64,000 nucleotides of DNA from Pseudoxanthomonas beigongshangi (GTDB lineage: Bacteria; Pseudomonadota; Gammaproteobacteria; Xanthomonadales; Xanthomonadaceae), in assembly GCF_016820515.1 (NCBI RefSeq), contig NZ_JADHDV010000004.1, positions 1 through 64,000 on the forward strand, written 5' to 3'. A program made the position numbers and the translations under genes. Shown here piece after piece: positions 1 through 64,000 of the stretch. How positions within the stretch are numbered: the stretch's first letter is position 1; the number at the start of each line of letters is the position of its first letter. The notes under the pieces were generated by a model. It was given only the letters and a program-made list of their open reading frames with translations. It had not been told where the DNA came from and searched no databases.

Positions 1-154
1 TGTCTACGAAAGGCTGGCCGGTCCAATAGGGTCTGAAATCGCAGTTCCGCCCAAAATTACTCAGATGATTTCCATACGCATACTCAGGGATTGTGTATTG
101 CCACTTTGAACTATCTGGAAGCGTCACATATTGCAGATCTTCCCTCCCCCCATC
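1..154 (-). pseudogene. Out-of-frame continuation of the RHS gene
   Basis: Reading the minus strand from 154 to 1 in the frame shifted from the upstream part gives 51 stop-free codons with clear YD-repeat style: DGGREDLQYVTLPDSSKWQY, then a stretch ending YWTGQPFVD. Joining it to the upstream frame needs one extra base at or just before the six-G run (146-151), for example seven Gs. This is either a true frameshift, a phase-variable homopolymer or an assembly error. The gene continues beyond base 1. Confidence 0.65.
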
Positions 155-1122
155 GTGGCGTATGAGTAGCGCCACGTGCGTCCCCCAGATACTACTTCCG
201 CGAGTTTTCCGTTCGCACCATAGGTAAGACGGATTTCTGCGCCGTCCGATGCCAGCATCCTGGTTAGATGGGTTGGATTTACTGGGTCATATTCATAAAT
301 GACCGAGTTCCCGTATTTGTCTATAGCCTTCGTCGCCAGGAAGTACATTTCCTTCCGCGCCTCTGTTGCGAGCGAGGTACTGAAGCTGCTGACATTACGT
401 AAAGCCAACCAGTCAAAGAAGTAACGGGATCCGTCCGGCAATGCTATGACGTATCCCTCTCCTGGGCCATTCTTAAGAGAAGAGAGGCATGAGACTCTCC
501 AGTTGCTTACCGTTGAGAACTTGTAAGTGATGTTGTCGGAGGGCACGACCGATCCGGGAGTCAACGGCCAGATCTTTTCCTTGCCATGCCCTGGGATGTT
601 CGCAGTCATTCCGTACCAGAAATTGTAGGGAAGTATCGGAGGGCTACTAGGAATACTGATGGCTAGCGGAGACAGCGTTCCTCCTGAACAACGGGGCTTT
701 GCTCCTGTATAAAGCCCATCTCGCGTTGGGTATACGCCAACAATGGAAGGAATATCGGGTTTCCAACGGGGTCCCAGGATCATGATCTTCTTATCTGCCT
801 CTCGATCCTGAGTGTCTGAGGAATCCAAATTGTCGGCAAATGGATCCATTGTTCTTCCGAACTGCAATGGCAACTTGACGGATGTATTTGCAACGACATC
901 GACTACGCGAAAGCCAACTCCACCCTCAATGTAGCTGACCTCGTCCCCAAACAGGCCATCGTCCAATGACTCGATCTTGGACTTCCCATTGATGGTTCCG
1001 GGATAGTCGTAGTAGTAGGTTGCTTGAGCTGTTGCAGAGAAAGAAGAGAAGGCGAGGACCGCGACTACGCCAAAGCTCAAGAAGATGTGCGCCGGTCCTT
1101 GACGCAGAGAAGTGATCTGCAT
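124..1122 (-). CDS. RHS/YD-repeat protein, N-terminal part (frameshifted at its end)
   Basis: N-terminal part of a secreted RHS/YD-repeat protein. The ATG at 1122 places a hydrophobic signal peptide (FGVVAVLAFSSFSATAQA) near residues 16-33; a GTG 30 codons upstream is open but would bury it. The last 80 residues look like the start of a YD-repeat shell: KYGNSVIYEYDP, DGAEIRLTYGANGKL, TWRYSYAT. The frame then ends in GGGKICNM and a TGA at 124-126, while a neighbouring frame carries on with RHS-like protein. The gene is therefore broken or misread at the six-G run at 146-151. It has visibly lower GC than everything to its right, which suggests recent acquisition. No VgrG, immunity gene or toxin end is in view because the window starts inside the gene. 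Confidence 0.7.
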   Translation of the reverse strand: MQITSLRQGPAHIFLSFGVVAVLAFSSFSATAQATYYYDYPGTINGKSKIESLDDGLFGDEVSYIEGGVGFRVVDVVANTSVKLPLQFGRTMDPFADNLDSSDTQDREADKKIMILGPRWKPDIPSIVGVYPTRDGLYTGAKPRCSGGTLSPLAISIPSSPPILPYNFWYGMTANIPGHGKEKIWPLTPGSVVPSDNITYKFSTVSNWRVSCLSSLKNGPGEGYVIALPDGSRYFFDWLALRNVSSFSTSLATEARKEMYFLATKAIDKYGNSVIYEYDPVNPTHLTRMLASDGAEIRLTYGANGKLAEVVSGGRTWRYSYATMGGGKICNM

Positions 1123-1278
1123 GTACGCCCCCAAAGTGAATTGGACGGCGCAGGCCCTTTTGGGCAGCAGACCATCCTTGTTTCCGCCAAAGGCAGTATC
1201 AGATCCACTCACTGCGCCGTCAACCTAGCAATTGGGTAAAGCAGAAACGACCTTAGGAGATTTCAGCCATCCATAATG

Positions 1279-1309
1279 AAAAAAGGGGGCAGATCTCATG
1301 TCTGCCCCC
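1279..1309 (-). terminator. Rho-independent terminator of the GH3 gene
   Basis: Nine-base-pair GC-rich stem (1285-1293 with 1301-1309, arms GGGGGCAGA/TCTGCCCCC), seven-base loop, followed on the minus strand by six Ts (the A run at 1279-1284). It lies 54 bases past the GH3 stop codon, so it is well placed to end the TonB receptor-GH3 transcript. Confidence 0.75.
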
Positions 1310-1362
1310 GTACATGTACTTGACCCGCCAGCGACGTGCGTGCCACTGATCACATTCTGCGA

Positions 1363-3939
<2,577 letters not shown>

Positions 3940-4008
3940 CTCCCTTGGTTGCGGTCGCCAAGGATCTATCCGTGGCGATTCTTTATCGGTGGTGCTCGGG
4001 CTTCAAAT

Positions 4009-4048
4009 GACGCAGGGACGGCGGAGTGTGCTCCATCGTCCCTGCGTC
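4009..4048 (-). other. Intercistronic hairpin between TonB receptor and GH3
   Basis: Twelve-base perfect arms GACGCAGGGACG (4009-4020) and CGTCCCTGCGTC (4037-4048), with a smaller GGAG/CTCC stem nested in the loop. No T-run follows on the minus strand, so it looks like an mRNA processing or stabilising hairpin rather than a full terminator. Confidence 0.6.
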
Positions 4049-4083
4049 TATTCAACTCAAACGACTTTTCTTTCCATCGGGCC

Positions 4084-6882
4084 TTACAGGTTGTACCGGA
4101 AACCCAACATGTACTGACGGCCGTACTCGGTGTATTCCTCGGGGAAGAACAAACCGGTCCCGGTGCTTTCGCTGACCTGCGTGCGGAACGGCTCGTTGTT
4201 CAAGTTGTTGACCTGAAGCAGCAGCGACAGGCCGCTGAGCTTGCTGGTTTCCGGGAACTCATAGCCAAACTGCAGGTCCAGCACCCGCTCGCTCAGGGTG
4301 AATCTGTACTGGCGTTGGCCGAACAGGGCGCTGTACTCGCCACGATACCGGTCTCGATAACGTTGGCTCAGGCGCGCGGAGAATCCGTGCTTCTCGTAGT
4401 AGACCGTGGCGTTGGCTACGATCTTCGATAGACCCGGAATGGTATCCGTGCCCACCGAGTTGTCGCCCGGGTCTGGATCAATGGAGGACTCGGTGTAGGA
4501 CGCATTGAGCAGGGCGCCAAATCCTTCGAGCACCGGATGGATCGCTTCGCCGGTGATCGCTCCACTAAGCTCCACGCCACGCATGTAGCCCCCCGTGCCG
4601 TTGGCCCAGGTGCTGTAGTTGCCGAAGTTGGAAACCGGTGTCTTGCCGTCGGGGTCATACCCGCTGAAGTCCCACTGCGGGAAGTTCTGCCGATAGATAT
4701 AGGTTTCCAGATCCTTGTAGAACACTGCCAGGCCGACATAGCTGCCTTCGCCGAAGTAGCGCTCGAGCGACAGGTCGTAGGCATTAGCCCGGTAAGGCTC
4801 GAGCTTCGGATTGCCGCCGCTTCCCGACCACAAGGCGGGACTCGAATCGCTGACCGAGGCGCTGCTATCCGCGCTTAGATAATTGATGGGCGGACGCATG
4901 AGCGTCTTGGCCGCACCGAAACGGAGCATCCAACCCCCGCCGAAATCCGCCACGAGATTCATGCTCGGCAGGATGTCGCCATAGCTGGTGCCGAGAGTTT
5001 GCGCTGCGACAATCGCATTGTTGTTTGCATTGAAGCCCGTGGAGGATTGCTCGGAGCGTATGTACTGGACACCGACGTTTCCGCGCAGACGGATTTTGTC
5101 GGTCAGATCCATGTCCAGGTTCGCCTTGGCATAGAAGGTCTTGATCGTCTCCTCGACGGTAAAGTCCTTGCGCAGGTCATCGTTGCTCTCGCTGACATAG
5201 ACATCGTAGTAGCGATTGAGCAGATTGCGTGGGTTGAAGCTCAAGATGTTGCCCATCCCCACGAACCCAAGTGATGTCGGCGAGTAGAGCAGCGAGGGGT
5301 CGACCAGCGTCGGCGTCCTGCCATTGGGCAGATCGGCGAAGAAAACCGTGGCGACCTTTTCCTTGGTACGACGATTGTAGTTGAAGCCTACGTCGAAACT
5401 CCTCAGGAAATCCGAGGACTCCACCAGCCGATTGAGTTCCACGCGTCCAGCCTTGATGGTGTCCTTCTGGAAAGAATCCTCCATGCGTCCGTCATGGCCC
5501 CAGCCCTGTGGGTCCCACAGGTACACGGCACCCGGGTCCGCCATGTCCGGAAGTCCATAGTGCGCGAAGCCGGGATCGGTACGCAGGTTGAAGTCAACGC
5601 TCTGGCCACCGAGACGACCCGCATAGAGTTCCAGCACTGACTGATCACGCTCTGCACGCGAATAGCTCAAATCCGTCTTCAGGGTATAGATATCGCCCCA
5701 GTTGAACGTATTCGCCCATCCTGCTGAGAACAGCTTGTCCTCACGCTGGTTGCTGTCGTTGCGCACGGCGGGGCGCACGCCGTTGAGCGTGCCGCTGGTG
5801 ACAACATCCCGGCCCTGGTACTGGCTGGTGCTGGCATTGCTGTAACTGACACCCCCATTCTGGAACCAGGGATCGTTGTTCCACATGACACCATGCATCA
5901 CTTCGTCCTGCTCGAACTTCGAGTAATACATGTCGAGGATGCTGTGGAAGTTCTCGTTGGGCTTGAATTCCAGCACGCCCATCACGCCGTCGCGCTGGAG
6001 GTCGCGGGACTTCACCCAGCCTTCCGATCCCTGCAGCGCGATCGCGTTGGCCGGACGGCCCGGCTGTGGCGGATCGCCCCAATCGACCGCATCCATGTCC
6101 GCCCACCACCACGCTTTGTAGTGTTTTTCCTGGAAGGGCGAGTTGATGCGTGCAACGCCCAGCGCAACACCGATCGTGTCATTGGCGAACTGATCCACGT
6201 ATGACGCGCTGGCGCGGTAGCCGCGATCCTCACCATCCGAGCTCAGATCGCCGAACGAGTTCGCCTCATACTGGCCACCGAATACGATGCGACGCTCACC
6301 CAGACTGAGCGGGCGGACCGTCTGCAGATCGACGGTGCCGGACAGGCCTTGTCCAATCAGTCCCGCATCCGGGGTCTTGTAAACGACGACGGAATTGATC
6401 AGCTCGGCCGGGTACTGGTCGAATTCGACACCGCGACTGTCGCCGGTGCTGACCTGTTCGCGACCGTTGAGCAGGGTGCCTGCAAACTGTTCCGACATGC
6501 CGCGGATGTTGATGACCTGGGAACGGCCATCCACGCGCTGCGTCGCCAGGCCAGGCAGACGGGAGATCGAGTCGGCGATGCTGATGTCGGGCAGTTTGCC
6601 AATGTCCTCGGCGGAAATGGCCTCGACAATCGAGGTGGATTCGTTCTTGATCTCCACCGCTTTTGTGACGGCGGCGCGGATACCCGTGACCTGCACGGTA
6701 TCCAGGGTGTCGACGTCGGGGTTCTGCTGCGCAGGCGCGGTCTGACCCTGCTGCGCATCCTGGGCATGGACCGCGAAGGTGGACACGAGCGCCAGCGCGC
6801 AGGCGGAGGCAAGCAGTTGCTTGCGGGGGACGAAGCGAAGTTGGGAGCCGGCGGCTCCCCGAGCGTGTGCCTGGTGTGTCAT
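4084..6882 (-). CDS. TonB-dependent receptor (Xanthomonas/Caulobacter type), glucan-locus
   Basis: Outer-membrane TonB-dependent receptor of about 932 residues, presumed importer for oligosaccharides. The ATG at 6882 is preceded by GGAGAGG; an ATG 16 codons further upstream lacks support and would overlap the operator. A signal peptide (LLASACALALVSTFAVHAQ) is followed by a probable TonB box region (DTVQVTGIR). The plug domain reads SIVEAISAEDIGKLPDISIA, then VINIRGMSEQFAGTLLNGRE, then GLIGQGLSGTVDLQTVRPL, wording typical of the large TonB-Xanth-Caul subfamily. The barrel ends in YMLGFRYNL. It heads the operon with the GH3 gene and is divergent from GH30, with the LacI-type palindrome 22 bases before its start codon. 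Confidence 0.93.
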   Translation of the reverse strand: MTHQAHARGAAGSQLRFVPRKQLLASACALALVSTFAVHAQDAQQGQTAPAQQNPDVDTLDTVQVTGIRAAVTKAVEIKNESTSIVEAISAEDIGKLPDISIADSISRLPGLATQRVDGRSQVINIRGMSEQFAGTLLNGREQVSTGDSRGVEFDQYPAELINSVVVYKTPDAGLIGQGLSGTVDLQTVRPLSLGERRIVFGGQYEANSFGDLSSDGEDRGYRASASYVDQFANDTIGVALGVARINSPFQEKHYKAWWWADMDAVDWGDPPQPGRPANAIALQGSEGWVKSRDLQRDGVMGVLEFKPNENFHSILDMYYSKFEQDEVMHGVMWNNDPWFQNGGVSYSNASTSQYQGRDVVTSGTLNGVRPAVRNDSNQREDKLFSAGWANTFNWGDIYTLKTDLSYSRAERDQSVLELYAGRLGGQSVDFNLRTDPGFAHYGLPDMADPGAVYLWDPQGWGHDGRMEDSFQKDTIKAGRVELNRLVESSDFLRSFDVGFNYNRRTKEKVATVFFADLPNGRTPTLVDPSLLYSPTSLGFVGMGNILSFNPRNLLNRYYDVYVSESNDDLRKDFTVEETIKTFYAKANLDMDLTDKIRLRGNVGVQYIRSEQSSTGFNANNNAIVAAQTLGTSYGDILPSMNLVADFGGGWMLRFGAAKTLMRPPINYLSADSSASVSDSSPALWSGSGGNPKLEPYRANAYDLSLERYFGEGSYVGLAVFYKDLETYIYRQNFPQWDFSGYDPDGKTPVSNFGNYSTWANGTGGYMRGVELSGAITGEAIHPVLEGFGALLNASYTESSIDPDPGDNSVGTDTIPGLSKIVANATVYYEKHGFSARLSQRYRDRYRGEYSALFGQRQYRFTLSERVLDLQFGYEFPETSKLSGLSLLLQVNNLNNEPFRTQVSESTGTGLFFPEEYTEYGRQYMLGFRYNL

Positions 6883-6903
6883 GCGGCCCTCTCCAGCCTG
6901 TAT

Positions 6904-6917
6904 TGACAGCGCTGTCA
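6904..6917. promoter_or_regulatory. LacI-family operator, copy 1 (TonB receptor/GH30 divergent region)
   Basis: Perfect 14-bp palindrome TGACAGCGCTGTCA with central CG, the form bound by LacI-family repressors. It sits 22 bases upstream of the TonB receptor start and 169 bases before the GH30 start. The identical sequence recurs at 11563-11576 before the symporter, and a LacI gene lies between. Regulation by that LacI is inferred. Confidence 0.8.
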
Positions 6918-7086
6918 TACTGTCGCTCAATGCGACTTGTCAATATCGCGTTACGCGAGCTGGCGGCAACTGCCGTCGTTGTTGGCGCAGGGCGCGGGAT
7001 ACGTGGCGGCATCGCTGCAGCGCAGCATTGGAAATGCGCGGAAACATGGCGTTTTTTTCGCCACCGCGAACCGAGGGAGAGTTCCA

Positions 7087-8535
7087 TTGAAAACGACCAT
7101 CCGCTGGCGCATGCCATTCACCTTGTCCGTTCTGTTCGCGGCGATGTTCGCCGGCGCGGCCGGTACCGCGCACGCAGGGCCACGGGCGCAGGTGTGGATC
7201 ACCACCTCCGACCATCGGCAGGCGATGCAGGCGCAGGCGCCGGTGGAGTTCGGCGACGACTCCGATCGGCGGACCCACATCGAAGTAGATCCGGAGCAGC
7301 GCTTCCAGCGCATGGTCGGTTTCGGCGCCTCCATCACCGATTCCTCCGCCTGGTTGATCCAGCACCGCATGTCGCCGGCTCAACGCGATGCGCTGCTGCG
7401 CGAGCTGTTTGGCCGGGACAACGGCGGGCTCGGCCTGAGTTTCACCCGCCTGACCATTGGCGCCTCCGACTTCTCGCGCCACCACTACAGCCTGGACGAT
7501 CCGCCGGGCAACCAGCCGGACCCGGAGCTCAAGCACTTCAGCATCGAACCGAATCGCGGCGACGTGGTGCCGGTGACCCGCGCCGCCCTGGCGATCAATC
7601 CGCGGTTGCAGGTGATGGCCTCGCCCTGGAGCGCGCCGGCGTGGATGAAATCCAACAACAGCCTGATCCAGGGCACGCTGCGGCCGGAGTACTACGATGC
7701 CTTCGCCCGCTACCTGCTCAAGTTCGTCGACGCCTACGCGGCCGAGGGCATCCCGATCTTCGCCCTCACCGTGCAGAACGAGCCGGATTTCGAACCCAAG
7801 GACTACCCCGGCATGCGCCTCAATGCGCCGGCGCGGGCGCGCTTCATCGGCGATCACCTGGGACCGTTGCTGGCGAAGCGCAGGAACGCTCCGCAGATCT
7901 TCGACTGGGACCACAACTGGGACAAGCCGCAGGAGCCGCTGGGCGTGCTGAACGATCCGGCCGCCGGCAAGTACGTGTCGGCGGTCGCCTGGCATTGCTA
8001 CGGCGGTGCGGTGGACGCGCAGACCCCGGTCCATGAAGCCTTTCCCGACAAGGACGCCTACCTGACCGAATGCTCCGGCGGCGACTGGGAACCGATCATC
8101 AGCGGTGGCCTGACCCTGCAGGCGCGTGGACAGGTCATCGGCGCGACGCGCAACTGGGCCCGTGGCGTGCTGTTCTGGAACCTGGCGCTGGATCAGGATG
8201 GCGGCCCGCACGCCGGCGGCTGCGATACCTGCCGCGGCGTGGTCACCATCGACTCGCGCACCGGCGAGGTCAGTCGCACCGACGAGTACTACGCCCTGGC
8301 CCATGCCAGCCGCTTCGTGCGGCCGGGCGCTTCCAGGATCGCGTCCGACGGCGAGGGCGGCGATCTGGATCACGTGGCGTTCCGCAACGAGGACGATGGC
8401 TCGCTGGTGCTGGTGGTGACCAATTCCGCCAACCGTACCCGCCGCTTTTCGATTGGGCAGGGCGGTCAGACCCTGCGCTACGCCCTGCCGGCGCGCAGCC
8501 TGGCGACCTTCGTTTGGACGCCGGGGGCGCCGTGA
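7087..8535 (+). CDS. GH30-family glycosidase, secreted
   Basis: Glycoside hydrolase family 30 enzyme (glucosylceramidase/beta-1,6-glucanase clan). The TTG at 7087 is chosen because GGGAGAG lies seven bases before it and it gives a standard signal peptide (MKTTIRWRMPFTLSVLFAAM..., cleaved after TAHA); the ATG at 7111 is an alternative. Sequence marks: FQRMVGFGASITDSSAWLI near the N-terminus, acid/base Glu232 in VQNEPDFEP, nucleophile Glu328 in LTECSGGDW, then a small beta-rich C-terminal domain ending in ATFVWTP. About 482 residues, normal for the family. It is divergent from the TonB receptor and followed by the LacI gene. Substrate is most likely a beta-linked glucan given the neighbours; glucuronoxylan specificity looks unlikely from context. 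Confidence 0.9.
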   Translation: MKTTIRWRMPFTLSVLFAAMFAGAAGTAHAGPRAQVWITTSDHRQAMQAQAPVEFGDDSDRRTHIEVDPEQRFQRMVGFGASITDSSAWLIQHRMSPAQRDALLRELFGRDNGGLGLSFTRLTIGASDFSRHHYSLDDPPGNQPDPELKHFSIEPNRGDVVPVTRAALAINPRLQVMASPWSAPAWMKSNNSLIQGTLRPEYYDAFARYLLKFVDAYAAEGIPIFALTVQNEPDFEPKDYPGMRLNAPARARFIGDHLGPLLAKRRNAPQIFDWDHNWDKPQEPLGVLNDPAAGKYVSAVAWHCYGGAVDAQTPVHEAFPDKDAYLTECSGGDWEPIISGGLTLQARGQVIGATRNWARGVLFWNLALDQDGGPHAGGCDTCRGVVTIDSRTGEVSRTDEYYALAHASRFVRPGASRIASDGEGGDLDHVAFRNEDDGSLVLVVTNSANRTRRFSIGQGGQTLRYALPARSLATFVWTPGAP

Positions 8536-8608
8536 CGCAGCGCGCAAGGCCGACGCCGCGCGCTCTGGCAGAATGACGCCCTGGAAGAGGTGAAGGAACC
8601 CCAGCGCC

Positions 8609-9622
8609 ATGCGCATTCGGATTGAGGACGTGGCCGCCGCCGCCGGTGTTTCGATGAAGACGGTATCGCGCGTGCTCAACCACGAGCCGAACGTGCGCGA
8701 GGAGACCCGGCGCCGGGTCGAGGATGTCGTCGCCCGTTTGCAGTACCGTCCCAACCCGTCGGCGCGCAGCCTGGCCGGCCAGCGGTCCTACGTGGTGGCG
8801 CTGGCCTACGACAACCCGTCGCGCAACTACCTGATGGAAATCCAGAGCGGCGTGCTGGAAGCCTGCCGTGCCCAGCACTACACCCTGGTGCTGGCGCCGG
8901 TGACCTTCGGCCAGCGCGGCTACACCGCCGACATAACCTCGCTGGTCGAACATTTCGGCCTGGACGGGGTGCTGCTGATCCCGCCACTGACCGACGACAA
9001 GGCGCTGCTGGCGCAGCTGGAGGAACACGAGATCCCGTTCGCCAGCATTTCCCCGCGTGTGCGCCGTGGCCGTATTGGAGTGACCGTGGACGAGCACGCC
9101 GCTGTCTGTGACCTGGTGGCCGAACTGGTCGCCCTCGGCCATCGCCGTATCGGCCACATCAAGGGCCACAAGGCGCATGGTGCCTGCGCCTGGCGTTTCG
9201 CCGGCTATCGCGACGCGCTGGAACGCGCCGGCATCGACTTCGATCCGGACCTGGTGGTGGAAGGCGAGTTCACCTACGAATCCGGCGTGCATGGCGCCAA
9301 CCAGCTGCTGGATCTGAAGGATCCGCCGACCGCCATCTTCGCCGCCAACGACGACACCGCCGCCGGAGTGATCCGGGTCGCGGGCCTGCGCGGGCTGAGC
9401 GTGCCACGCGATCTGTCGGTCTGCGGCTTCGACGACACGCCGATCTCGCGCCACATTTTTCCGGCCCTGACCACGGTCCGCCAGCCAACCCGCGACATGG
9501 GCCGGGTGGCGACCCTGGAACTGCTCAACAGCATCCGCGATCCCGATGCGGGCCGGATGGTGCCGATCCAGTACTCCCTGGAACTGCGCGAATCCATCGC
9601 CCCGCCCCGCCGCAAGCGATGA
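8609..9622 (+). CDS. LacI-family transcriptional regulator of the glucan locus
   Basis: LacI/GalR repressor, 337 residues. The helix-turn-helix and hinge are clear: IRIEDVAAAAGVSMKTVSRV (4-23), NHEPNV, and YRPNPSARSLAGQRS. The effector domain follows periplasmic-binding-protein order (VALAYDNPS, GVLLIPPL, IGHIKGH, PTAIFAANDDTAAGVI, LSVCGFDDTPIS) and ends in LELRESIAPP, a common LacI tail. It lies 73 bases after GH30 in the same direction. Two identical 14-bp palindromes in the locus are its likely targets; none is seen before its own start, so it may be read with GH30. Effector probably a glucan-derived sugar. Confidence 0.93.
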   Translation: MRIRIEDVAAAAGVSMKTVSRVLNHEPNVREETRRRVEDVVARLQYRPNPSARSLAGQRSYVVALAYDNPSRNYLMEIQSGVLEACRAQHYTLVLAPVTFGQRGYTADITSLVEHFGLDGVLLIPPLTDDKALLAQLEEHEIPFASISPRVRRGRIGVTVDEHAAVCDLVAELVALGHRRIGHIKGHKAHGACAWRFAGYRDALERAGIDFDPDLVVEGEFTYESGVHGANQLLDLKDPPTAIFAANDDTAAGVIRVAGLRGLSVPRDLSVCGFDDTPISRHIFPALTTVRQPTRDMGRVATLELLNSIRDPDAGRMVPIQYSLELRESIAPPRRKR

Positions 9623-9623
9623 C

Positions 9624-9776
9624 GTGGAGCGGAGCTCGCTCCGCTGCTCTTCGCACCATCTCCAGCCGAGCAAGCTCGGCTCTACACGTAGAGCGGAGCT
9701 CGCTCCGCTGCTCTTCGCGCCATCCCCTAGCCGAGCAAGATCGGCTCTACATGTAGAGCGGAGCTCGCTCCGCTGC
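9624..9776. repeat. Five alternating GTAG-type REP palindromes
   Basis: Three forward copies of GTAGAGCGGAGCTCGCTCCG followed by CTGC (9624-9647 with GTGG, 9688-9711, 9753-9776) alternate with two reverse copies of AGCCGAGCAAGCTCGGCTCT ending in AC (9664-9685, 9729-9750). Each is a hairpin carrying GTAG at one foot, like the SMAG repeats of Stenotrophomonas. The cluster sits between the convergent LacI and symporter genes and may act as a two-way terminator. Confidence 0.85.
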
Positions 9777-9817
9777 TTCTCGCGCCGTTCCGAGCCAGGC
9801 AAGCGCGCGCCTGCGGA

Positions 9818-11392
9818 TCACCAGAAGATCGTGTACAGGGCGAACAGGATGATGATCACGCCTACCGCGCCGATGTTGAACACGCCCGGGGTGCGGTAGT
9901 CCACATCGTCGGTGCGGATGAAATCCTTGCCTTCGGCCCGCGCGGTGGCCAGCGACACCACCACCGCCAGCACCAGCGCGGCCAGGAACACGATGCCGAC
10001 CCGGTCCATGAACGGCAACAGGTAGACGCCGGTCTTCTGTGCCCAGAAGAAGGCCGCCGACAGCAGCACCGAACCCAGCGCCGCGGCCAGCGCGCCGGCC
10101 TCGTTGGCGCGCTTCCAGAACAGGCCGAGCACGAAGATCACCACGATGCCCGGAGTGAAGAAACCGGTGAATTCCTGGATGAACTGGAAACCCTGGTCGA
10201 AGCTGCCCAGCAGCGGCTTGGCCGCCAGGATGCCCAGCAGCACGGCGACGGCGGCGGCGATGCGGCCGACCTTCACCTGGCGCGCCTCGCTCGGCTTGCT
10301 CTTGGACTTGGCGTAGAAGTCGAGGGTGAAGATGGTCGCCACCGAATTGATCTTGGAAGCCAGCGACGCGACGATCGCCGCCACCAGCGCGGCGAACACC
10401 AGGCCGAGGATGCCGGTGGGCAGCAGGCGCATCATCGTCGGATAGGCCTGGTCAGGTTTCTCCAGTCCCGGCGCCAGCACCACCGCGGCGATGCCCGGCA
10501 GCACCACGATCACCGGCATCAGCAGCTTGAGGAAGGCGGCGAACAGCACGCCCTTCTGCGCCTCGGCGATGTCCTTGGCGGCCAGCGCGCGCTGGATGAT
10601 GTACTGGTTGAAGCCCCAGTAGCTGACGTTCATGATCCACATGCCGCCGATCAGCACGCTGATGCCGGGCAGATCCTTGTAGAAGGGGTTGTCCTTGCCG
10701 AGGATCATCTCGAAGTGCTCGGGATGCTGCGACCACAGCTTCTGGAAGCCGGCGACGACGCCCGCGCCTTCGCCGATGTGGCTCAGGGTCAGGCCGGCGA
10801 CCAGCAGCCCGCCCAGCACCAGCAGCGACACCTGCACGATGTCGGTCAGCGCTACCGCCTTCAGCCCGCCGTATAGCTGGTACACCAGCGCGAACACGCC
10901 CAGCAGGGTCAGCGCCAGCATCTGATCCATGCCGGTCACCTGGCTGACCGCGATCGAACCCAGCCACATGATCGAGGTCAGGTTGACGAACACGTACAGC
11001 AGCAGCCAGAACACTGCCATCAGGGTGCGGATGCGGGTGCCGTAACGCTGCTCCAGGAACTGCGGCATGGTGTAGATGCCGTTGCGCAGGAACACCGGCA
11101 GGAAGAACTTGCCGACGATCAGCAGGGTCAGTGCCGCCATCCACTCGTAGGAGGCGATGGCCAGGCCGATGGCGTAGCCGGAACCGGACATGCCGATGAT
11201 CTGCTCGGCGGAAATGTTCGCGGCGATCAGCGACGCGCCAATCGCCCACCATGGCAGCGACTTGCTGGCCAGGAAGTAGTCCTTGGCGTCCTTCTGGTGG
11301 CCGCCCTTCTCGCGGGACACCCACTGGGCCAGGATGAAGATGCCGGCCAGATAGACCAGGACGATGCCGATATCGAGTGCGGACAGTTCCAC
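9818..11392 (-). CDS. Sodium/solute (glucose-type) symporter, SSS family
   Basis: Inner-membrane Na+/sugar symporter of the SGLT branch, about 524 residues with 13-14 predicted membrane helices. Family marks: LDIGIVLVYLAGIF at the start, DYFLASKSLPWWAIGASLIA, NISAEQIIGMSGSGYAIGLA, MPQFLEQRYG, YWGFNQYIIQRALAAKD and GFFTPGIVVIFVLGLFWKR. The GTG at 11392 has CGGGAG eight bases before it and starts just ahead of the first helix; longer frames back to 11530 add arginine-rich, non-conserved sequence. The LacI-type palindrome lies 171 bases upstream, so it should be induced with the receptor and glycosidases. Glucose or a short beta-glucoside is the likely cargo. Confidence 0.92.
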   Translation of the reverse strand: MELSALDIGIVLVYLAGIFILAQWVSREKGGHQKDAKDYFLASKSLPWWAIGASLIAANISAEQIIGMSGSGYAIGLAIASYEWMAALTLLIVGKFFLPVFLRNGIYTMPQFLEQRYGTRIRTLMAVFWLLLYVFVNLTSIMWLGSIAVSQVTGMDQMLALTLLGVFALVYQLYGGLKAVALTDIVQVSLLVLGGLLVAGLTLSHIGEGAGVVAGFQKLWSQHPEHFEMILGKDNPFYKDLPGISVLIGGMWIMNVSYWGFNQYIIQRALAAKDIAEAQKGVLFAAFLKLLMPVIVVLPGIAAVVLAPGLEKPDQAYPTMMRLLPTGILGLVFAALVAAIVASLASKINSVATIFTLDFYAKSKSKPSEARQVKVGRIAAAVAVLLGILAAKPLLGSFDQGFQFIQEFTGFFTPGIVVIFVLGLFWKRANEAGALAAALGSVLLSAAFFWAQKTGVYLLPFMDRVGIVFLAALVLAVVVSLATARAEGKDFIRTDDVDYRTPGVFNIGAVGVIIILFALYTIFW

Positions 11393-11562
11393 TACGGGCT
11401 CCCGTGGTAATGGATGGCGCATCGTCGCGCATCGGGATCCGTGGAAACACGCGCGCTGTCGCACGATGCGCGGCCAGTCGCGGCTCCATGGGATCCACCC
11501 GGCGGACGACAGGCGGAATCGCGGCATCACACGCCGGCAAGCACAAGGTTTCCCGCCGCTGA

Positions 11563-11576
11563 TGACAGCGCTGTCA
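11563..11576. promoter_or_regulatory. LacI-family operator, copy 2 (symporter)
   Basis: Second exact copy of TGACAGCGCTGTCA, 171 bases upstream of the symporter start. The 350-base gap from 11393 to 11744 holds this site and the symporter leader; I see no gene in it. An exact match over 14 bp at two ends of one locus is strong evidence for shared control. Confidence 0.8.
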
Positions 11577-11744
11577 GCTTACGCAACGGGATCGTGTTTG
11601 CATCGTGCGATGCACCAATCCGGTGATTGGTATTTCTTTGGTGGTGAGGCAGGTCGGTTTAGATCGGTACAAACCCACTCGCGATGAAAGCGGCACCCCG
11701 CCGCGGCGCGGCCGGATGCGCGAGGTGCCCGGAAGGCTCGTTCG

Positions 11745-12191
11745 CTACCCGTGGGCCTTGGCGCAGGCCAACACGTGGTTGTAGTCGCTGGACATGCAGC
11801 GATAGAACTCCCGGCGCTCGCCGGTCGCGCCTTCACAGTCGGCGAGCGTCAAGCCCTCCAGCTGCGTCCTCAACGGCGCCGCCATGCGATCGAAATCCGC
11901 ACGGGCCAGGTAGCCACCATCGAGATTGCGCTGGCCGACTTCCAGCATGGTCTCCACGCCCGAGCGCGCGTTCTCCACCGCCCTGGCGCAGGACAGCTCA
12001 TTGTCTGCGTCCCGCACCTGCAGGAGTTGCCGGGTGATCGCGTCGACATCCTCCCGCACCCGCGGCGGCAGCTCGCGCGTCGCCGTGGTTTGCTCGGGCG
12101 AATCCGGCGTGGCGATGGCGGCGGCGCACGCCGTCAGCAGCCAGGCCCCGGCCGTCAGCACCGATGCACGGCGTTTCCCGTTCCCTTCCAT
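11745..12191 (-). CDS. Small lipoprotein of unknown function
   Basis: 148-residue protein starting at the ATG at 12191 (GGGGA upstream). It has a basic n-region, a hydrophobic segment and a lipobox LLTAC, so it should be a lipoprotein. The mature part is helical with several cysteines (LSCARAVENARSG, LADCEGATG, FYRCMSSDYNHVLACAKAHG), perhaps disulphide-linked in the periplasm. I do not recognise the family; the cysteine pattern is loosely like LprI-type lysozyme inhibitors but not enough to name. It is the last gene of the minus-strand run after the S9 peptidase, 43 bases away. Confidence 0.6.
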   Translation of the reverse strand: MEGNGKRRASVLTAGAWLLTACAAAIATPDSPEQTTATRELPPRVREDVDAITRQLLQVRDADNELSCARAVENARSGVETMLEVGQRNLDGGYLARADFDRMAAPLRTQLEGLTLADCEGATGERREFYRCMSSDYNHVLACAKAHG

Positions 12192-12234
12192 GGCATCCCC
12201 GTCCCCTCGTTCGAGGGGCGCGAGTATAGCCGCG

Positions 12235-14352
12235 TCAGCGCGGCCGCAGTCGCTCGTCATCCAGGCGCAGGTTCTTGCGCAACGATTCGCGCAAGGCCGC
12301 ATCCGGCGGCAACGGCGCGCGTCCGCCCAGGTGCCGGTGCAGCATGGTCTCGACTAGATAGAGATAGGCTTCGCGGGTGACCGGATTGACCAGTTGGTGG
12401 CGTCCCTCGGCATCGACGAACAAGGTGACGTCCTTGCCCATCGATTGCAGTTGCGCGGCGTAATGCAGCACGCTGCGGATCGGCACGCGTTCGTCGTCCG
12501 CGCCGGCCAGCAACAGCACGGGCCTGCGCAGCGAGGCGGCATTGGCGATCGGCGACTGCGCGCGCAGGCGTTCCATCACGCCGGCATCGGCCGGATCCAG
12601 CGACAGCATCCGCATGGTCGCGGCCATCGGCACGCCGCGGGTCATCTGGTCGCACCCGCGCGCGTACCAGCGCAGCACCCAGCCGAAGTCCGCCGGCGGC
12701 ACCGCGGCGATGCCGACCTTGAATAGATCCGGCTGGAAGGTCACGCCCTGCAGCGCCGAGTAGCCGCCAAAGGAGGCGCCGAGGATGCCGACGCGCTGGC
12801 CGTCGCCTATGCCCTGGGCAAGCAGGTGGCGCACGCCTTCCACGATGTCCTGCTGGACCCGGCCGTTGCCGAAGTCGCCATTGCCGGCGAACAGGTAACG
12901 GCGACCGTGTCCGGTGGATCCGCGGAAGTTCGGTTCGAACACCACGTAGCCACGATTGGCGAGCATCTGCGATTGCCCGCCGAACTCAGGCCGGAACAGG
13001 TTGAACGGACCGCCGTGGACGTTGGCCACCAGCGGCGCGCGCGCGGGATCCACGCCGGGCGGCACCAGCACGAAGCCATGCACGCGCATGCCGTCGGACG
13101 CGCGCCAGCTGAAGGCGATCTTGCGCGCCATCGCCGACTCGGGAAGCCGCCGGACCGGCGTGCGGTCGTGGCGGAAACCCAGATCCCCCAGCACTTCGCG
13201 CAGCAGGCCGTCGCGCGGGTCGAACAGGTACAGGCGTTCGCCCTTCAGGGAGGCGGCGCGCTCGTGCACCAGCCAGCGCGCGGCGGGACCGCGCCCGACC
13301 TCGATGCGCAGGTCGCGGTGCGGAAGGCGTTGCTGGAGCAAGGCGAGGGATCGCGCCGCCTCCGCCTGCAGGCCATAGGCCATGGCGTCGGTGCTGCGAT
13401 AGGACGCGAACAGGGGTTCGCGGGTCACCGGATCCAGGGTCACCTGCGCCAGATCGGCTTCATTGCGCGGGTCGGCATGCAGCGTGCGCAGTTTTCCCTG
13501 CGCATCCAGGCGCGCCAGTCGGCCGAGATCACCGTCGGCATCCGTGTTGAGCAGGAGATCGCGTCCCTGCTCCAGCGTGCCCAGCATGGAGCAGCGCTGC
13601 AATCGCTCGCAGCGCAGCACCGGTCGCGCGCGCCCCTGCTCCACGCGCAGGATGACGTGCGCCTCGCCTTCCACCCGGGCCATCCAGGCCAGCCTACCCA
13701 GCGGATCCACTTCGAAATCGATGATTTCCCGCGCGTCCTCGTGCACCAGCGTCTGCTTGCCCTGCACGTCCACGCGCTGGATCCGCCAGCGCCTGGGCTG
13801 GCGCGTGATCGCGGGGGGACTCTCCATCACGAAGGCCGCGGCGGGCGACGCGGGATCCACGGCGACAAAGCGGCGCTCGAAGGTCCCACCCAGGCGATCG
13901 ATCGCCCCGGAGCCGGACTGCCCCGCCACCGCCAGCGCGAACAGCTGGCGGGAGGACGCCAGGAACAGCCAGCGGCTGTCGCGCGACCACGACAGTTCGT
14001 CCGCGTCGGTGTGCGCGAGCACCCGCTTCGGCGTACCGCCCGCGGTTGGCAGCAGCCACACGCCCCGGTTGGCACCCTCATCCTTGAGGAAGGCGACCTG
14101 TTTTCCATCCGGCGAAAGCCAGGCGCCAATCAGGATGGGACGGGCGATGAAGTCGATCCGCGCGAACATCGGCGCGGCGGGCCGCGCGCGTTCGGCGGCG
14201 ACGGCGGCGCGCAGCGCGGCGTCCTCGTCGGCACGGGCGGGCGCGCACAGCGTCGCGAGAATCATCAACCATGCGAACCGGCAACGAGGGCGGAACGGCA
14301 AGTCGGACGCGCGCGCGACCGGCGCCGCCAGCGGCAGCGATGACAAGCTCAT
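12235..14352 (-). CDS. S9 prolyl-oligopeptidase-family peptidase
   Basis: Secreted serine peptidase of family S9 (dipeptidyl/acylaminoacyl-peptidase type), about 705 residues. The ATG at 14352 is preceded by AGGAG at seven bases. A signal peptide (FAWLMILATLCAPARA) precedes a beta-propeller (WLSPDGKQVAF, LSWSRDSRWLF) and an alpha/beta hydrolase domain with ANVHGGPFNLF as oxyanion part. The triad is Ser527 in GASFGGYS, Asp619/620 in GADDERVP and His652 in EGRHQLV. It follows the ABC permease by 49 bases, so it is probably co-transcribed with a YtrA-type exporter, which hints at handling of peptides at the envelope. Confidence 0.9.
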   Translation of the reverse strand: MSLSSLPLAAPVARASDLPFRPRCRFAWLMILATLCAPARADEDAALRAAVAAERARPAAPMFARIDFIARPILIGAWLSPDGKQVAFLKDEGANRGVWLLPTAGGTPKRVLAHTDADELSWSRDSRWLFLASSRQLFALAVAGQSGSGAIDRLGGTFERRFVAVDPASPAAAFVMESPPAITRQPRRWRIQRVDVQGKQTLVHEDAREIIDFEVDPLGRLAWMARVEGEAHVILRVEQGRARPVLRCERLQRCSMLGTLEQGRDLLLNTDADGDLGRLARLDAQGKLRTLHADPRNEADLAQVTLDPVTREPLFASYRSTDAMAYGLQAEAARSLALLQQRLPHRDLRIEVGRGPAARWLVHERAASLKGERLYLFDPRDGLLREVLGDLGFRHDRTPVRRLPESAMARKIAFSWRASDGMRVHGFVLVPPGVDPARAPLVANVHGGPFNLFRPEFGGQSQMLANRGYVVFEPNFRGSTGHGRRYLFAGNGDFGNGRVQQDIVEGVRHLLAQGIGDGQRVGILGASFGGYSALQGVTFQPDLFKVGIAAVPPADFGWVLRWYARGCDQMTRGVPMAATMRMLSLDPADAGVMERLRAQSPIANAASLRRPVLLLAGADDERVPIRSVLHYAAQLQSMGKDVTLFVDAEGRHQLVNPVTREAYLYLVETMLHRHLGGRAPLPPDAALRESLRKNLRLDDERLRPR

Positions 14353-14401
14353 CAGCATTCTCCTGTATCCGGCCGTCGAGACGGCCGGAGAACGATACGG
14401 T

Positions 14402-16219
14402 TCAGGCCAGCGCGGGTTGCGCCACCAGTTGCGGTTGCAGCACTTCGCGGCGCGGGTGGATCAGCCGCAGGCTCATCAACGCCGGCAGGCTGAGCACGCC
14501 GCAGGCGACGATCCAGGCAATCCGTGCGGGCATGGACAGATCGGTCTTCCGCGTCCACCACACCGCGCCCAGCAGCGACAGCAGCATGAGCACGCCAGCG
14601 ATGACGGCCACCTGGCGAGGCACCGGCGGGCGCGCGGTGTCGTCGGTGATCTGGTAACCCGCGAACAGCCGGCGTGCGGCGCGCTGCAATTCATAGATCA
14701 CCGGCGCGGGGAACCAGTTCTGGTAGCGCCACAGCGCGGGGAAACCGCTCTTGAGATCCCGTCGCATGATCGGCATGGCCCTGCCCTGATCGTCGATTCG
14801 CGTCATCTGCTGGTAGGGCAGCGCACCCTCTGCGTTATGGGCACTGCGACTGAACAGGAACGACACCAGGTAACCGTCCAGCAGTTCGATCGCATCGGCG
14901 CGGTACAGATCGCCGACCTTGCCCGGAATGGCCAGGCGCTGGCGCGGCGTGAGCATGCCGTCGCTGGCCGCGAGGTCGCGTCCGTCATAGAAGTACACGG
15001 CGCGGTCGCTGAGCAGGGCCAGATCGTCACCCACCCGGTCATAGCCGGTGATCCGCTCCCCCGCCGGCAGCCGCAGGCGCGGCACCACCCGCTTCTGGTC
15101 GCTGTCGTACTGGTAAACGCGGGTGGTGCCGATCAGGCTGTTCTCCGGCCCGGGCATTACCGGCTCCGGGAACGGCGCGTCGCCCTCCACGCCGAGTTCG
15201 CCGACGCTGCGGTAGTCCACCAGGCTGTAGCCTTCCAGGCGCATGCGATCGTGGCTGAACACCCAGCGGATGCGGTGCTGCTCGTCGTCGAATTCCATCG
15301 GCACGATATTGACCAGCTCGTTGCGCACCGGCGTCGCGCGCAGGCCCGGACCAAACGAGAAGACCTCCGAAATCTGCGCCTGTTCCCGCCACAACGGCGC
15401 CTGCGGGTCGCGGCTGCCGCGCAGGCCCATCACCATCAGGTCCTTGCCCTCGGCGTTCTCGGACTCCTTCTCGCCGCCAGCGGCCGGCACCGGCGCGTTG
15501 TTCGGATGGGAGCCCTGCGCGATCCACAGGAATTCGATACCAAAGCCCACCATCACCAGCGCCAGCCACATCGCCAGTTGCAACGGAACCGCGGTGAAGA
15601 AGGTGCGTGGCATGGTGTGGGGCGCCGCGCCGAGATCCGGTTTGAATGCGACCCACACCATTCCCGCCAGCATCGCCAGGGTGATCAGCTGCACCGCGAT
15701 CGCGCCCAGGCCGGTGGCCTGGCTGAACACCAGCCAGGACAACAGCGCGATTCCGCTGTATCCATAACGGCGGTTGGCCAGCATCGCGTAGGCGCCGGCG
15801 AGGTAGGCGCAGACCGCAATCAGCCACGCCGATACGCCGAGCAGCAGATGGCGATGATCGACCACCCGCGCGGTCATGAACTCCTGCCAGCCGGCCAGCA
15901 GCCACAGTGGCAGCACGATCGCCACCGCCAGTTGCAGCGCGCCCGCGCCTACCAGCACGGCCGCCAGCTTTCCATGCGGAATCGGCCGGTGCAGCAGGTT
16001 CATCCAGGTGTTCGGCTTGCGGTAGCCGCCCATCTGGTAGAGCCCCAGCAGCAGGCCGGTGACGGCGTAGACGCCGGCCAGCACTTCGTAGACCAGCCGT
16101 GGTTGCTGGGCCAGATCGACCACCCGGGTCATGAACCCGAGGATCACCAGTTGCAGCACCGCGTAGGCGATCGCCCAGATGCGGAAGCGCTGCATTTCAG
16201 CCTTGAACATGTCCCACAT
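14402..16219 (-). CDS. ABC transporter permease (YtrA-operon type)
   Basis: 605-residue integral membrane protein, probably the channel subunit partnered by the ATPase just upstream. GGAGAGGA precedes the ATG at 16219. Five to six hydrophobic helices occupy the first ~260 residues (IAYAVLQLVILGFMTRVVDL, YAVTGLLLGLYQMGG, VGAGALQLAVAIVLPLWLLA, LALVMVGFGIEFLWIA), then a long soluble domain of ~250 residues (about 265-530), then two more helices near the C-terminus. This large extracytoplasmic insert is unusual for a plain permease and may bind substrate or a partner. Cargo unknown; similar GntR-linked ABC systems respond to cell-wall stress. Confidence 0.8.
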   Translation of the reverse strand: MWDMFKAEMQRFRIWAIAYAVLQLVILGFMTRVVDLAQQPRLVYEVLAGVYAVTGLLLGLYQMGGYRKPNTWMNLLHRPIPHGKLAAVLVGAGALQLAVAIVLPLWLLAGWQEFMTARVVDHRHLLLGVSAWLIAVCAYLAGAYAMLANRRYGYSGIALLSWLVFSQATGLGAIAVQLITLAMLAGMVWVAFKPDLGAAPHTMPRTFFTAVPLQLAMWLALVMVGFGIEFLWIAQGSHPNNAPVPAAGGEKESENAEGKDLMVMGLRGSRDPQAPLWREQAQISEVFSFGPGLRATPVRNELVNIVPMEFDDEQHRIRWVFSHDRMRLEGYSLVDYRSVGELGVEGDAPFPEPVMPGPENSLIGTTRVYQYDSDQKRVVPRLRLPAGERITGYDRVGDDLALLSDRAVYFYDGRDLAASDGMLTPRQRLAIPGKVGDLYRADAIELLDGYLVSFLFSRSAHNAEGALPYQQMTRIDDQGRAMPIMRRDLKSGFPALWRYQNWFPAPVIYELQRAARRLFAGYQITDDTARPPVPRQVAVIAGVLMLLSLLGAVWWTRKTDLSMPARIAWIVACGVLSLPALMSLRLIHPRREVLQPQLVAQPALA

Positions 16220-16240
16220 GACCGTGTCCTCTCCGTGCGC

Positions 16241-17170
16241 TCAGTGCTGCCGTTGCGGTTGCGCCGGCGCGGCGTGGTTCTTGGTCAGGAAGCCGTTGAC
16301 CGCGCGATCCAGGCTGACCGGCATGCTCTGGATCGAGCGCGCGCCGCTGGCGCGCAGGAACTCGGCGAAGTCCTCGTCCTGGTCCAGCACCAGGTAGTGG
16401 TGCAGGCCGTCCAGCCGCTGCAGTTGAAGCAGGCCGGGAACGGTCGCCGGATCCGGTCCCTTGAACGGGATGTCCGCCACCCAATGGGTGACCCGCGCGC
16501 AGAATTCCTCCGGCGCGGACATGTTCTTCAGCTGGCCGCGTTCCAGGATGATGAGGTTGTCGGCGATGCGCTCGATTTCCTCCATCTGGTGGGAGCAGTA
16601 GATCACCGTGCATTGCTCGGCCGCGTTGGAGTACATCAGCGATTCCAGGAACGCGCGCTTGGCGACCACGTCCAGGCCCAGCGTGGGTTCGTCCAGCACC
16701 AGCAATTCCGGTCCCTGCGCCAGCGCCAGCGCCAGGTTCAGTCCGGCGCGCTCGCCGCGCGAGAGCTGGGCGACTTTTTGCTCCGGCAGCACGTGGTAAT
16801 GGCCCAGCACCTCGTCGTAGGCGTGCTGGTTCCAGCGCGGGTACTGGTGCCGCTGCATCGCGGTCACCGCGGCGACCTTCATCCAGCCGGGCAGGGTATG
16901 TTCCTCGTTGACGAAGCCGATGCGTGCACGGTCCTCCGGACGCAGCCGCTGGCTGTCGCGGCCGAGGATGCGCGCCTGCCCCACCGTCGGCGGCAGGAAG
17001 CCGAGCAGGACGCGGAACAGGGTGGATTTGCCGGCGCCGTTGGCGCCGACGATGGCGTGGATGCGCCCGCGCGGAATGCGCAGGTCGAGGTGGTCCAGCG
17101 CCAGCTTGCGCCCGTAGCGCTTGCTCAGCGCGACGGTTTCGATCACGTAGTCGGAAGCGGGAGTGCTCAT
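16241..17170 (-). CDS. ABC transporter ATP-binding protein
   Basis: 309-residue ATPase of the export/antibiotic-type ABC class. Walker A is GANGAGKST, signature LSRGERAGLNLALALA, Walker B LLVLDEPTLGLD, switch histidine in CSHQMEEIERI. The order and the ~85-residue C-terminal extension match single-domain ATPases paired with separate permeases. The ATG at 17170 has a GGGA eight bases before it. It is 21 bases ahead of the permease and 53 bases behind the GntR regulator, in one operon. Confidence 0.93.
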   Translation of the reverse strand: MSTPASDYVIETVALSKRYGRKLALDHLDLRIPRGRIHAIVGANGAGKSTLFRVLLGFLPPTVGQARILGRDSQRLRPEDRARIGFVNEEHTLPGWMKVAAVTAMQRHQYPRWNQHAYDEVLGHYHVLPEQKVAQLSRGERAGLNLALALAQGPELLVLDEPTLGLDVVAKRAFLESLMYSNAAEQCTVIYCSHQMEEIERIADNLIILERGQLKNMSAPEEFCARVTHWVADIPFKGPDPATVPGLLQLQRLDGLHHYLVLDQDEDFAEFLRASGARSIQSMPVSLDRAVNGFLTKNHAAPAQPQRQH

Positions 17171-17223
17171 GGTCGTCCCAGGGTCGGGTAACGGAACGCG
17201 GAAGGGGGACGCGCGGATGCGCG

Positions 17224-17637
17224 TCAGGCGGATTTCCTTTTCGGCGCGATCACGCGCAGTTCCTCGTCCAGCCGCGCCAGCGCGCGATCGGGCGGGTAGT
17301 CGAGCGCGATCACTTCATGCACGAACGCCTGCACGGCGTCGTCCATGCGCCGCTCGCGTTCGGCGTCGCTCAGGCGCTGGCGCGGCGTGGCCACGAACAG
17401 TCCCAGGCCCTGGCGCGATTCCAGCCAGCCTTCACTGGTTAGTTCGGCGTAGGCCTTGGCGACGGTGTTGGGATTGATCATCAGCTGCTGGGCCAGTCCG
17501 CGCACGCTGGGCAACTGCGCACCCGGCTTGAGTTCGGCGGTGGCGATCTTCATCCGCACGCCATCGACGATCTGCTTGCTGATCGGACGCGCGTCGCCGG
17601 TGGCGATCTGGATCATCAGGGCCTGGGTACGGGCCAT
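17224..17637 (-). CDS. GntR-family repressor, YtrA subfamily
   Basis: 137-residue one-domain GntR regulator of the YtrA type: winged helix (PISKQIVDGVRMKIATAEL, then LPSVRGLAQQLMINPNTVAK and YAELTSEGWLESRQGLGLFV), then a short helical tail for dimerisation and no ligand-binding domain. The ATG at 17637 has GAGGTG eight bases upstream. It is first gene of the ABC-peptidase operon and a 9-bp inverted repeat lies 14 bases upstream of its start, so autoregulation is likely. Confidence 0.9.
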   Translation of the reverse strand: MARTQALMIQIATGDARPISKQIVDGVRMKIATAELKPGAQLPSVRGLAQQLMINPNTVAKAYAELTSEGWLESRQGLGLFVATPRQRLSDAERERRMDDAVQAFVHEVIALDYPPDRALARLDEELRVIAPKRKSA

Positions 17638-17650
17638 GGAACACCTCAAT

Positions 17651-17679
17651 CAACTGTACTAGTACGAACAGTACAGTTG
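17651..17679. promoter_or_regulatory. Probable YtrA-type operator
   Basis: Perfect arms CAACTGTAC (17651-17659) and GTACAGTTG (17671-17679) separated by 11 bases, with a GTACTAGTAC palindrome overlapping the left arm (17657-17666). It is directly in front of the GntR start codon and so would cover the promoter or leader of the operon. Confidence 0.75.
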
Positions 17680-17778
17680 GCTTGCAAGCGGCGTCAAGCG
17701 TCCAGAGGTCATGGTCCGACGAAAGCCCGGATCCGGCGACGAAAACCCCGTCCGCGCGGACGCGCATACCGGAACGGC

Positions 17779-18097
17779 GTAGGAGCGGCGTCCCGCCGCG
17801 AGCCTTTTGCGCGGTCACCCCGGCCATCGCCGTCACCATCGCGATCATCGCAGCCGAGCATCACGCGGAAGATCTCGCGGCCGGAGGCCGCTCCTACCTG
17901 GGGTGTGGTAGGCATTCGCGCCACAGGTGACGCCTTGAGGGTGTCAGCGCGTTCCAGTCACGCGGTCAAAAAGCGAGGTAGGAGCGGCGTCCCCGCCGCG
18001 AGCCTATTGCGCGGTCACCACAGACATCGCCGTCACCATCGCCATCATCGGAACCGGGCATCGCGCGGAGGAGCTCGCGGCCGGAGGCCGCTCCTAC
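17779..18097. repeat. Two ~120-bp direct copies of a GTAG-REP pair
   Basis: Unit 1 is 17779-17897 and unit 2 is 17978-18097. Each opens with GTAGGAGCGGCGTCC, has an inner CGCGGTCACC...CATCGCCGTCACCATCGC section, and closes with CGGCCGGAGGCCGCTCCTAC, so the two ends are inverted REP arms. The two units differ by a few bases only. They fill the gap between the divergent ends of the ABC operon promoter and the UTRA regulator stop. Confidence 0.85.
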
Positions 18098-18128
18098 CCG
18101 GCGTGTTCGCGGCAGCGGGAGCCGGACG

Positions 18129-18878
18129 TTATTCGCTCTGCAGTTCGGCGACGAAGTCGTAGGCGTCGCCGCGGTAGTAGGAACGGGTGGATTCGACCAC
18201 GCGGCCGTCTTCCAGGAAGGCGCGGCGTTCGACCAGCAGTCCCGGGGCGCCGACAGGCAGTTCCAGGTGGCGGGCGGCCTCGTCGTCCAGCGCGACCGCG
18301 CGCAGGCGCTGCAAGGCGCGGCGCGGACGGTTGCCGTGCGCGTCGAGCGCCTCGTACAGCGAGGTGGTGACGGTTTCCGGATCCGGCAGCAGCGACAGCG
18401 GCACCAGGGTGCGTTCGATCGCGATCGGCGCGCCGTCGACGTGGCGCAGGCGGTACATGCGGACCACGCCGCTGCCCGGCGACAGGTTCAGCGCCATCGA
18501 TTCTTCCGGTGTCACTTCGCCGACGCTGCGTTCGAGGAATTTCACCTGCGGATTGAGGCCGCGCTCGCGCAAGTCGTCGGTGAAGCTGGTCAGGCGCGAG
18601 AACTGGCGCAGGATGCGCTCGGCCACGAAAGTGCCCGCGCCCTGCCGCTGCACCAGCAGGCCGGCTTCGATGAGTCCGGCCAGCGCCTTGCGGATCGTCA
18701 CGCGGGACAGACCCAGCAGGTTGGCAAGATCGCGTTCGCTGGGCAGGGCCTGGCCCGAGCGCAGCACGCCGGCGTCCATCAGGTTCTGCAGGGCGCGGCG
18801 CAGGCGCAGGTAAGCCACGGCGCGGGTGGACTCGCCGGTCTGCAGGCGCTGGTATTCATCGAACAGGGCTTTTTGCAT
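18129..18878 (-). CDS. GntR/HutC-family regulator with UTRA domain, beside zwf
   Basis: About 249 residues: an N-terminal winged helix (LRRALQNLMDAGVL, ALPSERDLANLLGLSRVTIR, KALAGLIEAGLLVQRQGAGT) and a C-terminal UTRA ligand-binding domain (SFTDDLRERGLNPQVKFLER, VVRMYRLRHVDGAPIAIER, FVAELQSE). UTRA regulators usually sense a sugar phosphate or amino acid. It is divergent from zwf-pgl over a 136-base region that contains ATTGGT-type repeats overlapping the zwf promoter, so zwf is its probable target. Start is uncertain: ATG at 18878, ATG at 18890 and GTG at 18899 are all in frame. Confidence 0.85.
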   Translation of the reverse strand: MQKALFDEYQRLQTGESTRAVAYLRLRRALQNLMDAGVLRSGQALPSERDLANLLGLSRVTIRKALAGLIEAGLLVQRQGAGTFVAERILRQFSRLTSFTDDLRERGLNPQVKFLERSVGEVTPEESMALNLSPGSGVVRMYRLRHVDGAPIAIERTLVPLSLLPDPETVTTSLYEALDAHGNRPRRALQRLRAVALDDEAARHLELPVGAPGLLVERRAFLEDGRVVESTRSYYRGDAYDFVAELQSE

Positions 18879-18902
18879 GGCCCTGAACATACCACTCACG
18901 TA

Positions 18903-18980
18903 CCAATAAAGGCAATATCAGCCGACAAATGGTTACATTGGCCTGATTCATTGGTCAGCGTGGTAGCCCGGTGGTATTGT
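18903..18980 (+). promoter_or_regulatory. zwf promoter with putative UTRA-regulator sites
   Basis: A -35 box TTGGTC (18952-18957) and a -10 box TATTGT (18975-18980) are spaced 17 bases, 34 bases before the zwf GTG. ACCAAT (18903-18908), ATTGG (18938-18942) and ATTGGT (18951-18956) form inverted and direct repeats across the divergent region; the last overlaps the -35 box. Operator role is inferred. Confidence 0.5.
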
Positions 18981-19014
18981 TCCTCCCCACCTGACAAGCG
19001 AACGAGATGACGAC

Positions 19015-20493
<1,479 letters not shown>

Positions 20494-20497
20494 GCGC

Positions 20498-21223
20498 GTG
20501 ACCCAGTCCCTCCTCCCCCCCGTCCCGACCGAACTGGTCACCTTCGCCGACAGCGAGGCGCTGGCCGGCGCCCTGGCCGCGGCCGTCGCCGCCGATCTGC
20601 GCGCGGGAATCGATGCCCGCGGCGGCGCGCTGCTGGCGCTGTCCGGCGGCACCACACCCAAGCGGTTCATGCAGCGACTGTCGGAACAATCGCTGGACTG
20701 GGACAAGGTCACCGTCACCTTGGTCGATGAGCGCTGGGTGGCGCCGGACAACGAACGCTCCAACGCCCGCCTGCTGCGCGAGCACCTGTTGCGGGGCGAG
20801 GCCGCGGCGGCGCATTTCCTGCCGCTGTTCCGCGACACCCCGGAGCCGGAGGACGCACTGGCCGAACTGGAACGGCGCTTTGCCAGCCTGCCGCCATCGT
20901 TCGACGCGATCGTGCTGGGCATGGGCAGCGACGGCCATACCGCCTCGTTCTTCCCCGGCGGCGATCACCTGGCCGCGGCGCTGGATCCGGCCTCGCCGGC
21001 ACGCCTGCTGCCGATGCGCGCGCCCGGCGCCGGCGAAGCCCGCATCACCCTGACCCTGCCGGTGCTGCTGGCCGCGCGCCACCTGTACCTGCATATCGAA
21101 GGCGCGGAAAAGCGCGCCGTGCTGGATCGCGCCCTCGCGGGCGTTGGCGCCGACGGCCAACTGCCGATCCGCATCGTGCTGGCGCAGGCCGCCACGCCCG
21201 TGGTGACTTACCTGACGCCCTGA
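20498..21223 (+). CDS. pgl: 6-phosphogluconolactonase
   Basis: 241-residue DevB/Pgl-type lactonase that hydrolyses 6-phosphogluconolactone to 6-phosphogluconate. Visible marks: LLALSGGTTPKRFM, TVTLVDERWVAPDNERSN, FDAIVLGMGSDGHTASFFPG, and the C-terminal RIVLAQAATPV. GTG start at 20498, four bases after the zwf stop, indicating translational coupling. No edd, eda or glk follows; the next gene 78 bases on is unrelated PspA. Confidence 0.96.
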   Translation: MTQSLLPPVPTELVTFADSEALAGALAAAVAADLRAGIDARGGALLALSGGTTPKRFMQRLSEQSLDWDKVTVTLVDERWVAPDNERSNARLLREHLLRGEAAAAHFLPLFRDTPEPEDALAELERRFASLPPSFDAIVLGMGSDGHTASFFPGGDHLAAALDPASPARLLPMRAPGAGEARITLTLPVLLAARHLYLHIEGAEKRAVLDRALAGVGADGQLPIRIVLAQAATPVVTYLTP

Positions 21224-21300
21224 CCCGCCGTCGCGGCGCGGTTGGAATGCCCGCACGCGCCGCGTACAGTAGCCCGCATCGAGAGGATTTCGGGGGCGCC

Positions 21301-22068
21301 ATGCTGGCTCGGTTAGTGAACGTGTTCCGTGGTTTCTTTGCGCAGTTCGTCAAGGGGATGGAAAAGCGCAATCCGGAAGCCCTGCTGGAACTGGAACAGG
21401 AAAACCTGCGCAAGCAGATCGGCAGCTACAACCAGAGCCTGGCGACCCATGCCGGCCTGGCCGAGCGCCTGATCGGCCAAGTGCGCAAGCTGGAGAACGA
21501 AGAACGCGAGCTGCGCGCGCGCACCACCGCCCACCTGCGCGCGGGCAACCGCGATGCCGCCGCCCAGCACGCCCTGCGCCTGCAGACGGTCAGCCGCGAG
21601 TTGCAGGAAAACCGCGACCAGATGGAGCAGGCCGAAGCCACCTACAAGAACCTGGTGAAGGCGCGCGACGTCGCCGTGGCCGCCGCGCGCGCCAAGATCG
21701 AGAGCCTGAAGGGCGCCATCAACGACATGCGCATGAAGCACGCGCTGGCGGAAATGAACGAGATGGCCGCCGGCATGGTCACCACGATCGGCGGTTCCGG
21801 CGACACCCTCGATCGCCTGCACGAGATGGTCGAGGAAGAGCGCAACAAGGCCGCCGGCCGCGCTCGGGTCGCGCGCGATGCGCTCGACATGAACCAGATC
21901 GAGGTCAAGGAAGCCGAGCAGAAGGCGCTGGCCGACCAGGCGCTCGCGGATTTCGCCGCGGCCGAGGGCATTTCCCTGCAGGCCGAACCGGCTGCGACGC
22001 CAGCCGCGCCCCGCAGCATGGGCGCCGCCGAGGCTGCCAAACCGGTGTCGGAAAACGACGCGGGCTGA
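21301..22068 (+). CDS. pspA: PspA/IM30-family protein (ESCRT-III superfamily)
   Basis: 255-residue, almost wholly helical protein of the PspA/Vipp1 family, which bind and remodel stressed inner membrane. It opens with an amphipathic segment MLARLVNVFRGFFAQFVKGM, then long coiled-coil helices (ALLELEQENLRKQIGSYNQ, LIGQVRKLENEERELRARTT, QTVSRELQENRDQMEQAEAT, KARDVAVAAARAKIESLKGA) and a charged C-terminal tail. The ATG at 21301 has GGGGGCG upstream. No pspB, pspC or pspF lies near; instead it heads a four-gene operon with a classical AAA ATPase, a membrane coiled-coil protein and an SBP-OmpA protein. Confidence 0.85.
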   Translation: MLARLVNVFRGFFAQFVKGMEKRNPEALLELEQENLRKQIGSYNQSLATHAGLAERLIGQVRKLENEERELRARTTAHLRAGNRDAAAQHALRLQTVSRELQENRDQMEQAEATYKNLVKARDVAVAAARAKIESLKGAINDMRMKHALAEMNEMAAGMVTTIGGSGDTLDRLHEMVEEERNKAAGRARVARDALDMNQIEVKEAEQKALADQALADFAAAEGISLQAEPAATPAAPRSMGAAEAAKPVSENDAG

Positions 22069-22085
22069 TCGCCCCGCCCTTGCCC

Positions 22086-22122
22086 GGAGGATGGCCGCCA
22101 TGCAGGCGAAGGCGCACTGATG
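22086..22122 (+). promoter_or_regulatory. Shine-Dalgarno and tiny leader frame coupled to the AAA gene
   Basis: A strong GGAGG (22086-22090) is nine bases before an ATG at 22100 that reads only MQAKAH and stops with TGA at 22118-22120, overlapping the AAA start as TGATG. The AAA start itself has only a weak AAGG in front. Ribosomes ending the leader could restart on the ATPase. Whether the leader is really translated is unknown. Confidence 0.45.
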
Positions 22123-23778
22123 CCGCTCGATAGCAACGCCCCGGCGTGGGCGCACGAACTGGCGCTGGCCTATGAAAGCGGCGCGCACGGACAGTTCGTC
22201 CTGTACGGCAACGTCGGCGATCGCCTGCCGCTGTCGGGGCGACTGGTCAGCCTGACCCGCTGGCTGGAATCGCAGTTGCTCACCGGTTTCGACGTGGTGT
22301 TCCAGTACGACCCCGGCAACGGGCTCACCGTGCTGCGCGGCAGTGATCGCCTGCGCCAGTGGCTGGCCGGTCGCGATGACGCCGCCTGGCCGCGCGAACC
22401 GCGGGCGGCGGTCGAACGCGTTTCCCACTACCTGCGCTACCTCGCCAACCTGAAGGCGCTGGGACAAGGCGACGGCGAGCACGTGGCGGTGATCATGCGC
22501 GGCATCGATCAGGTGTTGCCGGGCGGGCGCGCCGGCGACTTCGAGATCGCCAGCCTGGCCAGCCTGGTGCGCGACTGGGCCAGCGAATCTCCGTTCACCG
22601 ACCAGGCCTTCGCCAGTTTCCTGATCGCCGACAACCTCAACGACCTGCACCCGCAGATCGCTTTCCATCCGCGCGTCGCGCGCATCCGCGTGCCGCTGCC
22701 CGACGAGGCCATGCTGGGCCAGGCGCTGGCGCAACTGCGGCTGGATCACCCGGGCGCCTTCGCTGGGGCCGACGACGGCATGATCACCGGCGCCCTGACC
22801 GGCGTCAGCATCAGCGCCCTGCAAAGCCTGGTGAGGACCTGCGCCCACCAGGGCCGCGCGCTGGGACCGGCCGACTGGTTGCGGGTCAAGAAGCAGCTTG
22901 TCGAGGGCGATGCCAGCGGCCTGGTCGAGTTCATCGACTCCCGTCGCACGCTCGACGACTACGAGGCGCCGCCGGCGCTGAAGGAATGGTTGCGCCAGGA
23001 CATCGCGCTGTGGCGCGCGGCCAACCTGCGCGCCCTGCCGATGGGTTACCTGTTCTGCGGTCCGGTCGGCACCGGCAAGACCTTCCTGGTCGAATGCCTG
23101 GCGGGCGAAGCCGGCGTGCCGGTGCTGAAGCTGAAGAACTTCCGCGATCGCTGGGTCGGCTCCAGCGAAGGCAACCTGGAAAAGGTCTTCCGCCTGATCC
23201 GCGCGCTTGGCCGCTGCATCGTGTTCATCGATGAAGCCGACCAGACACTGGGCAAGCGCGACTCGGGCAACGGCGACAGCGGCCTGTCCGGCCGGCTGTA
23301 TTCGATGATCGCCCAGGAGATGTCCGACACCGACAACCGTGGCCGGGTGATGTGGGTGCTGGCTTCCTCGCGCCCGGACCTGATCGAAGTCGACCTGAAG
23401 CGGCCGGGCCGCATCGACGTCAAGATCCCGCTGCTGCCCACCACCACCGCCGCCGAAAGCGCGGCCCTGCTCGATGCCCTGCTGAAACGCTTCGGCATGG
23501 CGCCGGGCGCTGAGGCATTGCTGGCGCTGCCGTCCCCGTTGCCGCTGTTGCTGACTCCCGGCGCCGCCGAAGCCTTCGCGGTGAAGGCCTACCGGCAGGC
23601 CCAGACCACCGGCGTCGCCCCGCTGGAAGCGATCGCCGCGCTGCTGGCCGGCTACCAGCCGCCGGTGCCGCTGGAGGTGCTGGAGTTCCAGATGCGCATC
23701 GCCGTCGCCGAGGCCACCGATCTGCGTTTCGTGCCACCCTCGCTGCGTCCGCTGGCGGCCGGGAGCACAACGCCATGA
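22120..23778 (+). CDS. Classical-clade AAA+ ATPase of the PspA operon, with degenerate first AAA domain
   Basis: 552-residue ATPase. The active module is residues ~290-450: Walker A GPVGTGKT (314-321), pore loop RWVGSSEGNLEKVF, Walker B CIVFIDEAD (366-374), sensor-1 region WVLASSRPDLI and arginine-finger motif KRPGR (428-431), all in the style of the Vps4/FtsH/katanin clade. Residues ~1-270 look like a second, dead AAA domain (QFVLYGNVGDRLPL, HVAVIMRGIDQVLPG, FLIADNLNDLHP) with no P-loop lysine. It lies directly after pspA and overlaps the next gene by ATGA. Role inferred: remodelling of PspA assemblies, as Vps4 does for ESCRT-III. Confidence 0.85.
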   Translation: MPLDSNAPAWAHELALAYESGAHGQFVLYGNVGDRLPLSGRLVSLTRWLESQLLTGFDVVFQYDPGNGLTVLRGSDRLRQWLAGRDDAAWPREPRAAVERVSHYLRYLANLKALGQGDGEHVAVIMRGIDQVLPGGRAGDFEIASLASLVRDWASESPFTDQAFASFLIADNLNDLHPQIAFHPRVARIRVPLPDEAMLGQALAQLRLDHPGAFAGADDGMITGALTGVSISALQSLVRTCAHQGRALGPADWLRVKKQLVEGDASGLVEFIDSRRTLDDYEAPPALKEWLRQDIALWRAANLRALPMGYLFCGPVGTGKTFLVECLAGEAGVPVLKLKNFRDRWVGSSEGNLEKVFRLIRALGRCIVFIDEADQTLGKRDSGNGDSGLSGRLYSMIAQEMSDTDNRGRVMWVLASSRPDLIEVDLKRPGRIDVKIPLLPTTTAAESAALLDALLKRFGMAPGAEALLALPSPLPLLLTPGAAEAFAVKAYRQAQTTGVAPLEAIAALLAGYQPPVPLEVLEFQMRIAVAEATDLRFVPPSLRPLAAGSTTP

Positions 23779-24632
23779 ATGCGTTCCGCTACGCCTGGGC
23801 CGCCTTCAATGCGCGTCCGCTGGGCATGCCGGTTCCGCCCAACTGGATTGGCCTGGCGGCCTTCGCGCTGGCCGGCATCTTCCTGACGCCGGGTTTCTTC
23901 GTGCTGGGCGCGGGCGCGGAAATCGCCTATCTGTACTGGCTGTCGAACCATCGCCGCTTCCGCGCCACGGTGGATGCGCAGGCGTCGCCGCAGGAGTCGG
24001 AAGCGGATCGGCGCTACCGCGAACTGCGGGATCCGCTGCCCGTCCCGCAACGCCGCCAGCAGGACGCGCTGGAGCACAAGGCGCGCGTGATCATCCAGAT
24101 GCTCGACAAGTCGCCGGTGATGGCGGCACATGCGGACAGCCTGGAACAGTTGGTGTGGCTGCATCTGCGCCTGCTGGCCGCGCGCACCGCGATTGCCGGC
24201 GTGGTGCACACCGCGCGCGAGGAAAGCGCGGTGCTGGACAAGCAGGAAGCGACCATCGAGGCGCGGCTGGGCCGCGACGACCTGAGCGAGGAACTGCGGC
24301 GCAGCCTGCAGCAGCAGAAGACCGTGATCGACCAGCGCCAGGCCGCGCATGCCGATGCCGGTCGCCGGCTCGAGCATGTCGACTCCGAGTTGCAGCGCAT
24401 CGGCCAGCAGGTGGCGCTGTTGCGCGAGCAGGCGCTGCTGGCCATCGACGAAGGCAGCATCGGCAGCTCGCTGGATGCGCTCAGCGCCTCCTTCGCCGAA
24501 GCCAATCGCTGGCTGGAAGGCCAGCGCGACCTGTTGGGCGTCCTCGACCTGAACGCGCAGCCCCGGTTGCCGTCGGCCGTGCTGCGCCCGCCCGTTCCCC
24601 GTACCGTGATCGAAGAAGGAGAGTCGTCGTGA
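23775..24632 (+). CDS. Membrane-anchored coiled-coil protein of the PspA operon
   Basis: 285-residue protein of unknown family. Residues ~23-56 form one or two membrane segments (NWIGLAAFALAGIFLTPGFF, VLGAGAEIAYLYWLS); the remaining ~220 residues are charged coiled coil (DALEHKARVIIQMLDKSP, LDKQEATIEARLGRDDLSEE, LRRSLQQQKTVIDQRQAAHA, RRLEHVDSELQRIGQQVALL). It overlaps the AAA gene by ATGA and the following gene by GTGA, so the three are tightly coupled. A plausible role is to dock PspA or the ATPase at the inner membrane. No catalytic motif is seen. Confidence 0.75.
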   Translation: MNAFRYAWAAFNARPLGMPVPPNWIGLAAFALAGIFLTPGFFVLGAGAEIAYLYWLSNHRRFRATVDAQASPQESEADRRYRELRDPLPVPQRRQQDALEHKARVIIQMLDKSPVMAAHADSLEQLVWLHLRLLAARTAIAGVVHTAREESAVLDKQEATIEARLGRDDLSEELRRSLQQQKTVIDQRQAAHADAGRRLEHVDSELQRIGQQVALLREQALLAIDEGSIGSSLDALSASFAEANRWLEGQRDLLGVLDLNAQPRLPSAVLRPPVPRTVIEEGESS

Positions 24633-26323
24633 GCCGATCCGTTTCCCCGCCGCGCCGCCAGGCCGGCAATGCCAGCGGCAAGCTGATCACCGCGGTGCTG
24701 GTGCTGGCGCTGCTCGCGTTCGGCGCATGGCTGGTGATGCGCGACATGGGCAAGGACGAGCCGGCGGGCGCGACGACCTCGCAGGCGGCTGCCGGCAACA
24801 CCGACGGCAAGGCGCCGGTGCCGGTCGAACCGCAGGCCGGACTGCCCAACCTGGATGCGGCGGCGACCTACCAGCCCAAGGGCAACGTGGTCGACGTCGA
24901 CATCAGCGAGTACGCCGGCTATGCCGGCCTGATCGCGGCCAACGGCGGACTGGAGCCCAATCCGGATTCGTTCTTCGCGCGCGAGTACGGCTTCCAGGTC
25001 CGGCTGAGCCTCAACGAGGAGGAAGGCTGGTCCAAGCTCAACAACGGGCGGGTCGCCGCCTCGGTGACCACCGCCGACACCCTGGCCGTGCTCGGCCGCC
25101 AGTTCGACGTGGTGGTGCCGGCGCAGATCGGCTTCTCGCGCGGCGCCGACCAGGTGGTGGTCGACACCGGCATCGCCAGCATCAACCAGCTCAAGGGCAA
25201 GGTGCTGGCGGCCTCGCAGTTCAACGAAAGCGAGTTCTTCATCCGCTATCTGGCCTCCGAGGCCGGCGTGCCGGTCAAGGTGCTGCGCGACCTCGACGGG
25301 CGCCCGGGACCGGGCGAACTGGGCCTGGTGTTCTACGAGGACGCCTTCGTCGCCTGCGACGCCTACGAGCACGAACTCCAGGGCGGGTCACCGCGCCTGA
25401 ACGGTTGCGTCGGCTGGTCTCCGCGCACCGACGAGGTCGTCGCCGCCTCCGGCGGCCGCGCCAAGACCCTGGTCAGCAACCGCAACCTGCTGATCATCGC
25501 CGACCTGCTGCTGCTCAATCGCGGCTTCGCCGCCGCTCATCCCGACTGGGCGCGCGGGCTGGTGCACGGCCTGCTGGAAGGCAACCGGCTGGTCCGCGAC
25601 GAGGCGGCCACCCAGATCCCGGTGATCGCCAAGGCCTTCAAGTGGAACGAGGCCGACACCCGCGCCGAGCTGTCCAAGGTGCATCTGTCCAACCTGCCGG
25701 AGAACCTGGCCTTCTTCGAAGGCACCATCGATTCGGCCGGCTCCTTCCAGGGCATCTTCCAGTCCTCGGTGCTGGTGTACGGCAACCTGATCAAGAACCC
25801 CGCCGACCCGGCCCGCTTCGTGGACACCGCCGCCCTGCAGGCACTGAAGAAGAAAAGCCTGTACGCCAACCAGAGCATCGCCATCGCGCCGATCCGCAGC
25901 GGCAACGCGCAGGTTTCGCTGGAGGGCGATGCCCTGCTGAGCAAGGACATCCGGTTCTTCTTCCAATCCAATTCGGCGGTGCTCGACAAGTCCGCGCCGG
26001 CCAATGCCGGCTACCTGGACACGATCAAGAACTTCCTCCAGGTCAGCCCCGGCTCGGTGGTGCTGCTGCGCGGCCACGTCGATGACGGCCGCCGCAACGA
26101 GTTCCAGAAACAGGGCGGACAGGAACTGGTCCGGAGCATGTCGCTGAAGGCGATGGAGTTGTCGCGCCAGCGCGCGCAGGCGGTCCGCGATGCCCTGCTG
26201 GAACGCCATCCCAAGCTGGACGCCAACCGGATCGAACTGGTCGGCCGCGGCTGGGAGGAGCCGGCGGGCACCGACAGTGACCTGAACCGCCGCGTCGAGG
26301 TCCAGTGGTTCACCCTGGAATAG
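24629..26323 (+). CDS. Inner-membrane-tethered SBP-like protein with C-terminal OmpA domain
   Basis: 564 residues. The GTG at 24629 (GAAGGAGAG upstream) overlaps the previous stop as GTGA. A single membrane helix (LITAVLVLALLAFGAWLVM, ~18-37) is followed by a linker, then a ~350-residue ABC-type substrate-binding fold of the NMT1/TauA-like class (DISEYAGYAGLIAANGGLEP, FDVVVPAQIGFSRGADQVVV, LKGKVLAASQFNESEFFIRY), and an OmpA-like peptidoglycan-binding domain (FFFQSNSAVLDKSA, LLRGHVDD, NRRVEVQWF). No ABC permease or ATPase is present, so the binding domain probably senses something in the periplasm while the OmpA part grips the wall. Confidence 0.85.
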   Translation: MSRSVSPPRRQAGNASGKLITAVLVLALLAFGAWLVMRDMGKDEPAGATTSQAAAGNTDGKAPVPVEPQAGLPNLDAAATYQPKGNVVDVDISEYAGYAGLIAANGGLEPNPDSFFAREYGFQVRLSLNEEEGWSKLNNGRVAASVTTADTLAVLGRQFDVVVPAQIGFSRGADQVVVDTGIASINQLKGKVLAASQFNESEFFIRYLASEAGVPVKVLRDLDGRPGPGELGLVFYEDAFVACDAYEHELQGGSPRLNGCVGWSPRTDEVVAASGGRAKTLVSNRNLLIIADLLLLNRGFAAAHPDWARGLVHGLLEGNRLVRDEAATQIPVIAKAFKWNEADTRAELSKVHLSNLPENLAFFEGTIDSAGSFQGIFQSSVLVYGNLIKNPADPARFVDTAALQALKKKSLYANQSIAIAPIRSGNAQVSLEGDALLSKDIRFFFQSNSAVLDKSAPANAGYLDTIKNFLQVSPGSVVLLRGHVDDGRRNEFQKQGGQELVRSMSLKAMELSRQRAQAVRDALLERHPKLDANRIELVGRGWEEPAGTDSDLNRRVEVQWFTLE

Positions 26324-26375
26324 CCGGGACGGCGGACCGGGTCTCCTGGAATATGCCGGAAACCGCCACCCTGCT

Positions 26376-26381
26376 TATAAT
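26376..26381 (+). promoter_or_regulatory. Promoter -10 box for the cytochrome c gene
   Basis: Consensus TATAAT at 26376-26381, 120 bases before the GTG start, in an otherwise GC-rich 178-base gap. No good -35 box is visible 17 bases upstream. Confidence 0.45.
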
Positions 26382-26501
26382 AGGCCCCCTGTCCGTGGCG
26401 TCCGCGCCCGGCACTTGCCGCGAAACCCGCCCTGGTGGCGGTTTCCGACCCCGTTTTTCGTAGCCAAGCACGGCCCGCCGCCGTGCTGCCAAAGGTGGAA
26501 C

Positions 26502-27020
26502 GTGCGTAATTACGACCTCGAATTCCTCAAGCATTTCTCGATGGTGATCGGCTTCCTGGTCGTCGTCACCCTGGGCCTGATCATCGGTGCGCATTTCCTG
26601 CACTCCTCGATCCCGGCGGAAGTGAACCCGCAGGCCGCCAAGCGCACCGAGGGCCGCATCGCCCCGTCGGGCGCGGTGTACGCCGGCGCCACCGGTGCCG
26701 CGGCCCAGGCCGCCGCGCAGGCCGCCGCCGCCGCCGCCGCGGCTTCGCAGGTCGCCTACGGCGGCACCACCGACGGCCAGGTCATCTTCGACAACCTGTG
26801 CGGCGCCTGCCACAAGAACGGCACCGGCAACGCCCCGATGCTGACCGCCGCCGGCATGGGCGCGCGCGCCGCCAAGGGCAAGGACACCCTGTACAAGCAC
26901 GCCATCGAAGGCTTCACCGGTCCGGACGGCGGCATCATGCCCCCGAAGGGCGGCAACCCGGCCCTGACCGAAGAGCAGATCCACGCCACGGTCGACTGGA
27001 TGCTGGCGAACGTGAAGTAA
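26502..27020 (+). CDS. Membrane-anchored cytochrome c5-type protein
   Basis: 172-residue class I cytochrome c. The GTG at 26502 has GGTGGA just upstream. A single N-terminal helix (MVIGFLVVVTLGLIIGAHFL, ~14-33) anchors it in the inner membrane; an alanine-rich linker (~65-85, AAAQAAAQAAAAAAAA) holds the heme domain in the periplasm. Heme is bound by LCGACHKNG, with axial Met in GGIMPPKGGNP. Probably an electron carrier to terminal oxidases. Stands alone, closed by a strong terminator. Confidence 0.92.
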   Translation: MRNYDLEFLKHFSMVIGFLVVVTLGLIIGAHFLHSSIPAEVNPQAAKRTEGRIAPSGAVYAGATGAAAQAAAQAAAAAAAASQVAYGGTTDGQVIFDNLCGACHKNGTGNAPMLTAAGMGARAAKGKDTLYKHAIEGFTGPDGGIMPPKGGNPALTEEQIHATVDWMLANVK

Positions 27021-27044
27021 GCCTCCGGCTTGCACGCGTCGCTG

Positions 27045-27072
27045 AAAACGCCGCCTTCGGGCGGCGTTTTTC
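27045..27072 (+). terminator. Rho-independent terminator after cytochrome c
   Basis: Stem ACGCCGCC (27048-27055), TTCG loop, GGCGGCGT (27060-27067) and a T run, 27 bases after the stop codon. The A run on the left side means it could also work in the other direction. Confidence 0.9.
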
Positions 27073-27125
27073 GTTGGTGATCCGAACTCCGCGCCAAGAG
27101 CCAATTCCCGCTCGCCTCCGGCGCC

Positions 27126-27232
27126 CGCCCCCTTTTCAAAAGGGAGCTGACAACACCGCTCCCGATCGCCCCGATGTCTTGCCTCCCCCTTTGTTGCGCT
27201 TCACGACCGCCGAGTGGCTGGTCAAAGGGGGA
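27126..27232. repeat. CCCCCTTT-type palindromic repeat fragments
   Basis: CCCCCTTTTCAAAAGGG (27128-27144) and a longer piece from TCCCCCTTTG (27184) through CCGAGTGGCTGGTCAAAGGG to 27232. These are partial copies of the family seen more fully at 29150-29307 and 44699-45013. The 27073-27331 gap has no gene. Confidence 0.6.
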
Positions 27233-27331
27233 TGACCCGCCATTTGGCGGTCGAGGAGCGTTGGCGCTTCCCCATCACCCGTCATCCCCGCTGGCTATCA
27301 TGTCCGGCTCGACAATCCGCCAGACATCGCC

Positions 27332-29062
27332 ATGCCCTTTCGCCGCGCCCTGCTCGCCACCGCCCTGCTGACCTGTGCCGCGATGGCCCGGGCCGGGGAT
27401 GCCGACGTCATCGCCATCGGCCAGGTCCAGGGCGCCGGTATGGCCAGCCCGCTGGCGGGCCAGGCGGTCACGGTCGAAGGCGTGGTCACCGCCGATTTCC
27501 GCCGGGGGCTGGGCGGCTTCTTCCTGCAGGATGCCGGCGACGGTGATCCGGCGACCTCGGACGGCGTGTTCATTCCGCTCGCCTTCGACGCCAACGCGGA
27601 TGAGGGCGAGACGCCGAAGGTCGGCCAGCGCTACCGGGTGCGGGGCGAGGTCACCGAGCTGGAACCGGGTCGGCAGGGCAGCCGCCTGACCGCGATCACC
27701 CCGGGTGACATCGAGCGTCTCGGAACTCCGGTGCCCGCGATCGACCCGGTCGTGCTGACGGCCGCGCCCGCGGACTGGGAAGCCCTGGAAGGCATGCGCG
27801 TGCGCATCGCCGCGCCGCTCACCGTCAGCGGCACCGATCAGGTCGAGCGTTTCGGCGAGCTCACCGCCGCGTTCGAAGGCCGGCTGTGGCAGCCCAGCGA
27901 GGTGGCCGCGCCCGGCAGCGAGGCGTTCAAGCAGGTGCTGAAGGACAACGCCCGCCGCCGCCTGACCCTGGACGACGGCAGCGGCGAGCGGGATCCCAAG
28001 GCCATCGCCTGGCTCGGCGGGCAACCGATCCCGCGCGTGGGCACCGTCCTGGAGGGCGTCGAAGGCATCGTCGACGAGCGCCATGGCAGCCATCGCCTGC
28101 AACTGACCGGTCGCCCGGCACTGCCCGCCCCCGCCTACCCGCTCGCGCCCCGCGTGCCGGGCACGCTCAAGATCGCCGCGTTCAACCTGGAAAACCTGTT
28201 CAACGGCGACGGCCACGGCGGCGGCTTCCCGACCCCGCGCGGCGCCAAGACCCCCGAGCAATTGCAGGCACAGCTGGCCAAGCTGGTCGCCACCGTGCGC
28301 GCGCTCGATGCCGACGTGGCGGCGCTGATGGAACTGGAGAACGACGGCTACGGCCCCGACTCCAGCCTCGCCCAGTTCGTCGCGGCCCTGAACGCGAAGG
28401 GCGGCGACTGGCGCTTCATCGACGCCGGCCAGGGACCGGGGCCGGACACCATCCGGGTCGGCCTGATCTACCGCGCCTCCCGGGTCACGCCGGTCGGCCA
28501 GCCCGCCACGCTGGCGGGCGGTCCCTTCGGCGACCGCAGCCGGGTGCCGCTGGCACAGGCGTTCCGGCGCGGGCAAGGGCCGGCGTTCGTGGTCGTGGCC
28601 AATCACTTCAAGTCCAAGGGCTGCTCGGAAGCCACCGGCGCCGATCAGGATCAGGGCGACACCCAGGGTTGTTGGAACGCGCTGCGGCTGGATTCGGCGC
28701 GCCGCCTGGACGCGTGGCTGAAGCAGGACCCGACCGGCCAGGGCGGCGCGATGACGGTCATCCTCGGCGACTTCAACGCCTATGCGATGGAGGACCCGGT
28801 GCGCTGGCTGCGCGAGGCCGGCTGGCGCGACGCCTTCGCCGTGGCCAGGGTGGAACGGCCCTACAGCTACGTCTACAACGGCCTGAGCGGCCGCCTGGAT
28901 CACGCCCTGCTCACGCCCGCGCTGTCGGCGCGCCTGCGCGGCGCGGCCGAGTGGCATCTCAACGCCGATTCGGCGGACAGCGCCGGCTACCTCCACGGCG
29001 ATGCCGGCCAGCCCTGGCGCAGTTCGGATCATGATCCGCTGCTGCTGGGGTTTGATCTCTGA
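27332..29062 (+). CDS. ExeM/NucH-family extracellular endonuclease
   Basis: 576-residue secreted nuclease. Signal peptide MPFRRALLATALLTCAAMAR-A; then an OB-fold-like region (~25-150, VEGVVTADFRRGLGGFFLQD), and an endonuclease/exonuclease/phosphatase domain from ~275 with the family marks FNLENLF, ALMELEND, VVANHFKSKG, LGDFNAY and SSDHDPLLL. Such enzymes degrade extracellular DNA for nutrients or biofilm control. No C-terminal sorting tail or lamin-tail domain is present. It is a single gene. Confidence 0.92.
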   Translation: MPFRRALLATALLTCAAMARAGDADVIAIGQVQGAGMASPLAGQAVTVEGVVTADFRRGLGGFFLQDAGDGDPATSDGVFIPLAFDANADEGETPKVGQRYRVRGEVTELEPGRQGSRLTAITPGDIERLGTPVPAIDPVVLTAAPADWEALEGMRVRIAAPLTVSGTDQVERFGELTAAFEGRLWQPSEVAAPGSEAFKQVLKDNARRRLTLDDGSGERDPKAIAWLGGQPIPRVGTVLEGVEGIVDERHGSHRLQLTGRPALPAPAYPLAPRVPGTLKIAAFNLENLFNGDGHGGGFPTPRGAKTPEQLQAQLAKLVATVRALDADVAALMELENDGYGPDSSLAQFVAALNAKGGDWRFIDAGQGPGPDTIRVGLIYRASRVTPVGQPATLAGGPFGDRSRVPLAQAFRRGQGPAFVVVANHFKSKGCSEATGADQDQGDTQGCWNALRLDSARRLDAWLKQDPTGQGGAMTVILGDFNAYAMEDPVRWLREAGWRDAFAVARVERPYSYVYNGLSGRLDHALLTPALSARLRGAAEWHLNADSADSAGYLHGDAGQPWRSSDHDPLLLGFDL

Positions 29063-29100
29063 GCAATGAGATGGTGGGTGTTCTTCAAAGGTAAAAGGAA

Positions 29101-29307
29101 GAACAAGGGGGTCTTGTTCTCCCCGCCAACAGCAAGCGCTTTTCAACAGCCTCATAGCTGGTCAATCCCCCGTCGCCTTCGGCGCCCGCCCCCTTTTGCG
29201 CTTTCAACAGCCGCATGGCTGGTCAAGGGGGCAAAACGGCGCGCGATGCCTGAACTCTCCGGCTTTTACCTCCCCCTTTGAAAAAGGGGGATTGAGGGGG
29301 ATTTGCT
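29101..29307. repeat. Compound CT-rich palindromic repeat
   Basis: Contains TCAACAGCCGCATGGCTGGT (29203-29222), a second degenerate copy at 29143-29164, and CCCCCTTTGAAAAAGGGGG followed by ATTGAGGGGGATTTGCT (29272-29307). The same modules recur at 44699-45013. They fill the 340-base gap before the oxidoreductase gene; no gene seen. Confidence 0.7.
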
Positions 29308-29403
29308 CCTGAACCAGGCCCGCAGGACCCCGCTGCTACAATTCGCGCCTTTCGCGTCCGGCCGCCTTGGCCGGATCACGCCAGCCGCTCCAGGGGCCAG
29401 CCC

Positions 29404-32400
29404 ATGACCAGCACCGCCGAACTGACCTCGCCGTCGTCCGCCAACACCCCGCAGATCGGCGTGCTGGACAACGACTACACCCTCGAACACAAGTACACCC
29501 GCACCGACGGCCGCATCTACCTGAGCGGCGTGCAGGCACTGGTCCGGCTGCCGCTGATGCAGCGCCTGCGCGATCAGGCCGCCGGATTGAACACCGCCGG
29601 CTTCATCAGCGGCTACCGCGGTTCGCCGCTGGGCGGTTTCGACCTGGAGCTGTGGCGCGCGCGCAAGCATCTGGAAGCGGCGGCGGTGAAGTTCACCCCC
29701 GGCCTCAACGAGGATCTCGGCGCGACCATGGTCTGGGGCACCCAACAGACCAACCTGTTCCCCGGCGCCAAGGTCGATGGCGTGTACTCGATGTGGTACG
29801 GCAAGGGACCGGGCGTGGATCGCTGCGGCGACGTGTTCAAGCACGGCAATGCCGCCGGCACCTCCCGGCACGGTGGCGTGCTGGCGCTGGCCGCCGATGA
29901 TCACGCCTGCCGCAGCTCGACCCTGCCGCATGGGTCGGAAGACGAGTTCGTCAGCGCGATGATGCCGGTGCTCAACCCGGCCGGCGTGCAGGACATCCTC
30001 GACATGGGCCTGGTCGGCTGGGCGATGAGCCGCTACACCGGCCGCTGGGTCGGCTTCAAGACGATTGCCGAGACGGTGGAATCCTCGGCGTCGGTGGAAG
30101 TGAATCCGTTCGCGCGCACCATCCTGCTTCCGGAGGATTTCGACATGCCCGCCGGTGGCCTCAACATCCGCTGGCCGGACCCGCCGCTGGATCAGGAAAT
30201 GCGCCTGCACCGCTACGCGGTCAAGGCCGCGCAGGCGTTTGCCCGCGCCAACGGCATTGATCGGATCGTGCTGGATTCGCCGCGCGCGCGATTGGGCATC
30301 GTCACCACCGGCAAGAGCTACCTGGACGTGCTGCAGGCGCTGGAGTACCTGGGCCTGGACGAGCGCGCCTGCGCCGACATCGGCATCCGCGTGTACAAGG
30401 TCGGCATGACCTGGCCGCTGGAGCCGATCGGCATCGCCGAGTTCGCGCGCGGACTCGAAGACATCGTGGTCGTGGAAGAGAAGCGCGCCTTCATCGAGCG
30501 GCAGATGAAGGAGTACTTCTACAACTGGCCGGCCAGCGCGGGCCAGCGTCCGTCCATCGTCGGCAAGTACGACGAGGCCGGCGAGTGGATCCTGCCGTCC
30601 ACCGGCGAACTCACCCCGGCCACCATCGCCGGCGTGATCGGCCGGCGCATCCAGCGTTTCTTCACCAATGAATCCATCGAGCAGCGCCTGCGCTGGATGG
30701 AGGACAAGGAAGCCGAGCTCGCGTTGCCGCGCGCCAGCTTCCCGCGCGTGCCGCACTACTGCAGCGGCTGTCCGCACAACACTTCCACGGTGGTGCCGGA
30801 AGGCTCGCGCGCGCTCGGCGGCATCGGCTGCCACTACATGGTGACGTGGATGGATCGCGACACCGACACCTTCACCCACATGGGCGGCGAAGGCGTCACC
30901 TGGTCCGGGCAGGCGCCGTTCACCGAGACCGAGCACGTATTCCAGAACCTCGGCGATGGCACGTTCTTCCATTCCGGTTCGCTGGCGGTGCGGCAGTCGG
31001 TCGCCACCGGCGTCAACATCACCTACAAGATCCTCTACAACGACGCGGTCGCGATGACCGGCGGCCAGCCGGTCGACGGCACCCTGAGCGTGCCGCAGAT
31101 CGCCCACATGATGCGCGCCGAAGGCGTGGATACCATCGTCGTGGTCAGCGACGACGTGCGCAAATGGAGCCGCCGCGAGCTGTTCCCCACCGGTGTCGAG
31201 TTCCATGATCGCGGCCAGCTGGAAGAGGTGCAGAAGCAGCTGCGCAAGGTGAAGGGTGTTTCCATCCTCATCTACGACCAGGTCTGCGCCACCGAAAAGC
31301 GCCGCCGCCGCAAGCGCGGCAAGATGCCGGATCCGGCCAAGCGCACGATGGTCAACACGCTGGTCTGCGAAGGCTGCGGCGACTGCGGCGTGAAGAGCTT
31401 CTGCGTGTCGGTGTTGCCGAAGGAAACCGAGTTCGGGCGCAAGCGTGAAATCGATCAGTCCAACTGCAACAAGGATTTCTCCTGCGTCAACGGGTTCTGC
31501 CCCAGTTTCGTCACCGTCCACGGCGGGAACCCGCGCAAGGGCAAGAAAGCAGCCGTGGCCGAGAAGCTGGAGACCCTGCCGGCACCGACCTTCAAGTCGG
31601 ATCTGGCCCAACCCTGGAACATCCTGATCACCGGCGTCGGCGGCACCGGCGTGGTGACCATCGGCGCGCTGCTGGGCATGGCCGGGCACCTGGAAGGCAA
31701 GGGCGCGAGCGTGCTGGATCAGACCGGCCTGGCCCAGAAGGGCGGCGCGGTGACCACCCACATCCGCATCGCGCGCACGCCGGAGGACATCCACGCCGTG
31801 CGTATCGCCGCCGGCGAAGCCGATCTGGTGCTGGGTTGCGACATGGTGGTGGTGAACGACTACTGGGTGCTGTCGAAGGTGCGCGGCGAGCGCTCGCAGG
31901 TGGTGCTCAATACCTACGAGGCGATGCCCGGCACCTTCACCACCCGTCCGGACATGCAGTTCCCGGCCACCGACATCATCACCGGCGTGAAGGTGGCGCT
32001 GGGCGGCCGCGATCCGATGCTGGTCGACGCCACCCAGCTGGCCACCGCGCTGATGGGCGACGCGATCGCCGCCAACCTGTTCATGCTCGGCTACGCCTGG
32101 CAGCAGGGCCTGGTGCCGATTTCGTTCGACGCGATCATGCGCGCGGTCGAACTCAATGGCGCGGCGATCGAAATGAACCGGCGTGCGTTCGCCTGGGGCC
32201 GCCTGGCCGTGGTCGATCCGCAGGCGGTGCAGGAAGCCGCCGGCCTGATCCGCAATGCCCAGACCGAGTCCGAACGCACCCCGCGCAACCTGCGGATCCT
32301 GCCGCCGGGCGAATGGGAAAGCACCGAGTGGGGCGCCAACGCCGCGCCGCGCAACCCGGACAACGAGAGCGAACTGCGTGGCCTGCCGGAAGGCGGCGCC

Positions 32401-33111
32401 ATCGGTGGCGAAGTCGCGTTCCTGCCGCTGGACGACCTGCGCCTGTCGCGCTCGCTGGACGAACTGATCGCGCGCCGCGTGGCCTTCCTGACCGAATACC
32501 AGGACGCCGCCTATGCCAGCCGCTACCGCGATCTGGTCACCCGCGTGCGCGCCGCCGAGAACGTGAAGGCGCCGGGTTCCACCGCGCTGACCGAGGCGGT
32601 CGCCCGCTACTTCTTCAAGCTGATGGCTTACAAGGACGAGTACGAAGTGGCGCGGCTATACACCAGCGGCGAGTTCCAGCGCCGCCTGCAGCAACAGTTC
32701 GAGGGCGACTATGAAGTGCACTTCCATCTGGCGCCGCCGCTGTTCGCCAAGAAGGACGCGCAGGGCCGCCTGATGAAGAAGGAATACGGCCCGTGGGTGT
32801 TCAAGGCCTTCGGACTCCTGGCGAAGCTGCGCTTCCTGCGCGGCGGTGCCTTCGACGTGTTCGGCCGCACCGCCGAGCGCCGCGGCGAGCGCCAGCTGAT
32901 CAGCGATTACGAACGCACCCTGGATCAGCTGCTCGGTTCGCTGGATGCCGATCGCCTGGGCCTGGCAGTGGATATCGCCAGTATTCCCGAGCACATCCGC
33001 GGCTATGGCCACGTCAAGGAACGCCACCTGCACGAGGCCAAGGCGCGCGAGGCCGAACTGCTCGCGCAATGGAACAACCCCAGGGCGCTGCACGTCGTCC
33101 AGGTCGCCTGA
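29404..33111 (+). CDS. Indolepyruvate/2-ketoacid ferredoxin oxidoreductase, fused alpha-beta giant
   Basis: 1235-residue single-chain enzyme of the aerobic-type indolepyruvate ferredoxin oxidoreductase family, which decarboxylates 2-keto acids from aromatic or branched amino acids to acyl-CoA. Order: pyrimidine-binding TPP domain (~40-260, FISGYRGSPLGGFD, PGLNEDLGATMVWGTQQ), TPP-pyrophosphate domain with HYCSGCPHN and GGIGCHYMVTWMDRD (~455-640), a cysteine-rich electron-transfer patch (CEGCGDCGVKSFC, CNKDFSCVNGFCPSF), the gamma-like acceptor domain (ILITGVGGTGVVTIGALLGM, ~740-930) and a C-terminal extension with no annotated function. No separate ferredoxin lies near. Closed by a strong two-way terminator. 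Confidence 0.93.
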   Translation: MTSTAELTSPSSANTPQIGVLDNDYTLEHKYTRTDGRIYLSGVQALVRLPLMQRLRDQAAGLNTAGFISGYRGSPLGGFDLELWRARKHLEAAAVKFTPGLNEDLGATMVWGTQQTNLFPGAKVDGVYSMWYGKGPGVDRCGDVFKHGNAAGTSRHGGVLALAADDHACRSSTLPHGSEDEFVSAMMPVLNPAGVQDILDMGLVGWAMSRYTGRWVGFKTIAETVESSASVEVNPFARTILLPEDFDMPAGGLNIRWPDPPLDQEMRLHRYAVKAAQAFARANGIDRIVLDSPRARLGIVTTGKSYLDVLQALEYLGLDERACADIGIRVYKVGMTWPLEPIGIAEFARGLEDIVVVEEKRAFIERQMKEYFYNWPASAGQRPSIVGKYDEAGEWILPSTGELTPATIAGVIGRRIQRFFTNESIEQRLRWMEDKEAELALPRASFPRVPHYCSGCPHNTSTVVPEGSRALGGIGCHYMVTWMDRDTDTFTHMGGEGVTWSGQAPFTETEHVFQNLGDGTFFHSGSLAVRQSVATGVNITYKILYNDAVAMTGGQPVDGTLSVPQIAHMMRAEGVDTIVVVSDDVRKWSRRELFPTGVEFHDRGQLEEVQKQLRKVKGVSILIYDQVCATEKRRRRKRGKMPDPAKRTMVNTLVCEGCGDCGVKSFCVSVLPKETEFGRKREIDQSNCNKDFSCVNGFCPSFVTVHGGNPRKGKKAAVAEKLETLPAPTFKSDLAQPWNILITGVGGTGVVTIGALLGMAGHLEGKGASVLDQTGLAQKGGAVTTHIRIARTPEDIHAVRIAAGEADLVLGCDMVVVNDYWVLSKVRGERSQVVLNTYEAMPGTFTTRPDMQFPATDIITGVKVALGGRDPMLVDATQLATALMGDAIAANLFMLGYAWQQGLVPISFDAIMRAVELNGAAIEMNRRAFAWGRLAVVDPQAVQEAAGLIRNAQTESERTPRNLRILPPGEWESTEWGANAAPRNPDNESELRGLPEGGAIGGEVAFLPLDDLRLSRSLDELIARRVAFLTEYQDAAYASRYRDLVTRVRAAENVKAPGSTALTEAVARYFFKLMAYKDEYEVARLYTSGEFQRRLQQQFEGDYEVHFHLAPPLFAKKDAQGRLMKKEYGPWVFKAFGLLAKLRFLRGGAFDVFGRTAERRGERQLISDYERTLDQLLGSLDADRLGLAVDIASIPEHIRGYGHVKERHLHEAKAREAELLAQWNNPRALHVVQVA

Positions 33112-33113
33112 CC

Positions 33114-33144
33114 AAAAACCCCGCCTCGGCGGGGTTTTTTCTTT
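33114..33144. terminator. Bidirectional terminator between convergent genes
   Basis: AAAAACCCCGCC-TC-GGCGGGGTTTTTT: an eight-base GC stem flanked by As on one side and Ts on the other. It closes the oxidoreductase gene and, on the other strand, the QueC-like gene that ends at 33164. Confidence 0.92.
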
Positions 33145-33163
33145 TCCGAACCGATGCGCGCGG

Positions 33164-33982
33164 TTACCGCCGCCGCACCGAGGCCAGCGCGGCGCGCAAC
33201 GGTGGCTTCAGCGGCAACGCCAGCTTGCGATAGAAGAACGACAGCATCCGGCGCGAACGCGGCACCCGCCACGCCAGGCCTTCCTCGATCGTGTATACGC
33301 AAGGCGCGCAGGCACCGCAGGGCTTGCCGTTCACCGGCCGATGGCAGAACCAGGTCATGTCCATGAGCCGGTGCCAGCCGGCGGCTTCGGCTTCGCGCTC
33401 CATCGCCCGCTTGTCGATCTGGAATAGCGGGAAGCCGAAATGATGGAACAGGGTGTGTTCGGCGGTGCCCGCGTGGCGCGATTCGACGCGGTGGCTGCGA
33501 TAGCCGCCGGCGGTCTCGAACGGCTGCACGAAGTCCGCCAGCAGCGCCTGCACCTTGTCGTCCACGTGCACGCTCAGCTCGATGCCCGCTGGCGCGTGCT
33601 GGCGGCAGAACAGCGCCAGCCATTCGTACTGGCTGCCGATGTAGACCCGCGATCGGACCTCGCGCAGCGCCTCAGTGATCACCGGGTCCCGCGCCAGTTC
33701 CGCCACCTGGAACACCCGCAGTGGCCGCAGCAACGCGCGGGTTTCCGGATGCGATTCGTGCAGCGCCGCGGTGATGCGCTGGATGCTGCGGCGTTCGGTG
33801 GCCGTCGACGCGCGCGAAGGATCCTCCAGGTAGTACGGCGTCACCGGCAGGCGATGCAGGAGCAGCAGCCGCAGCAGCTGGAAGGTCGAATCCCAGCCGC
33901 TGGTCCACAGCAGCGGAACACTCCTGACGGTGTCCGGCGTGGTGGCGGTGGTCGAATCATTGCGGAATATCGGTTCTTGCAT
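33164..33982 (-). CDS. QueC-like PP-loop protein (7-cyano-7-deazaguanine synthase homologue)
   Basis: 272 residues from the ATG at 33982. The ATP-pyrophosphatase loop reads LLWTSGWDSTFQLL (SGWDST 28-33), differing from the SGGMDS form of housekeeping QueC. The C-terminal zinc site is intact: Cys213, Cys222, Cys225 and Cys228 in FCHRPVNGKPCGACAPC. Such enzymes activate a carboxylate with ATP and convert it to amide or nitrile. No queD, queE or queF lies in the window. It is divergent from an HDO-fold oxidase and a VOC protein, which suggests a specialised small-molecule pathway rather than queuosine. Function not assignable with confidence. Confidence 0.8.
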   Translation of the reverse strand: MQEPIFRNDSTTATTPDTVRSVPLLWTSGWDSTFQLLRLLLLHRLPVTPYYLEDPSRASTATERRSIQRITAALHESHPETRALLRPLRVFQVAELARDPVITEALREVRSRVYIGSQYEWLALFCRQHAPAGIELSVHVDDKVQALLADFVQPFETAGGYRSHRVESRHAGTAEHTLFHHFGFPLFQIDKRAMEREAEAAGWHRLMDMTWFCHRPVNGKPCGACAPCVYTIEEGLAWRVPRSRRMLSFFYRKLALPLKPPLRAALASVRRR

Positions 33983-34385
33983 GTACGCGGGAACTCCATG
34001 CCGATCGCCTCGGCGGGTTGGGTAACGCATCCACGACCGCAAGCAAGGGACTCCCGGTGCAGCGCGCGCCGATGCTAGCGTGGCCGCGCACGCGCAAGGT
34101 GCAATTCTCTTCACTCCGCCGGCTGAACAGGCGATGGCGACGCGAGTCTTCATGCGCGCCTCATGTTTGTCACGCCTCGTGGCGATTCGGTCCACATCGA
34201 TGAATACGCATCCGTTGAACGTTCGTCGCGCGATCGGCACGGGCATGTCGCCAGCATGTGAAGGCACGCGGATCTTTGCGATGCGTGCACGTTCTGCTCA
34301 CGTCTTCGCTACCCATCATCGTCCACCGGGGTCGACGGCAGAGATTGCCGCGCCCCGGCCATTTTCCTTCCCCCAGGAACGATTC
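33983..34385. other. Divergent promoter region without a gene
   Basis: 403 bases between the QueC-like start and the HDO start. Less GC-rich than its neighbours, with GAACGTTC at about 34218, but I see no convincing gene, hairpin or clear promoter boxes. It must hold both promoters. Confidence 0.5.
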
Positions 34386-35108
34386 ATGCAAGCCCAATCG
34401 ATGACCCGCGATCAGTTCTGGCAGTTCGCCGACAAGGCCAAGGAGGCGACCGAATCCCTCGCCGCGCAACGGATGCAGGTACTCGCCGATCTCTCCCCGG
34501 ACGCGCTGCGCCAGGTGTGCATCCAGTACCGGTTCTTCACCATCGACTACATCAGCGATCTCGCCCTGCTGGTGGCGCGCCTGCCGTTCGGCGGACTGCG
34601 CAGCCTGCTCGGCCAGATCCTCGCCGAGGAACTGGGCGAAGGCGATCCCGAGCGCGCCCATCCGGCCGTGTACGACCGCTTCCTCGCCACCATCGGCGTC
34701 GCGCCCGAGGAACTGGAACGACCGCTGATGGCCAACGAGCGCATCCTCAAGGGGCTGACCCGCGACATGGCCAACAACCCGATCGCCTTCGGCGTCGGCC
34801 TGCGCGGCATGGGCGGCGAATGCCTGTGCCAGACCTACCTGTCGGTGATGTTCGAGCACATGCGCCGCAATCCGTATCTGGTCGCCAACGCCGACCGCGT
34901 CGACTGGGAGTTCTGGACCATCCATACCGGCGAAGAAGACATCATCCATGGCGAATTGACCCGCGCGGCCATCGACGAATACCTGCGCCACGATCCCGGC
35001 GTGCTGCCCGAACTGGCGCGCGGCTACGAGCGCAGCATTTCCGCCTGGAACCTGTTCTGGCAGAACATCCTCGACGCGTACACGCCACAACTGGAAGCCG
35101 CGTCATGA
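34386..35108 (+). CDS. HDO-fold iron-containing redox enzyme (TenA/heme-oxygenase-like)
   Basis: 240-residue all-helical protein of the heme-oxygenase-like diiron oxidase/oxygenase superfamily (UndA, BesC, SznF relatives). The ATG at 34386 has AGGAA at seven bases; longer upstream frames are not conserved in style. Candidate metal ligands: Glu89 and His92 in GDPERAHP, and Glu184/Asp185 with His188 in HTGEEDIIHGEL; Glu157 is another candidate. Members use O2 to cleave or desaturate amino acids and fatty acids. It overlaps the VOC gene by ATGA, so the two proteins are made together. Confidence 0.82.
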   Translation: MQAQSMTRDQFWQFADKAKEATESLAAQRMQVLADLSPDALRQVCIQYRFFTIDYISDLALLVARLPFGGLRSLLGQILAEELGEGDPERAHPAVYDRFLATIGVAPEELERPLMANERILKGLTRDMANNPIAFGVGLRGMGGECLCQTYLSVMFEHMRRNPYLVANADRVDWEFWTIHTGEEDIIHGELTRAAIDEYLRHDPGVLPELARGYERSISAWNLFWQNILDAYTPQLEAAS

Positions 35109-35524
35109 GCAACATCACCCAGTTCCATCTCGCCTTCCCGGTCCGCGACCTGGACGAGGCGCGCCATTTCTACGGCGACATCATCGGCTGCCCGCAGGGC
35201 CGCAGCGACATCTCCTACCAGGACTTCGATTTCTTCGGCCATCACCTGGTCGCGCACATCGGCGGCGACGGCCAGCCGTTGCACAACGGCCGCTTCGACG
35301 GCGAGGCGGTGCCGGTGCCGCATTTCGGCATGAACCTGGATCGGCCGGCCTGGGAAACGCTGGCGCGGCGGCTGAAGGACGCCCAGGTCGACTTCCACGA
35401 AGAACCGCACCTGCGCCTGAAGGGCAAGCCCGGCCAGCACGTCACCATGTTCCTGTTCGACCCCTCCGGCAACGCGCTGGAGTTCAAGTCCTTCGACGAC
35501 CCGGAGCAGACGTTCATCCCGTGA
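35105..35524 (+). CDS. VOC-superfamily protein (glyoxalase/dioxygenase fold)
   Basis: 139 residues, two beta-alpha-beta-beta-beta modules. Likely metal ligands are His8 (ITQFHLAFPV), His73 (PVPHFGMNL) and Glu126 (SGNALEFKSF), matching the usual VOC triad, so it should be catalytically active on a metal-bound substrate (dioxygenase, isomerase or lyase). Start overlaps the HDO stop as ATGA. Followed by a palindromic REP that may end the transcript. Confidence 0.85.
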   Translation: MSNITQFHLAFPVRDLDEARHFYGDIIGCPQGRSDISYQDFDFFGHHLVAHIGGDGQPLHNGRFDGEAVPVPHFGMNLDRPAWETLARRLKDAQVDFHEEPHLRLKGKPGQHVTMFLFDPSGNALEFKSFDDPEQTFIP

Positions 35525-35545
35525 CCCTGTCCGCTTTGCGGCACT

Positions 35546-35624
35546 TTGTAGGAGCGACGTCAGTCGCGACCGTGCACCTACCAACGAGGCAAGTCTACGG
35601 TCGCGACTGACGTCGCTCCCACAA
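35546..35624. repeat. GTAG-REP inverted pair with 28-bp arms
   Basis: Arms 35546-35573 and 35597-35624 begin TTGTAGGAGCGACGTCAGTC and pair over 28 bases with one mismatch, around a 23-base loop. It lies between convergent VOC and M61 genes and could fold as a terminator-like hairpin for both. Confidence 0.85.
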
Positions 35625-35634
35625 GGATGAGGCG

Positions 35635-37578
35635 TCAGCGCGGCGCCAGGATTTTCGACAGCCGGTCCTCGGCACCGGGGATGCGTTGCAGGTGCGGGTA
35701 GCGCAGACCGTCGCGGTAGTCGATGCGGACGCTGCGGTACTGCTCGCCCTGGCGCACCAGCAGTTCGATCGGTTGCGGCGATGCCTTGGCGGCGATGATG
35801 GCGCGCTTGAGGCGCTCGCCGGTGTAGGCCAGGCCGTCCACCGCGATCACCGTCATGTCCTTCGCGAGTCCGGCGGTGAAGGCGGGCGAGTTCCAGATCG
35901 CCTCCTGGATTTCGCCGTCGGAGGCCACCTTCAAACCGATCGAGAAACGCAGGTCATCGTTGCCGCCCGCGCCCTCCGCGTCGGTGATGGCCGGATTCGG
36001 TTCATCGGTATAGGCCAGCCGCCAGCCGGCACGCTCCAGTCCATCGAGCGGCGAGGCGGCACCCTGCCCATCCAGCCGCTCGCACAGGAAGCCGCGCCAG
36101 TCGCCGGGCTGCACTTCGTCGAGCACCCGCACCACGTCGTCGAAGCCGTATAACGAAATCGCCGCGTCGGCGCTGGCGCCAGCGTGGAAGCGGCGGGCGA
36201 AGTCGTCCAGGCTGCGGCGGCCGCGCGACTGTTCGCGCAGGCGCGCGTCCACCGCCAGCCACAGCAGCGAGCCTTCCGAATAGAAGTCGTAGCCGCGTTG
36301 CCAACTCGACCAGGCTTGCGGTGCATCGTTGTAGTCGACGATGCCCTGGTGCACGGTGTCCTGCAGGTCGCGCCAGTCGCGGCCCGGCTGGGTGGCCGCG
36401 GTCGCCAGCGTGTTCGCCAGCACCGCGCGCGCCTGCTCGGGCGTCCACAATCCGGCACGCGCGGCCAGCACCACCGCCCAATACTGGGTCTGTCCCTCGT
36501 AAACCCACAGCAGCGAGTTGTCGATGGCGCTGTTGTAGTGCGGCGCCCAGGTGGTGTCCGGACGACGGAACTTGCCGCTCCAGGCATGCACGTATTCGTG
36601 CGGCAGCAGATCGTTGTCGATGAAGGCCGCATCGCCGCGCAGGTAGTCGGCGTAGGTGCCGTTCTCGCTGGACTGGCGGTGCTCCAGGCCGATGCCACTG
36701 AAGCTGTCGGACAGCGCCAGCAGGAAATCGTAGTGCGCGAACGGACGCGGGCCGAACACCCGATCAGCCTGCGTCACCAGCGCGCGGTGCGCCTGCAGCA
36801 TCGCCGGCGAGGCGTCCAGCTGCGCGGCGGTGTCGGCCATCGCGTTGAGGCGCACCGGCGTGGTGCCGGTATCCAGATCGAAGCGGCGGAAATGCTGGCC
36901 TGCGTAGACCGGCGAATCGATCAGGGTCAACAGATCGGTGGTGGCGTAACGCTGTTCGGCGCCATCGCGTGCCTCCACCGCGAGCGCGGTCGCCGACTCC
37001 CAACCCGCCGGCAGGCGCAGGGTCGGGGTGACGCGGATGCGGCGCGCATCATGGCCCGCCGGATACAGCAACACGCGATGCCATTGCAGCGACAGCATCC
37101 GTGGCGTCATCGCCACGCGGCCCTGCGACGAGGAGGTCGGCGACAGATACTGGAAGGCGACCTCGATCTCCGCCACGCCCGCCGGCACGTCCAGCTGGAA
37201 CGCATACATGTCGCCAGGATCGCGGCGCCAGGCGATGCGCTGGCCGTTGCCGGTGATGACGAGCCCGGCGATCTGGTTGATCGGCCCGGTCGGCGCATGG
37301 TTGCCGGGAATCCACTTTGGATACCACAGGGTCAGCGGCCCCGCGGCGACCGGAATGCGTTCGCGCACCCGCTGGATGCGCCGGTCGATATCGCTGGCGT
37401 CGACGTCGAGTCGCAGCGTGCCGGGATAGTCCTGCGTGGAGAGGGACATCGAAGCGGGTGCCGGTATCGAGGCCGGCTGCGCGGCGAGCGGACCGCCCAG
37501 GAAAAGACCGAACGAACACAACAACCCCAATGGCAACCTGGACATTCCGCGCGCGTTCCCCTGTGACGTTGCATTCAT
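35635..37578 (-). CDS. M61-family metallopeptidase with PDZ domain
   Basis: About 647 residues. A signal peptide (LPLGLLCSFGLFLGGPLAAQ) precedes an N-terminal beta domain and the gluzincin core: zinc motif HEYVH within NDLLPHEYVHAWSGKF and the downstream glutamate in WVYEGQTQYW. The C-terminal part (AFTAGLAKDMTVIAVDGLAY) is a PDZ domain. Family members are aminopeptidases preferring Gly/Ala. Start is either ATG 37578 or ATG 37545; neither has a strong ribosome site. Stands alone between the REP hairpin and the DUF938 gene. Confidence 0.92.
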   Translation of the reverse strand: MNATSQGNARGMSRLPLGLLCSFGLFLGGPLAAQPASIPAPASMSLSTQDYPGTLRLDVDASDIDRRIQRVRERIPVAAGPLTLWYPKWIPGNHAPTGPINQIAGLVITGNGQRIAWRRDPGDMYAFQLDVPAGVAEIEVAFQYLSPTSSSQGRVAMTPRMLSLQWHRVLLYPAGHDARRIRVTPTLRLPAGWESATALAVEARDGAEQRYATTDLLTLIDSPVYAGQHFRRFDLDTGTTPVRLNAMADTAAQLDASPAMLQAHRALVTQADRVFGPRPFAHYDFLLALSDSFSGIGLEHRQSSENGTYADYLRGDAAFIDNDLLPHEYVHAWSGKFRRPDTTWAPHYNSAIDNSLLWVYEGQTQYWAVVLAARAGLWTPEQARAVLANTLATAATQPGRDWRDLQDTVHQGIVDYNDAPQAWSSWQRGYDFYSEGSLLWLAVDARLREQSRGRRSLDDFARRFHAGASADAAISLYGFDDVVRVLDEVQPGDWRGFLCERLDGQGAASPLDGLERAGWRLAYTDEPNPAITDAEGAGGNDDLRFSIGLKVASDGEIQEAIWNSPAFTAGLAKDMTVIAVDGLAYTGERLKRAIIAAKASPQPIELLVRQGEQYRSVRIDYRDGLRYPHLQRIPGAEDRLSKILAPR

Positions 37579-37630
37579 CCTAGCCGTTCGCCATGAACGC
37601 GGCGACCCGCCGTGACGCGTCCGGTCCTCG

Positions 37631-38227
37631 TCAGACCTTGCGCCAGACCAGGCAGCGGTTGTTCGCCGGCATGGCGACATCGTCGATCAGCAGGAACCCC
37701 TGGGCCTGAGCCAACGCATCGACGGACTCGAAGTCGCGGATGCCCGAAGCCGGATCGCGCGCTTTCAGCCAGGCGTCGAACTCGCGGTTGCTCTCGCTGG
37801 TGTAGCGGCCTTCGTAGTTGAACGGACCGTAGACGATCAACGAGGCGCGCGCCCCCAGCACGCCGCCCAGGCCGGCGAAGAACGCCTGCACCGAGGCCCA
37901 GCCCATGATGTGCAGGGTGTTGGCGCTGAAAGCCGCGTCGAAACGTTGCGCCGGCCACTGGCCATCCACGTCCAGTTCCAGCGGCGGCGGCGTGTTCGGC
38001 AGATCCGTTTCGTCCAGCCACTGGCGGATGCCGGGCAGGTTGTCGGCGACGTCCGAGCACTGCCAGACCAGGCGCGGCAGTTTCATCGCGAAGTACACCG
38101 CGTGCTGGCCGGTGCCACTGCCGATTTCCAGGACCCGGCGGACTTCGGCGAAGTGATGGCGCAGCACCGCCAGGATCGGATCGCGGTTGCGATCGCAGGA
38201 AGGCGCATGGGGCTTGTCTTCCATCAT
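37631..38227 (-). CDS. DUF938 SAM-dependent methyltransferase
   Basis: About 198 residues. Class I methyltransferase motifs are clear: VLEIGSGTGQHAVYFA (motif I), CSDVADNLPGI, AFSANTLHIMGW, SLIVYGPFNYEGRYTSESN. The phrase DRNRDPIL at the N-terminus and GPFNYEGRYTS are typical of the DUF938 family, whose substrate is unknown. ATG at 38227 lies 17 bases past the stop of the NYN gene, probably one operon. Confidence 0.88.
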   Translation of the reverse strand: MMEDKPHAPSCDRNRDPILAVLRHHFAEVRRVLEIGSGTGQHAVYFAMKLPRLVWQCSDVADNLPGIRQWLDETDLPNTPPPLELDVDGQWPAQRFDAAFSANTLHIMGWASVQAFFAGLGGVLGARASLIVYGPFNYEGRYTSESNREFDAWLKARDPASGIRDFESVDALAQAQGFLLIDDVAMPANNRCLVWRKV

Positions 38228-38243
38228 CGCGCCGCTCCCGGGG

Positions 38244-39083
38244 TCAGTCGCGCCAGCGCACGTAGAAGCGCCGGCTGGCGCCGCCATCCCCGCCGCGCTC
38301 TTCCACTTCGAAGTGGCGGGGATGCTGCTTCAGCAGGTCGCTGAGTTTCTTCTGCCCGTACAGGCGCGGATCGAAGTCCGGGCGGATCTTGATCAGATAG
38401 CTGCCAACCGTGCCCAGGAACGCCCAGCCCTGATCGTCGGAGGCTTCCTCGATGGCCTGGCGGATCAGCCGCAGCGGCAGCGCTTCGCCGCGCGCCGGTT
38501 CCGGCGGCGGCGCGGCGGTCGGCTCGGCCTGGGTCGGTCCGTTCTTCGGCACGCCGGCTTTCTTCGCCGCCTTCTTCGCCGGTTTGGCGGGCGGCGGTGG
38601 CGCGGCCGGTGTTTCGCTGCGCAACACCTCGGTGTAGACGAACTTGTCGCAGGCCTGGACGAAGGCGTCCGGCGTCTTGCGTTCGCCGAAGCCGTACACC
38701 ATCAGGCCTTCCTCGCGCAGGCGCTGGGCCAGGCGGGTGAAATCGCTGTCGCTGGAGACCAGGCAGAAGCCATCGAAGCGCTGGGTGTAGAGCAGATCCA
38801 TCGCATCGATGATCAGCGAGCTGTCGGTGGCGTTCTTGCCGCTGGTGTAGGCGAACTGCTGCACCGGCGCGATCGAATGCTTCAGCAGCGCCTGCTTCCA
38901 CTGGGTCATGCGGGTGCTGGTGAAATCACCGTAGATGCGCTTGACGCTGGCCACGCCGTATTTGGCGATCTCGCCCAGCAGTCCTTCGATGACGGCGGGC
39001 TGGGCGTTGTCGGCATCGATCAATACCGCCAGCCGGCGCTGTTCGTCATCGGGTTCCGGACGGGAGACCGGTCGGTTCTTCAT
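38244..39083 (-). CDS. NYN-domain nuclease with C-terminal OST-HTH/LOTUS domain
   Basis: 279 residues. N-terminal NYN/PIN-like RNase fold with acidic residues in LAVLIDADNAQP, KNATDSSLIIDAMDLLY and LVSSDSDFTRLAQRL (residues ~18-155). A proline/alanine/lysine-rich linker (~157-200) leads to an OST-HTH (LOTUS) RNA-binding domain (LRLIRQAIEEASDDQGWAFL, KLSDLLKQHPRHFEVEE). This bacterial NYN-LOTUS pairing is known but poorly understood; an RNA-cleaving role, perhaps on G-quadruplex-like RNA as for eukaryotic LOTUS, is inferred. Confidence 0.88.
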   Translation of the reverse strand: MKNRPVSRPEPDDEQRRLAVLIDADNAQPAVIEGLLGEIAKYGVASVKRIYGDFTSTRMTQWKQALLKHSIAPVQQFAYTSGKNATDSSLIIDAMDLLYTQRFDGFCLVSSDSDFTRLAQRLREEGLMVYGFGERKTPDAFVQACDKFVYTEVLRSETPAAPPPPAKPAKKAAKKAGVPKNGPTQAEPTAAPPPEPARGEALPLRLIRQAIEEASDDQGWAFLGTVGSYLIKIRPDFDPRLYGQKKLSDLLKQHPRHFEVEERGGDGGASRRFYVRWRD

Positions 39084-39242
39084 GGCGCTCCTGCGTCGCT
39101 TCGCATGCCCGGCGGACTATGCCTGTCCGCGCACGCCATCGCAATCGGACCCGGCGGCGCGCGGTGAAAGGGAGACATGAAAAAGGGCGAATGTCGCCAT
39201 GCTCTCTCAACGTGCAGAACAATTGCAGCGATTCGGCGCTTG

Positions 39243-39401
39243 CCCCTTCTCCCGCTGGCGGGGGAAGGCCGGGATGGGGGCGCCTCCAGCAATCGCTGTC
39301 TGATCGACGGCAACGGTGTGCAGGCTTGGCGGCTGATGCCAGGGCGCAGTTTTTTTCCGGCTGGCCCCCTCCCCAACCCTCCCCCGCAAGCGGGGGAGGG
39401 A
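39243..39401. repeat. G-rich hairpin-pair element, copy 1 (tails inward)
   Basis: Left part: hairpin CTTCTCCCGCTGGCGGGGGA then AGGCCGGGATGGGGGCGCC (39246-39283). Right part: GGCCCCCTCCCCAACC then hairpin CTCCCCCGCAAGCGGGGGAG (39364-39401). The same two modules occur at 47036-47217 and 54945-55108 but with tails outward. The 39084-39454 gap holds no gene. Confidence 0.75.
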
Positions 39402-39454
39402 GCGGTTTGCGCTTGCGGGGATTTCCAGCGAGGCGATGGACTGCTGCCGCCGGT

Positions 39455-41551
39455 TTACCAGATCTTGACCCGGTCCTTCGGTTCCAGGAACAGCTTCTCG
39501 CCCGGCTTGGACGGGAACGCCGCATACCAGGCATCGACGTTGCGCACGGTCTGGGCGCGGTAGCGGCCCGGTGCGTGGCCGTCGCCGATCACCTGCGCGC
39601 GCAGCGCCGCGTCGCGGGTCTTGGTGCGCCAGGCCTGCGCGTAGGCGATGAAGAAGCGCTGGTCGCCGGTCAAGCCATCGATCACCGGCGCTTCCTTGCC
39701 GCCCAGCGACTTCTTGTAGGCGGTGTAGGCGATGGCCAGGCCGGACACGTCGGCGATGTTCTCGCCCAGGGTCTGCTCGCCGTTGATGTGCAGGCCCGGC
39801 AGCGGTTCATAGGCGTTGTACTGCGCGATCAGGCGATCACCGGCGGCCTTGAAATGCGCGGCGTCCTCCGGTGTCCACCAGTTGCGCAGACGGCCCTGGT
39901 CGTCGAAGTCGGCGCCGGTGTTGTCGAAGCCGTGGCTGATCTCGTGGCCGATCACCGCGCCGATGGCGCCGTAGTTGGCGGCCGGATCGGCCTTGGGATC
40001 GAAGAACGGCGCTTCCAGGATCGCGGCCGGGAAGTTCATCGCGTTCTGCAGCGGCAGCTGCACGGCGTTGACCGTCTGCGGCGTCATCCACCACTCGGCG
40101 CGATCGGCCGGCTTGCCCAGCTTGGCGGTCTGGTGGCGGTACTCGAATTCCTCGGCGCGGCGCGCGTTGCCGAGTGGATCGTCGGCCTTCACTTCCAGCG
40201 AGGCGTAGTCGCGCCAGGTTTCCGGATAGCCCACGCCCACGCGCATGGTCGCGGCCTTGGCCTTGGCTTTTTCCTTGGTCGCCGGGGTCATCCATTCCAG
40301 CTTGTCCACGCCTTCGCGGAACGCGGCCAGGATGTTGTTGACCATCTCCTCGACCTGCGCCTTCGACGAGGCCGGGAAATACTGCTTCACGTAGATCTGG
40401 CCGATGGCGTCGCCCAGCGCGCCGTTGGTGGCGCCAATCGCGCGCTTCCAGCGATCCCGCTGCTTGGGCGTGCCCTGCAGGGTCTTGCCATGGAATTCGA
40501 AGCTGGCGTCGGCATAGGCCTTGGGCAACATGCCGGCACTGTGGTCGATGGCGTGGAAGCGCAGGTAGTCCTTCCAGGTCTGCAGCGGCTGGCTGGCGAC
40601 CAGCGCGGACAGCTGGGTGATCGCCTTGGGCTGCCAGGCCACCAGCGTCTTCTGTCCACCCAGGCCGGCGCCATCGAAGAAGGCCGCCCAGTCGATGCCC
40701 GGCGCCTTGCTGGCGAACGCCGCGGTCTCCCACGGATTGTTCGCCTTGTGCACGTCCTGGCTGTCGACGATGTTGGCGTGTGCATGGGCGATCTTCATTT
40801 CCAGATCAAAGATCGCCTTGGCCTTGGCGGCCGCGTCGGCGTCGCTCGCACCCGCCAGCTTCAGCATCTGGCCGATGTAGGCCTGGTACTTCCCGCGGTT
40901 GGCGGCCATGTCCTTGTCGGCGGCCAGGTAGTACTCGCGATCCGGCATGCCCAGGCCGCCCTGCATCAGGTAGCCCACGTTCTGCGACGGATCTTCCAGG
41001 CCCTGGGCGACGAACAGGCCGAACAGGTTGTCGGTGGCGAAGTTGGTCGCGTTGAGCGGATCGGTGTCGGCGCGCACGGTGCTGCCGATGTAGCGCGACA
41101 GGTCGGCCGGCGTGGCGATGGCATCGATCTTGTCCAGCCATGGCTGCAGCGGCGCCAGGCCGCGCTGCTCGATGCCGGTCTCGTCCATGAAGGCGGCGTA
41201 GTAGTCGGCGATCTTGCGCTCGGGCGTGCCGGCGGCCGGGTTGGCCTTGGCCAGGCCCTGGACCAGATCGGCGTTGCGCTTCTCGGCTTTCTGGAAGACC
41301 TCCAGGAACACGCCGGTGCTGGAACGGTCGTCCGGAATCTGCGCGTTCTTGCGCCAGCCGCCGTTGGCGTATTCGTCGAAGTCGTCACCCGGCGCGACCG
41401 CCTTGTCCAGGCCGGCCAGATCGATGCCGACGACCGGCGCGGCGGCGGGCGCTTCGGCCTTGGGCGCCTCGGCCGCCGGTTCGGGGGTACGGTTGCAGGC
41501 GCTGGCGCCGCACAGCGCGGCGGTCAGCAGGATCCAGCGGTGGGCGTGCAT
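39455..41551 (-). CDS. M13-family metallopeptidase (PepO/neprilysin type), lipoprotein
   Basis: 698 residues. Lipobox ASAC near residue 19 and an Ala/Pro/Glu-rich linker place it on the periplasmic face of a membrane. Zinc motif HEISH in VIGHEISHGFDNTGADFDDQ, third ligand in ENIADVSGLAIAY, substrate-binding NAFY-like NAVQLPLQNAMNFPA, and the family-typical ending KDRVKIW. Cleaves oligopeptides. Single gene, followed downstream by the repeat element. Confidence 0.95.
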   Translation of the reverse strand: MHAHRWILLTAALCGASACNRTPEPAAEAPKAEAPAAAPVVGIDLAGLDKAVAPGDDFDEYANGGWRKNAQIPDDRSSTGVFLEVFQKAEKRNADLVQGLAKANPAAGTPERKIADYYAAFMDETGIEQRGLAPLQPWLDKIDAIATPADLSRYIGSTVRADTDPLNATNFATDNLFGLFVAQGLEDPSQNVGYLMQGGLGMPDREYYLAADKDMAANRGKYQAYIGQMLKLAGASDADAAAKAKAIFDLEMKIAHAHANIVDSQDVHKANNPWETAAFASKAPGIDWAAFFDGAGLGGQKTLVAWQPKAITQLSALVASQPLQTWKDYLRFHAIDHSAGMLPKAYADASFEFHGKTLQGTPKQRDRWKRAIGATNGALGDAIGQIYVKQYFPASSKAQVEEMVNNILAAFREGVDKLEWMTPATKEKAKAKAATMRVGVGYPETWRDYASLEVKADDPLGNARRAEEFEYRHQTAKLGKPADRAEWWMTPQTVNAVQLPLQNAMNFPAAILEAPFFDPKADPAANYGAIGAVIGHEISHGFDNTGADFDDQGRLRNWWTPEDAAHFKAAGDRLIAQYNAYEPLPGLHINGEQTLGENIADVSGLAIAYTAYKKSLGGKEAPVIDGLTGDQRFFIAYAQAWRTKTRDAALRAQVIGDGHAPGRYRAQTVRNVDAWYAAFPSKPGEKLFLEPKDRVKIW

Positions 41552-41658
41552 GGCGGACCTCGGAACGGGACAAAGGCGGCCACGATACTCCCGTCCGCCG
41601 CGCGGACGTCATGTGCCCATGGTCATCCCGGACCGTTCAGCCCGGCGCCGCCCGACAC

Positions 41659-42138
41659 TCAGTCGGGCACCGGCAGGCTGAGGGTCTCCTTGACCTCTTC
41701 CATCACGATGTAGCTCTTGGACTCGCGCACGTGCGGCAGGGTCAGCAGGGTGCTGCCGAGCAGCTTGCGGTAGGACGCCATCTCCGAGATGCGCGCCTTG
41801 ATCAGATAGTCGAAATCGCCCGAGACCAGGTGGCATTCCAGCACGTTGGGCAGGCGCAGGGCGGCGCGGCGGAACTCCTCGAAGATGTCGCCGGACTTGT
41901 AGGCCAGGCTGATCTCCACGAACACCAGCAGGTTGGCCTTGAGGTACTGCGGATCCAGCCGGGCGTAGTAGCCGGTGATCACCCCGTCGCGCTCCAGCCG
42001 GCGGACCCGCTCGGTGCAGGGCGTGGTGGACAGGCCGACCCGTTCGCCCAGTTCGGTGAAGGAGATCCGCCCCTCCTCCTGCAGCACGCGCAGGATGTTG
42101 CGGTCGATCTTGTCCAGTTCGCGGCGGCGCTGGGTCAT
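41659..42138 (-). CDS. lrp: Lrp/AsnC-family regulator divergent from dadA
   Basis: 159 residues. The ATG at 42138 has GGAG seven bases upstream. N-terminal helix-turn-helix LDKIDRNILRVLQEEGRIS and TELGERVGLSTTPCTERVRR, then the RAM ligand domain (LVFVEISLAYKSGDIFEEF, VSGDFDYLIKARI). Global Lrp paralogues divergent from dadA-alr usually switch on D-alanine catabolism in response to alanine or leucine. The region between the two genes is AT-rich, as expected for Lrp binding. Confidence 0.92.
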   Translation of the reverse strand: MTQRRRELDKIDRNILRVLQEEGRISFTELGERVGLSTTPCTERVRRLERDGVITGYYARLDPQYLKANLLVFVEISLAYKSGDIFEEFRRAALRLPNVLECHLVSGDFDYLIKARISEMASYRKLLGSTLLTLPHVRESKSYIVMEEVKETLSLPVPD

Positions 42139-42177
42139 GGGGGCTCCAAGGAAACCGGGCTTTTCGGTGGAATTCCC

Positions 42178-42240
42178 CAATGTTGCCATCAAATACGGAA
42201 AATAACCCTATACATCCGTCCCTATACTCGCCGAACTCCG
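42178..42240. promoter_or_regulatory. AT-rich lrp/dadA control region
   Basis: A marked drop in GC between the divergent starts (ATCAAATACGGAAAATAACC at 42189-42208 and around it), with a possible dadA -10 box TATACT at 42223-42228 and no good -35, as in Lrp-activated promoters. Confidence 0.5.
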
Positions 42241-42295
42241 GAAACCCGGCCTCCAGGCCAGGGAAATGTCCGGAATCACTGGCGGGAGCATCGGC

Positions 42296-43603
42296 ATGCG
42301 GGTTCTGGTTCTGGGCAGCGGCGTCATCGGCATCAGCAGCGCGTGGTATCTGGCGCGCGCGGGTTTCGAGGTGACCGTCATCGATCGGCAGGCCGGCCCG
42401 GCCGGCGAAACCAGTTTCGCCAACGCCGGCCAGATCTCGCCGGGCTACGCCTCGCCGTGGGCCGCGCCGGGCGTGCCGCTCAAGGCGCTCAAATGGCTGT
42501 TCTCCAGGCATGCGCCGCTGGCGATCCGCCCGGGTCTGGACCCCAACCAGTACCTGTGGCTCGCGCAGATGCTGCGCAACTGCACCCGGGAGCGCTACGC
42601 CATCAACAAGGCGCGCATGGTGCGCCTGTCCGAATACAGCCGCGACTGCCTGGACGAGCTGCGCGCGGAAACCGGCATCGGCTACGAGGGCCGCCAACTC
42701 GGCACCACCCAGTTGTTCCGCACCCAGGCCCAGCTCGATGGCGCGGCCAAGGACATCGCGGTGCTGGACGAATACGGCGTGCCCTACGAACTGCTGGATC
42801 GCGACGGCATCGCCCGGGTCGAACCGGCGCTGGCGAACGTGTCCGACAAGCTGGTCGGCGCGCTGCGTCTGCCCAACGACCAGACTGGCGACTGCCACCT
42901 GTTCACCCAGCGGCTGGCGGCGATGGCCGCGGCGGCCGGCGTGGAGTTCCGCTACGGCCAGACCATCGAGGCGCTGGAAACCGAAGGCGGCCGCATCCGC
43001 GGCGTGCGCATCGACGGCAAGCGGGAAACCGCCGACCGCTACGTGCTGGCGCTCGGCAGCTATTCGCCGCGACTGCTGGCGCCGCTGGGCATCCGCCTGC
43101 CGGTGTATCCGCTCAAGGGCTATTCGCTGACCCTGCCGATCGTCGACGCGGCGATGGCGCCGACGTCGACCATCCTCGACGAGACCTACAAGATCGCGAT
43201 CACCCGCTTCGACGATCGCATCCGCGTCGGCGGCATGGCCGAGGTGGCCGGCTTCGATCTGTCGCTGTCGCCGAAGCGTCGTGCGACCCTGGAAATGGTG
43301 GTCGGCGACCTGTATCCGCGCGGCGGCGATCTGTCCCGCGCCAGCTTCTGGACCGGCCTGCGCCCGGCCACGCCGGACGGCACGCCGGTGGTGGGTGCGA
43401 CCCAATACTCGAACCTGTTCCTCAACACCGGACATGGCACACTGGGCTGGACCATGGCGTGCGGCTCGGGCCGTTACCTGGCCGACCTGATGGCCTCGCG
43501 CATGCCGCAAATCAGCGGCGAAGGCCTCGACATTTCCCGCTACGGCGCGCGCCGCGGCGGCCACGACCCCCAGCCTGAACCATGCGCCCAGCCCGCGCGC
43601 TGA
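42296..43603 (+). CDS. dadA: D-amino acid dehydrogenase small subunit
   Basis: 435-residue FAD flavoprotein at the inner membrane that oxidises D-alanine to pyruvate and ammonia, passing electrons to the respiratory chain. N-terminal dinucleotide fold [23 protein letters not shown] ribose Glu/Asp region [20 protein letters not shown], and C-terminal [16 protein letters not shown] and [19 protein letters not shown] at 42296 starts right at the conserved fold; one at 42266 is in frame. It overlaps alr by 22 bases. Confidence 0.95.
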
Positions 43604-44655
43604 TCGACCTGCAGTCGCTGCGCCACAACTACCGCATCGCCCGCGAACTCGCCGGCGGTCGTTCCCTCGCCGTGGTCAAGGCCGACGCCTACGGGCATGG
43701 CGCGGTCCGCTGCGCCCAGGCGCTGGAGGCCGAAGCCGCCGACGGTTTCGCGGTCGCCTGCCTGGAAGAGGCGCTGGCCCTGCGCGGCGCCGGCATCCGC
43801 TCGCCGATCCTGTTGCTGGAAGGTTTCTTCGAGGCCGACGAACTGGCGGTGATCGCCGCGCATGATCTGTGGTGCGTGATTCACGCCCACTGGCAGATCG
43901 AGGCACTCGCCAGTACCGCGCTGGAACAGCCGCTGCGGATCTGGCTGAAGCTGGATTCGGGCATGCACCGGGTCGGCCTGGCGCCGGAGGACTATCGCGC
44001 CGCCTGGCAGCGACTGGCCGCGCTGCCGCAGGTGGCCTCGGTGGTGGCGATGACCCACTTCGCCCGCGCCGACGAACTGGACAGCGAACGCACGCCGCAG
44101 CAGGTGGAAGCCTTCGCCGCGACCCTGGACGATCTGCCCGGCGAACGCAGCCTGTGCAACTCGCCCGGCCTGCTCGGCTGGCCGGCGGCCGGCAGCGACT
44201 GGGGCCGAGCCGGCCTGATGCTGTACGGCGCCAATCCGTTCCCGTCCTCCCACCCGCAGGCCGATCGCCTGCGTCCGGTGATGACCGCCGAATCGAAGAT
44301 CATCAGCGTGCGCGAACTCGCCGCCGGCGAACCAGTCGGCTACGGCGGCGGCTTCGTCACCGAACGCCCGACCCGGGTCGGCGTGGTCGCCTTCGGCTAC
44401 GCCGACGGCTATCCGCACTTCGCCCTCACCGGCACCCCGGTCGCCATCGACGGCCAGCGCAGCCGGCTGATCGGCCGCGTGTCGATGGACATGCTCACCG
44501 TCGATCTGACCGATGTGCCGCAGGCGGGTCTGGGCAGCCGGGTCGAACTGTGGGGCGCGCAGGTGCCGGTCACCGAACTGGCCCGCCACGCCAACGGCAG
44601 CGCCTACTCGCTGCTGTGCGGACTGAAGCGCGCACCGCGGATCTATCGCGACTGA
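43582..44655 (+). CDS. alr: Alanine racemase (catabolic, dadX type)
   Basis: 357-residue PLP enzyme interconverting L- and D-alanine. PLP lysine in [25 protein letters not shown], phosphate-binding region NSPGLLGWP, the [20 protein letters not shown] segment and the catalytic-tyrosine region [14 protein letters not shown]. It starts inside the end of dadA (22-base overlap), so the pair forms the usual L-alanine to D-alanine to pyruvate route. Because it is with dadA, the catabolic paralogue is more likely than the housekeeping one. Confidence 0.95.
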
Positions 44656-44698
44656 CGACCTGCTTCCCACGCCCAGGACCAGGAAGGGAGACCGCGAG

Positions 44699-45013
44699 GG
44701 ATTTGTTTCTGCTCCAAGCGCAAATCCCCCGTCGCCCGCTGCGCGGCCGCCCGCCCCCTTTTTCAAAGGGGGCTAATCCTTCTACCTTCTACTGAAAGAC
44801 TCCGCGTTTCCTCCTTCTTGACCAGCCATGCGGCTGTTAAGCGCAAAAGGGGGATTGAGGGGGATTTGCTTCAGTTCCAACAGCGGACGCTCTCCAACAG
44901 CCGAATGGCTGATCAAGGTGTACTTCAGGAGACGCGTTTTTCCTCCCCCTTTGTAAAAAGGGGACCGAGGTTTTCCTCCCCCTTTGCAAAAGGGGGACCG
45001 AGGGGGATTTGCT
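44699..45013. repeat. Compound CCCCCTTT/GGGGGATTTGC repeat block
   Basis: Modules: CGCAAATCCCCCGTCGCC (from ~44719) with CCCCCTTTTTCAAAGGGGG (44756-44774); AAAAGGGGGATTGAGGGGGA then TTTGCT (44847-44872); CAACAGCCGAATGGCTGATC (from ~44897); and two CCCCCTTTG-N-AAAAGGGG pieces (44945-45013). Shares all modules with 29101-29307. The 44656-45116 gap has no gene. Confidence 0.7.
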
Positions 45014-45116
45014 CTTCGCTTTTGGAAGCCCGCCCAACCCGCGACGGCCCACCCGGAAATACCGGTCGCGTTCGGCATACCATGCGCGCCATCCACCCGC
45101 CGATAAGGAAGCCGCC

Positions 45117-45437
45117 ATGTCCCTACGTCCCTTGCTGGGCTCCGCCGCCATCACCGCCGCGCTGGCCCTGGCTGGCTGCAGCTCGACCCCGCCATCAGCC
45201 GACACCGGAGCCGCCACGCCCGCACCCGGCTCGGGCAAGTGCAACGCCGACGCCGTGCAGTGGGCCGTCGGCCAGGAAGGCAACCAGGCCAACATGGGCC
45301 GCGTCTGGCGCGAGAGCGGTGCGGGCCTGATGCGTCCCATCGGTCCGAACCAGGCGGTGACCATGGACTACCGCGAGGACCGGGTGAACGTGCACCTGGA
45401 CAAGGACAACAAGATCAGCAAGGTCGCCTGCGGCTGA
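45117..45437 (+). CDS. I78-family protease-inhibitor-like lipoprotein 1
   Basis: 106 residues; AAGGAA precedes the ATG at 45117. Lipobox LAGC, short linker, then a small domain CNADAVQWAVGQEG... and C-terminal AVTMDYREDRVNVHLDKDNK ending in VACG. This matches the I78 (potato-inhibitor-like) peptidase inhibitor family, thought to protect the envelope from proteases. Two more copies lie at 46634 and 47330. Its stop codon abuts that of the convergent topoisomerase gene. Confidence 0.8.
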   Translation: MSLRPLLGSAAITAALALAGCSSTPPSADTGAATPAPGSGKCNADAVQWAVGQEGNQANMGRVWRESGAGLMRPIGPNQAVTMDYREDRVNVHLDKDNKISKVACG

Positions 45438-46544
45438 TCATTTCCGCTTCGCCGCTTTCCGCTTCCCGCCCGACGCCGCACGCGCGGCGTCGCGGTGCGC
45501 CCGGCTGAGAAAACGCAGCGCGGCGCTTTCCCATTGCCGGGGCCCGCGCGCGTCTCCCGCGCAGCGCGCCACCCGGCCGTCGCGCCAGCCCTCGAACACG
45601 CACGGGTCGATATACGCCTTGCGGCACACCGCCACCGTGTTGCCCAGCATTCCGGCCACCGCCTCGGTGACCGTCTGCCGCACCCGCGCCAGCGCTCGCT
45701 CACCGCCGCGCGCCGGCAACGGAATCGCCGCCAGTTGCTGGAACGCGGCCAGGGTCCCGCCCCAGGTGCGGAAATCCTTGGCGGTGAACGCTTCGTCCAT
45801 CGCCTCGCGCAGGTAGTCGTTGACCGCACCCGAATCCACCGGATGCAGCTGGCCATCGTCATCGCGGTACTGGAACAGCAATTGCCCGGGCAGTTGCCGG
45901 CAGCCACGCACCAGCCGGACCAGCCGTCGATCATCCACCGCGATGTCGTGCACCTGTCCGCCCTTGCCGGCGAAGCGAAGCCGCACCCGGCCCCCACGCA
46001 CGAACTCGACATGGCGATTGCGAAGGGTGGTCAGGCCGAAGGAACCGTTGTCGCGCACGTAGCCGGCGTTGCCGATCCGCACCAGCGTCGCGCCCATCAG
46101 CGCCACCACGATCGCCAGCACCTTCCCGCGCGGATGGCCTGGCCGCGCCAGATCGGTACGAACCCGGCGACGCAGGCGCGGCAGGGCACGGCCGAAGGCA
46201 ACGATCCGGGTGAACTTGCCATTGCCGCGCACTTCGCTCCATTGCGGGTGGTAGCGGTACTGCTTGCGCCGCCGCGCATCGCGTCCGGTGGCCTGCAGAT
46301 GGCCGCGCGCATGCGGGCAGATCCACACCTCGGTATAGGCCGGCGGGACGGCCAGCGCGCGGATGCGTTCCAGCGTCGCCGCATCGCGGACACGCGCGCC
46401 CGCCGGGTCCAGATAAACGAAACCCTTGCCGGCACGCCGGCGGCGGATCCCCGGTTCAGCATCGCTGACATGAATCAGGCCGGCTTCGCGCGCCTGCGCG
46501 GCCGCGTCGGCGAGAGCATTCAAGACTTCGGGAGATCCGGGCAT
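45438..46544 (-). CDS. DNA topoisomerase IB (poxvirus type)
   Basis: 368 residues from the ATG at 46544. Relaxes supercoils by a 3'-phosphotyrosine nick. N-terminal DNA-binding part (PPAYTEVWICPHARGHLQAT, RYHPQWSEVRGNGKF), catalytic region VRIGNAGYVRDNGSFGLTTL (Arg156), AKDFRTWGGT, and Tyr311 in CRKAYIDPCVF. A basic tail KRKAAKRK ends it. Bacterial IB enzymes are scattered and non-essential. It lies between two I78 genes on the opposite strand. Confidence 0.94.
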   Translation of the reverse strand: MPGSPEVLNALADAAAQAREAGLIHVSDAEPGIRRRRAGKGFVYLDPAGARVRDAATLERIRALAVPPAYTEVWICPHARGHLQATGRDARRRKQYRYHPQWSEVRGNGKFTRIVAFGRALPRLRRRVRTDLARPGHPRGKVLAIVVALMGATLVRIGNAGYVRDNGSFGLTTLRNRHVEFVRGGRVRLRFAGKGGQVHDIAVDDRRLVRLVRGCRQLPGQLLFQYRDDDGQLHPVDSGAVNDYLREAMDEAFTAKDFRTWGGTLAAFQQLAAIPLPARGGERALARVRQTVTEAVAGMLGNTVAVCRKAYIDPCVFEGWRDGRVARCAGDARGPRQWESAALRFLSRAHRDAARAASGGKRKAAKRK

Positions 46545-46633
46545 GCCCAATCCTGCCGACGAGTGCGGTTAACGACATGCGAATGTGAGCTGGGCGATGC
46601 TTGGCCCATCATCCGTTTGCCACTGGAGCCTGC

Positions 46634-47011
46634 ATGTCCCGTTATGCGATTCCCGCCCTGTTGCTTTCCCTGACGCTCGCCGCCTGTTCGGCGCCGGCGC
46701 CCGACGAACAGACGGCCGCCACGGAACAGTCGCAGGCCGCCGCCGCCGCCGCCGCGCAACCGCCCGAACCCGGCAGCGATCCCACTGGCACCGCACCCGC
46801 GCCCGGCGGCAGCTGCGACGACACCCAGGCGCAGTGGATCATCGGCAAGGCCGCCACGCCCGCCGACACCGAGCAGGCCGGCAAGGACGCGAAGGCCAAC
46901 GCCGTGCGTACGCTCAAGCCGGGCGAGGCCGCCACCATGGACTTCAATCCCAGTCGCCTGAACATCGACCTGGATGACAAGGGTATGGTGACGGCGGTTC
47001 GTTGCGGCTGA
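46634..47011 (+). CDS. I78-family protease-inhibitor-like lipoprotein 2
   Basis: 125 residues; GGAG before the ATG at 46634. Lipobox LAAC, a long Ala/Gln/Pro linker, then CDDTQAQWIIGKAATPADTE and the C-terminal core ATMDFNPSRLNIDLDDKGMV ending VRCG. Same fold as the copies at 45117 and 47330, with a longer linker. Its own promoter lies in the 90-base gap divergent from topoisomerase. Confidence 0.8.
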   Translation: MSRYAIPALLLSLTLAACSAPAPDEQTAATEQSQAAAAAAAQPPEPGSDPTGTAPAPGGSCDDTQAQWIIGKAATPADTEQAGKDAKANAVRTLKPGEAATMDFNPSRLNIDLDDKGMVTAVRCG

Positions 47012-47035
47012 TCGGGCTTCGATAACCGGAAAAAA

Positions 47036-47217
47036 GCGCCCCCATCCCGGCCTTCCCCCGCGAGCGGGGGAAGGGGCGGTATCCGGTGTCGGGAAGGGGC
47101 AGCCTCCGGACGCTGCTTCCTCTCCCATCGTTCGGGCATTCCGCGGTTCGCGGGAAAAGAATCGGAACACGGACACGACTCCCTCCCCCGCCTGCGGGGG
47201 AGGGTTGGGGTGGGGGC
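47036..47217. repeat. G-rich hairpin-pair element, copy 2 (tails outward)
   Basis: Left: GCGCCCCCATCCCGGCC then hairpin TTCCCCCGCGAGCGGGGGAA (47036-47073). Right: hairpin CTCCCCCGCCTGCGGGGGAG then GGTTGGGGTGGGGGC (47180-47217). About 105 bases of unrelated sequence lie between. Sits between I78 genes 2 and 3. Confidence 0.75.
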
Positions 47218-47329
47218 AAAACATGCCCCCATGACTTCCCGCGCGATCACGCGCATCCGGAAACACTTAAGATCCTCGCCATTCGCATCGACGCCACCGG
47301 CGTCGGCACGCACCGGGAAGGGATCCCGC

Positions 47330-47650
47330 ATGGCCAGCAAGCTCCGCACCCTCGCATGGCTGTTCGCCGCCGCGCTCGCAGGCTGCGGTTCCACGCCTCC
47401 GCCGAAATCCGCGCCGCCCGCCGCCGCAGCCCGGGCCCCATTGCCGCCACGCTGTGATCCTTCCGCCGCGCAGCTCGTCATCGGCCTGCCGATCGATGCC
47501 GGCGTGATCGAGAAAGCGCGCGCGGCCGCTGGCGCCGACATGGCGCGCGCCGTGCGCGTGGATCAGGTCGGCGTGCAGGATTTCCGCGCTGGCCGCCTCA
47601 ACTTGTATCTCGACACGCAGCGACGCGTCGCGCGCGTCGGCTGCGGGTGA
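47330..47650 (+). CDS. I78-family protease-inhibitor-like lipoprotein 3
   Basis: 106 residues; GGGAAGGGA precedes the ATG at 47330. Lipobox LAGC, Pro/Ala linker, then CDPSAAQLVIGLPIDAGVIE and core VQDFRAGRLNLYLDTQRRVA ending VGCG. More diverged than copies 1 and 2: the TMDY/F segment is replaced by VQDF. Probable third member of a local inhibitor family. Confidence 0.75.
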   Translation: MASKLRTLAWLFAAALAGCGSTPPPKSAPPAAAARAPLPPRCDPSAAQLVIGLPIDAGVIEKARAAAGADMARAVRVDQVGVQDFRAGRLNLYLDTQRRVARVGCG

Positions 47651-47699
47651 ACAGGCGCGCGTGCCGCGCGCAGCAGACCAAAGAAAATCCACTGGAAAA

Positions 47700-47753
47700 G
47701 TTGCTTCTGCAACTATCGTCGTACTCGTCGGAACGCTGTTGCGGCACCGCAAC
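47700..47753 (+). promoter_or_regulatory. Paired GTTGC/GCAAC inverted repeats before gltB
   Basis: GTTGCTTCTGCAAC (47700-47713) and GTTGCGGCACCGCAAC (47738-47753), centred about 39 bases apart (near four helical turns), 92 bases before the gltB start. They look like two operator sites for a gltB regulator; which protein binds is unknown. Confidence 0.5.
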
Positions 47754-47844
47754 ATCTGTGCTTTAGTCGGGACTCCGGTGACATTTCGAAGTGCCGCTGC
47801 GTGGGCAGGGCACGGTGTCGCCGTCAGCAAGGTTTGAGGCAGAG

Positions 47845-53872
<6,028 letters not shown>

Positions 53873-54001
53873 GTCTTCACACCGACCCACCGCGTTCACT
53901 CGCGGGCGTTGTTGAATTGGTATGGCAATGGTGGGCCGGAGCCCACCTGTGCCGCGCACGCGGGATCGCTAGACTAGCGCTTTCCCTTCGACGCCCCGTC
54001 C

Positions 54002-54877
54002 ATGCGCCTGGGTCTTGCCGCCAACCGCCTGCACCACCACAACGAAGACGCCGCATTGTTCCGCTGGCTGCGTGCCAGCGAATCCGGCATCCGCGAACTG
54101 AAGCTCGGCCTGCACGCGGTCGGCCGTACCTACGACGCCATCGCCGCGGCCGGCATGCTGGCCAACTATCCGCAGCTGCGCCGCTATCCCTACGGACGCG
54201 AAGGCGGGCTGATGAAGCTGGTCGCGGAAGTGGTCGGGCTGGAAGGCGCCGAGCGCAATCTGGATGGCGCGATCTACCTGATCGATCCGGTGGATCCTTC
54301 TTCCATCTTTCCCGAAGCGATCGCGCTCAAGCGGCAATGCGTGATCCACGGCAAGCCGTTCCTGTCGACCGTCGCCTCGGCGCGCGACTGGGTGGAGATG
54401 GAACGCATCCATGCCGGCTTCGCGCCGGACGCCGGCGCCGATCGTTTCCACGCACTGGAGGACCAGACCCTGGCGCTGATCGCACACGACGCGATGAAAC
54501 CGCAGATGCTGGCCTTCGCCGCCGAGCATTTCGATCAGCTCTCGCGCTTCGCCCACCGCGTCGCCACCGGCACCACCGGCCAACGCCTCAACGAACTGGC
54601 CTGGAGCCGCGGCTGGCCGCAGGACAAACCCTGGGCCGAGCGCTACCAGAGCGGCCCGATGGGCGGCGACGCGCAAATTGCCGATCGCGTGCTGGAGCAT
54701 CGCTGCCAGCGAGTGATTTTCTTCGAGGATCCGCACGTGGCGCGCCAGCACGAAGCCGACATCCAGTTGCTGGAGCGCGCGGTCACCACCGTCACCGATG
54801 AGGCGGTGTGCATGACTTCGCCGGTGGTGGCCAGGCGCTGGCTGGCGGCGGTGGGGTTGCGCGCGACGAAACGCTGA
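54002..54877 (+). CDS. Two-domain methylglyoxal synthase-like protein
   Basis: 291 residues, about twice the usual MgsA. The C-terminal half has the enzyme marks: LIAHD (159-163), ATGTTG (188-193), SGPMGGD with catalytic Asp223, FFEDP (240-244), His250 and Asp253. The N-terminal half has the same order in degenerate form: LHAVGRTYDAI, YGREGG (65-69), IYLIDP, and lacks the phosphate-site TGTTG and the catalytic Asp. It looks like an internal duplication in which only the second copy stays active; the first may be regulatory. Product converts DHAP to methylglyoxal. Single gene. Confidence 0.8.
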   Translation: MRLGLAANRLHHHNEDAALFRWLRASESGIRELKLGLHAVGRTYDAIAAAGMLANYPQLRRYPYGREGGLMKLVAEVVGLEGAERNLDGAIYLIDPVDPSSIFPEAIALKRQCVIHGKPFLSTVASARDWVEMERIHAGFAPDAGADRFHALEDQTLALIAHDAMKPQMLAFAAEHFDQLSRFAHRVATGTTGQRLNELAWSRGWPQDKPWAERYQSGPMGGDAQIADRVLEHRCQRVIFFEDPHVARQHEADIQLLERAVTTVTDEAVCMTSPVVARRWLAAVGLRATKR

Positions 54878-54899
54878 TCGCGCATCCCGGTTCGATCGC

Positions 54900-54923
54900 G
54901 TAGAGCGGAGCTTGCTCCGCTGC
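54900..54923. repeat. Single GTAG REP palindrome
   Basis: GTAGAGCGGAGCTTGCTCCG then CTGC; a lone copy of the family clustered at 9624-9776. Confidence 0.8.
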
Positions 54924-54944
54924 TGCGGGATCACGCTTCCTGCG

Positions 54945-55108
54945 AGCGCCCCCATCCCAGCCTTCCCCCGCAAGCGGGGGAAGGGGCGTATCACGGACGC
55001 CAATAGCTTCCGAAGCATGGGAGGACAGCGAGACTGGCTTGCCAAGAGCCATCACCGCCCGGACACAGCTCCCTCCCCCGCCCGCGGGGGAGGGTTGGGG
55101 TGGGGGCC
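54945..55108. repeat. G-rich hairpin-pair element, copy 3 (tails outward)
   Basis: Left GCGCCCCCATCCCAGCC plus hairpin TTCCCCCGCAAGCGGGGGAA (54945-54982); right hairpin CTCCCCCGCCCGCGGGGGAG plus GGTTGGGGTGGGGGC (55071-55107). Same layout as 47036-47217, with unrelated sequence between the arms. With the REP at 54900 it fills the gap 54878-55291; no gene seen. Confidence 0.75.
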
Positions 55109-55291
55109 AGGCGGACGAACCCCGTGCCATGACAGCCCCCAAAGCGAACGCGCGGCCACTTTCCCCACCCGCCCAGTGAGACAAATGGGGAATCCAGCAT
55201 TCCACTCATCTCCACGCATCGAATCACCCCACACCTTCTTCCCCCCGCATCCCTGGGCGACAATGCCCCGGTTCCGTTGAGCGGCATCTCC

Positions 55292-56473
55292 ATGTCCAAC
55301 GCTTCCCCGCCGCGCCACCTGTTGCGCGATCTCTCCCTGTCCGCCATCGCCGCCGGTTTCGTCACCGTGCTGGTCGGCTTCGCCAGTTCGGCGGTCATCG
55401 TGTTCCAGGCCGCGCAGTCGCTGGGTGCGTCGCCGGAGGAAATCAGTTCGTGGATGTGGGCCCTCGGCCTGGGCATGGGCCTGACCTGCATCGGCCTGTC
55501 GCTGCGCTACCGCATGCCGGTGGTGACCGCGTGGTCCACGCCCGGCGCGGCGATGTTGATCAGCAGCGCGGCGGGATTGCCGCTGTCCGATGCCATCGGC
55601 GCGTTCCTGATCTCGGCGGGGCTGATCACCGTCGCCGGTTTCTCCGGCCTGTTCGAGAAGACCATCAGCCGCATCCCGGTGCCGCTGGCCTCGGGCATGC
55701 TGGCCGGCGTGCTGCTGCGCTTCGGCCTGGACGCCTTCGTCGCCATGAAGACCCAATTGGGCATGGCGCTGACCATGTTCGTGGTCTACCTGCTCGCGCG
55801 CCGGCTGCTGCCGCGCTACGCGGTGATCCTCACCCTGCTGGTCGGCATCGCCTTCGCCGCCGGGCTCGGCCAGCTGAAGACCGACGGGCTGAGCTGGGAA
55901 CTGGCGAAGCCGATCTTCATCTTCCCGAGCTTCTCGCTGCCCGCGCTGTTCGGTATCGCGCTGCCGCTGTTCGTGGTGACGATGGCGTCTCAGAACGTGC
56001 CGGGCGTGGCGGTGATCCGCGCCTCCGGCTATGCGATTCCGATCTCGCCGGCGGTGGGCTGGACCGGCGTGGCGAACCTGCTGCTGGCGCCATTCGGCGC
56101 GTTCGCGCTGAACCTGGCCGCGATCACCGCCGCGATCTGCATGGGCCGCGAAGCCCACGAGGATCCGGATCGGCGCTACGTCGCGGCGATCGCGGCCGGC
56201 GTGTTCTACGTGCTGGTCGGCATCTTCGGCGCCACCGTGGCCGCGCTGTTCGCCGCGTTCCCGAAGGAACTGATCATGGCAATCGCCGGCATCGCCCTGC
56301 TGGGCACGATCGGCAACAGCCTGTCGGCGGCACTGCGCGAGGAATCGCATCGTGAACCCGCGTTGATCACCTTCCTGGTGACGGCTTCGGGCCTGACCGT
56401 CGCGGGCATCGGATCGGCGTTCTGGGGTTTGATCGCCGGCGTCGTGACGCTGTTGATCTGGCGACGCGGATAG
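55292..56473 (+). CDS. benE: BenE-family benzoate/proton symporter
   Basis: 393-residue inner-membrane transporter with about 12 helices. BenE signature segments: MPVVTAWSTPGAAMLISSAA, LFEKTISRIPVPLASGMLAG, MASQNVPGVAVIRASGYAIP and LNLAAITAAICMGREAHEDP. No benzoate-catabolism genes are nearby, so the true substrate may be another aromatic acid. Start ATG 55292; a TTG five codons upstream is in frame. Confidence 0.9.
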   Translation: MSNASPPRHLLRDLSLSAIAAGFVTVLVGFASSAVIVFQAAQSLGASPEEISSWMWALGLGMGLTCIGLSLRYRMPVVTAWSTPGAAMLISSAAGLPLSDAIGAFLISAGLITVAGFSGLFEKTISRIPVPLASGMLAGVLLRFGLDAFVAMKTQLGMALTMFVVYLLARRLLPRYAVILTLLVGIAFAAGLGQLKTDGLSWELAKPIFIFPSFSLPALFGIALPLFVVTMASQNVPGVAVIRASGYAIPISPAVGWTGVANLLLAPFGAFALNLAAITAAICMGREAHEDPDRRYVAAIAAGVFYVLVGIFGATVAALFAAFPKELIMAIAGIALLGTIGNSLSAALREESHREPALITFLVTASGLTVAGIGSAFWGLIAGVVTLLIWRRG

Positions 56474-56508
56474 AACGCCGCGCTCACGCGGTTTTCATTT
56501 CGCCGAAC

Positions 56509-56536
56509 GGTTCACGCCGTCTTTCCAGCGGGTTCA
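56509..56536 (+). promoter_or_regulatory. Possible two-site direct repeat before the PepSY gene
   Basis: GGTTCA at 56509-56514 and again at 56531-56536, exactly 22 bases (two helical turns) apart, 57 bases before the PepSY start. Layout typical of OmpR-type response-regulator sites; assignment is speculative. Confidence 0.3.
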
Positions 56537-56592
56537 TCCGCCGGTGAAGTCGACGGCGGCAGGATTGGGTTCCCTCCCGACAGGAGCGAACC

Positions 56593-57066
56593 ATGCAGAC
56601 GCTTTCCTTCATCCGCCCTTCCCGCAAGCTCTGGTTGTTGTCGCTGGCATTGGCCGCCACGCCGCTGCTGGCGCAGGCGCAAACCCAGCAGGCGCAGGAT
56701 CCCGCCAAGGCCGCGATGACCGAACCGCAGGTACGGGCGCTGCTGACCGAGAAAGGCTATACCCGCATGGACGATCTCGATTTCGAGGACGGCATGTGGG
56801 AAACCGACGCCACCAGTGCGGACGGCAATCGCGTCGACGTGCGCGTGAATCCGGCCAACGGCGACATCAAGGCCGAGGCGCTGGTGTCCAACTTCAGCGA
56901 GAACGACATCAAGGCGAAACTGGCCGCCGCCGGCTACTCCAAGGTGCATGACGTCGATTTCGACGACGGCATGTGGAAGGCCGAGGCCGAGCGCGCCGAC
57001 GGCAATGACGTTGAGATCCATCTGGACGCCACCAGCGGCGCGATCGTCCACGTCGAAAACGACTGA
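56593..57066 (+). CDS. Periplasmic tandem PepSY-domain protein
   Basis: 157 residues; AGGAG before the ATG at 56593. Signal peptide (LWLLSLALAATPLLAQAQ) then two ~50-residue PepSY-like repeats: LLTEKGYTRMDDLDFEDGMW with EADATS-like DGNRVDVRVNPANGDI, and KLAAAGYSKVHDVDFDDGMW with DGNDVEIHLDATSGAI. Small PepSY proteins often inhibit or modulate peptidases or two-component sensors in the periplasm. Single gene. Confidence 0.85.
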   Translation: MQTLSFIRPSRKLWLLSLALAATPLLAQAQTQQAQDPAKAAMTEPQVRALLTEKGYTRMDDLDFEDGMWETDATSADGNRVDVRVNPANGDIKAEALVSNFSENDIKAKLAAAGYSKVHDVDFDDGMWKAEAERADGNDVEIHLDATSGAIVHVEND

Positions 57067-57083
57067 CGCGGCATCGCCGGCCT

Positions 57084-57119
57084 ACGCCCCGAATGAAGTC
57101 TCTCTCCCGTCCGGGGCGT
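57084..57119 (+). terminator. Hairpin after the PepSY gene
   Basis: ACGCCCCG (57084-57091) pairs with CGGGGCGT (57112-57119), 17 bases after the stop codon. A second strong GC hairpin follows at ~57140-57175. No T run, so termination would be weak or Rho-assisted. Confidence 0.45.
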
Positions 57120-57204
57120 GGTCGGCGGTGGAGGGAGGTGGCCTCCGGCCTGCGCGCCGGCAGGCCGCCTCCCGGCGCGGAATGCGCTCGCCGGACGACG
57201 CGCC

Positions 57205-57441
57205 TCAGTCGTCCTTTTTCTTCGCCCCGCTCAGATCCAGCGGCTGGCTGCTCTTCTCATCCTGCGACCAGCGCACGCCACTGGTGCGTTCGCAGTCCTT
57301 CGACACCGGATCATTCGGATTGTCCGGGCGGCCGGCGCACAGCGGATTCATGTCCACCGCCGCGTTGGTGTCGTAATACTCGGGCTGGCTTGCGCAACCG
57401 GCCAGTACCACTGCAAAGACAAGCAATATCGTTCCACGCAT
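57205..57441 (-). CDS. Small lipoprotein, unknown function
   Basis: 78 residues; GAGGTGA before the ATG at 57441. Lipobox VLAGC at Cys16, then a short hydrophilic tail with two cysteines (NPLCAGRP, SKDCERTSG) and a lysine/aspartate-rich end KKKDD. Not a recognised family. Confidence 0.7.
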   Translation of the reverse strand: MRGTILLVFAVVLAGCASQPEYYDTNAAVDMNPLCAGRPDNPNDPVSKDCERTSGVRWSQDEKSSQPLDLSGAKKKDD

Positions 57442-57535
57442 GGGTCACCTCACCGTATGTCTCCGGCGCGAGCATCTCCCATCGCGGGCACGGCGAACAG
57501 TGCCGGAGGTTGAGTCCCTCGGCGGGTCCGGATGA

Positions 57536-58777
57536 TCAGGCGTGCGATACCGGCGCCGGCCGGGCGAAACGCCACCCCACCAGCAGGCCGATGAAAAGCA
57601 GCAGCGACGCCAGCATCCACGGTGCGCCCGGCAGATGCGCCGGCGCGTTCTTGCCGATGAACAGGGCGAAGGTGCTGGCGTACATCATCGGGCCCGCGAT
57701 GCCGGCCAGGCTGACCAGGCTCATCAGCGCGCCCTGGATGCGGCCCTGCACTTCCGGACCGACCTGGCGCGTGATCAGCGCCTGGGTCGCCGGTCCCGCC
57801 AATCCCCACAGCGCGCTGATCGGCAGGCCGACCAGGAACATCCAACCCGCTTCGGCCAGCCCATAGATGAAGAAACCGGCCACGCCGCAGGCCAGGCCGA
57901 ACAATAGCGTGCGGCGCTCGCCCAACTTCGGCACGATCCGTCCGACCAGCCCCGCCTGCACGATCACGCTGAACACGCCGACGATCGCCAGCACCCACGC
58001 CACCTGCCTTTCATTCCACTTGTACTGGTACTCGGCGAACAGCACGAAGATGCTCGGGTACACGTAGTGGGCGAGGTTGGCGATCAGCACCACCGTCGCC
58101 AGGCCAAACACCTGCGGGTAGCGCTTCAGCAGCACCAGCGAACCGATCGGATTGGCATGCGACCAGTCGAACCGGGGCGTGCGCCTTTCCTTCGGCAACG
58201 ACTCCGGCAGCACGAACCAGCCGTACAGGAAATTCAGCAGCGCCAGCCCGGCCGAGAACCAGAACGGCAGGCGCAGATCAATCGCCCCCAGCTGACCACC
58301 GATGATGGGACCAATGATGAAGCCCACGCCGAACGCCGCACCGATCATGCCGAACGCCTGGGCGCGCTTCTCCGGCGGAGTGATGTCGGCGATATAGGCG
58401 TTGGCGGTGGTGAAGCTGGCCGAGAACACGCCCGAGAAGATGCGTGCGATCAGCAGCCACGGCAGCGACTGCGCCAGCGCCATCAGCAGGAAGTCCGCGC
58501 CCAGCCCCAGGCAGGACAGCAGGATCACCGGGCGGCGGCCGAAACGATCCGACAGCGCGCCCTGGATCGGCGAGGACACGAACTGGATGATCGCGAACAG
58601 GGTGCCGAAGATGCCGACCCACCAGGCCGCCTTGGCGAAGTCGCCACCGACGAACTCGCGCACCAGGCCGGGCAGCACGGGAATGATCACGCCGAACGAC
58701 AGGATGTCGATCAGGACGGTGACGAAAATGAAGATCAGCGCGGCGCGGCGGCCGCTGACAGGCGGGGCATCGGTCAC
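57536..58777 (-). CDS. MFS transporter, TetA/TCR-like
   Basis: About 413 residues with 12 predicted helices. Motif A is GALSDRFGRRPVILLS between helices 2 and 3; motif C-like GAAFGVGFIIGPIIGG in helix 5, as in drug/proton antiporters of the TetA(TCR) branch. Start taken as GTG 58777 just before the first helix; upstream codons to 58894 are arginine/aromatic-rich and overlap the next gene. Substrate not predictable; such xanthomonad proteins are often annotated as tetracycline-resistance-like without proof. Confidence 0.88.
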   Translation of the reverse strand: MTDAPPVSGRRAALIFIFVTVLIDILSFGVIIPVLPGLVREFVGGDFAKAAWWVGIFGTLFAIIQFVSSPIQGALSDRFGRRPVILLSCLGLGADFLLMALAQSLPWLLIARIFSGVFSASFTTANAYIADITPPEKRAQAFGMIGAAFGVGFIIGPIIGGQLGAIDLRLPFWFSAGLALLNFLYGWFVLPESLPKERRTPRFDWSHANPIGSLVLLKRYPQVFGLATVVLIANLAHYVYPSIFVLFAEYQYKWNERQVAWVLAIVGVFSVIVQAGLVGRIVPKLGERRTLLFGLACGVAGFFIYGLAEAGWMFLVGLPISALWGLAGPATQALITRQVGPEVQGRIQGALMSLVSLAGIAGPMMYASTFALFIGKNAPAHLPGAPWMLASLLLFIGLLVGWRFARPAPVSHA

Positions 58778-58826
58778 GGGATACGCACGGCGGAAAAAAG
58801 GTGCCGCAGTGTAGTGGATCTCCCGT

Positions 58827-59690
58827 CTACAAAGGTGAGACGGACAGGCGCTGCCCCAGTCGATGTTCCGCACCCGGTGCCAGACGGACGACATCGGCGC
58901 CGGCGTTGGCGGTTTCCACGCACAGGAATTCCCGCCAGCCCTGCGCCGGCAGGTCGGCGATGGCGGCGGTCCCGGCCTCGCCGGGATTCCAGATCACCAG
59001 CGACCGGCTGCCCCGGGTTTCCAGCGCGATGCGGCGCCGGCCAACCGGATCGGTCAGGGTGAAGCGCGCGCCGGCATCGGCGTAGATGCGGTCGCTGCGC
59101 CCGGGATCACGCGGTTCGTCCAGCCGCCAGTCGCCGGCCTGAGCGTGCTCGTTGCCATCGAACTTGTCGGCGTACCGCAGTCCATCCACGCCGGAAACGG
59201 ACACCTGCCGCACATCGCCCACGGCGAAGTAGCTGTGCAGCGCCTGGGTGAAGGCGATATCCGCGTCACCGTCATGGGTGGTGATGAGCGTCTGCTCCAG
59301 CACGGCGCCGATGCGCAGCCGCTGGCGCAGGCGCAAGGGCGTGCGCGGATCCGGCGGCAACGCCAGATCCAGCACCACCGCATCGTCCTCTTCCACCGCG
59401 TCGACGAACTGCCAGGCCGAGATGCGCGCATGGCCATGCTGCGGCGCGTCGGCAGGTTGCCCGTCGCGACCGAAGTACGGCCAGCATACCGGCACGCCGC
59501 CGCGGATCGCCTGCGGTGGCCGGCGCGTGGTCGGCGAGCACCACAACACCTCGTCGAAGCCCGCCGGCTGCCACGCCAGCAACTGTCCACCCTGGACGCT
59601 GACCGCCGCGCGCACGGCGGACGTGTCGATCCGCCAGGCGGGAATGCCGTTGAAGTCGCCGAGGTGGATGGAAGCGGGCGTCGAGGTCAT
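58827..59690 (-). CDS. D-hexose-6-phosphate mutarotase/aldose-1-epimerase (YeaD type)
   Basis: 287 residues. Interconverts anomers of glucose 6-phosphate. Active-site features: GGVPVCWPYFG, HGHARISAW, FTQALHSYFAVGDV (His) and WREFLCVETAN (Glu). The ATG at 59690 overlaps the stop of the lytic transglycosylase gene as ATGA, so the two are translationally coupled even though their roles look unrelated. Confidence 0.9.
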   Translation of the reverse strand: MTSTPASIHLGDFNGIPAWRIDTSAVRAAVSVQGGQLLAWQPAGFDEVLWCSPTTRRPPQAIRGGVPVCWPYFGRDGQPADAPQHGHARISAWQFVDAVEEDDAVVLDLALPPDPRTPLRLRQRLRIGAVLEQTLITTHDGDADIAFTQALHSYFAVGDVRQVSVSGVDGLRYADKFDGNEHAQAGDWRLDEPRDPGRSDRIYADAGARFTLTDPVGRRRIALETRGSRSLVIWNPGEAGTAAIADLPAQGWREFLCVETANAGADVVRLAPGAEHRLGQRLSVSPL

Positions 59691-60988
59691 GGTGGACTCT
59701 TGGGCGGTGCGACCGGCGGGCCGGCGCGTTCGAGGGCGGTCAGGATTTTCTGCCCGGCGCGGCCATCGGCAGGCAGCAGACCGAGGGCCTGCTGTTCGGC
59801 CTGGATGGCGCGGCGGGTATTGGTGCCGATCATGCCATCGGCCGCGCCGATCGCGTGGCCGCGTGCCAGCAGCAACATCTGCAACTGCTTGCGCTGCACG
59901 CGCGACAGGCCGGGATCGTCGGTGGGCCACGGGGTCAGCAGGCCGGTGCCACCGCGCAAGCGATCGGACAGCAGCGCAATCGCCAACGCATAGCTTTCGG
60001 CGGCGTTGTAGGCGTAGATCGCATCGTAGTTGCGGAACACCAGGAAGGCCGGACCCTGCGCACCGGTCGGCAACAGCAATGCCGCAGGCATATCCGCCGT
60101 GATCAACGCTCCGCCATCGGCGCGGGCGACGCCTCGCGCCAGCCAGTCCGACAGTGGCCGCCGCTTCGTGCGGCCCGCCAGCGAGACATCGAAACCCGGC
60201 GGCAGCTTCACCTCGTAGCCCCACGGCTCGCCGCTGCGCCAGCCCGCGCGTTGCAGATAGGCCGCGGTGGAACCCAGCGCGTCGGGAATGCTGTCGACCA
60301 GATCGCGCCGGCCATCGCCATCCTGATCCACCGCGATGCGCGCATAGGTCGAGGGCATGAACTGGGTATGCCCGAACGCCCCCGCCCAGGAACCGGTCAG
60401 GTTCGGATCCCGCAGATCGCCGGATTGCAGCAGGCCGAGCAGCGACAGCAACTCGCCGCGGAAGAACGACTGCCGGCGGCCGAAGCAGGACAGGGTGGAC
60501 AGCGAAACGAGCAGCGGGCGCTTGCCCGACACCCGGCCGTAGTCGCTCTCAACGCCCCATACCGCCACCACCGTCGCCGGATCCACGCCCGACTGCGTGT
60601 CCACCGTGGCGAGCAGATCGCGATGCAGATCGAGCTGGGCCCGGCCATCGGCCACGCGCTGGTCGTCGACCAGCCCGGCGAGATAGTCCCATAGCGGCGT
60701 GGTGAACTCCGGCTGCGCATCCAGCAGATCCAGCACGGACAGATCCGGCGCCAGATCGGCGGTCAGCCGATCAAAGCTGTCCGCCGTGATTCCGCGTGCC
60801 GCGGCCAACGGCCGGATCTTCGCCAGGCAAGCGTCGAATACCGGGTCCCGCCGCACCGGCACGGGAGGCGCGGCGGGCGGTGAAGGCGCGGACGTCGATT
60901 GCGCCGGCGGACCCACCGGTGGCGCGGGGGGTGGAAGCGGCGGCGGATCCTGCGGCGCCAGCAGCGCCCACAGCAGCAGCGGTTTCAT
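59687..60988 (-). CDS. Lytic murein transglycosylase (MltB family) with peptidoglycan-binding domain
   Basis: 433 residues; GGAGG before the ATG at 60988. Short hydrophobic N-terminus (MKPLLLWALLA), a long proline/alanine linker to ~50, then the SLT-like domain with catalytic Glu in WGVESDYGR, SWAGAFGHTQFMPSTY and DQDGDGRRDLVDSIPDALGS, and a C-terminal peptidoglycan-binding domain (QLQMLLLARGHAIGAADGMI, RAIQAEQQALGL). The N-terminal part lacks a clean lipobox, so it may be periplasmic rather than a lipoprotein. Confidence 0.92.
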   Translation of the reverse strand: MKPLLLWALLAPQDPPPLPPPAPPVGPPAQSTSAPSPPAAPPVPVRRDPVFDACLAKIRPLAAARGITADSFDRLTADLAPDLSVLDLLDAQPEFTTPLWDYLAGLVDDQRVADGRAQLDLHRDLLATVDTQSGVDPATVVAVWGVESDYGRVSGKRPLLVSLSTLSCFGRRQSFFRGELLSLLGLLQSGDLRDPNLTGSWAGAFGHTQFMPSTYARIAVDQDGDGRRDLVDSIPDALGSTAAYLQRAGWRSGEPWGYEVKLPPGFDVSLAGRTKRRPLSDWLARGVARADGGALITADMPAALLLPTGAQGPAFLVFRNYDAIYAYNAAESYALAIALLSDRLRGGTGLLTPWPTDDPGLSRVQRKQLQMLLLARGHAIGAADGMIGTNTRRAIQAEQQALGLLPADGRAGQKILTALERAGPPVAPPKSPP

Positions 60989-61092
60989 CGGCGGGCCTCC
61001 CTGGCCAGTGGGGAACCCTACTCTGCCCTGCCCGTTGTCGATTGGCGACCACATGCCTGAACGGCGCGCTGTGCCGCACCCGACGCCCCGGC

Positions 61093-61503
61093 TCAGCGGT
61101 GATCGCCGTCCACGTAGAACCAGCGGCCATCCCTTTGCATGAAACGACTGAGCTCATGCAGACGCACCGCCGCGCCGCCACCCACGCGATAGCGCGCGAC
61201 GAATTCGACTTCGGCGATGCGTTCCCCGGCGGCGTTCTCGCCAGTCAGGCGATGCTGTTTCACCGTCAGGCCCAGCCATTGGGTGCGCACGCCGCCGGGC
61301 GCGTCCAGTCCGAGGTCCGGCGGGCACGTCGCCGGATCCCAGCTCGCGCGCAGGTAGGCTTCATCGCCGCGCACGAACGCGCTGTAACGCGAACGCATCA
61401 ACGCTTCGGCGTCAGGCGCGGCTTCACCAGCATGGTATCGGCCGCAGCAGGCGGCATGGGCGGTGCCGGAGCCGCAGGGACAGGCATCGGGAACGGGTTT
61501 CAT
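61093..61503 (-). CDS. ychJ: YchJ-family protein
   Basis: 136 residues from the ATG at 61503 (ATGs at 61509-61515 also in frame). Zinc-binding SEC-C-like N-terminus [19 protein letters not shown], then the YchJ core [27 protein letters not shown]-like [10 protein letters not shown] and [11 protein letters not shown]. Function of YchJ is not established. Confidence 0.92.
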
Positions 61504-61560
61504 CCGCGCCATCATCGCAGCGGCGCGGCATCCATGCACGCGCCACCGGTGTCGCGCGCC

Positions 61561-62550
61561 CTACCTTGCCAGCGTCGGGTTCTGCGCAACCGCGCAGTCA
61601 CGCAGACGGGCGGCATTGGCTTCGTCGCCCGCGTCGTCGAGAAGATTCGCCAGATCCATCTGCGCGGCCGGATCCCCCAGCCACGCCGCATGCCGGCGCA
61701 GGCCCTCGACCAATGCACTAGCGCCACCGGAGCCGCCGTCATACCCGGACGTCGCCGCCAGCAGCGTGGCGAGCTTGTTGTAGCCGGCGGGAACCTCCTG
61801 TTTCAGCAGCCAGGCCACGACCACCTGGGCCGATTCGAAATCCTCGTCCGCCAGCATCGCGTCGAACAGGCCCGCGGCGGCGCGCCAGTTGCCGCCGCGT
61901 GCGGCCTGCGCGTATGCGGCGACCGCGCCGGGCTCATCATCCAGCATCGCCTGGCGCGGCACCGCGTCCTGCGAGGGCGCGGTGGCCACGGCGGGCTTGA
62001 GCCGGCCACAGGAAAACGCATCCGGACCGGCACGCCCCGCGTCCGTCGCCAGCCAGCGCCGATGCGCGGCCAGCGAGTTTTCCAGGATGCGCGGCACCTG
62101 CTTGAGGCCGACACGCTCGCTCGCCCAGGCGACGCGTGTCTCGCGGTTCTGCCGGCGCGCGGCGTCCTGTCGTTCGAAGGTCTCGGCCTGCTCGCGCTGC
62201 CACGCCGAATCCTCGCGCGGGCGGATGGTCACGCAACCTTCGAACCGGGCCGCCGGCAACGGCCAGCAGTGCGCCGGCACCTTCACCGGAAAGCGGCCCC
62301 AGATCATCTCCAGCACGTAGTCCTCGTGACCCTCGCGCGGCGCCACCGTGACCCGCGCGGCCGTGTCGCTGAGGCCCTTGCGGATCACCGTGCCATCGGG
62401 CAGTTGCCACTGATAGGGCTCATCGGCCAGCCGCGCTTCCAGTTGCAGGTAGGGCTCATCGGCGGCCATCGCGGCCCCTGTCCCTCCCAGCAGACCCAGT
62501 CCGCAGGCCAGAAGGCGCAAGATGCGAGCCGGCTTGGCATGACGCCATGG
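61561..62550 (-). CDS. Periplasmic Sel1-like repeat protein, unknown function
   Basis: About 329 residues. The ATG at 62550 has GGGAA seven bases upstream; other in-frame ATGs lie at 62556 and 62580. Signal peptide (RLLACGLGLLGGTGAAMA), a central part with four cysteines, then Sel1/TPR-like helices in the C-terminal third (VAAYAQAARGGNWRAAAGLF, AAWLGDPAAQMDLANLLDDA). Probably a scaffold or binding protein in the periplasm. Confidence 0.7.
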   Translation of the reverse strand, partial: PWRHAKPARILRLLACGLGLLGGTGAAMAADEPYLQLEARLADEPYQWQLPDGTVIRKGLSDTAARVTVAPREGHEDYVLEMIWGRFPVKVPAHCWPLPAARFEGCVTIRPREDSAWQREQAETFERQDAARRQNRETRVAWASERVGLKQVPRILENSLAAHRRWLATDAGRAGPDAFSCGRLKPAVATAPSQDAVPRQAMLDDEPGAVAAYAQAARGGNWRAAAGLFDAMLADEDFESAQVVVAWLLKQEVPAGYNKLATLLAATSGYDGGSGGASALVEGLRRHAAWLGDPAAQMDLANLLDDAGDEANAARLRDCAVAQNPTLAR

Positions 62551-62668
62551 CATCGGCATTTCCCGAAAACAAAGCGCCATTGTGCGGGCGCCACGCCCGG
62601 TTCGAGCCGATGGACTCTTCAATGTCACGTGCCGCATCTGAAAATCACGCCCGCAGGGCCGAATCCGC

Positions 62669-63235
62669 TCAACCGTCGTAGGAACGGCAACCCCAGCGGA
62701 ACGCGTAGGCGGCAGCTTCGATGCCGCGCCCGATCACCAGGCGCGGTGCGGTCGCATCCACGCCGGAACGCAGCGGCATGACACGGCTGTATTGCACGTC
62801 CAGTTCGCCGAAACCGTCGATCGCCGCCCGCTCTGGTGCGTGCGGCGTGGCTTGCACACGACGGACGAAATCCTCCATGTCGCCGCGCGCCTGCGCGATC
62901 ACCGCCACACCGCTATCGCCGCGCACGACGATGGCGGGAATCTCGGTGCCGTCGATCTTCAACGGTTCGCGGAACCGGTACAGCAGGTCGATGATCTCGC
63001 CAGGCGCGCGGTCGGTGATTTCGACGCCGGACGCGCGCAAGCGTTCGGCCAATGCCGGATCACGCCCATCCGGGAAATCGGTGCGGCAATGCAGCGCGTC
63101 GGCGAACAGCGCCGTCACGTCCAGCGGTCCCGCCGGAGTCACCGATCCGGATGACGTGGGAGACGCGCAGGCCGCCAGCAGCACCGGCAGCAGGCATGCC
63201 AGCAGGCGAAAACGAATCGATACGGGGTGGATCAT
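62669..63235 (-). CDS. Lipoprotein of unknown function
   Basis: 188 residues; GGAGGG before the ATG at 63235. Lipobox LLAAC, linker, then a compact domain (VTALFADALHCRTDF, VIAQARGDMEDFVRRVQATP, YAFRWGCRSYDG) with two cysteines. I do not recognise the family. It lies 120 bases downstream of folE and may share its transcript. Confidence 0.75.
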   Translation of the reverse strand: MIHPVSIRFRLLACLLPVLLAACASPTSSGSVTPAGPLDVTALFADALHCRTDFPDGRDPALAERLRASGVEITDRAPGEIIDLLYRFREPLKIDGTEIPAIVVRGDSGVAVIAQARGDMEDFVRRVQATPHAPERAAIDGFGELDVQYSRVMPLRSGVDATAPRLVIGRGIEAAAYAFRWGCRSYDG

Positions 63236-63354
63236 GCGACAGCCCTCCGATGGCATTGCGTGGGGATCATGTCCGCGCGCCTCGCGGCAGGCCGGCTTCG
63301 CGAACCTGTCCGGGCCAGCCCGCGACACAGCCGCGCGCAACTGGCCGACGGCAC

Positions 63355-63957
63355 TCAGCGGCGGCCGCCGGTCTCGATGAAACGCAGGAATTCGGCGCGG
63401 GTGCGCGCGTCCTCGCGGAACTCGCCCAGCATCTTGGAAGTGACCATGCTGACGCCGCGCTTGTGCACGCCGCGCGTGGTCATGCACTCGTGCGCGCCGT
63501 CGATCACCACGCCGACGCCGCGCGGTTGCAGCACGTCCTGGATGCACTGCGCGATCTGCGCGGTCAGCTTCTCCTGCACCTGGAAGCGACGCGCGTACAC
63601 GTCCACCACCCGCGCCAGCTTGCTGATGCCGACCACCTTGCCGTTGGGCAGGTAACCCACGTGCGCCTTGCCGATGATCGGCGCCATGTGGTGCTCGCAA
63701 TGGCTCTCGAACTCGATGTCGCGCAGCACGATCATCTCGTCGTAGCCGGCCACTTCCTCGAAGGTACGCGCCAGATACTCGCGCGGATCCATCCGGTAGC
63801 CACTGAACCAGTCGCGATACGCCTTGGCCACCCGCTTGGGCGTGTCCAGCAGGCCCTCACGCGCCGGATCCTCGCCGGCCCACTCCAGCAGCACGCGGAC
63901 CGCGTCCTCGGCCTGCTCCTGGCTGACCTTGCCGGGCTTGTCGTCGGAATGGCTCAT
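63355..63957 (-). CDS. folE: GTP cyclohydrolase I
   Basis: 200-residue FolE that makes 7,8-dihydroneopterin triphosphate, first step of folate and tetrahydrobiopterin synthesis. Zinc and catalytic motifs are intact: [40 protein letters not shown], and [15 protein letters not shown]. Starts at the ATG at 63957, 43 bases before the window edge; its promoter is outside or at the edge. Confidence 0.97.
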
Positions 63958-64000
63958 GGCATCGAAAACCTGCTTGCGGGGCTGGAGATCCTACCGCATC

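What the first reader, a model, noticed from the sequence alone, without database searches (positions are those of the whole stretch)
21301..26323. PspA + Vps4-like AAA ATPase + membrane coiled-coil + SBP-OmpA: an ESCRT-like envelope module
Seen: four genes in one direction, the last three joined by ATGA and GTGA overlaps. PspA is an ESCRT-III-superfamily protein (established). The next gene is a classical-clade AAA ATPase with a WVGSSEGNLEKVF pore-loop region like Vps4. The third protein is an inner-membrane coiled coil, the fourth spans from inner membrane to peptidoglycan and carries a solute-binding domain. Inference: the periplasmic protein senses wall or solute stress and the coiled coil relays it to PspA, whose polymers are recycled by the ATPase, a bacterial parallel to ESCRT-III/Vps4. 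PspA-AAA neighbourhoods may have been noted in surveys of Psp systems, but the four-part mechanism is, to my knowledge, not described.
Basis: partly seen in the sequence, partly recalled or inferred. Interest (0 to 1): 0.78.

Follow-up and report, generated by a model that had tools for sequence, protein, structure and literature searches.

The report
Transporter-less PspA–AAA envelope gene cluster
Four neighbouring bacterial genes look like one membrane-care machine: a membrane-coating protein (PspA), a motor ATPase that could take that coat apart, a membrane-anchored coiled coil, and a protein reaching from the inner membrane to the cell wall; clusters of this kind were described in 2024, but this short version, without the transporter genes, is inherited as a fixed unit and carries a conserved tail motif that makes the idea testable.

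Summary
The four genes are real and where stated and form a strict unit: 48 of 49 long-enough public loci carry all four (one with a weak PspA), 45 in this order. In 198 family genomes strong matches to all four occur together in 17, plus one cut by a contig end.

The claim that this is undescribed is wrong: Ravi et al. 2024 (PMC11237479, section 18) report such operons, with ABC transporter genes, and an ESCRT-III/Vps4-like reading.

Corrections: the ATPase is a tandem Cdc48-type chain (no Walker A in the first half, 52 of 52), not a Vps4; the coiled coil shows no detectable kinship to PspA.

New here: a compact form without the transporter beside an ABC-bearing sister form in the same family, and a PspA tail motif [RK]xMG in 48 of 51 loci, absent from 23 classical, 8 same-genome and 5 ABC-type PspAs.

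Best reading: wall-anchored sensing coupled to ATP-driven turnover of PspA polymers. Anatomy is shown; contacts and function are inferred.

The parts
21242..21270 (+). putative sigma-70-type promoter (TTGGAA - 17 - TACAGT) before pspA
   Evidence: Read; similar spaced hexamers before pspA in L012, L013, L024 and L031 (5 loci with the window, of 51 scanned), all close relatives; not tested
21301..22068 (+). divergent PspA/IM30 (ESCRT-III superfamily) with amphipathic N-terminal stretch (res 2-19)
   Evidence: PF04012 34.2 bits, cut-off 33.9; all 21 members of A6 match PF04012 at E up to 0.1; hhalign against classical PspA 97.1%, E 5e-11; hydrophobic moment reached by 94 of 5000 shuffles
22012..22023 (+). 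codons of the C-terminal tail motif RSMG (PspA residues 238-241) after a variable Pro/Ala-rich linker
   Evidence: [RK]xMG in this position in 48 of 51 distinct loci; 0 of 23 classical PspAs; 0 of 8 same-genome paralogues; 0 of 5 ABC-type PspAs
22120..23778 (+). tandem AAA ATPase, first domain degenerate, second with intact motifs
22120..22929 (+). degenerate first AAA domain (res 1-270), no Walker A
   Evidence: GxxxxGK[ST] in 0 of 52 first halves; the profile of this half reaches p97/26S AAA chains only weakly, best E 0.004
23059..23082 (+). Walker A GPVGTGKT (res 314-321) of the second AAA domain
   Evidence: 52 of 52
23152..23160 (+). pore-loop WVG (res 345-347)
   Evidence: WVGxxE in 52 of 52
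23775..24632 (+). inner-membrane coiled-coil protein; hydrophobic helices (res 22-37, 40-58), then coiled coil (about res 90-253)
   Evidence: one strong hydrophobic window at res 25-43; AlphaFold2 model pLDDT 83.3, lower (60-81) in the membrane part; no family above cut-off in Pfam, none in NCBIfam or PADLOC
24629..26323 (+). SBP-OmpA protein: one N-terminal TM helix (res 19-37), NMT1/THI5-like solute-binding domain, OmpA domain (res 444-555)
   Evidence: PF00691, PF09084 in 10 of 13 A8 members, TM window, GHVD in 52 of 52 and LS[RK]xR[AT] in 48 of 52

Best explanation
The cluster encodes a compact, transporter-less version of the known bacterial PspA / tandem-AAA / SBP-OmpA system. The PspA-like protein assembles on the cytoplasmic face of the inner membrane, as PspA does. 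The tandem AAA ATPase remodels or dismantles these assemblies by threading PspA through its second ring; the conserved tail motif RxMG of PspA is a likely handle, by analogy with, not homology to, the ESCRT-III tail that Vps4 holds. The membrane-anchored coiled coil is a second cytoplasmic platform that ties PspA or the ATPase to the membrane. The SBP-OmpA protein, anchored in the inner membrane and bound to peptidoglycan, reports a ligand or the membrane-wall distance; without the ABC transporter of the sister form, its solute-binding domain acts as sensor or tether rather than as transport subunit. Shown: gene content, order, domain anatomy, conservation, co-occurrence, the sister form. Inferred: every physical contact, the direction of signalling, the physiological role, and that the transporter was lost rather than gained.
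For: 48 of 49 loci with all four genes (one with a weak PspA), and still together where order or orientation differs (L040, L057, L058, L065). In 198 family genomes: coiled coil 18, PspA 18 strong, AAA first half 18 strong, the same genomes, SBP-OmpA 17; the one SBP miss (G491) has its coiled coil cut by a contig end. PspA homology. Second AAA with Walker A, pore loop and KRxGR in 52 of 52. Tandem AAA fold. Tail motif and its three controls. The cluster PspA is the only PF04012 protein in 15 of 21 cluster genomes. Sister ABC form in five loci, with NMT1-OmpA, permease, ABC ATPase, coiled coil, PspA and tandem AAA in a row in L129.
Against: No contact between any two of the proteins was tested or predicted. 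ABC-type PspAs beside a homologous ATPase lack the tail motif, so it is not the general ATPase handle and may bind something else. A structural study of PspA (PMC11746142, passages) reports that PspA polymers bind and hydrolyse ATP themselves and argues that an AAA partner (PspF) is not essential for membrane remodelling. A PDB search with the PspA profile found no PspA/Vipp1 chain. One SBP-OmpA stands alone (L056). The cluster is patchy: 4 of the 9 same-genus genomes listed and 17 of 198 family genomes.
Confidence: 0.5

Rival explanations
1. PspA is an adaptor or brake on the ATPase, as E. coli PspA is on the AAA+ activator PspF; the ATPase's real substrate is another protein, for example the coiled coil or damaged membrane proteins (a Cdc48-like extraction machine at the membrane).
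For: Sequence and whole-chain fold are closest to Cdc48/Rix7-type unfoldases. PspA repressing PspF is established (titles cited in PMC8281802, passages).
Against: PspA and the coiled coil are equally constant partners, so gene data do not separate this from the best explanation; no partner was tested.
Confidence: 0.25
2. The system is at heart a solute uptake system: the SBP feeds an ABC transporter encoded elsewhere, and PspA/AAA only stabilise or assemble it.
For: The sister form carries an NMT1-OmpA protein beside a BPD_transp_1 permease and an ABC ATPase; Ravi et al. suggest a link to solute transport.
Against: A motif scan for ABC ATPases finds none in the 64-kb window and hits in only 2 of 53 loci (L015, L019), where it marks one ORF that ends 333 bp (L015) and 1536 bp (L019) before pspA and, with a slightly wider pattern, holds two such motifs in one chain, unlike the sister form; the same pattern finds the ABC ATPase in 5 of 5 ABC-type loci. 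A transporter elsewhere in the genome was not sought.
Confidence: 0.1
3. A structural tether: SBP-OmpA and the coiled coil hold inner membrane, PspA and wall together; the ATPase is a quality-control factor for this scaffold and there is no signalling.
For: OmpA Asp and Arg conserved (D485, R515 invariant in the 13 rows of A8); single TM helix.
Against: The solute-binding part is strongly conserved over phyla (many invariant columns at residues 91-300 in A8; mean column identity of the whole alignment 69%), which a pure tether would not need.
Confidence: 0.15

Closest known systems
PspA / tandem AAA (first domain inactive) / TM-Snf7 / ABC ATPase + permease / PBPB-OmpA operons of Ravi et al. 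2024 (PMC11237479; section 18 read in full; other passages)
   Same: PspA, two-AAA ATPase with inactive first domain, membrane-anchored protein, solute-binding + OmpA protein; ESCRT-like reading already given
   Different: Window form has no ABC ATPase by motif and none of the other ABC-type neighbours between its genes; its PspA bears the RxMG tail; the coiled coil is not recognisably PspA-related here (not compared with Snf7)
ESCRT-III / Vps4 (eukaryotes, archaea)
   Different: No MIT family matched; tandem AAA chain with first half lacking Walker A; tail motif differs from MIM1/MIM2 (recalled)
Cdc48/p97, Rix7/NVL, Afg2 tandem AAA unfoldases
   Same: Whole-chain fold (7swl_B E 2.2e-20); best PDB sequence hits are the second domain of Cdc48/p97
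   Different: Starts directly with the first AAA domain in the model, no p97-type N domain; first half lacks Walker A in 52 of 52
Classical psp operon (pspF-pspABCD)
   Same: PspA homologue
   Different: No PspB/PspC/PspF-like ORF among the four genes; one PspC-domain protein lies on another contig; PspB and PspF were not sought in the genome

Membership tests
PspA/IM30 (ESCRT-III superfamily) | sequence homology to PspA/IM30 | tested here: met
   PF04012 34.2 bits vs 33.9; all 21 A6 members at E up to 0.1; hhalign 97.1%, E 5e-11
PspA/IM30 (ESCRT-III superfamily) | polymerisation and membrane remodelling | not testable with these tools
   needs protein and lipids
Vps4 | N-terminal MIT domain | tested here: not met
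   no MIT family at E up to 0.1 in Pfam; residues from 7 on align with tandem AAA chains
Vps4 | single AAA domain per chain | tested here: not met
   chain aligns to tandem AAA chains over residues 7-533 or so
Vps4 | classical AAA core with aromatic pore loop | tested here: met
Tandem AAA with inactive first domain (Ravi et al. partner) | two AAA domains, first without Walker A | tested here: met
   Walker A 0 of 52 first halves, 52 of 52 second halves; likewise 5 of 5 ABC-type
ABC-type PspA/AAA/SBP-OmpA operon | ABC ATPase and permease in the cluster | tested here: not met
   no ABC motif in the window, positive control 5 of 5; the four genes leave no room for a permease between them
TM-Snf7 (as named by Ravi et al.) | coiled coil homologous to Snf7/PspA | tested here: inconclusive
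   hhalign to PspA 0.4% and 2.2%; not compared with a Snf7 profile
NMT1/THI5 solute-binding proteins | NMT1 domain | tested here: met
   10 of 13 A8 members at E up to 0.1, best 5e-5, not the window protein itself; 2.6e-8, over cut-off, in ABC-type L129
OmpA-like peptidoglycan binders | OmpA domain with conserved Asp and Arg | tested here: met
   PF00691 in 13 of 13; D485 and R515 invariant in A8; that these are the binding residues is recalled

The most novel reading that the evidence does not exclude
The compact form is a self-contained bacterial ESCRT-like machine in which a short linear motif, RxMG, at the end of PspA recruits a tandem AAA unfoldase that turns PspA polymers over, under control of a peptidoglycan-anchored solute-binding sensor that has no transporter: an independently evolved counterpart of the MIM-MIT link between ESCRT-III and Vps4, serving in most hosts as the only PspA system.
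Probability: 0.25. Interest if true: 0.75.

Novelty: new variant of a known kind. Interest (0 to 1): 0.42.

Why it matters
Whether bacterial PspA/Vipp1 polymers have a dedicated ATPase like Vps4 is stated as open in Liu et al. 2021 (PMC8281802, passages). This small, strictly kept cluster is a tractable place to ask: four genes, a host with no other PF04012 protein in 15 of 21 genomes, and a four-residue tail motif that can be deleted.

Tried and rejected

Sigma-54 control: 5 of 49 upstream regions had 2 mismatches against 0.9 expected from shuffles, but all lie 7-11 nt from the start codon and four are Pseudomonas relatives; rejected. Sigma-E: as in shuffles. Plasmids: no PLSDB match at 1e-40. 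Defence system: weak AAA-core hits to IetA models (39.7 bits at best) and coiled-coil hits of PspA at 18.4 bits or less.

Tail controls: the first script returned no control because the family HMM does not reach classical PspA; redone by coordinates: 29 loci, 28 ORFs extracted (L090 missed); dropped L083 (mis-extracted) and L093-L096 (below the Pfam cut-off; L095 matched only the looser [RK]x[MIL]G); 23 kept. Paralogues: 8 proteins. ABC-type tails were read by eye. In one search the regex counted 52 of 52 (looser) and 49 of 52 (strict); I dropped L004, a duplicate of L065, and counted the L058 hit, which lies in a helix 28 residues from the end, as a miss: 48 of 51.

One search also grouped two further families in L020, L040 and Steroidobacter loci (10 and 7 loci), but at differing positions on both sides of the cluster; not identified, not counted as members.

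The 53 loci were found through two peptide patterns of the SBP-OmpA protein, so ABC-type and more distant forms are not sampled there; many are MAG contigs.
Full report
Observation. The window lies in a 4.23-Mb genome (G000, contig C34) close to Pseudoxanthomonas (L012, Pseudoxanthomonas sp. z9: SBP-OmpA 97% identical). A sigma-70-like promoter (21242-21270) lies in the 77-bp gap between the 6-phosphogluconolactonase gene and pspA; similar sequences precede pspA in L012, L013, L024 and L031.

A real unit. A scan of the species-genome collection with two peptide patterns of the SBP-OmpA profile gave 53 loci, among them Xanthomonadales, Pseudomonas, Steroidobacter, a Desulfatitalea, a Chromatiales bacterium and two planctomycetes. 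Four are too short to judge (L017, L029, L063, L064). Of the other 49, 48 encode all four genes and 45 keep order and strand; L040 and L057 have the two halves divergent, L058 has another order, and L056 has SBP-OmpA alone. In L058 the PspA is weak: 29.9 bits with the family profile, PF04012 15.0 bits, below cut-off. Outside these 53, L065 (genome G342) has yet another order and L066 (G318) is canonical. A neighbour clustering found the four genes in most loci and other families mainly within one lineage; it is coarse, holds shadow ORFs, and two unidentified families were shared by L020, L040 and Steroidobacter loci at differing positions. In L056's genome no coiled-coil gene was found, while the same profile found it in 18 of 198 family genomes; its AAA was not sought.

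Distribution. SBP-OmpA occurs in 3 of 369 class genomes (own included) and 17 of 198 family genomes, 4 of the 9 same-genus genomes listed (own included). Coiled coil: 18 of 198. PspA profile: 23 of 198, 18 strong and 5 weak. AAA first half: 27 of 198, 18 strong and 9 weak. The 18 strong genomes are the same; the missing SBP is in G491, where the coiled coil runs into a contig end. In G438 the PspA is in two pieces. This is a patchy accessory unit. Of 24 loci handed to, 23 genomes were searched; leaving out L056 and L058, the cluster PspA is the only PF04012 match in 15 of 21, and 6 have one or two more.

The proteins. PspA: borderline in Pfam, related to classical PspA by profile comparison, though its profile finds no PspA chain in the PDB. 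ATPase: the second half has Walker A, aromatic pore loop and KRxGR in 52 of 52 chains; the first half has no Walker A in 52 of 52; a strict Walker-B pattern matched 36 of 52, while D371, E372, A373 and D374 are invariant in the 28 rows of A5. The model (pLDDT 85.1) matches Rix7, p97 and NVL (VIA over residues 7 to about 530). The second domain alone ties Vps4, spastin and p97 D2. Coiled coil: hydrophobic helices then a long coiled coil. SBP-OmpA: TM helix, NMT1-like domain, OmpA domain.

Tail motif. After a variable linker, [RK]xMG lies 8-18 residues from the PspA C-terminus in 48 of 51 distinct loci; the others are RSLG (L041), KEIG (L065) and none (L058). It is in 0 of 23 classical PspAs, 0 of 8 paralogues from cluster-bearing genomes or from L056's genome and 0 of 5 ABC-type PspAs. 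The loci are related, so these counts are not independent events.

Sister form. The weak hits led me to fetch five loci in the same family. In L129 the order is SBP(NMT1)-OmpA, permease, ABC ATPase, coiled coil, PspA, tandem AAA, TerB. Its coiled coil is related to the window's family (profile E 6.5e-7 in L130, 5.6e-5 in L129, no match at 0.01 in L128, L131, L132), and L058's coiled coil gives BLAST E 6e-6 to 3e-10 with L128-L130 (no composition correction). An ABC motif scan finds the ABC ATPase in 5 of 5 ABC-type loci, nothing in the window, and in the 53 compact loci only one ORF each in L015 and L019 upstream of pspA. In an AAA tree of 19 rows the 5 ABC-type rows lie on one side of a branch, support 100/100, with a long and unsure L058 row next to them. 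The root is unknown, so that the transporter was lost is my inference.

Literature. Ravi et al. 2024 (section 18 read in full; passages) describe this kind of operon and its ESCRT-like reading; their text says the ABC and SBP-OmpA genes 'may occur in longer operons', and their supplements could not be opened, so a transporter-less form may be listed there. Makarova-type ESCRT survey PMC11188069 (passages) confines ESCRT systems with both vps4 and ESCRT-III to archaea and eukaryotes. Popp et al. 2022 (PMC9239133, passages) have no occurrence of OmpA or Xanthomon- in the main text. Searches (listings only) showed no title or abstract start about an experimental study of such a cluster; the library lacks most subscription papers.

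Verdict. A sound unit of an already described kind; the compact transporter-less form and the PspA tail motif are the new, testable parts.

Noticed in passing
L129:6132-13801 (also L128, L130-L132): ABC-transporter-bearing sister cluster in the same family: SBP(NMT1)-OmpA, permease, ABC ATPase, coiled coil, PspA, tandem AAA, with a TerB-domain gene after it in L129.
   Followed up: partly
L056:9986-11665: Orphan SBP-OmpA in Pseudomonas sp. WN033, whose genome has a classical PspA (L097) but no coiled-coil match.
   Followed up: partly
L058:8194-9036: A VWA-domain gene (PF00092, 26.6 bits) precedes the PspA-like gene in the reordered Planctomycetota cluster.
   Followed up: partly
L061:6639-7445: PspA reading frame is split (also G438:C8): frameshift or assembly error.
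   Followed up: no
L015:2903-6385 and L019:3282-5156: ORF with two ABC-ATPase motifs shortly upstream of pspA in two Xanthomonas loci; perhaps an ABC-F or UvrA-like protein, not identified.
   Followed up: no
L130:6267-7124: ORF without a Pfam match between coiled coil and PspA in an ABC-type cluster; it overlaps the stretch upstream of the PspA frame and may be a gene or a chance frame.
   Followed up: no
window:23775-24632: Invariant blocks in the coiled-coil protein outside the coil in A1: AFxA(R/K)PxGMPxPxN before the membrane helices and LPxxVL near the C-terminus, possible docking sites.
   Followed up: no
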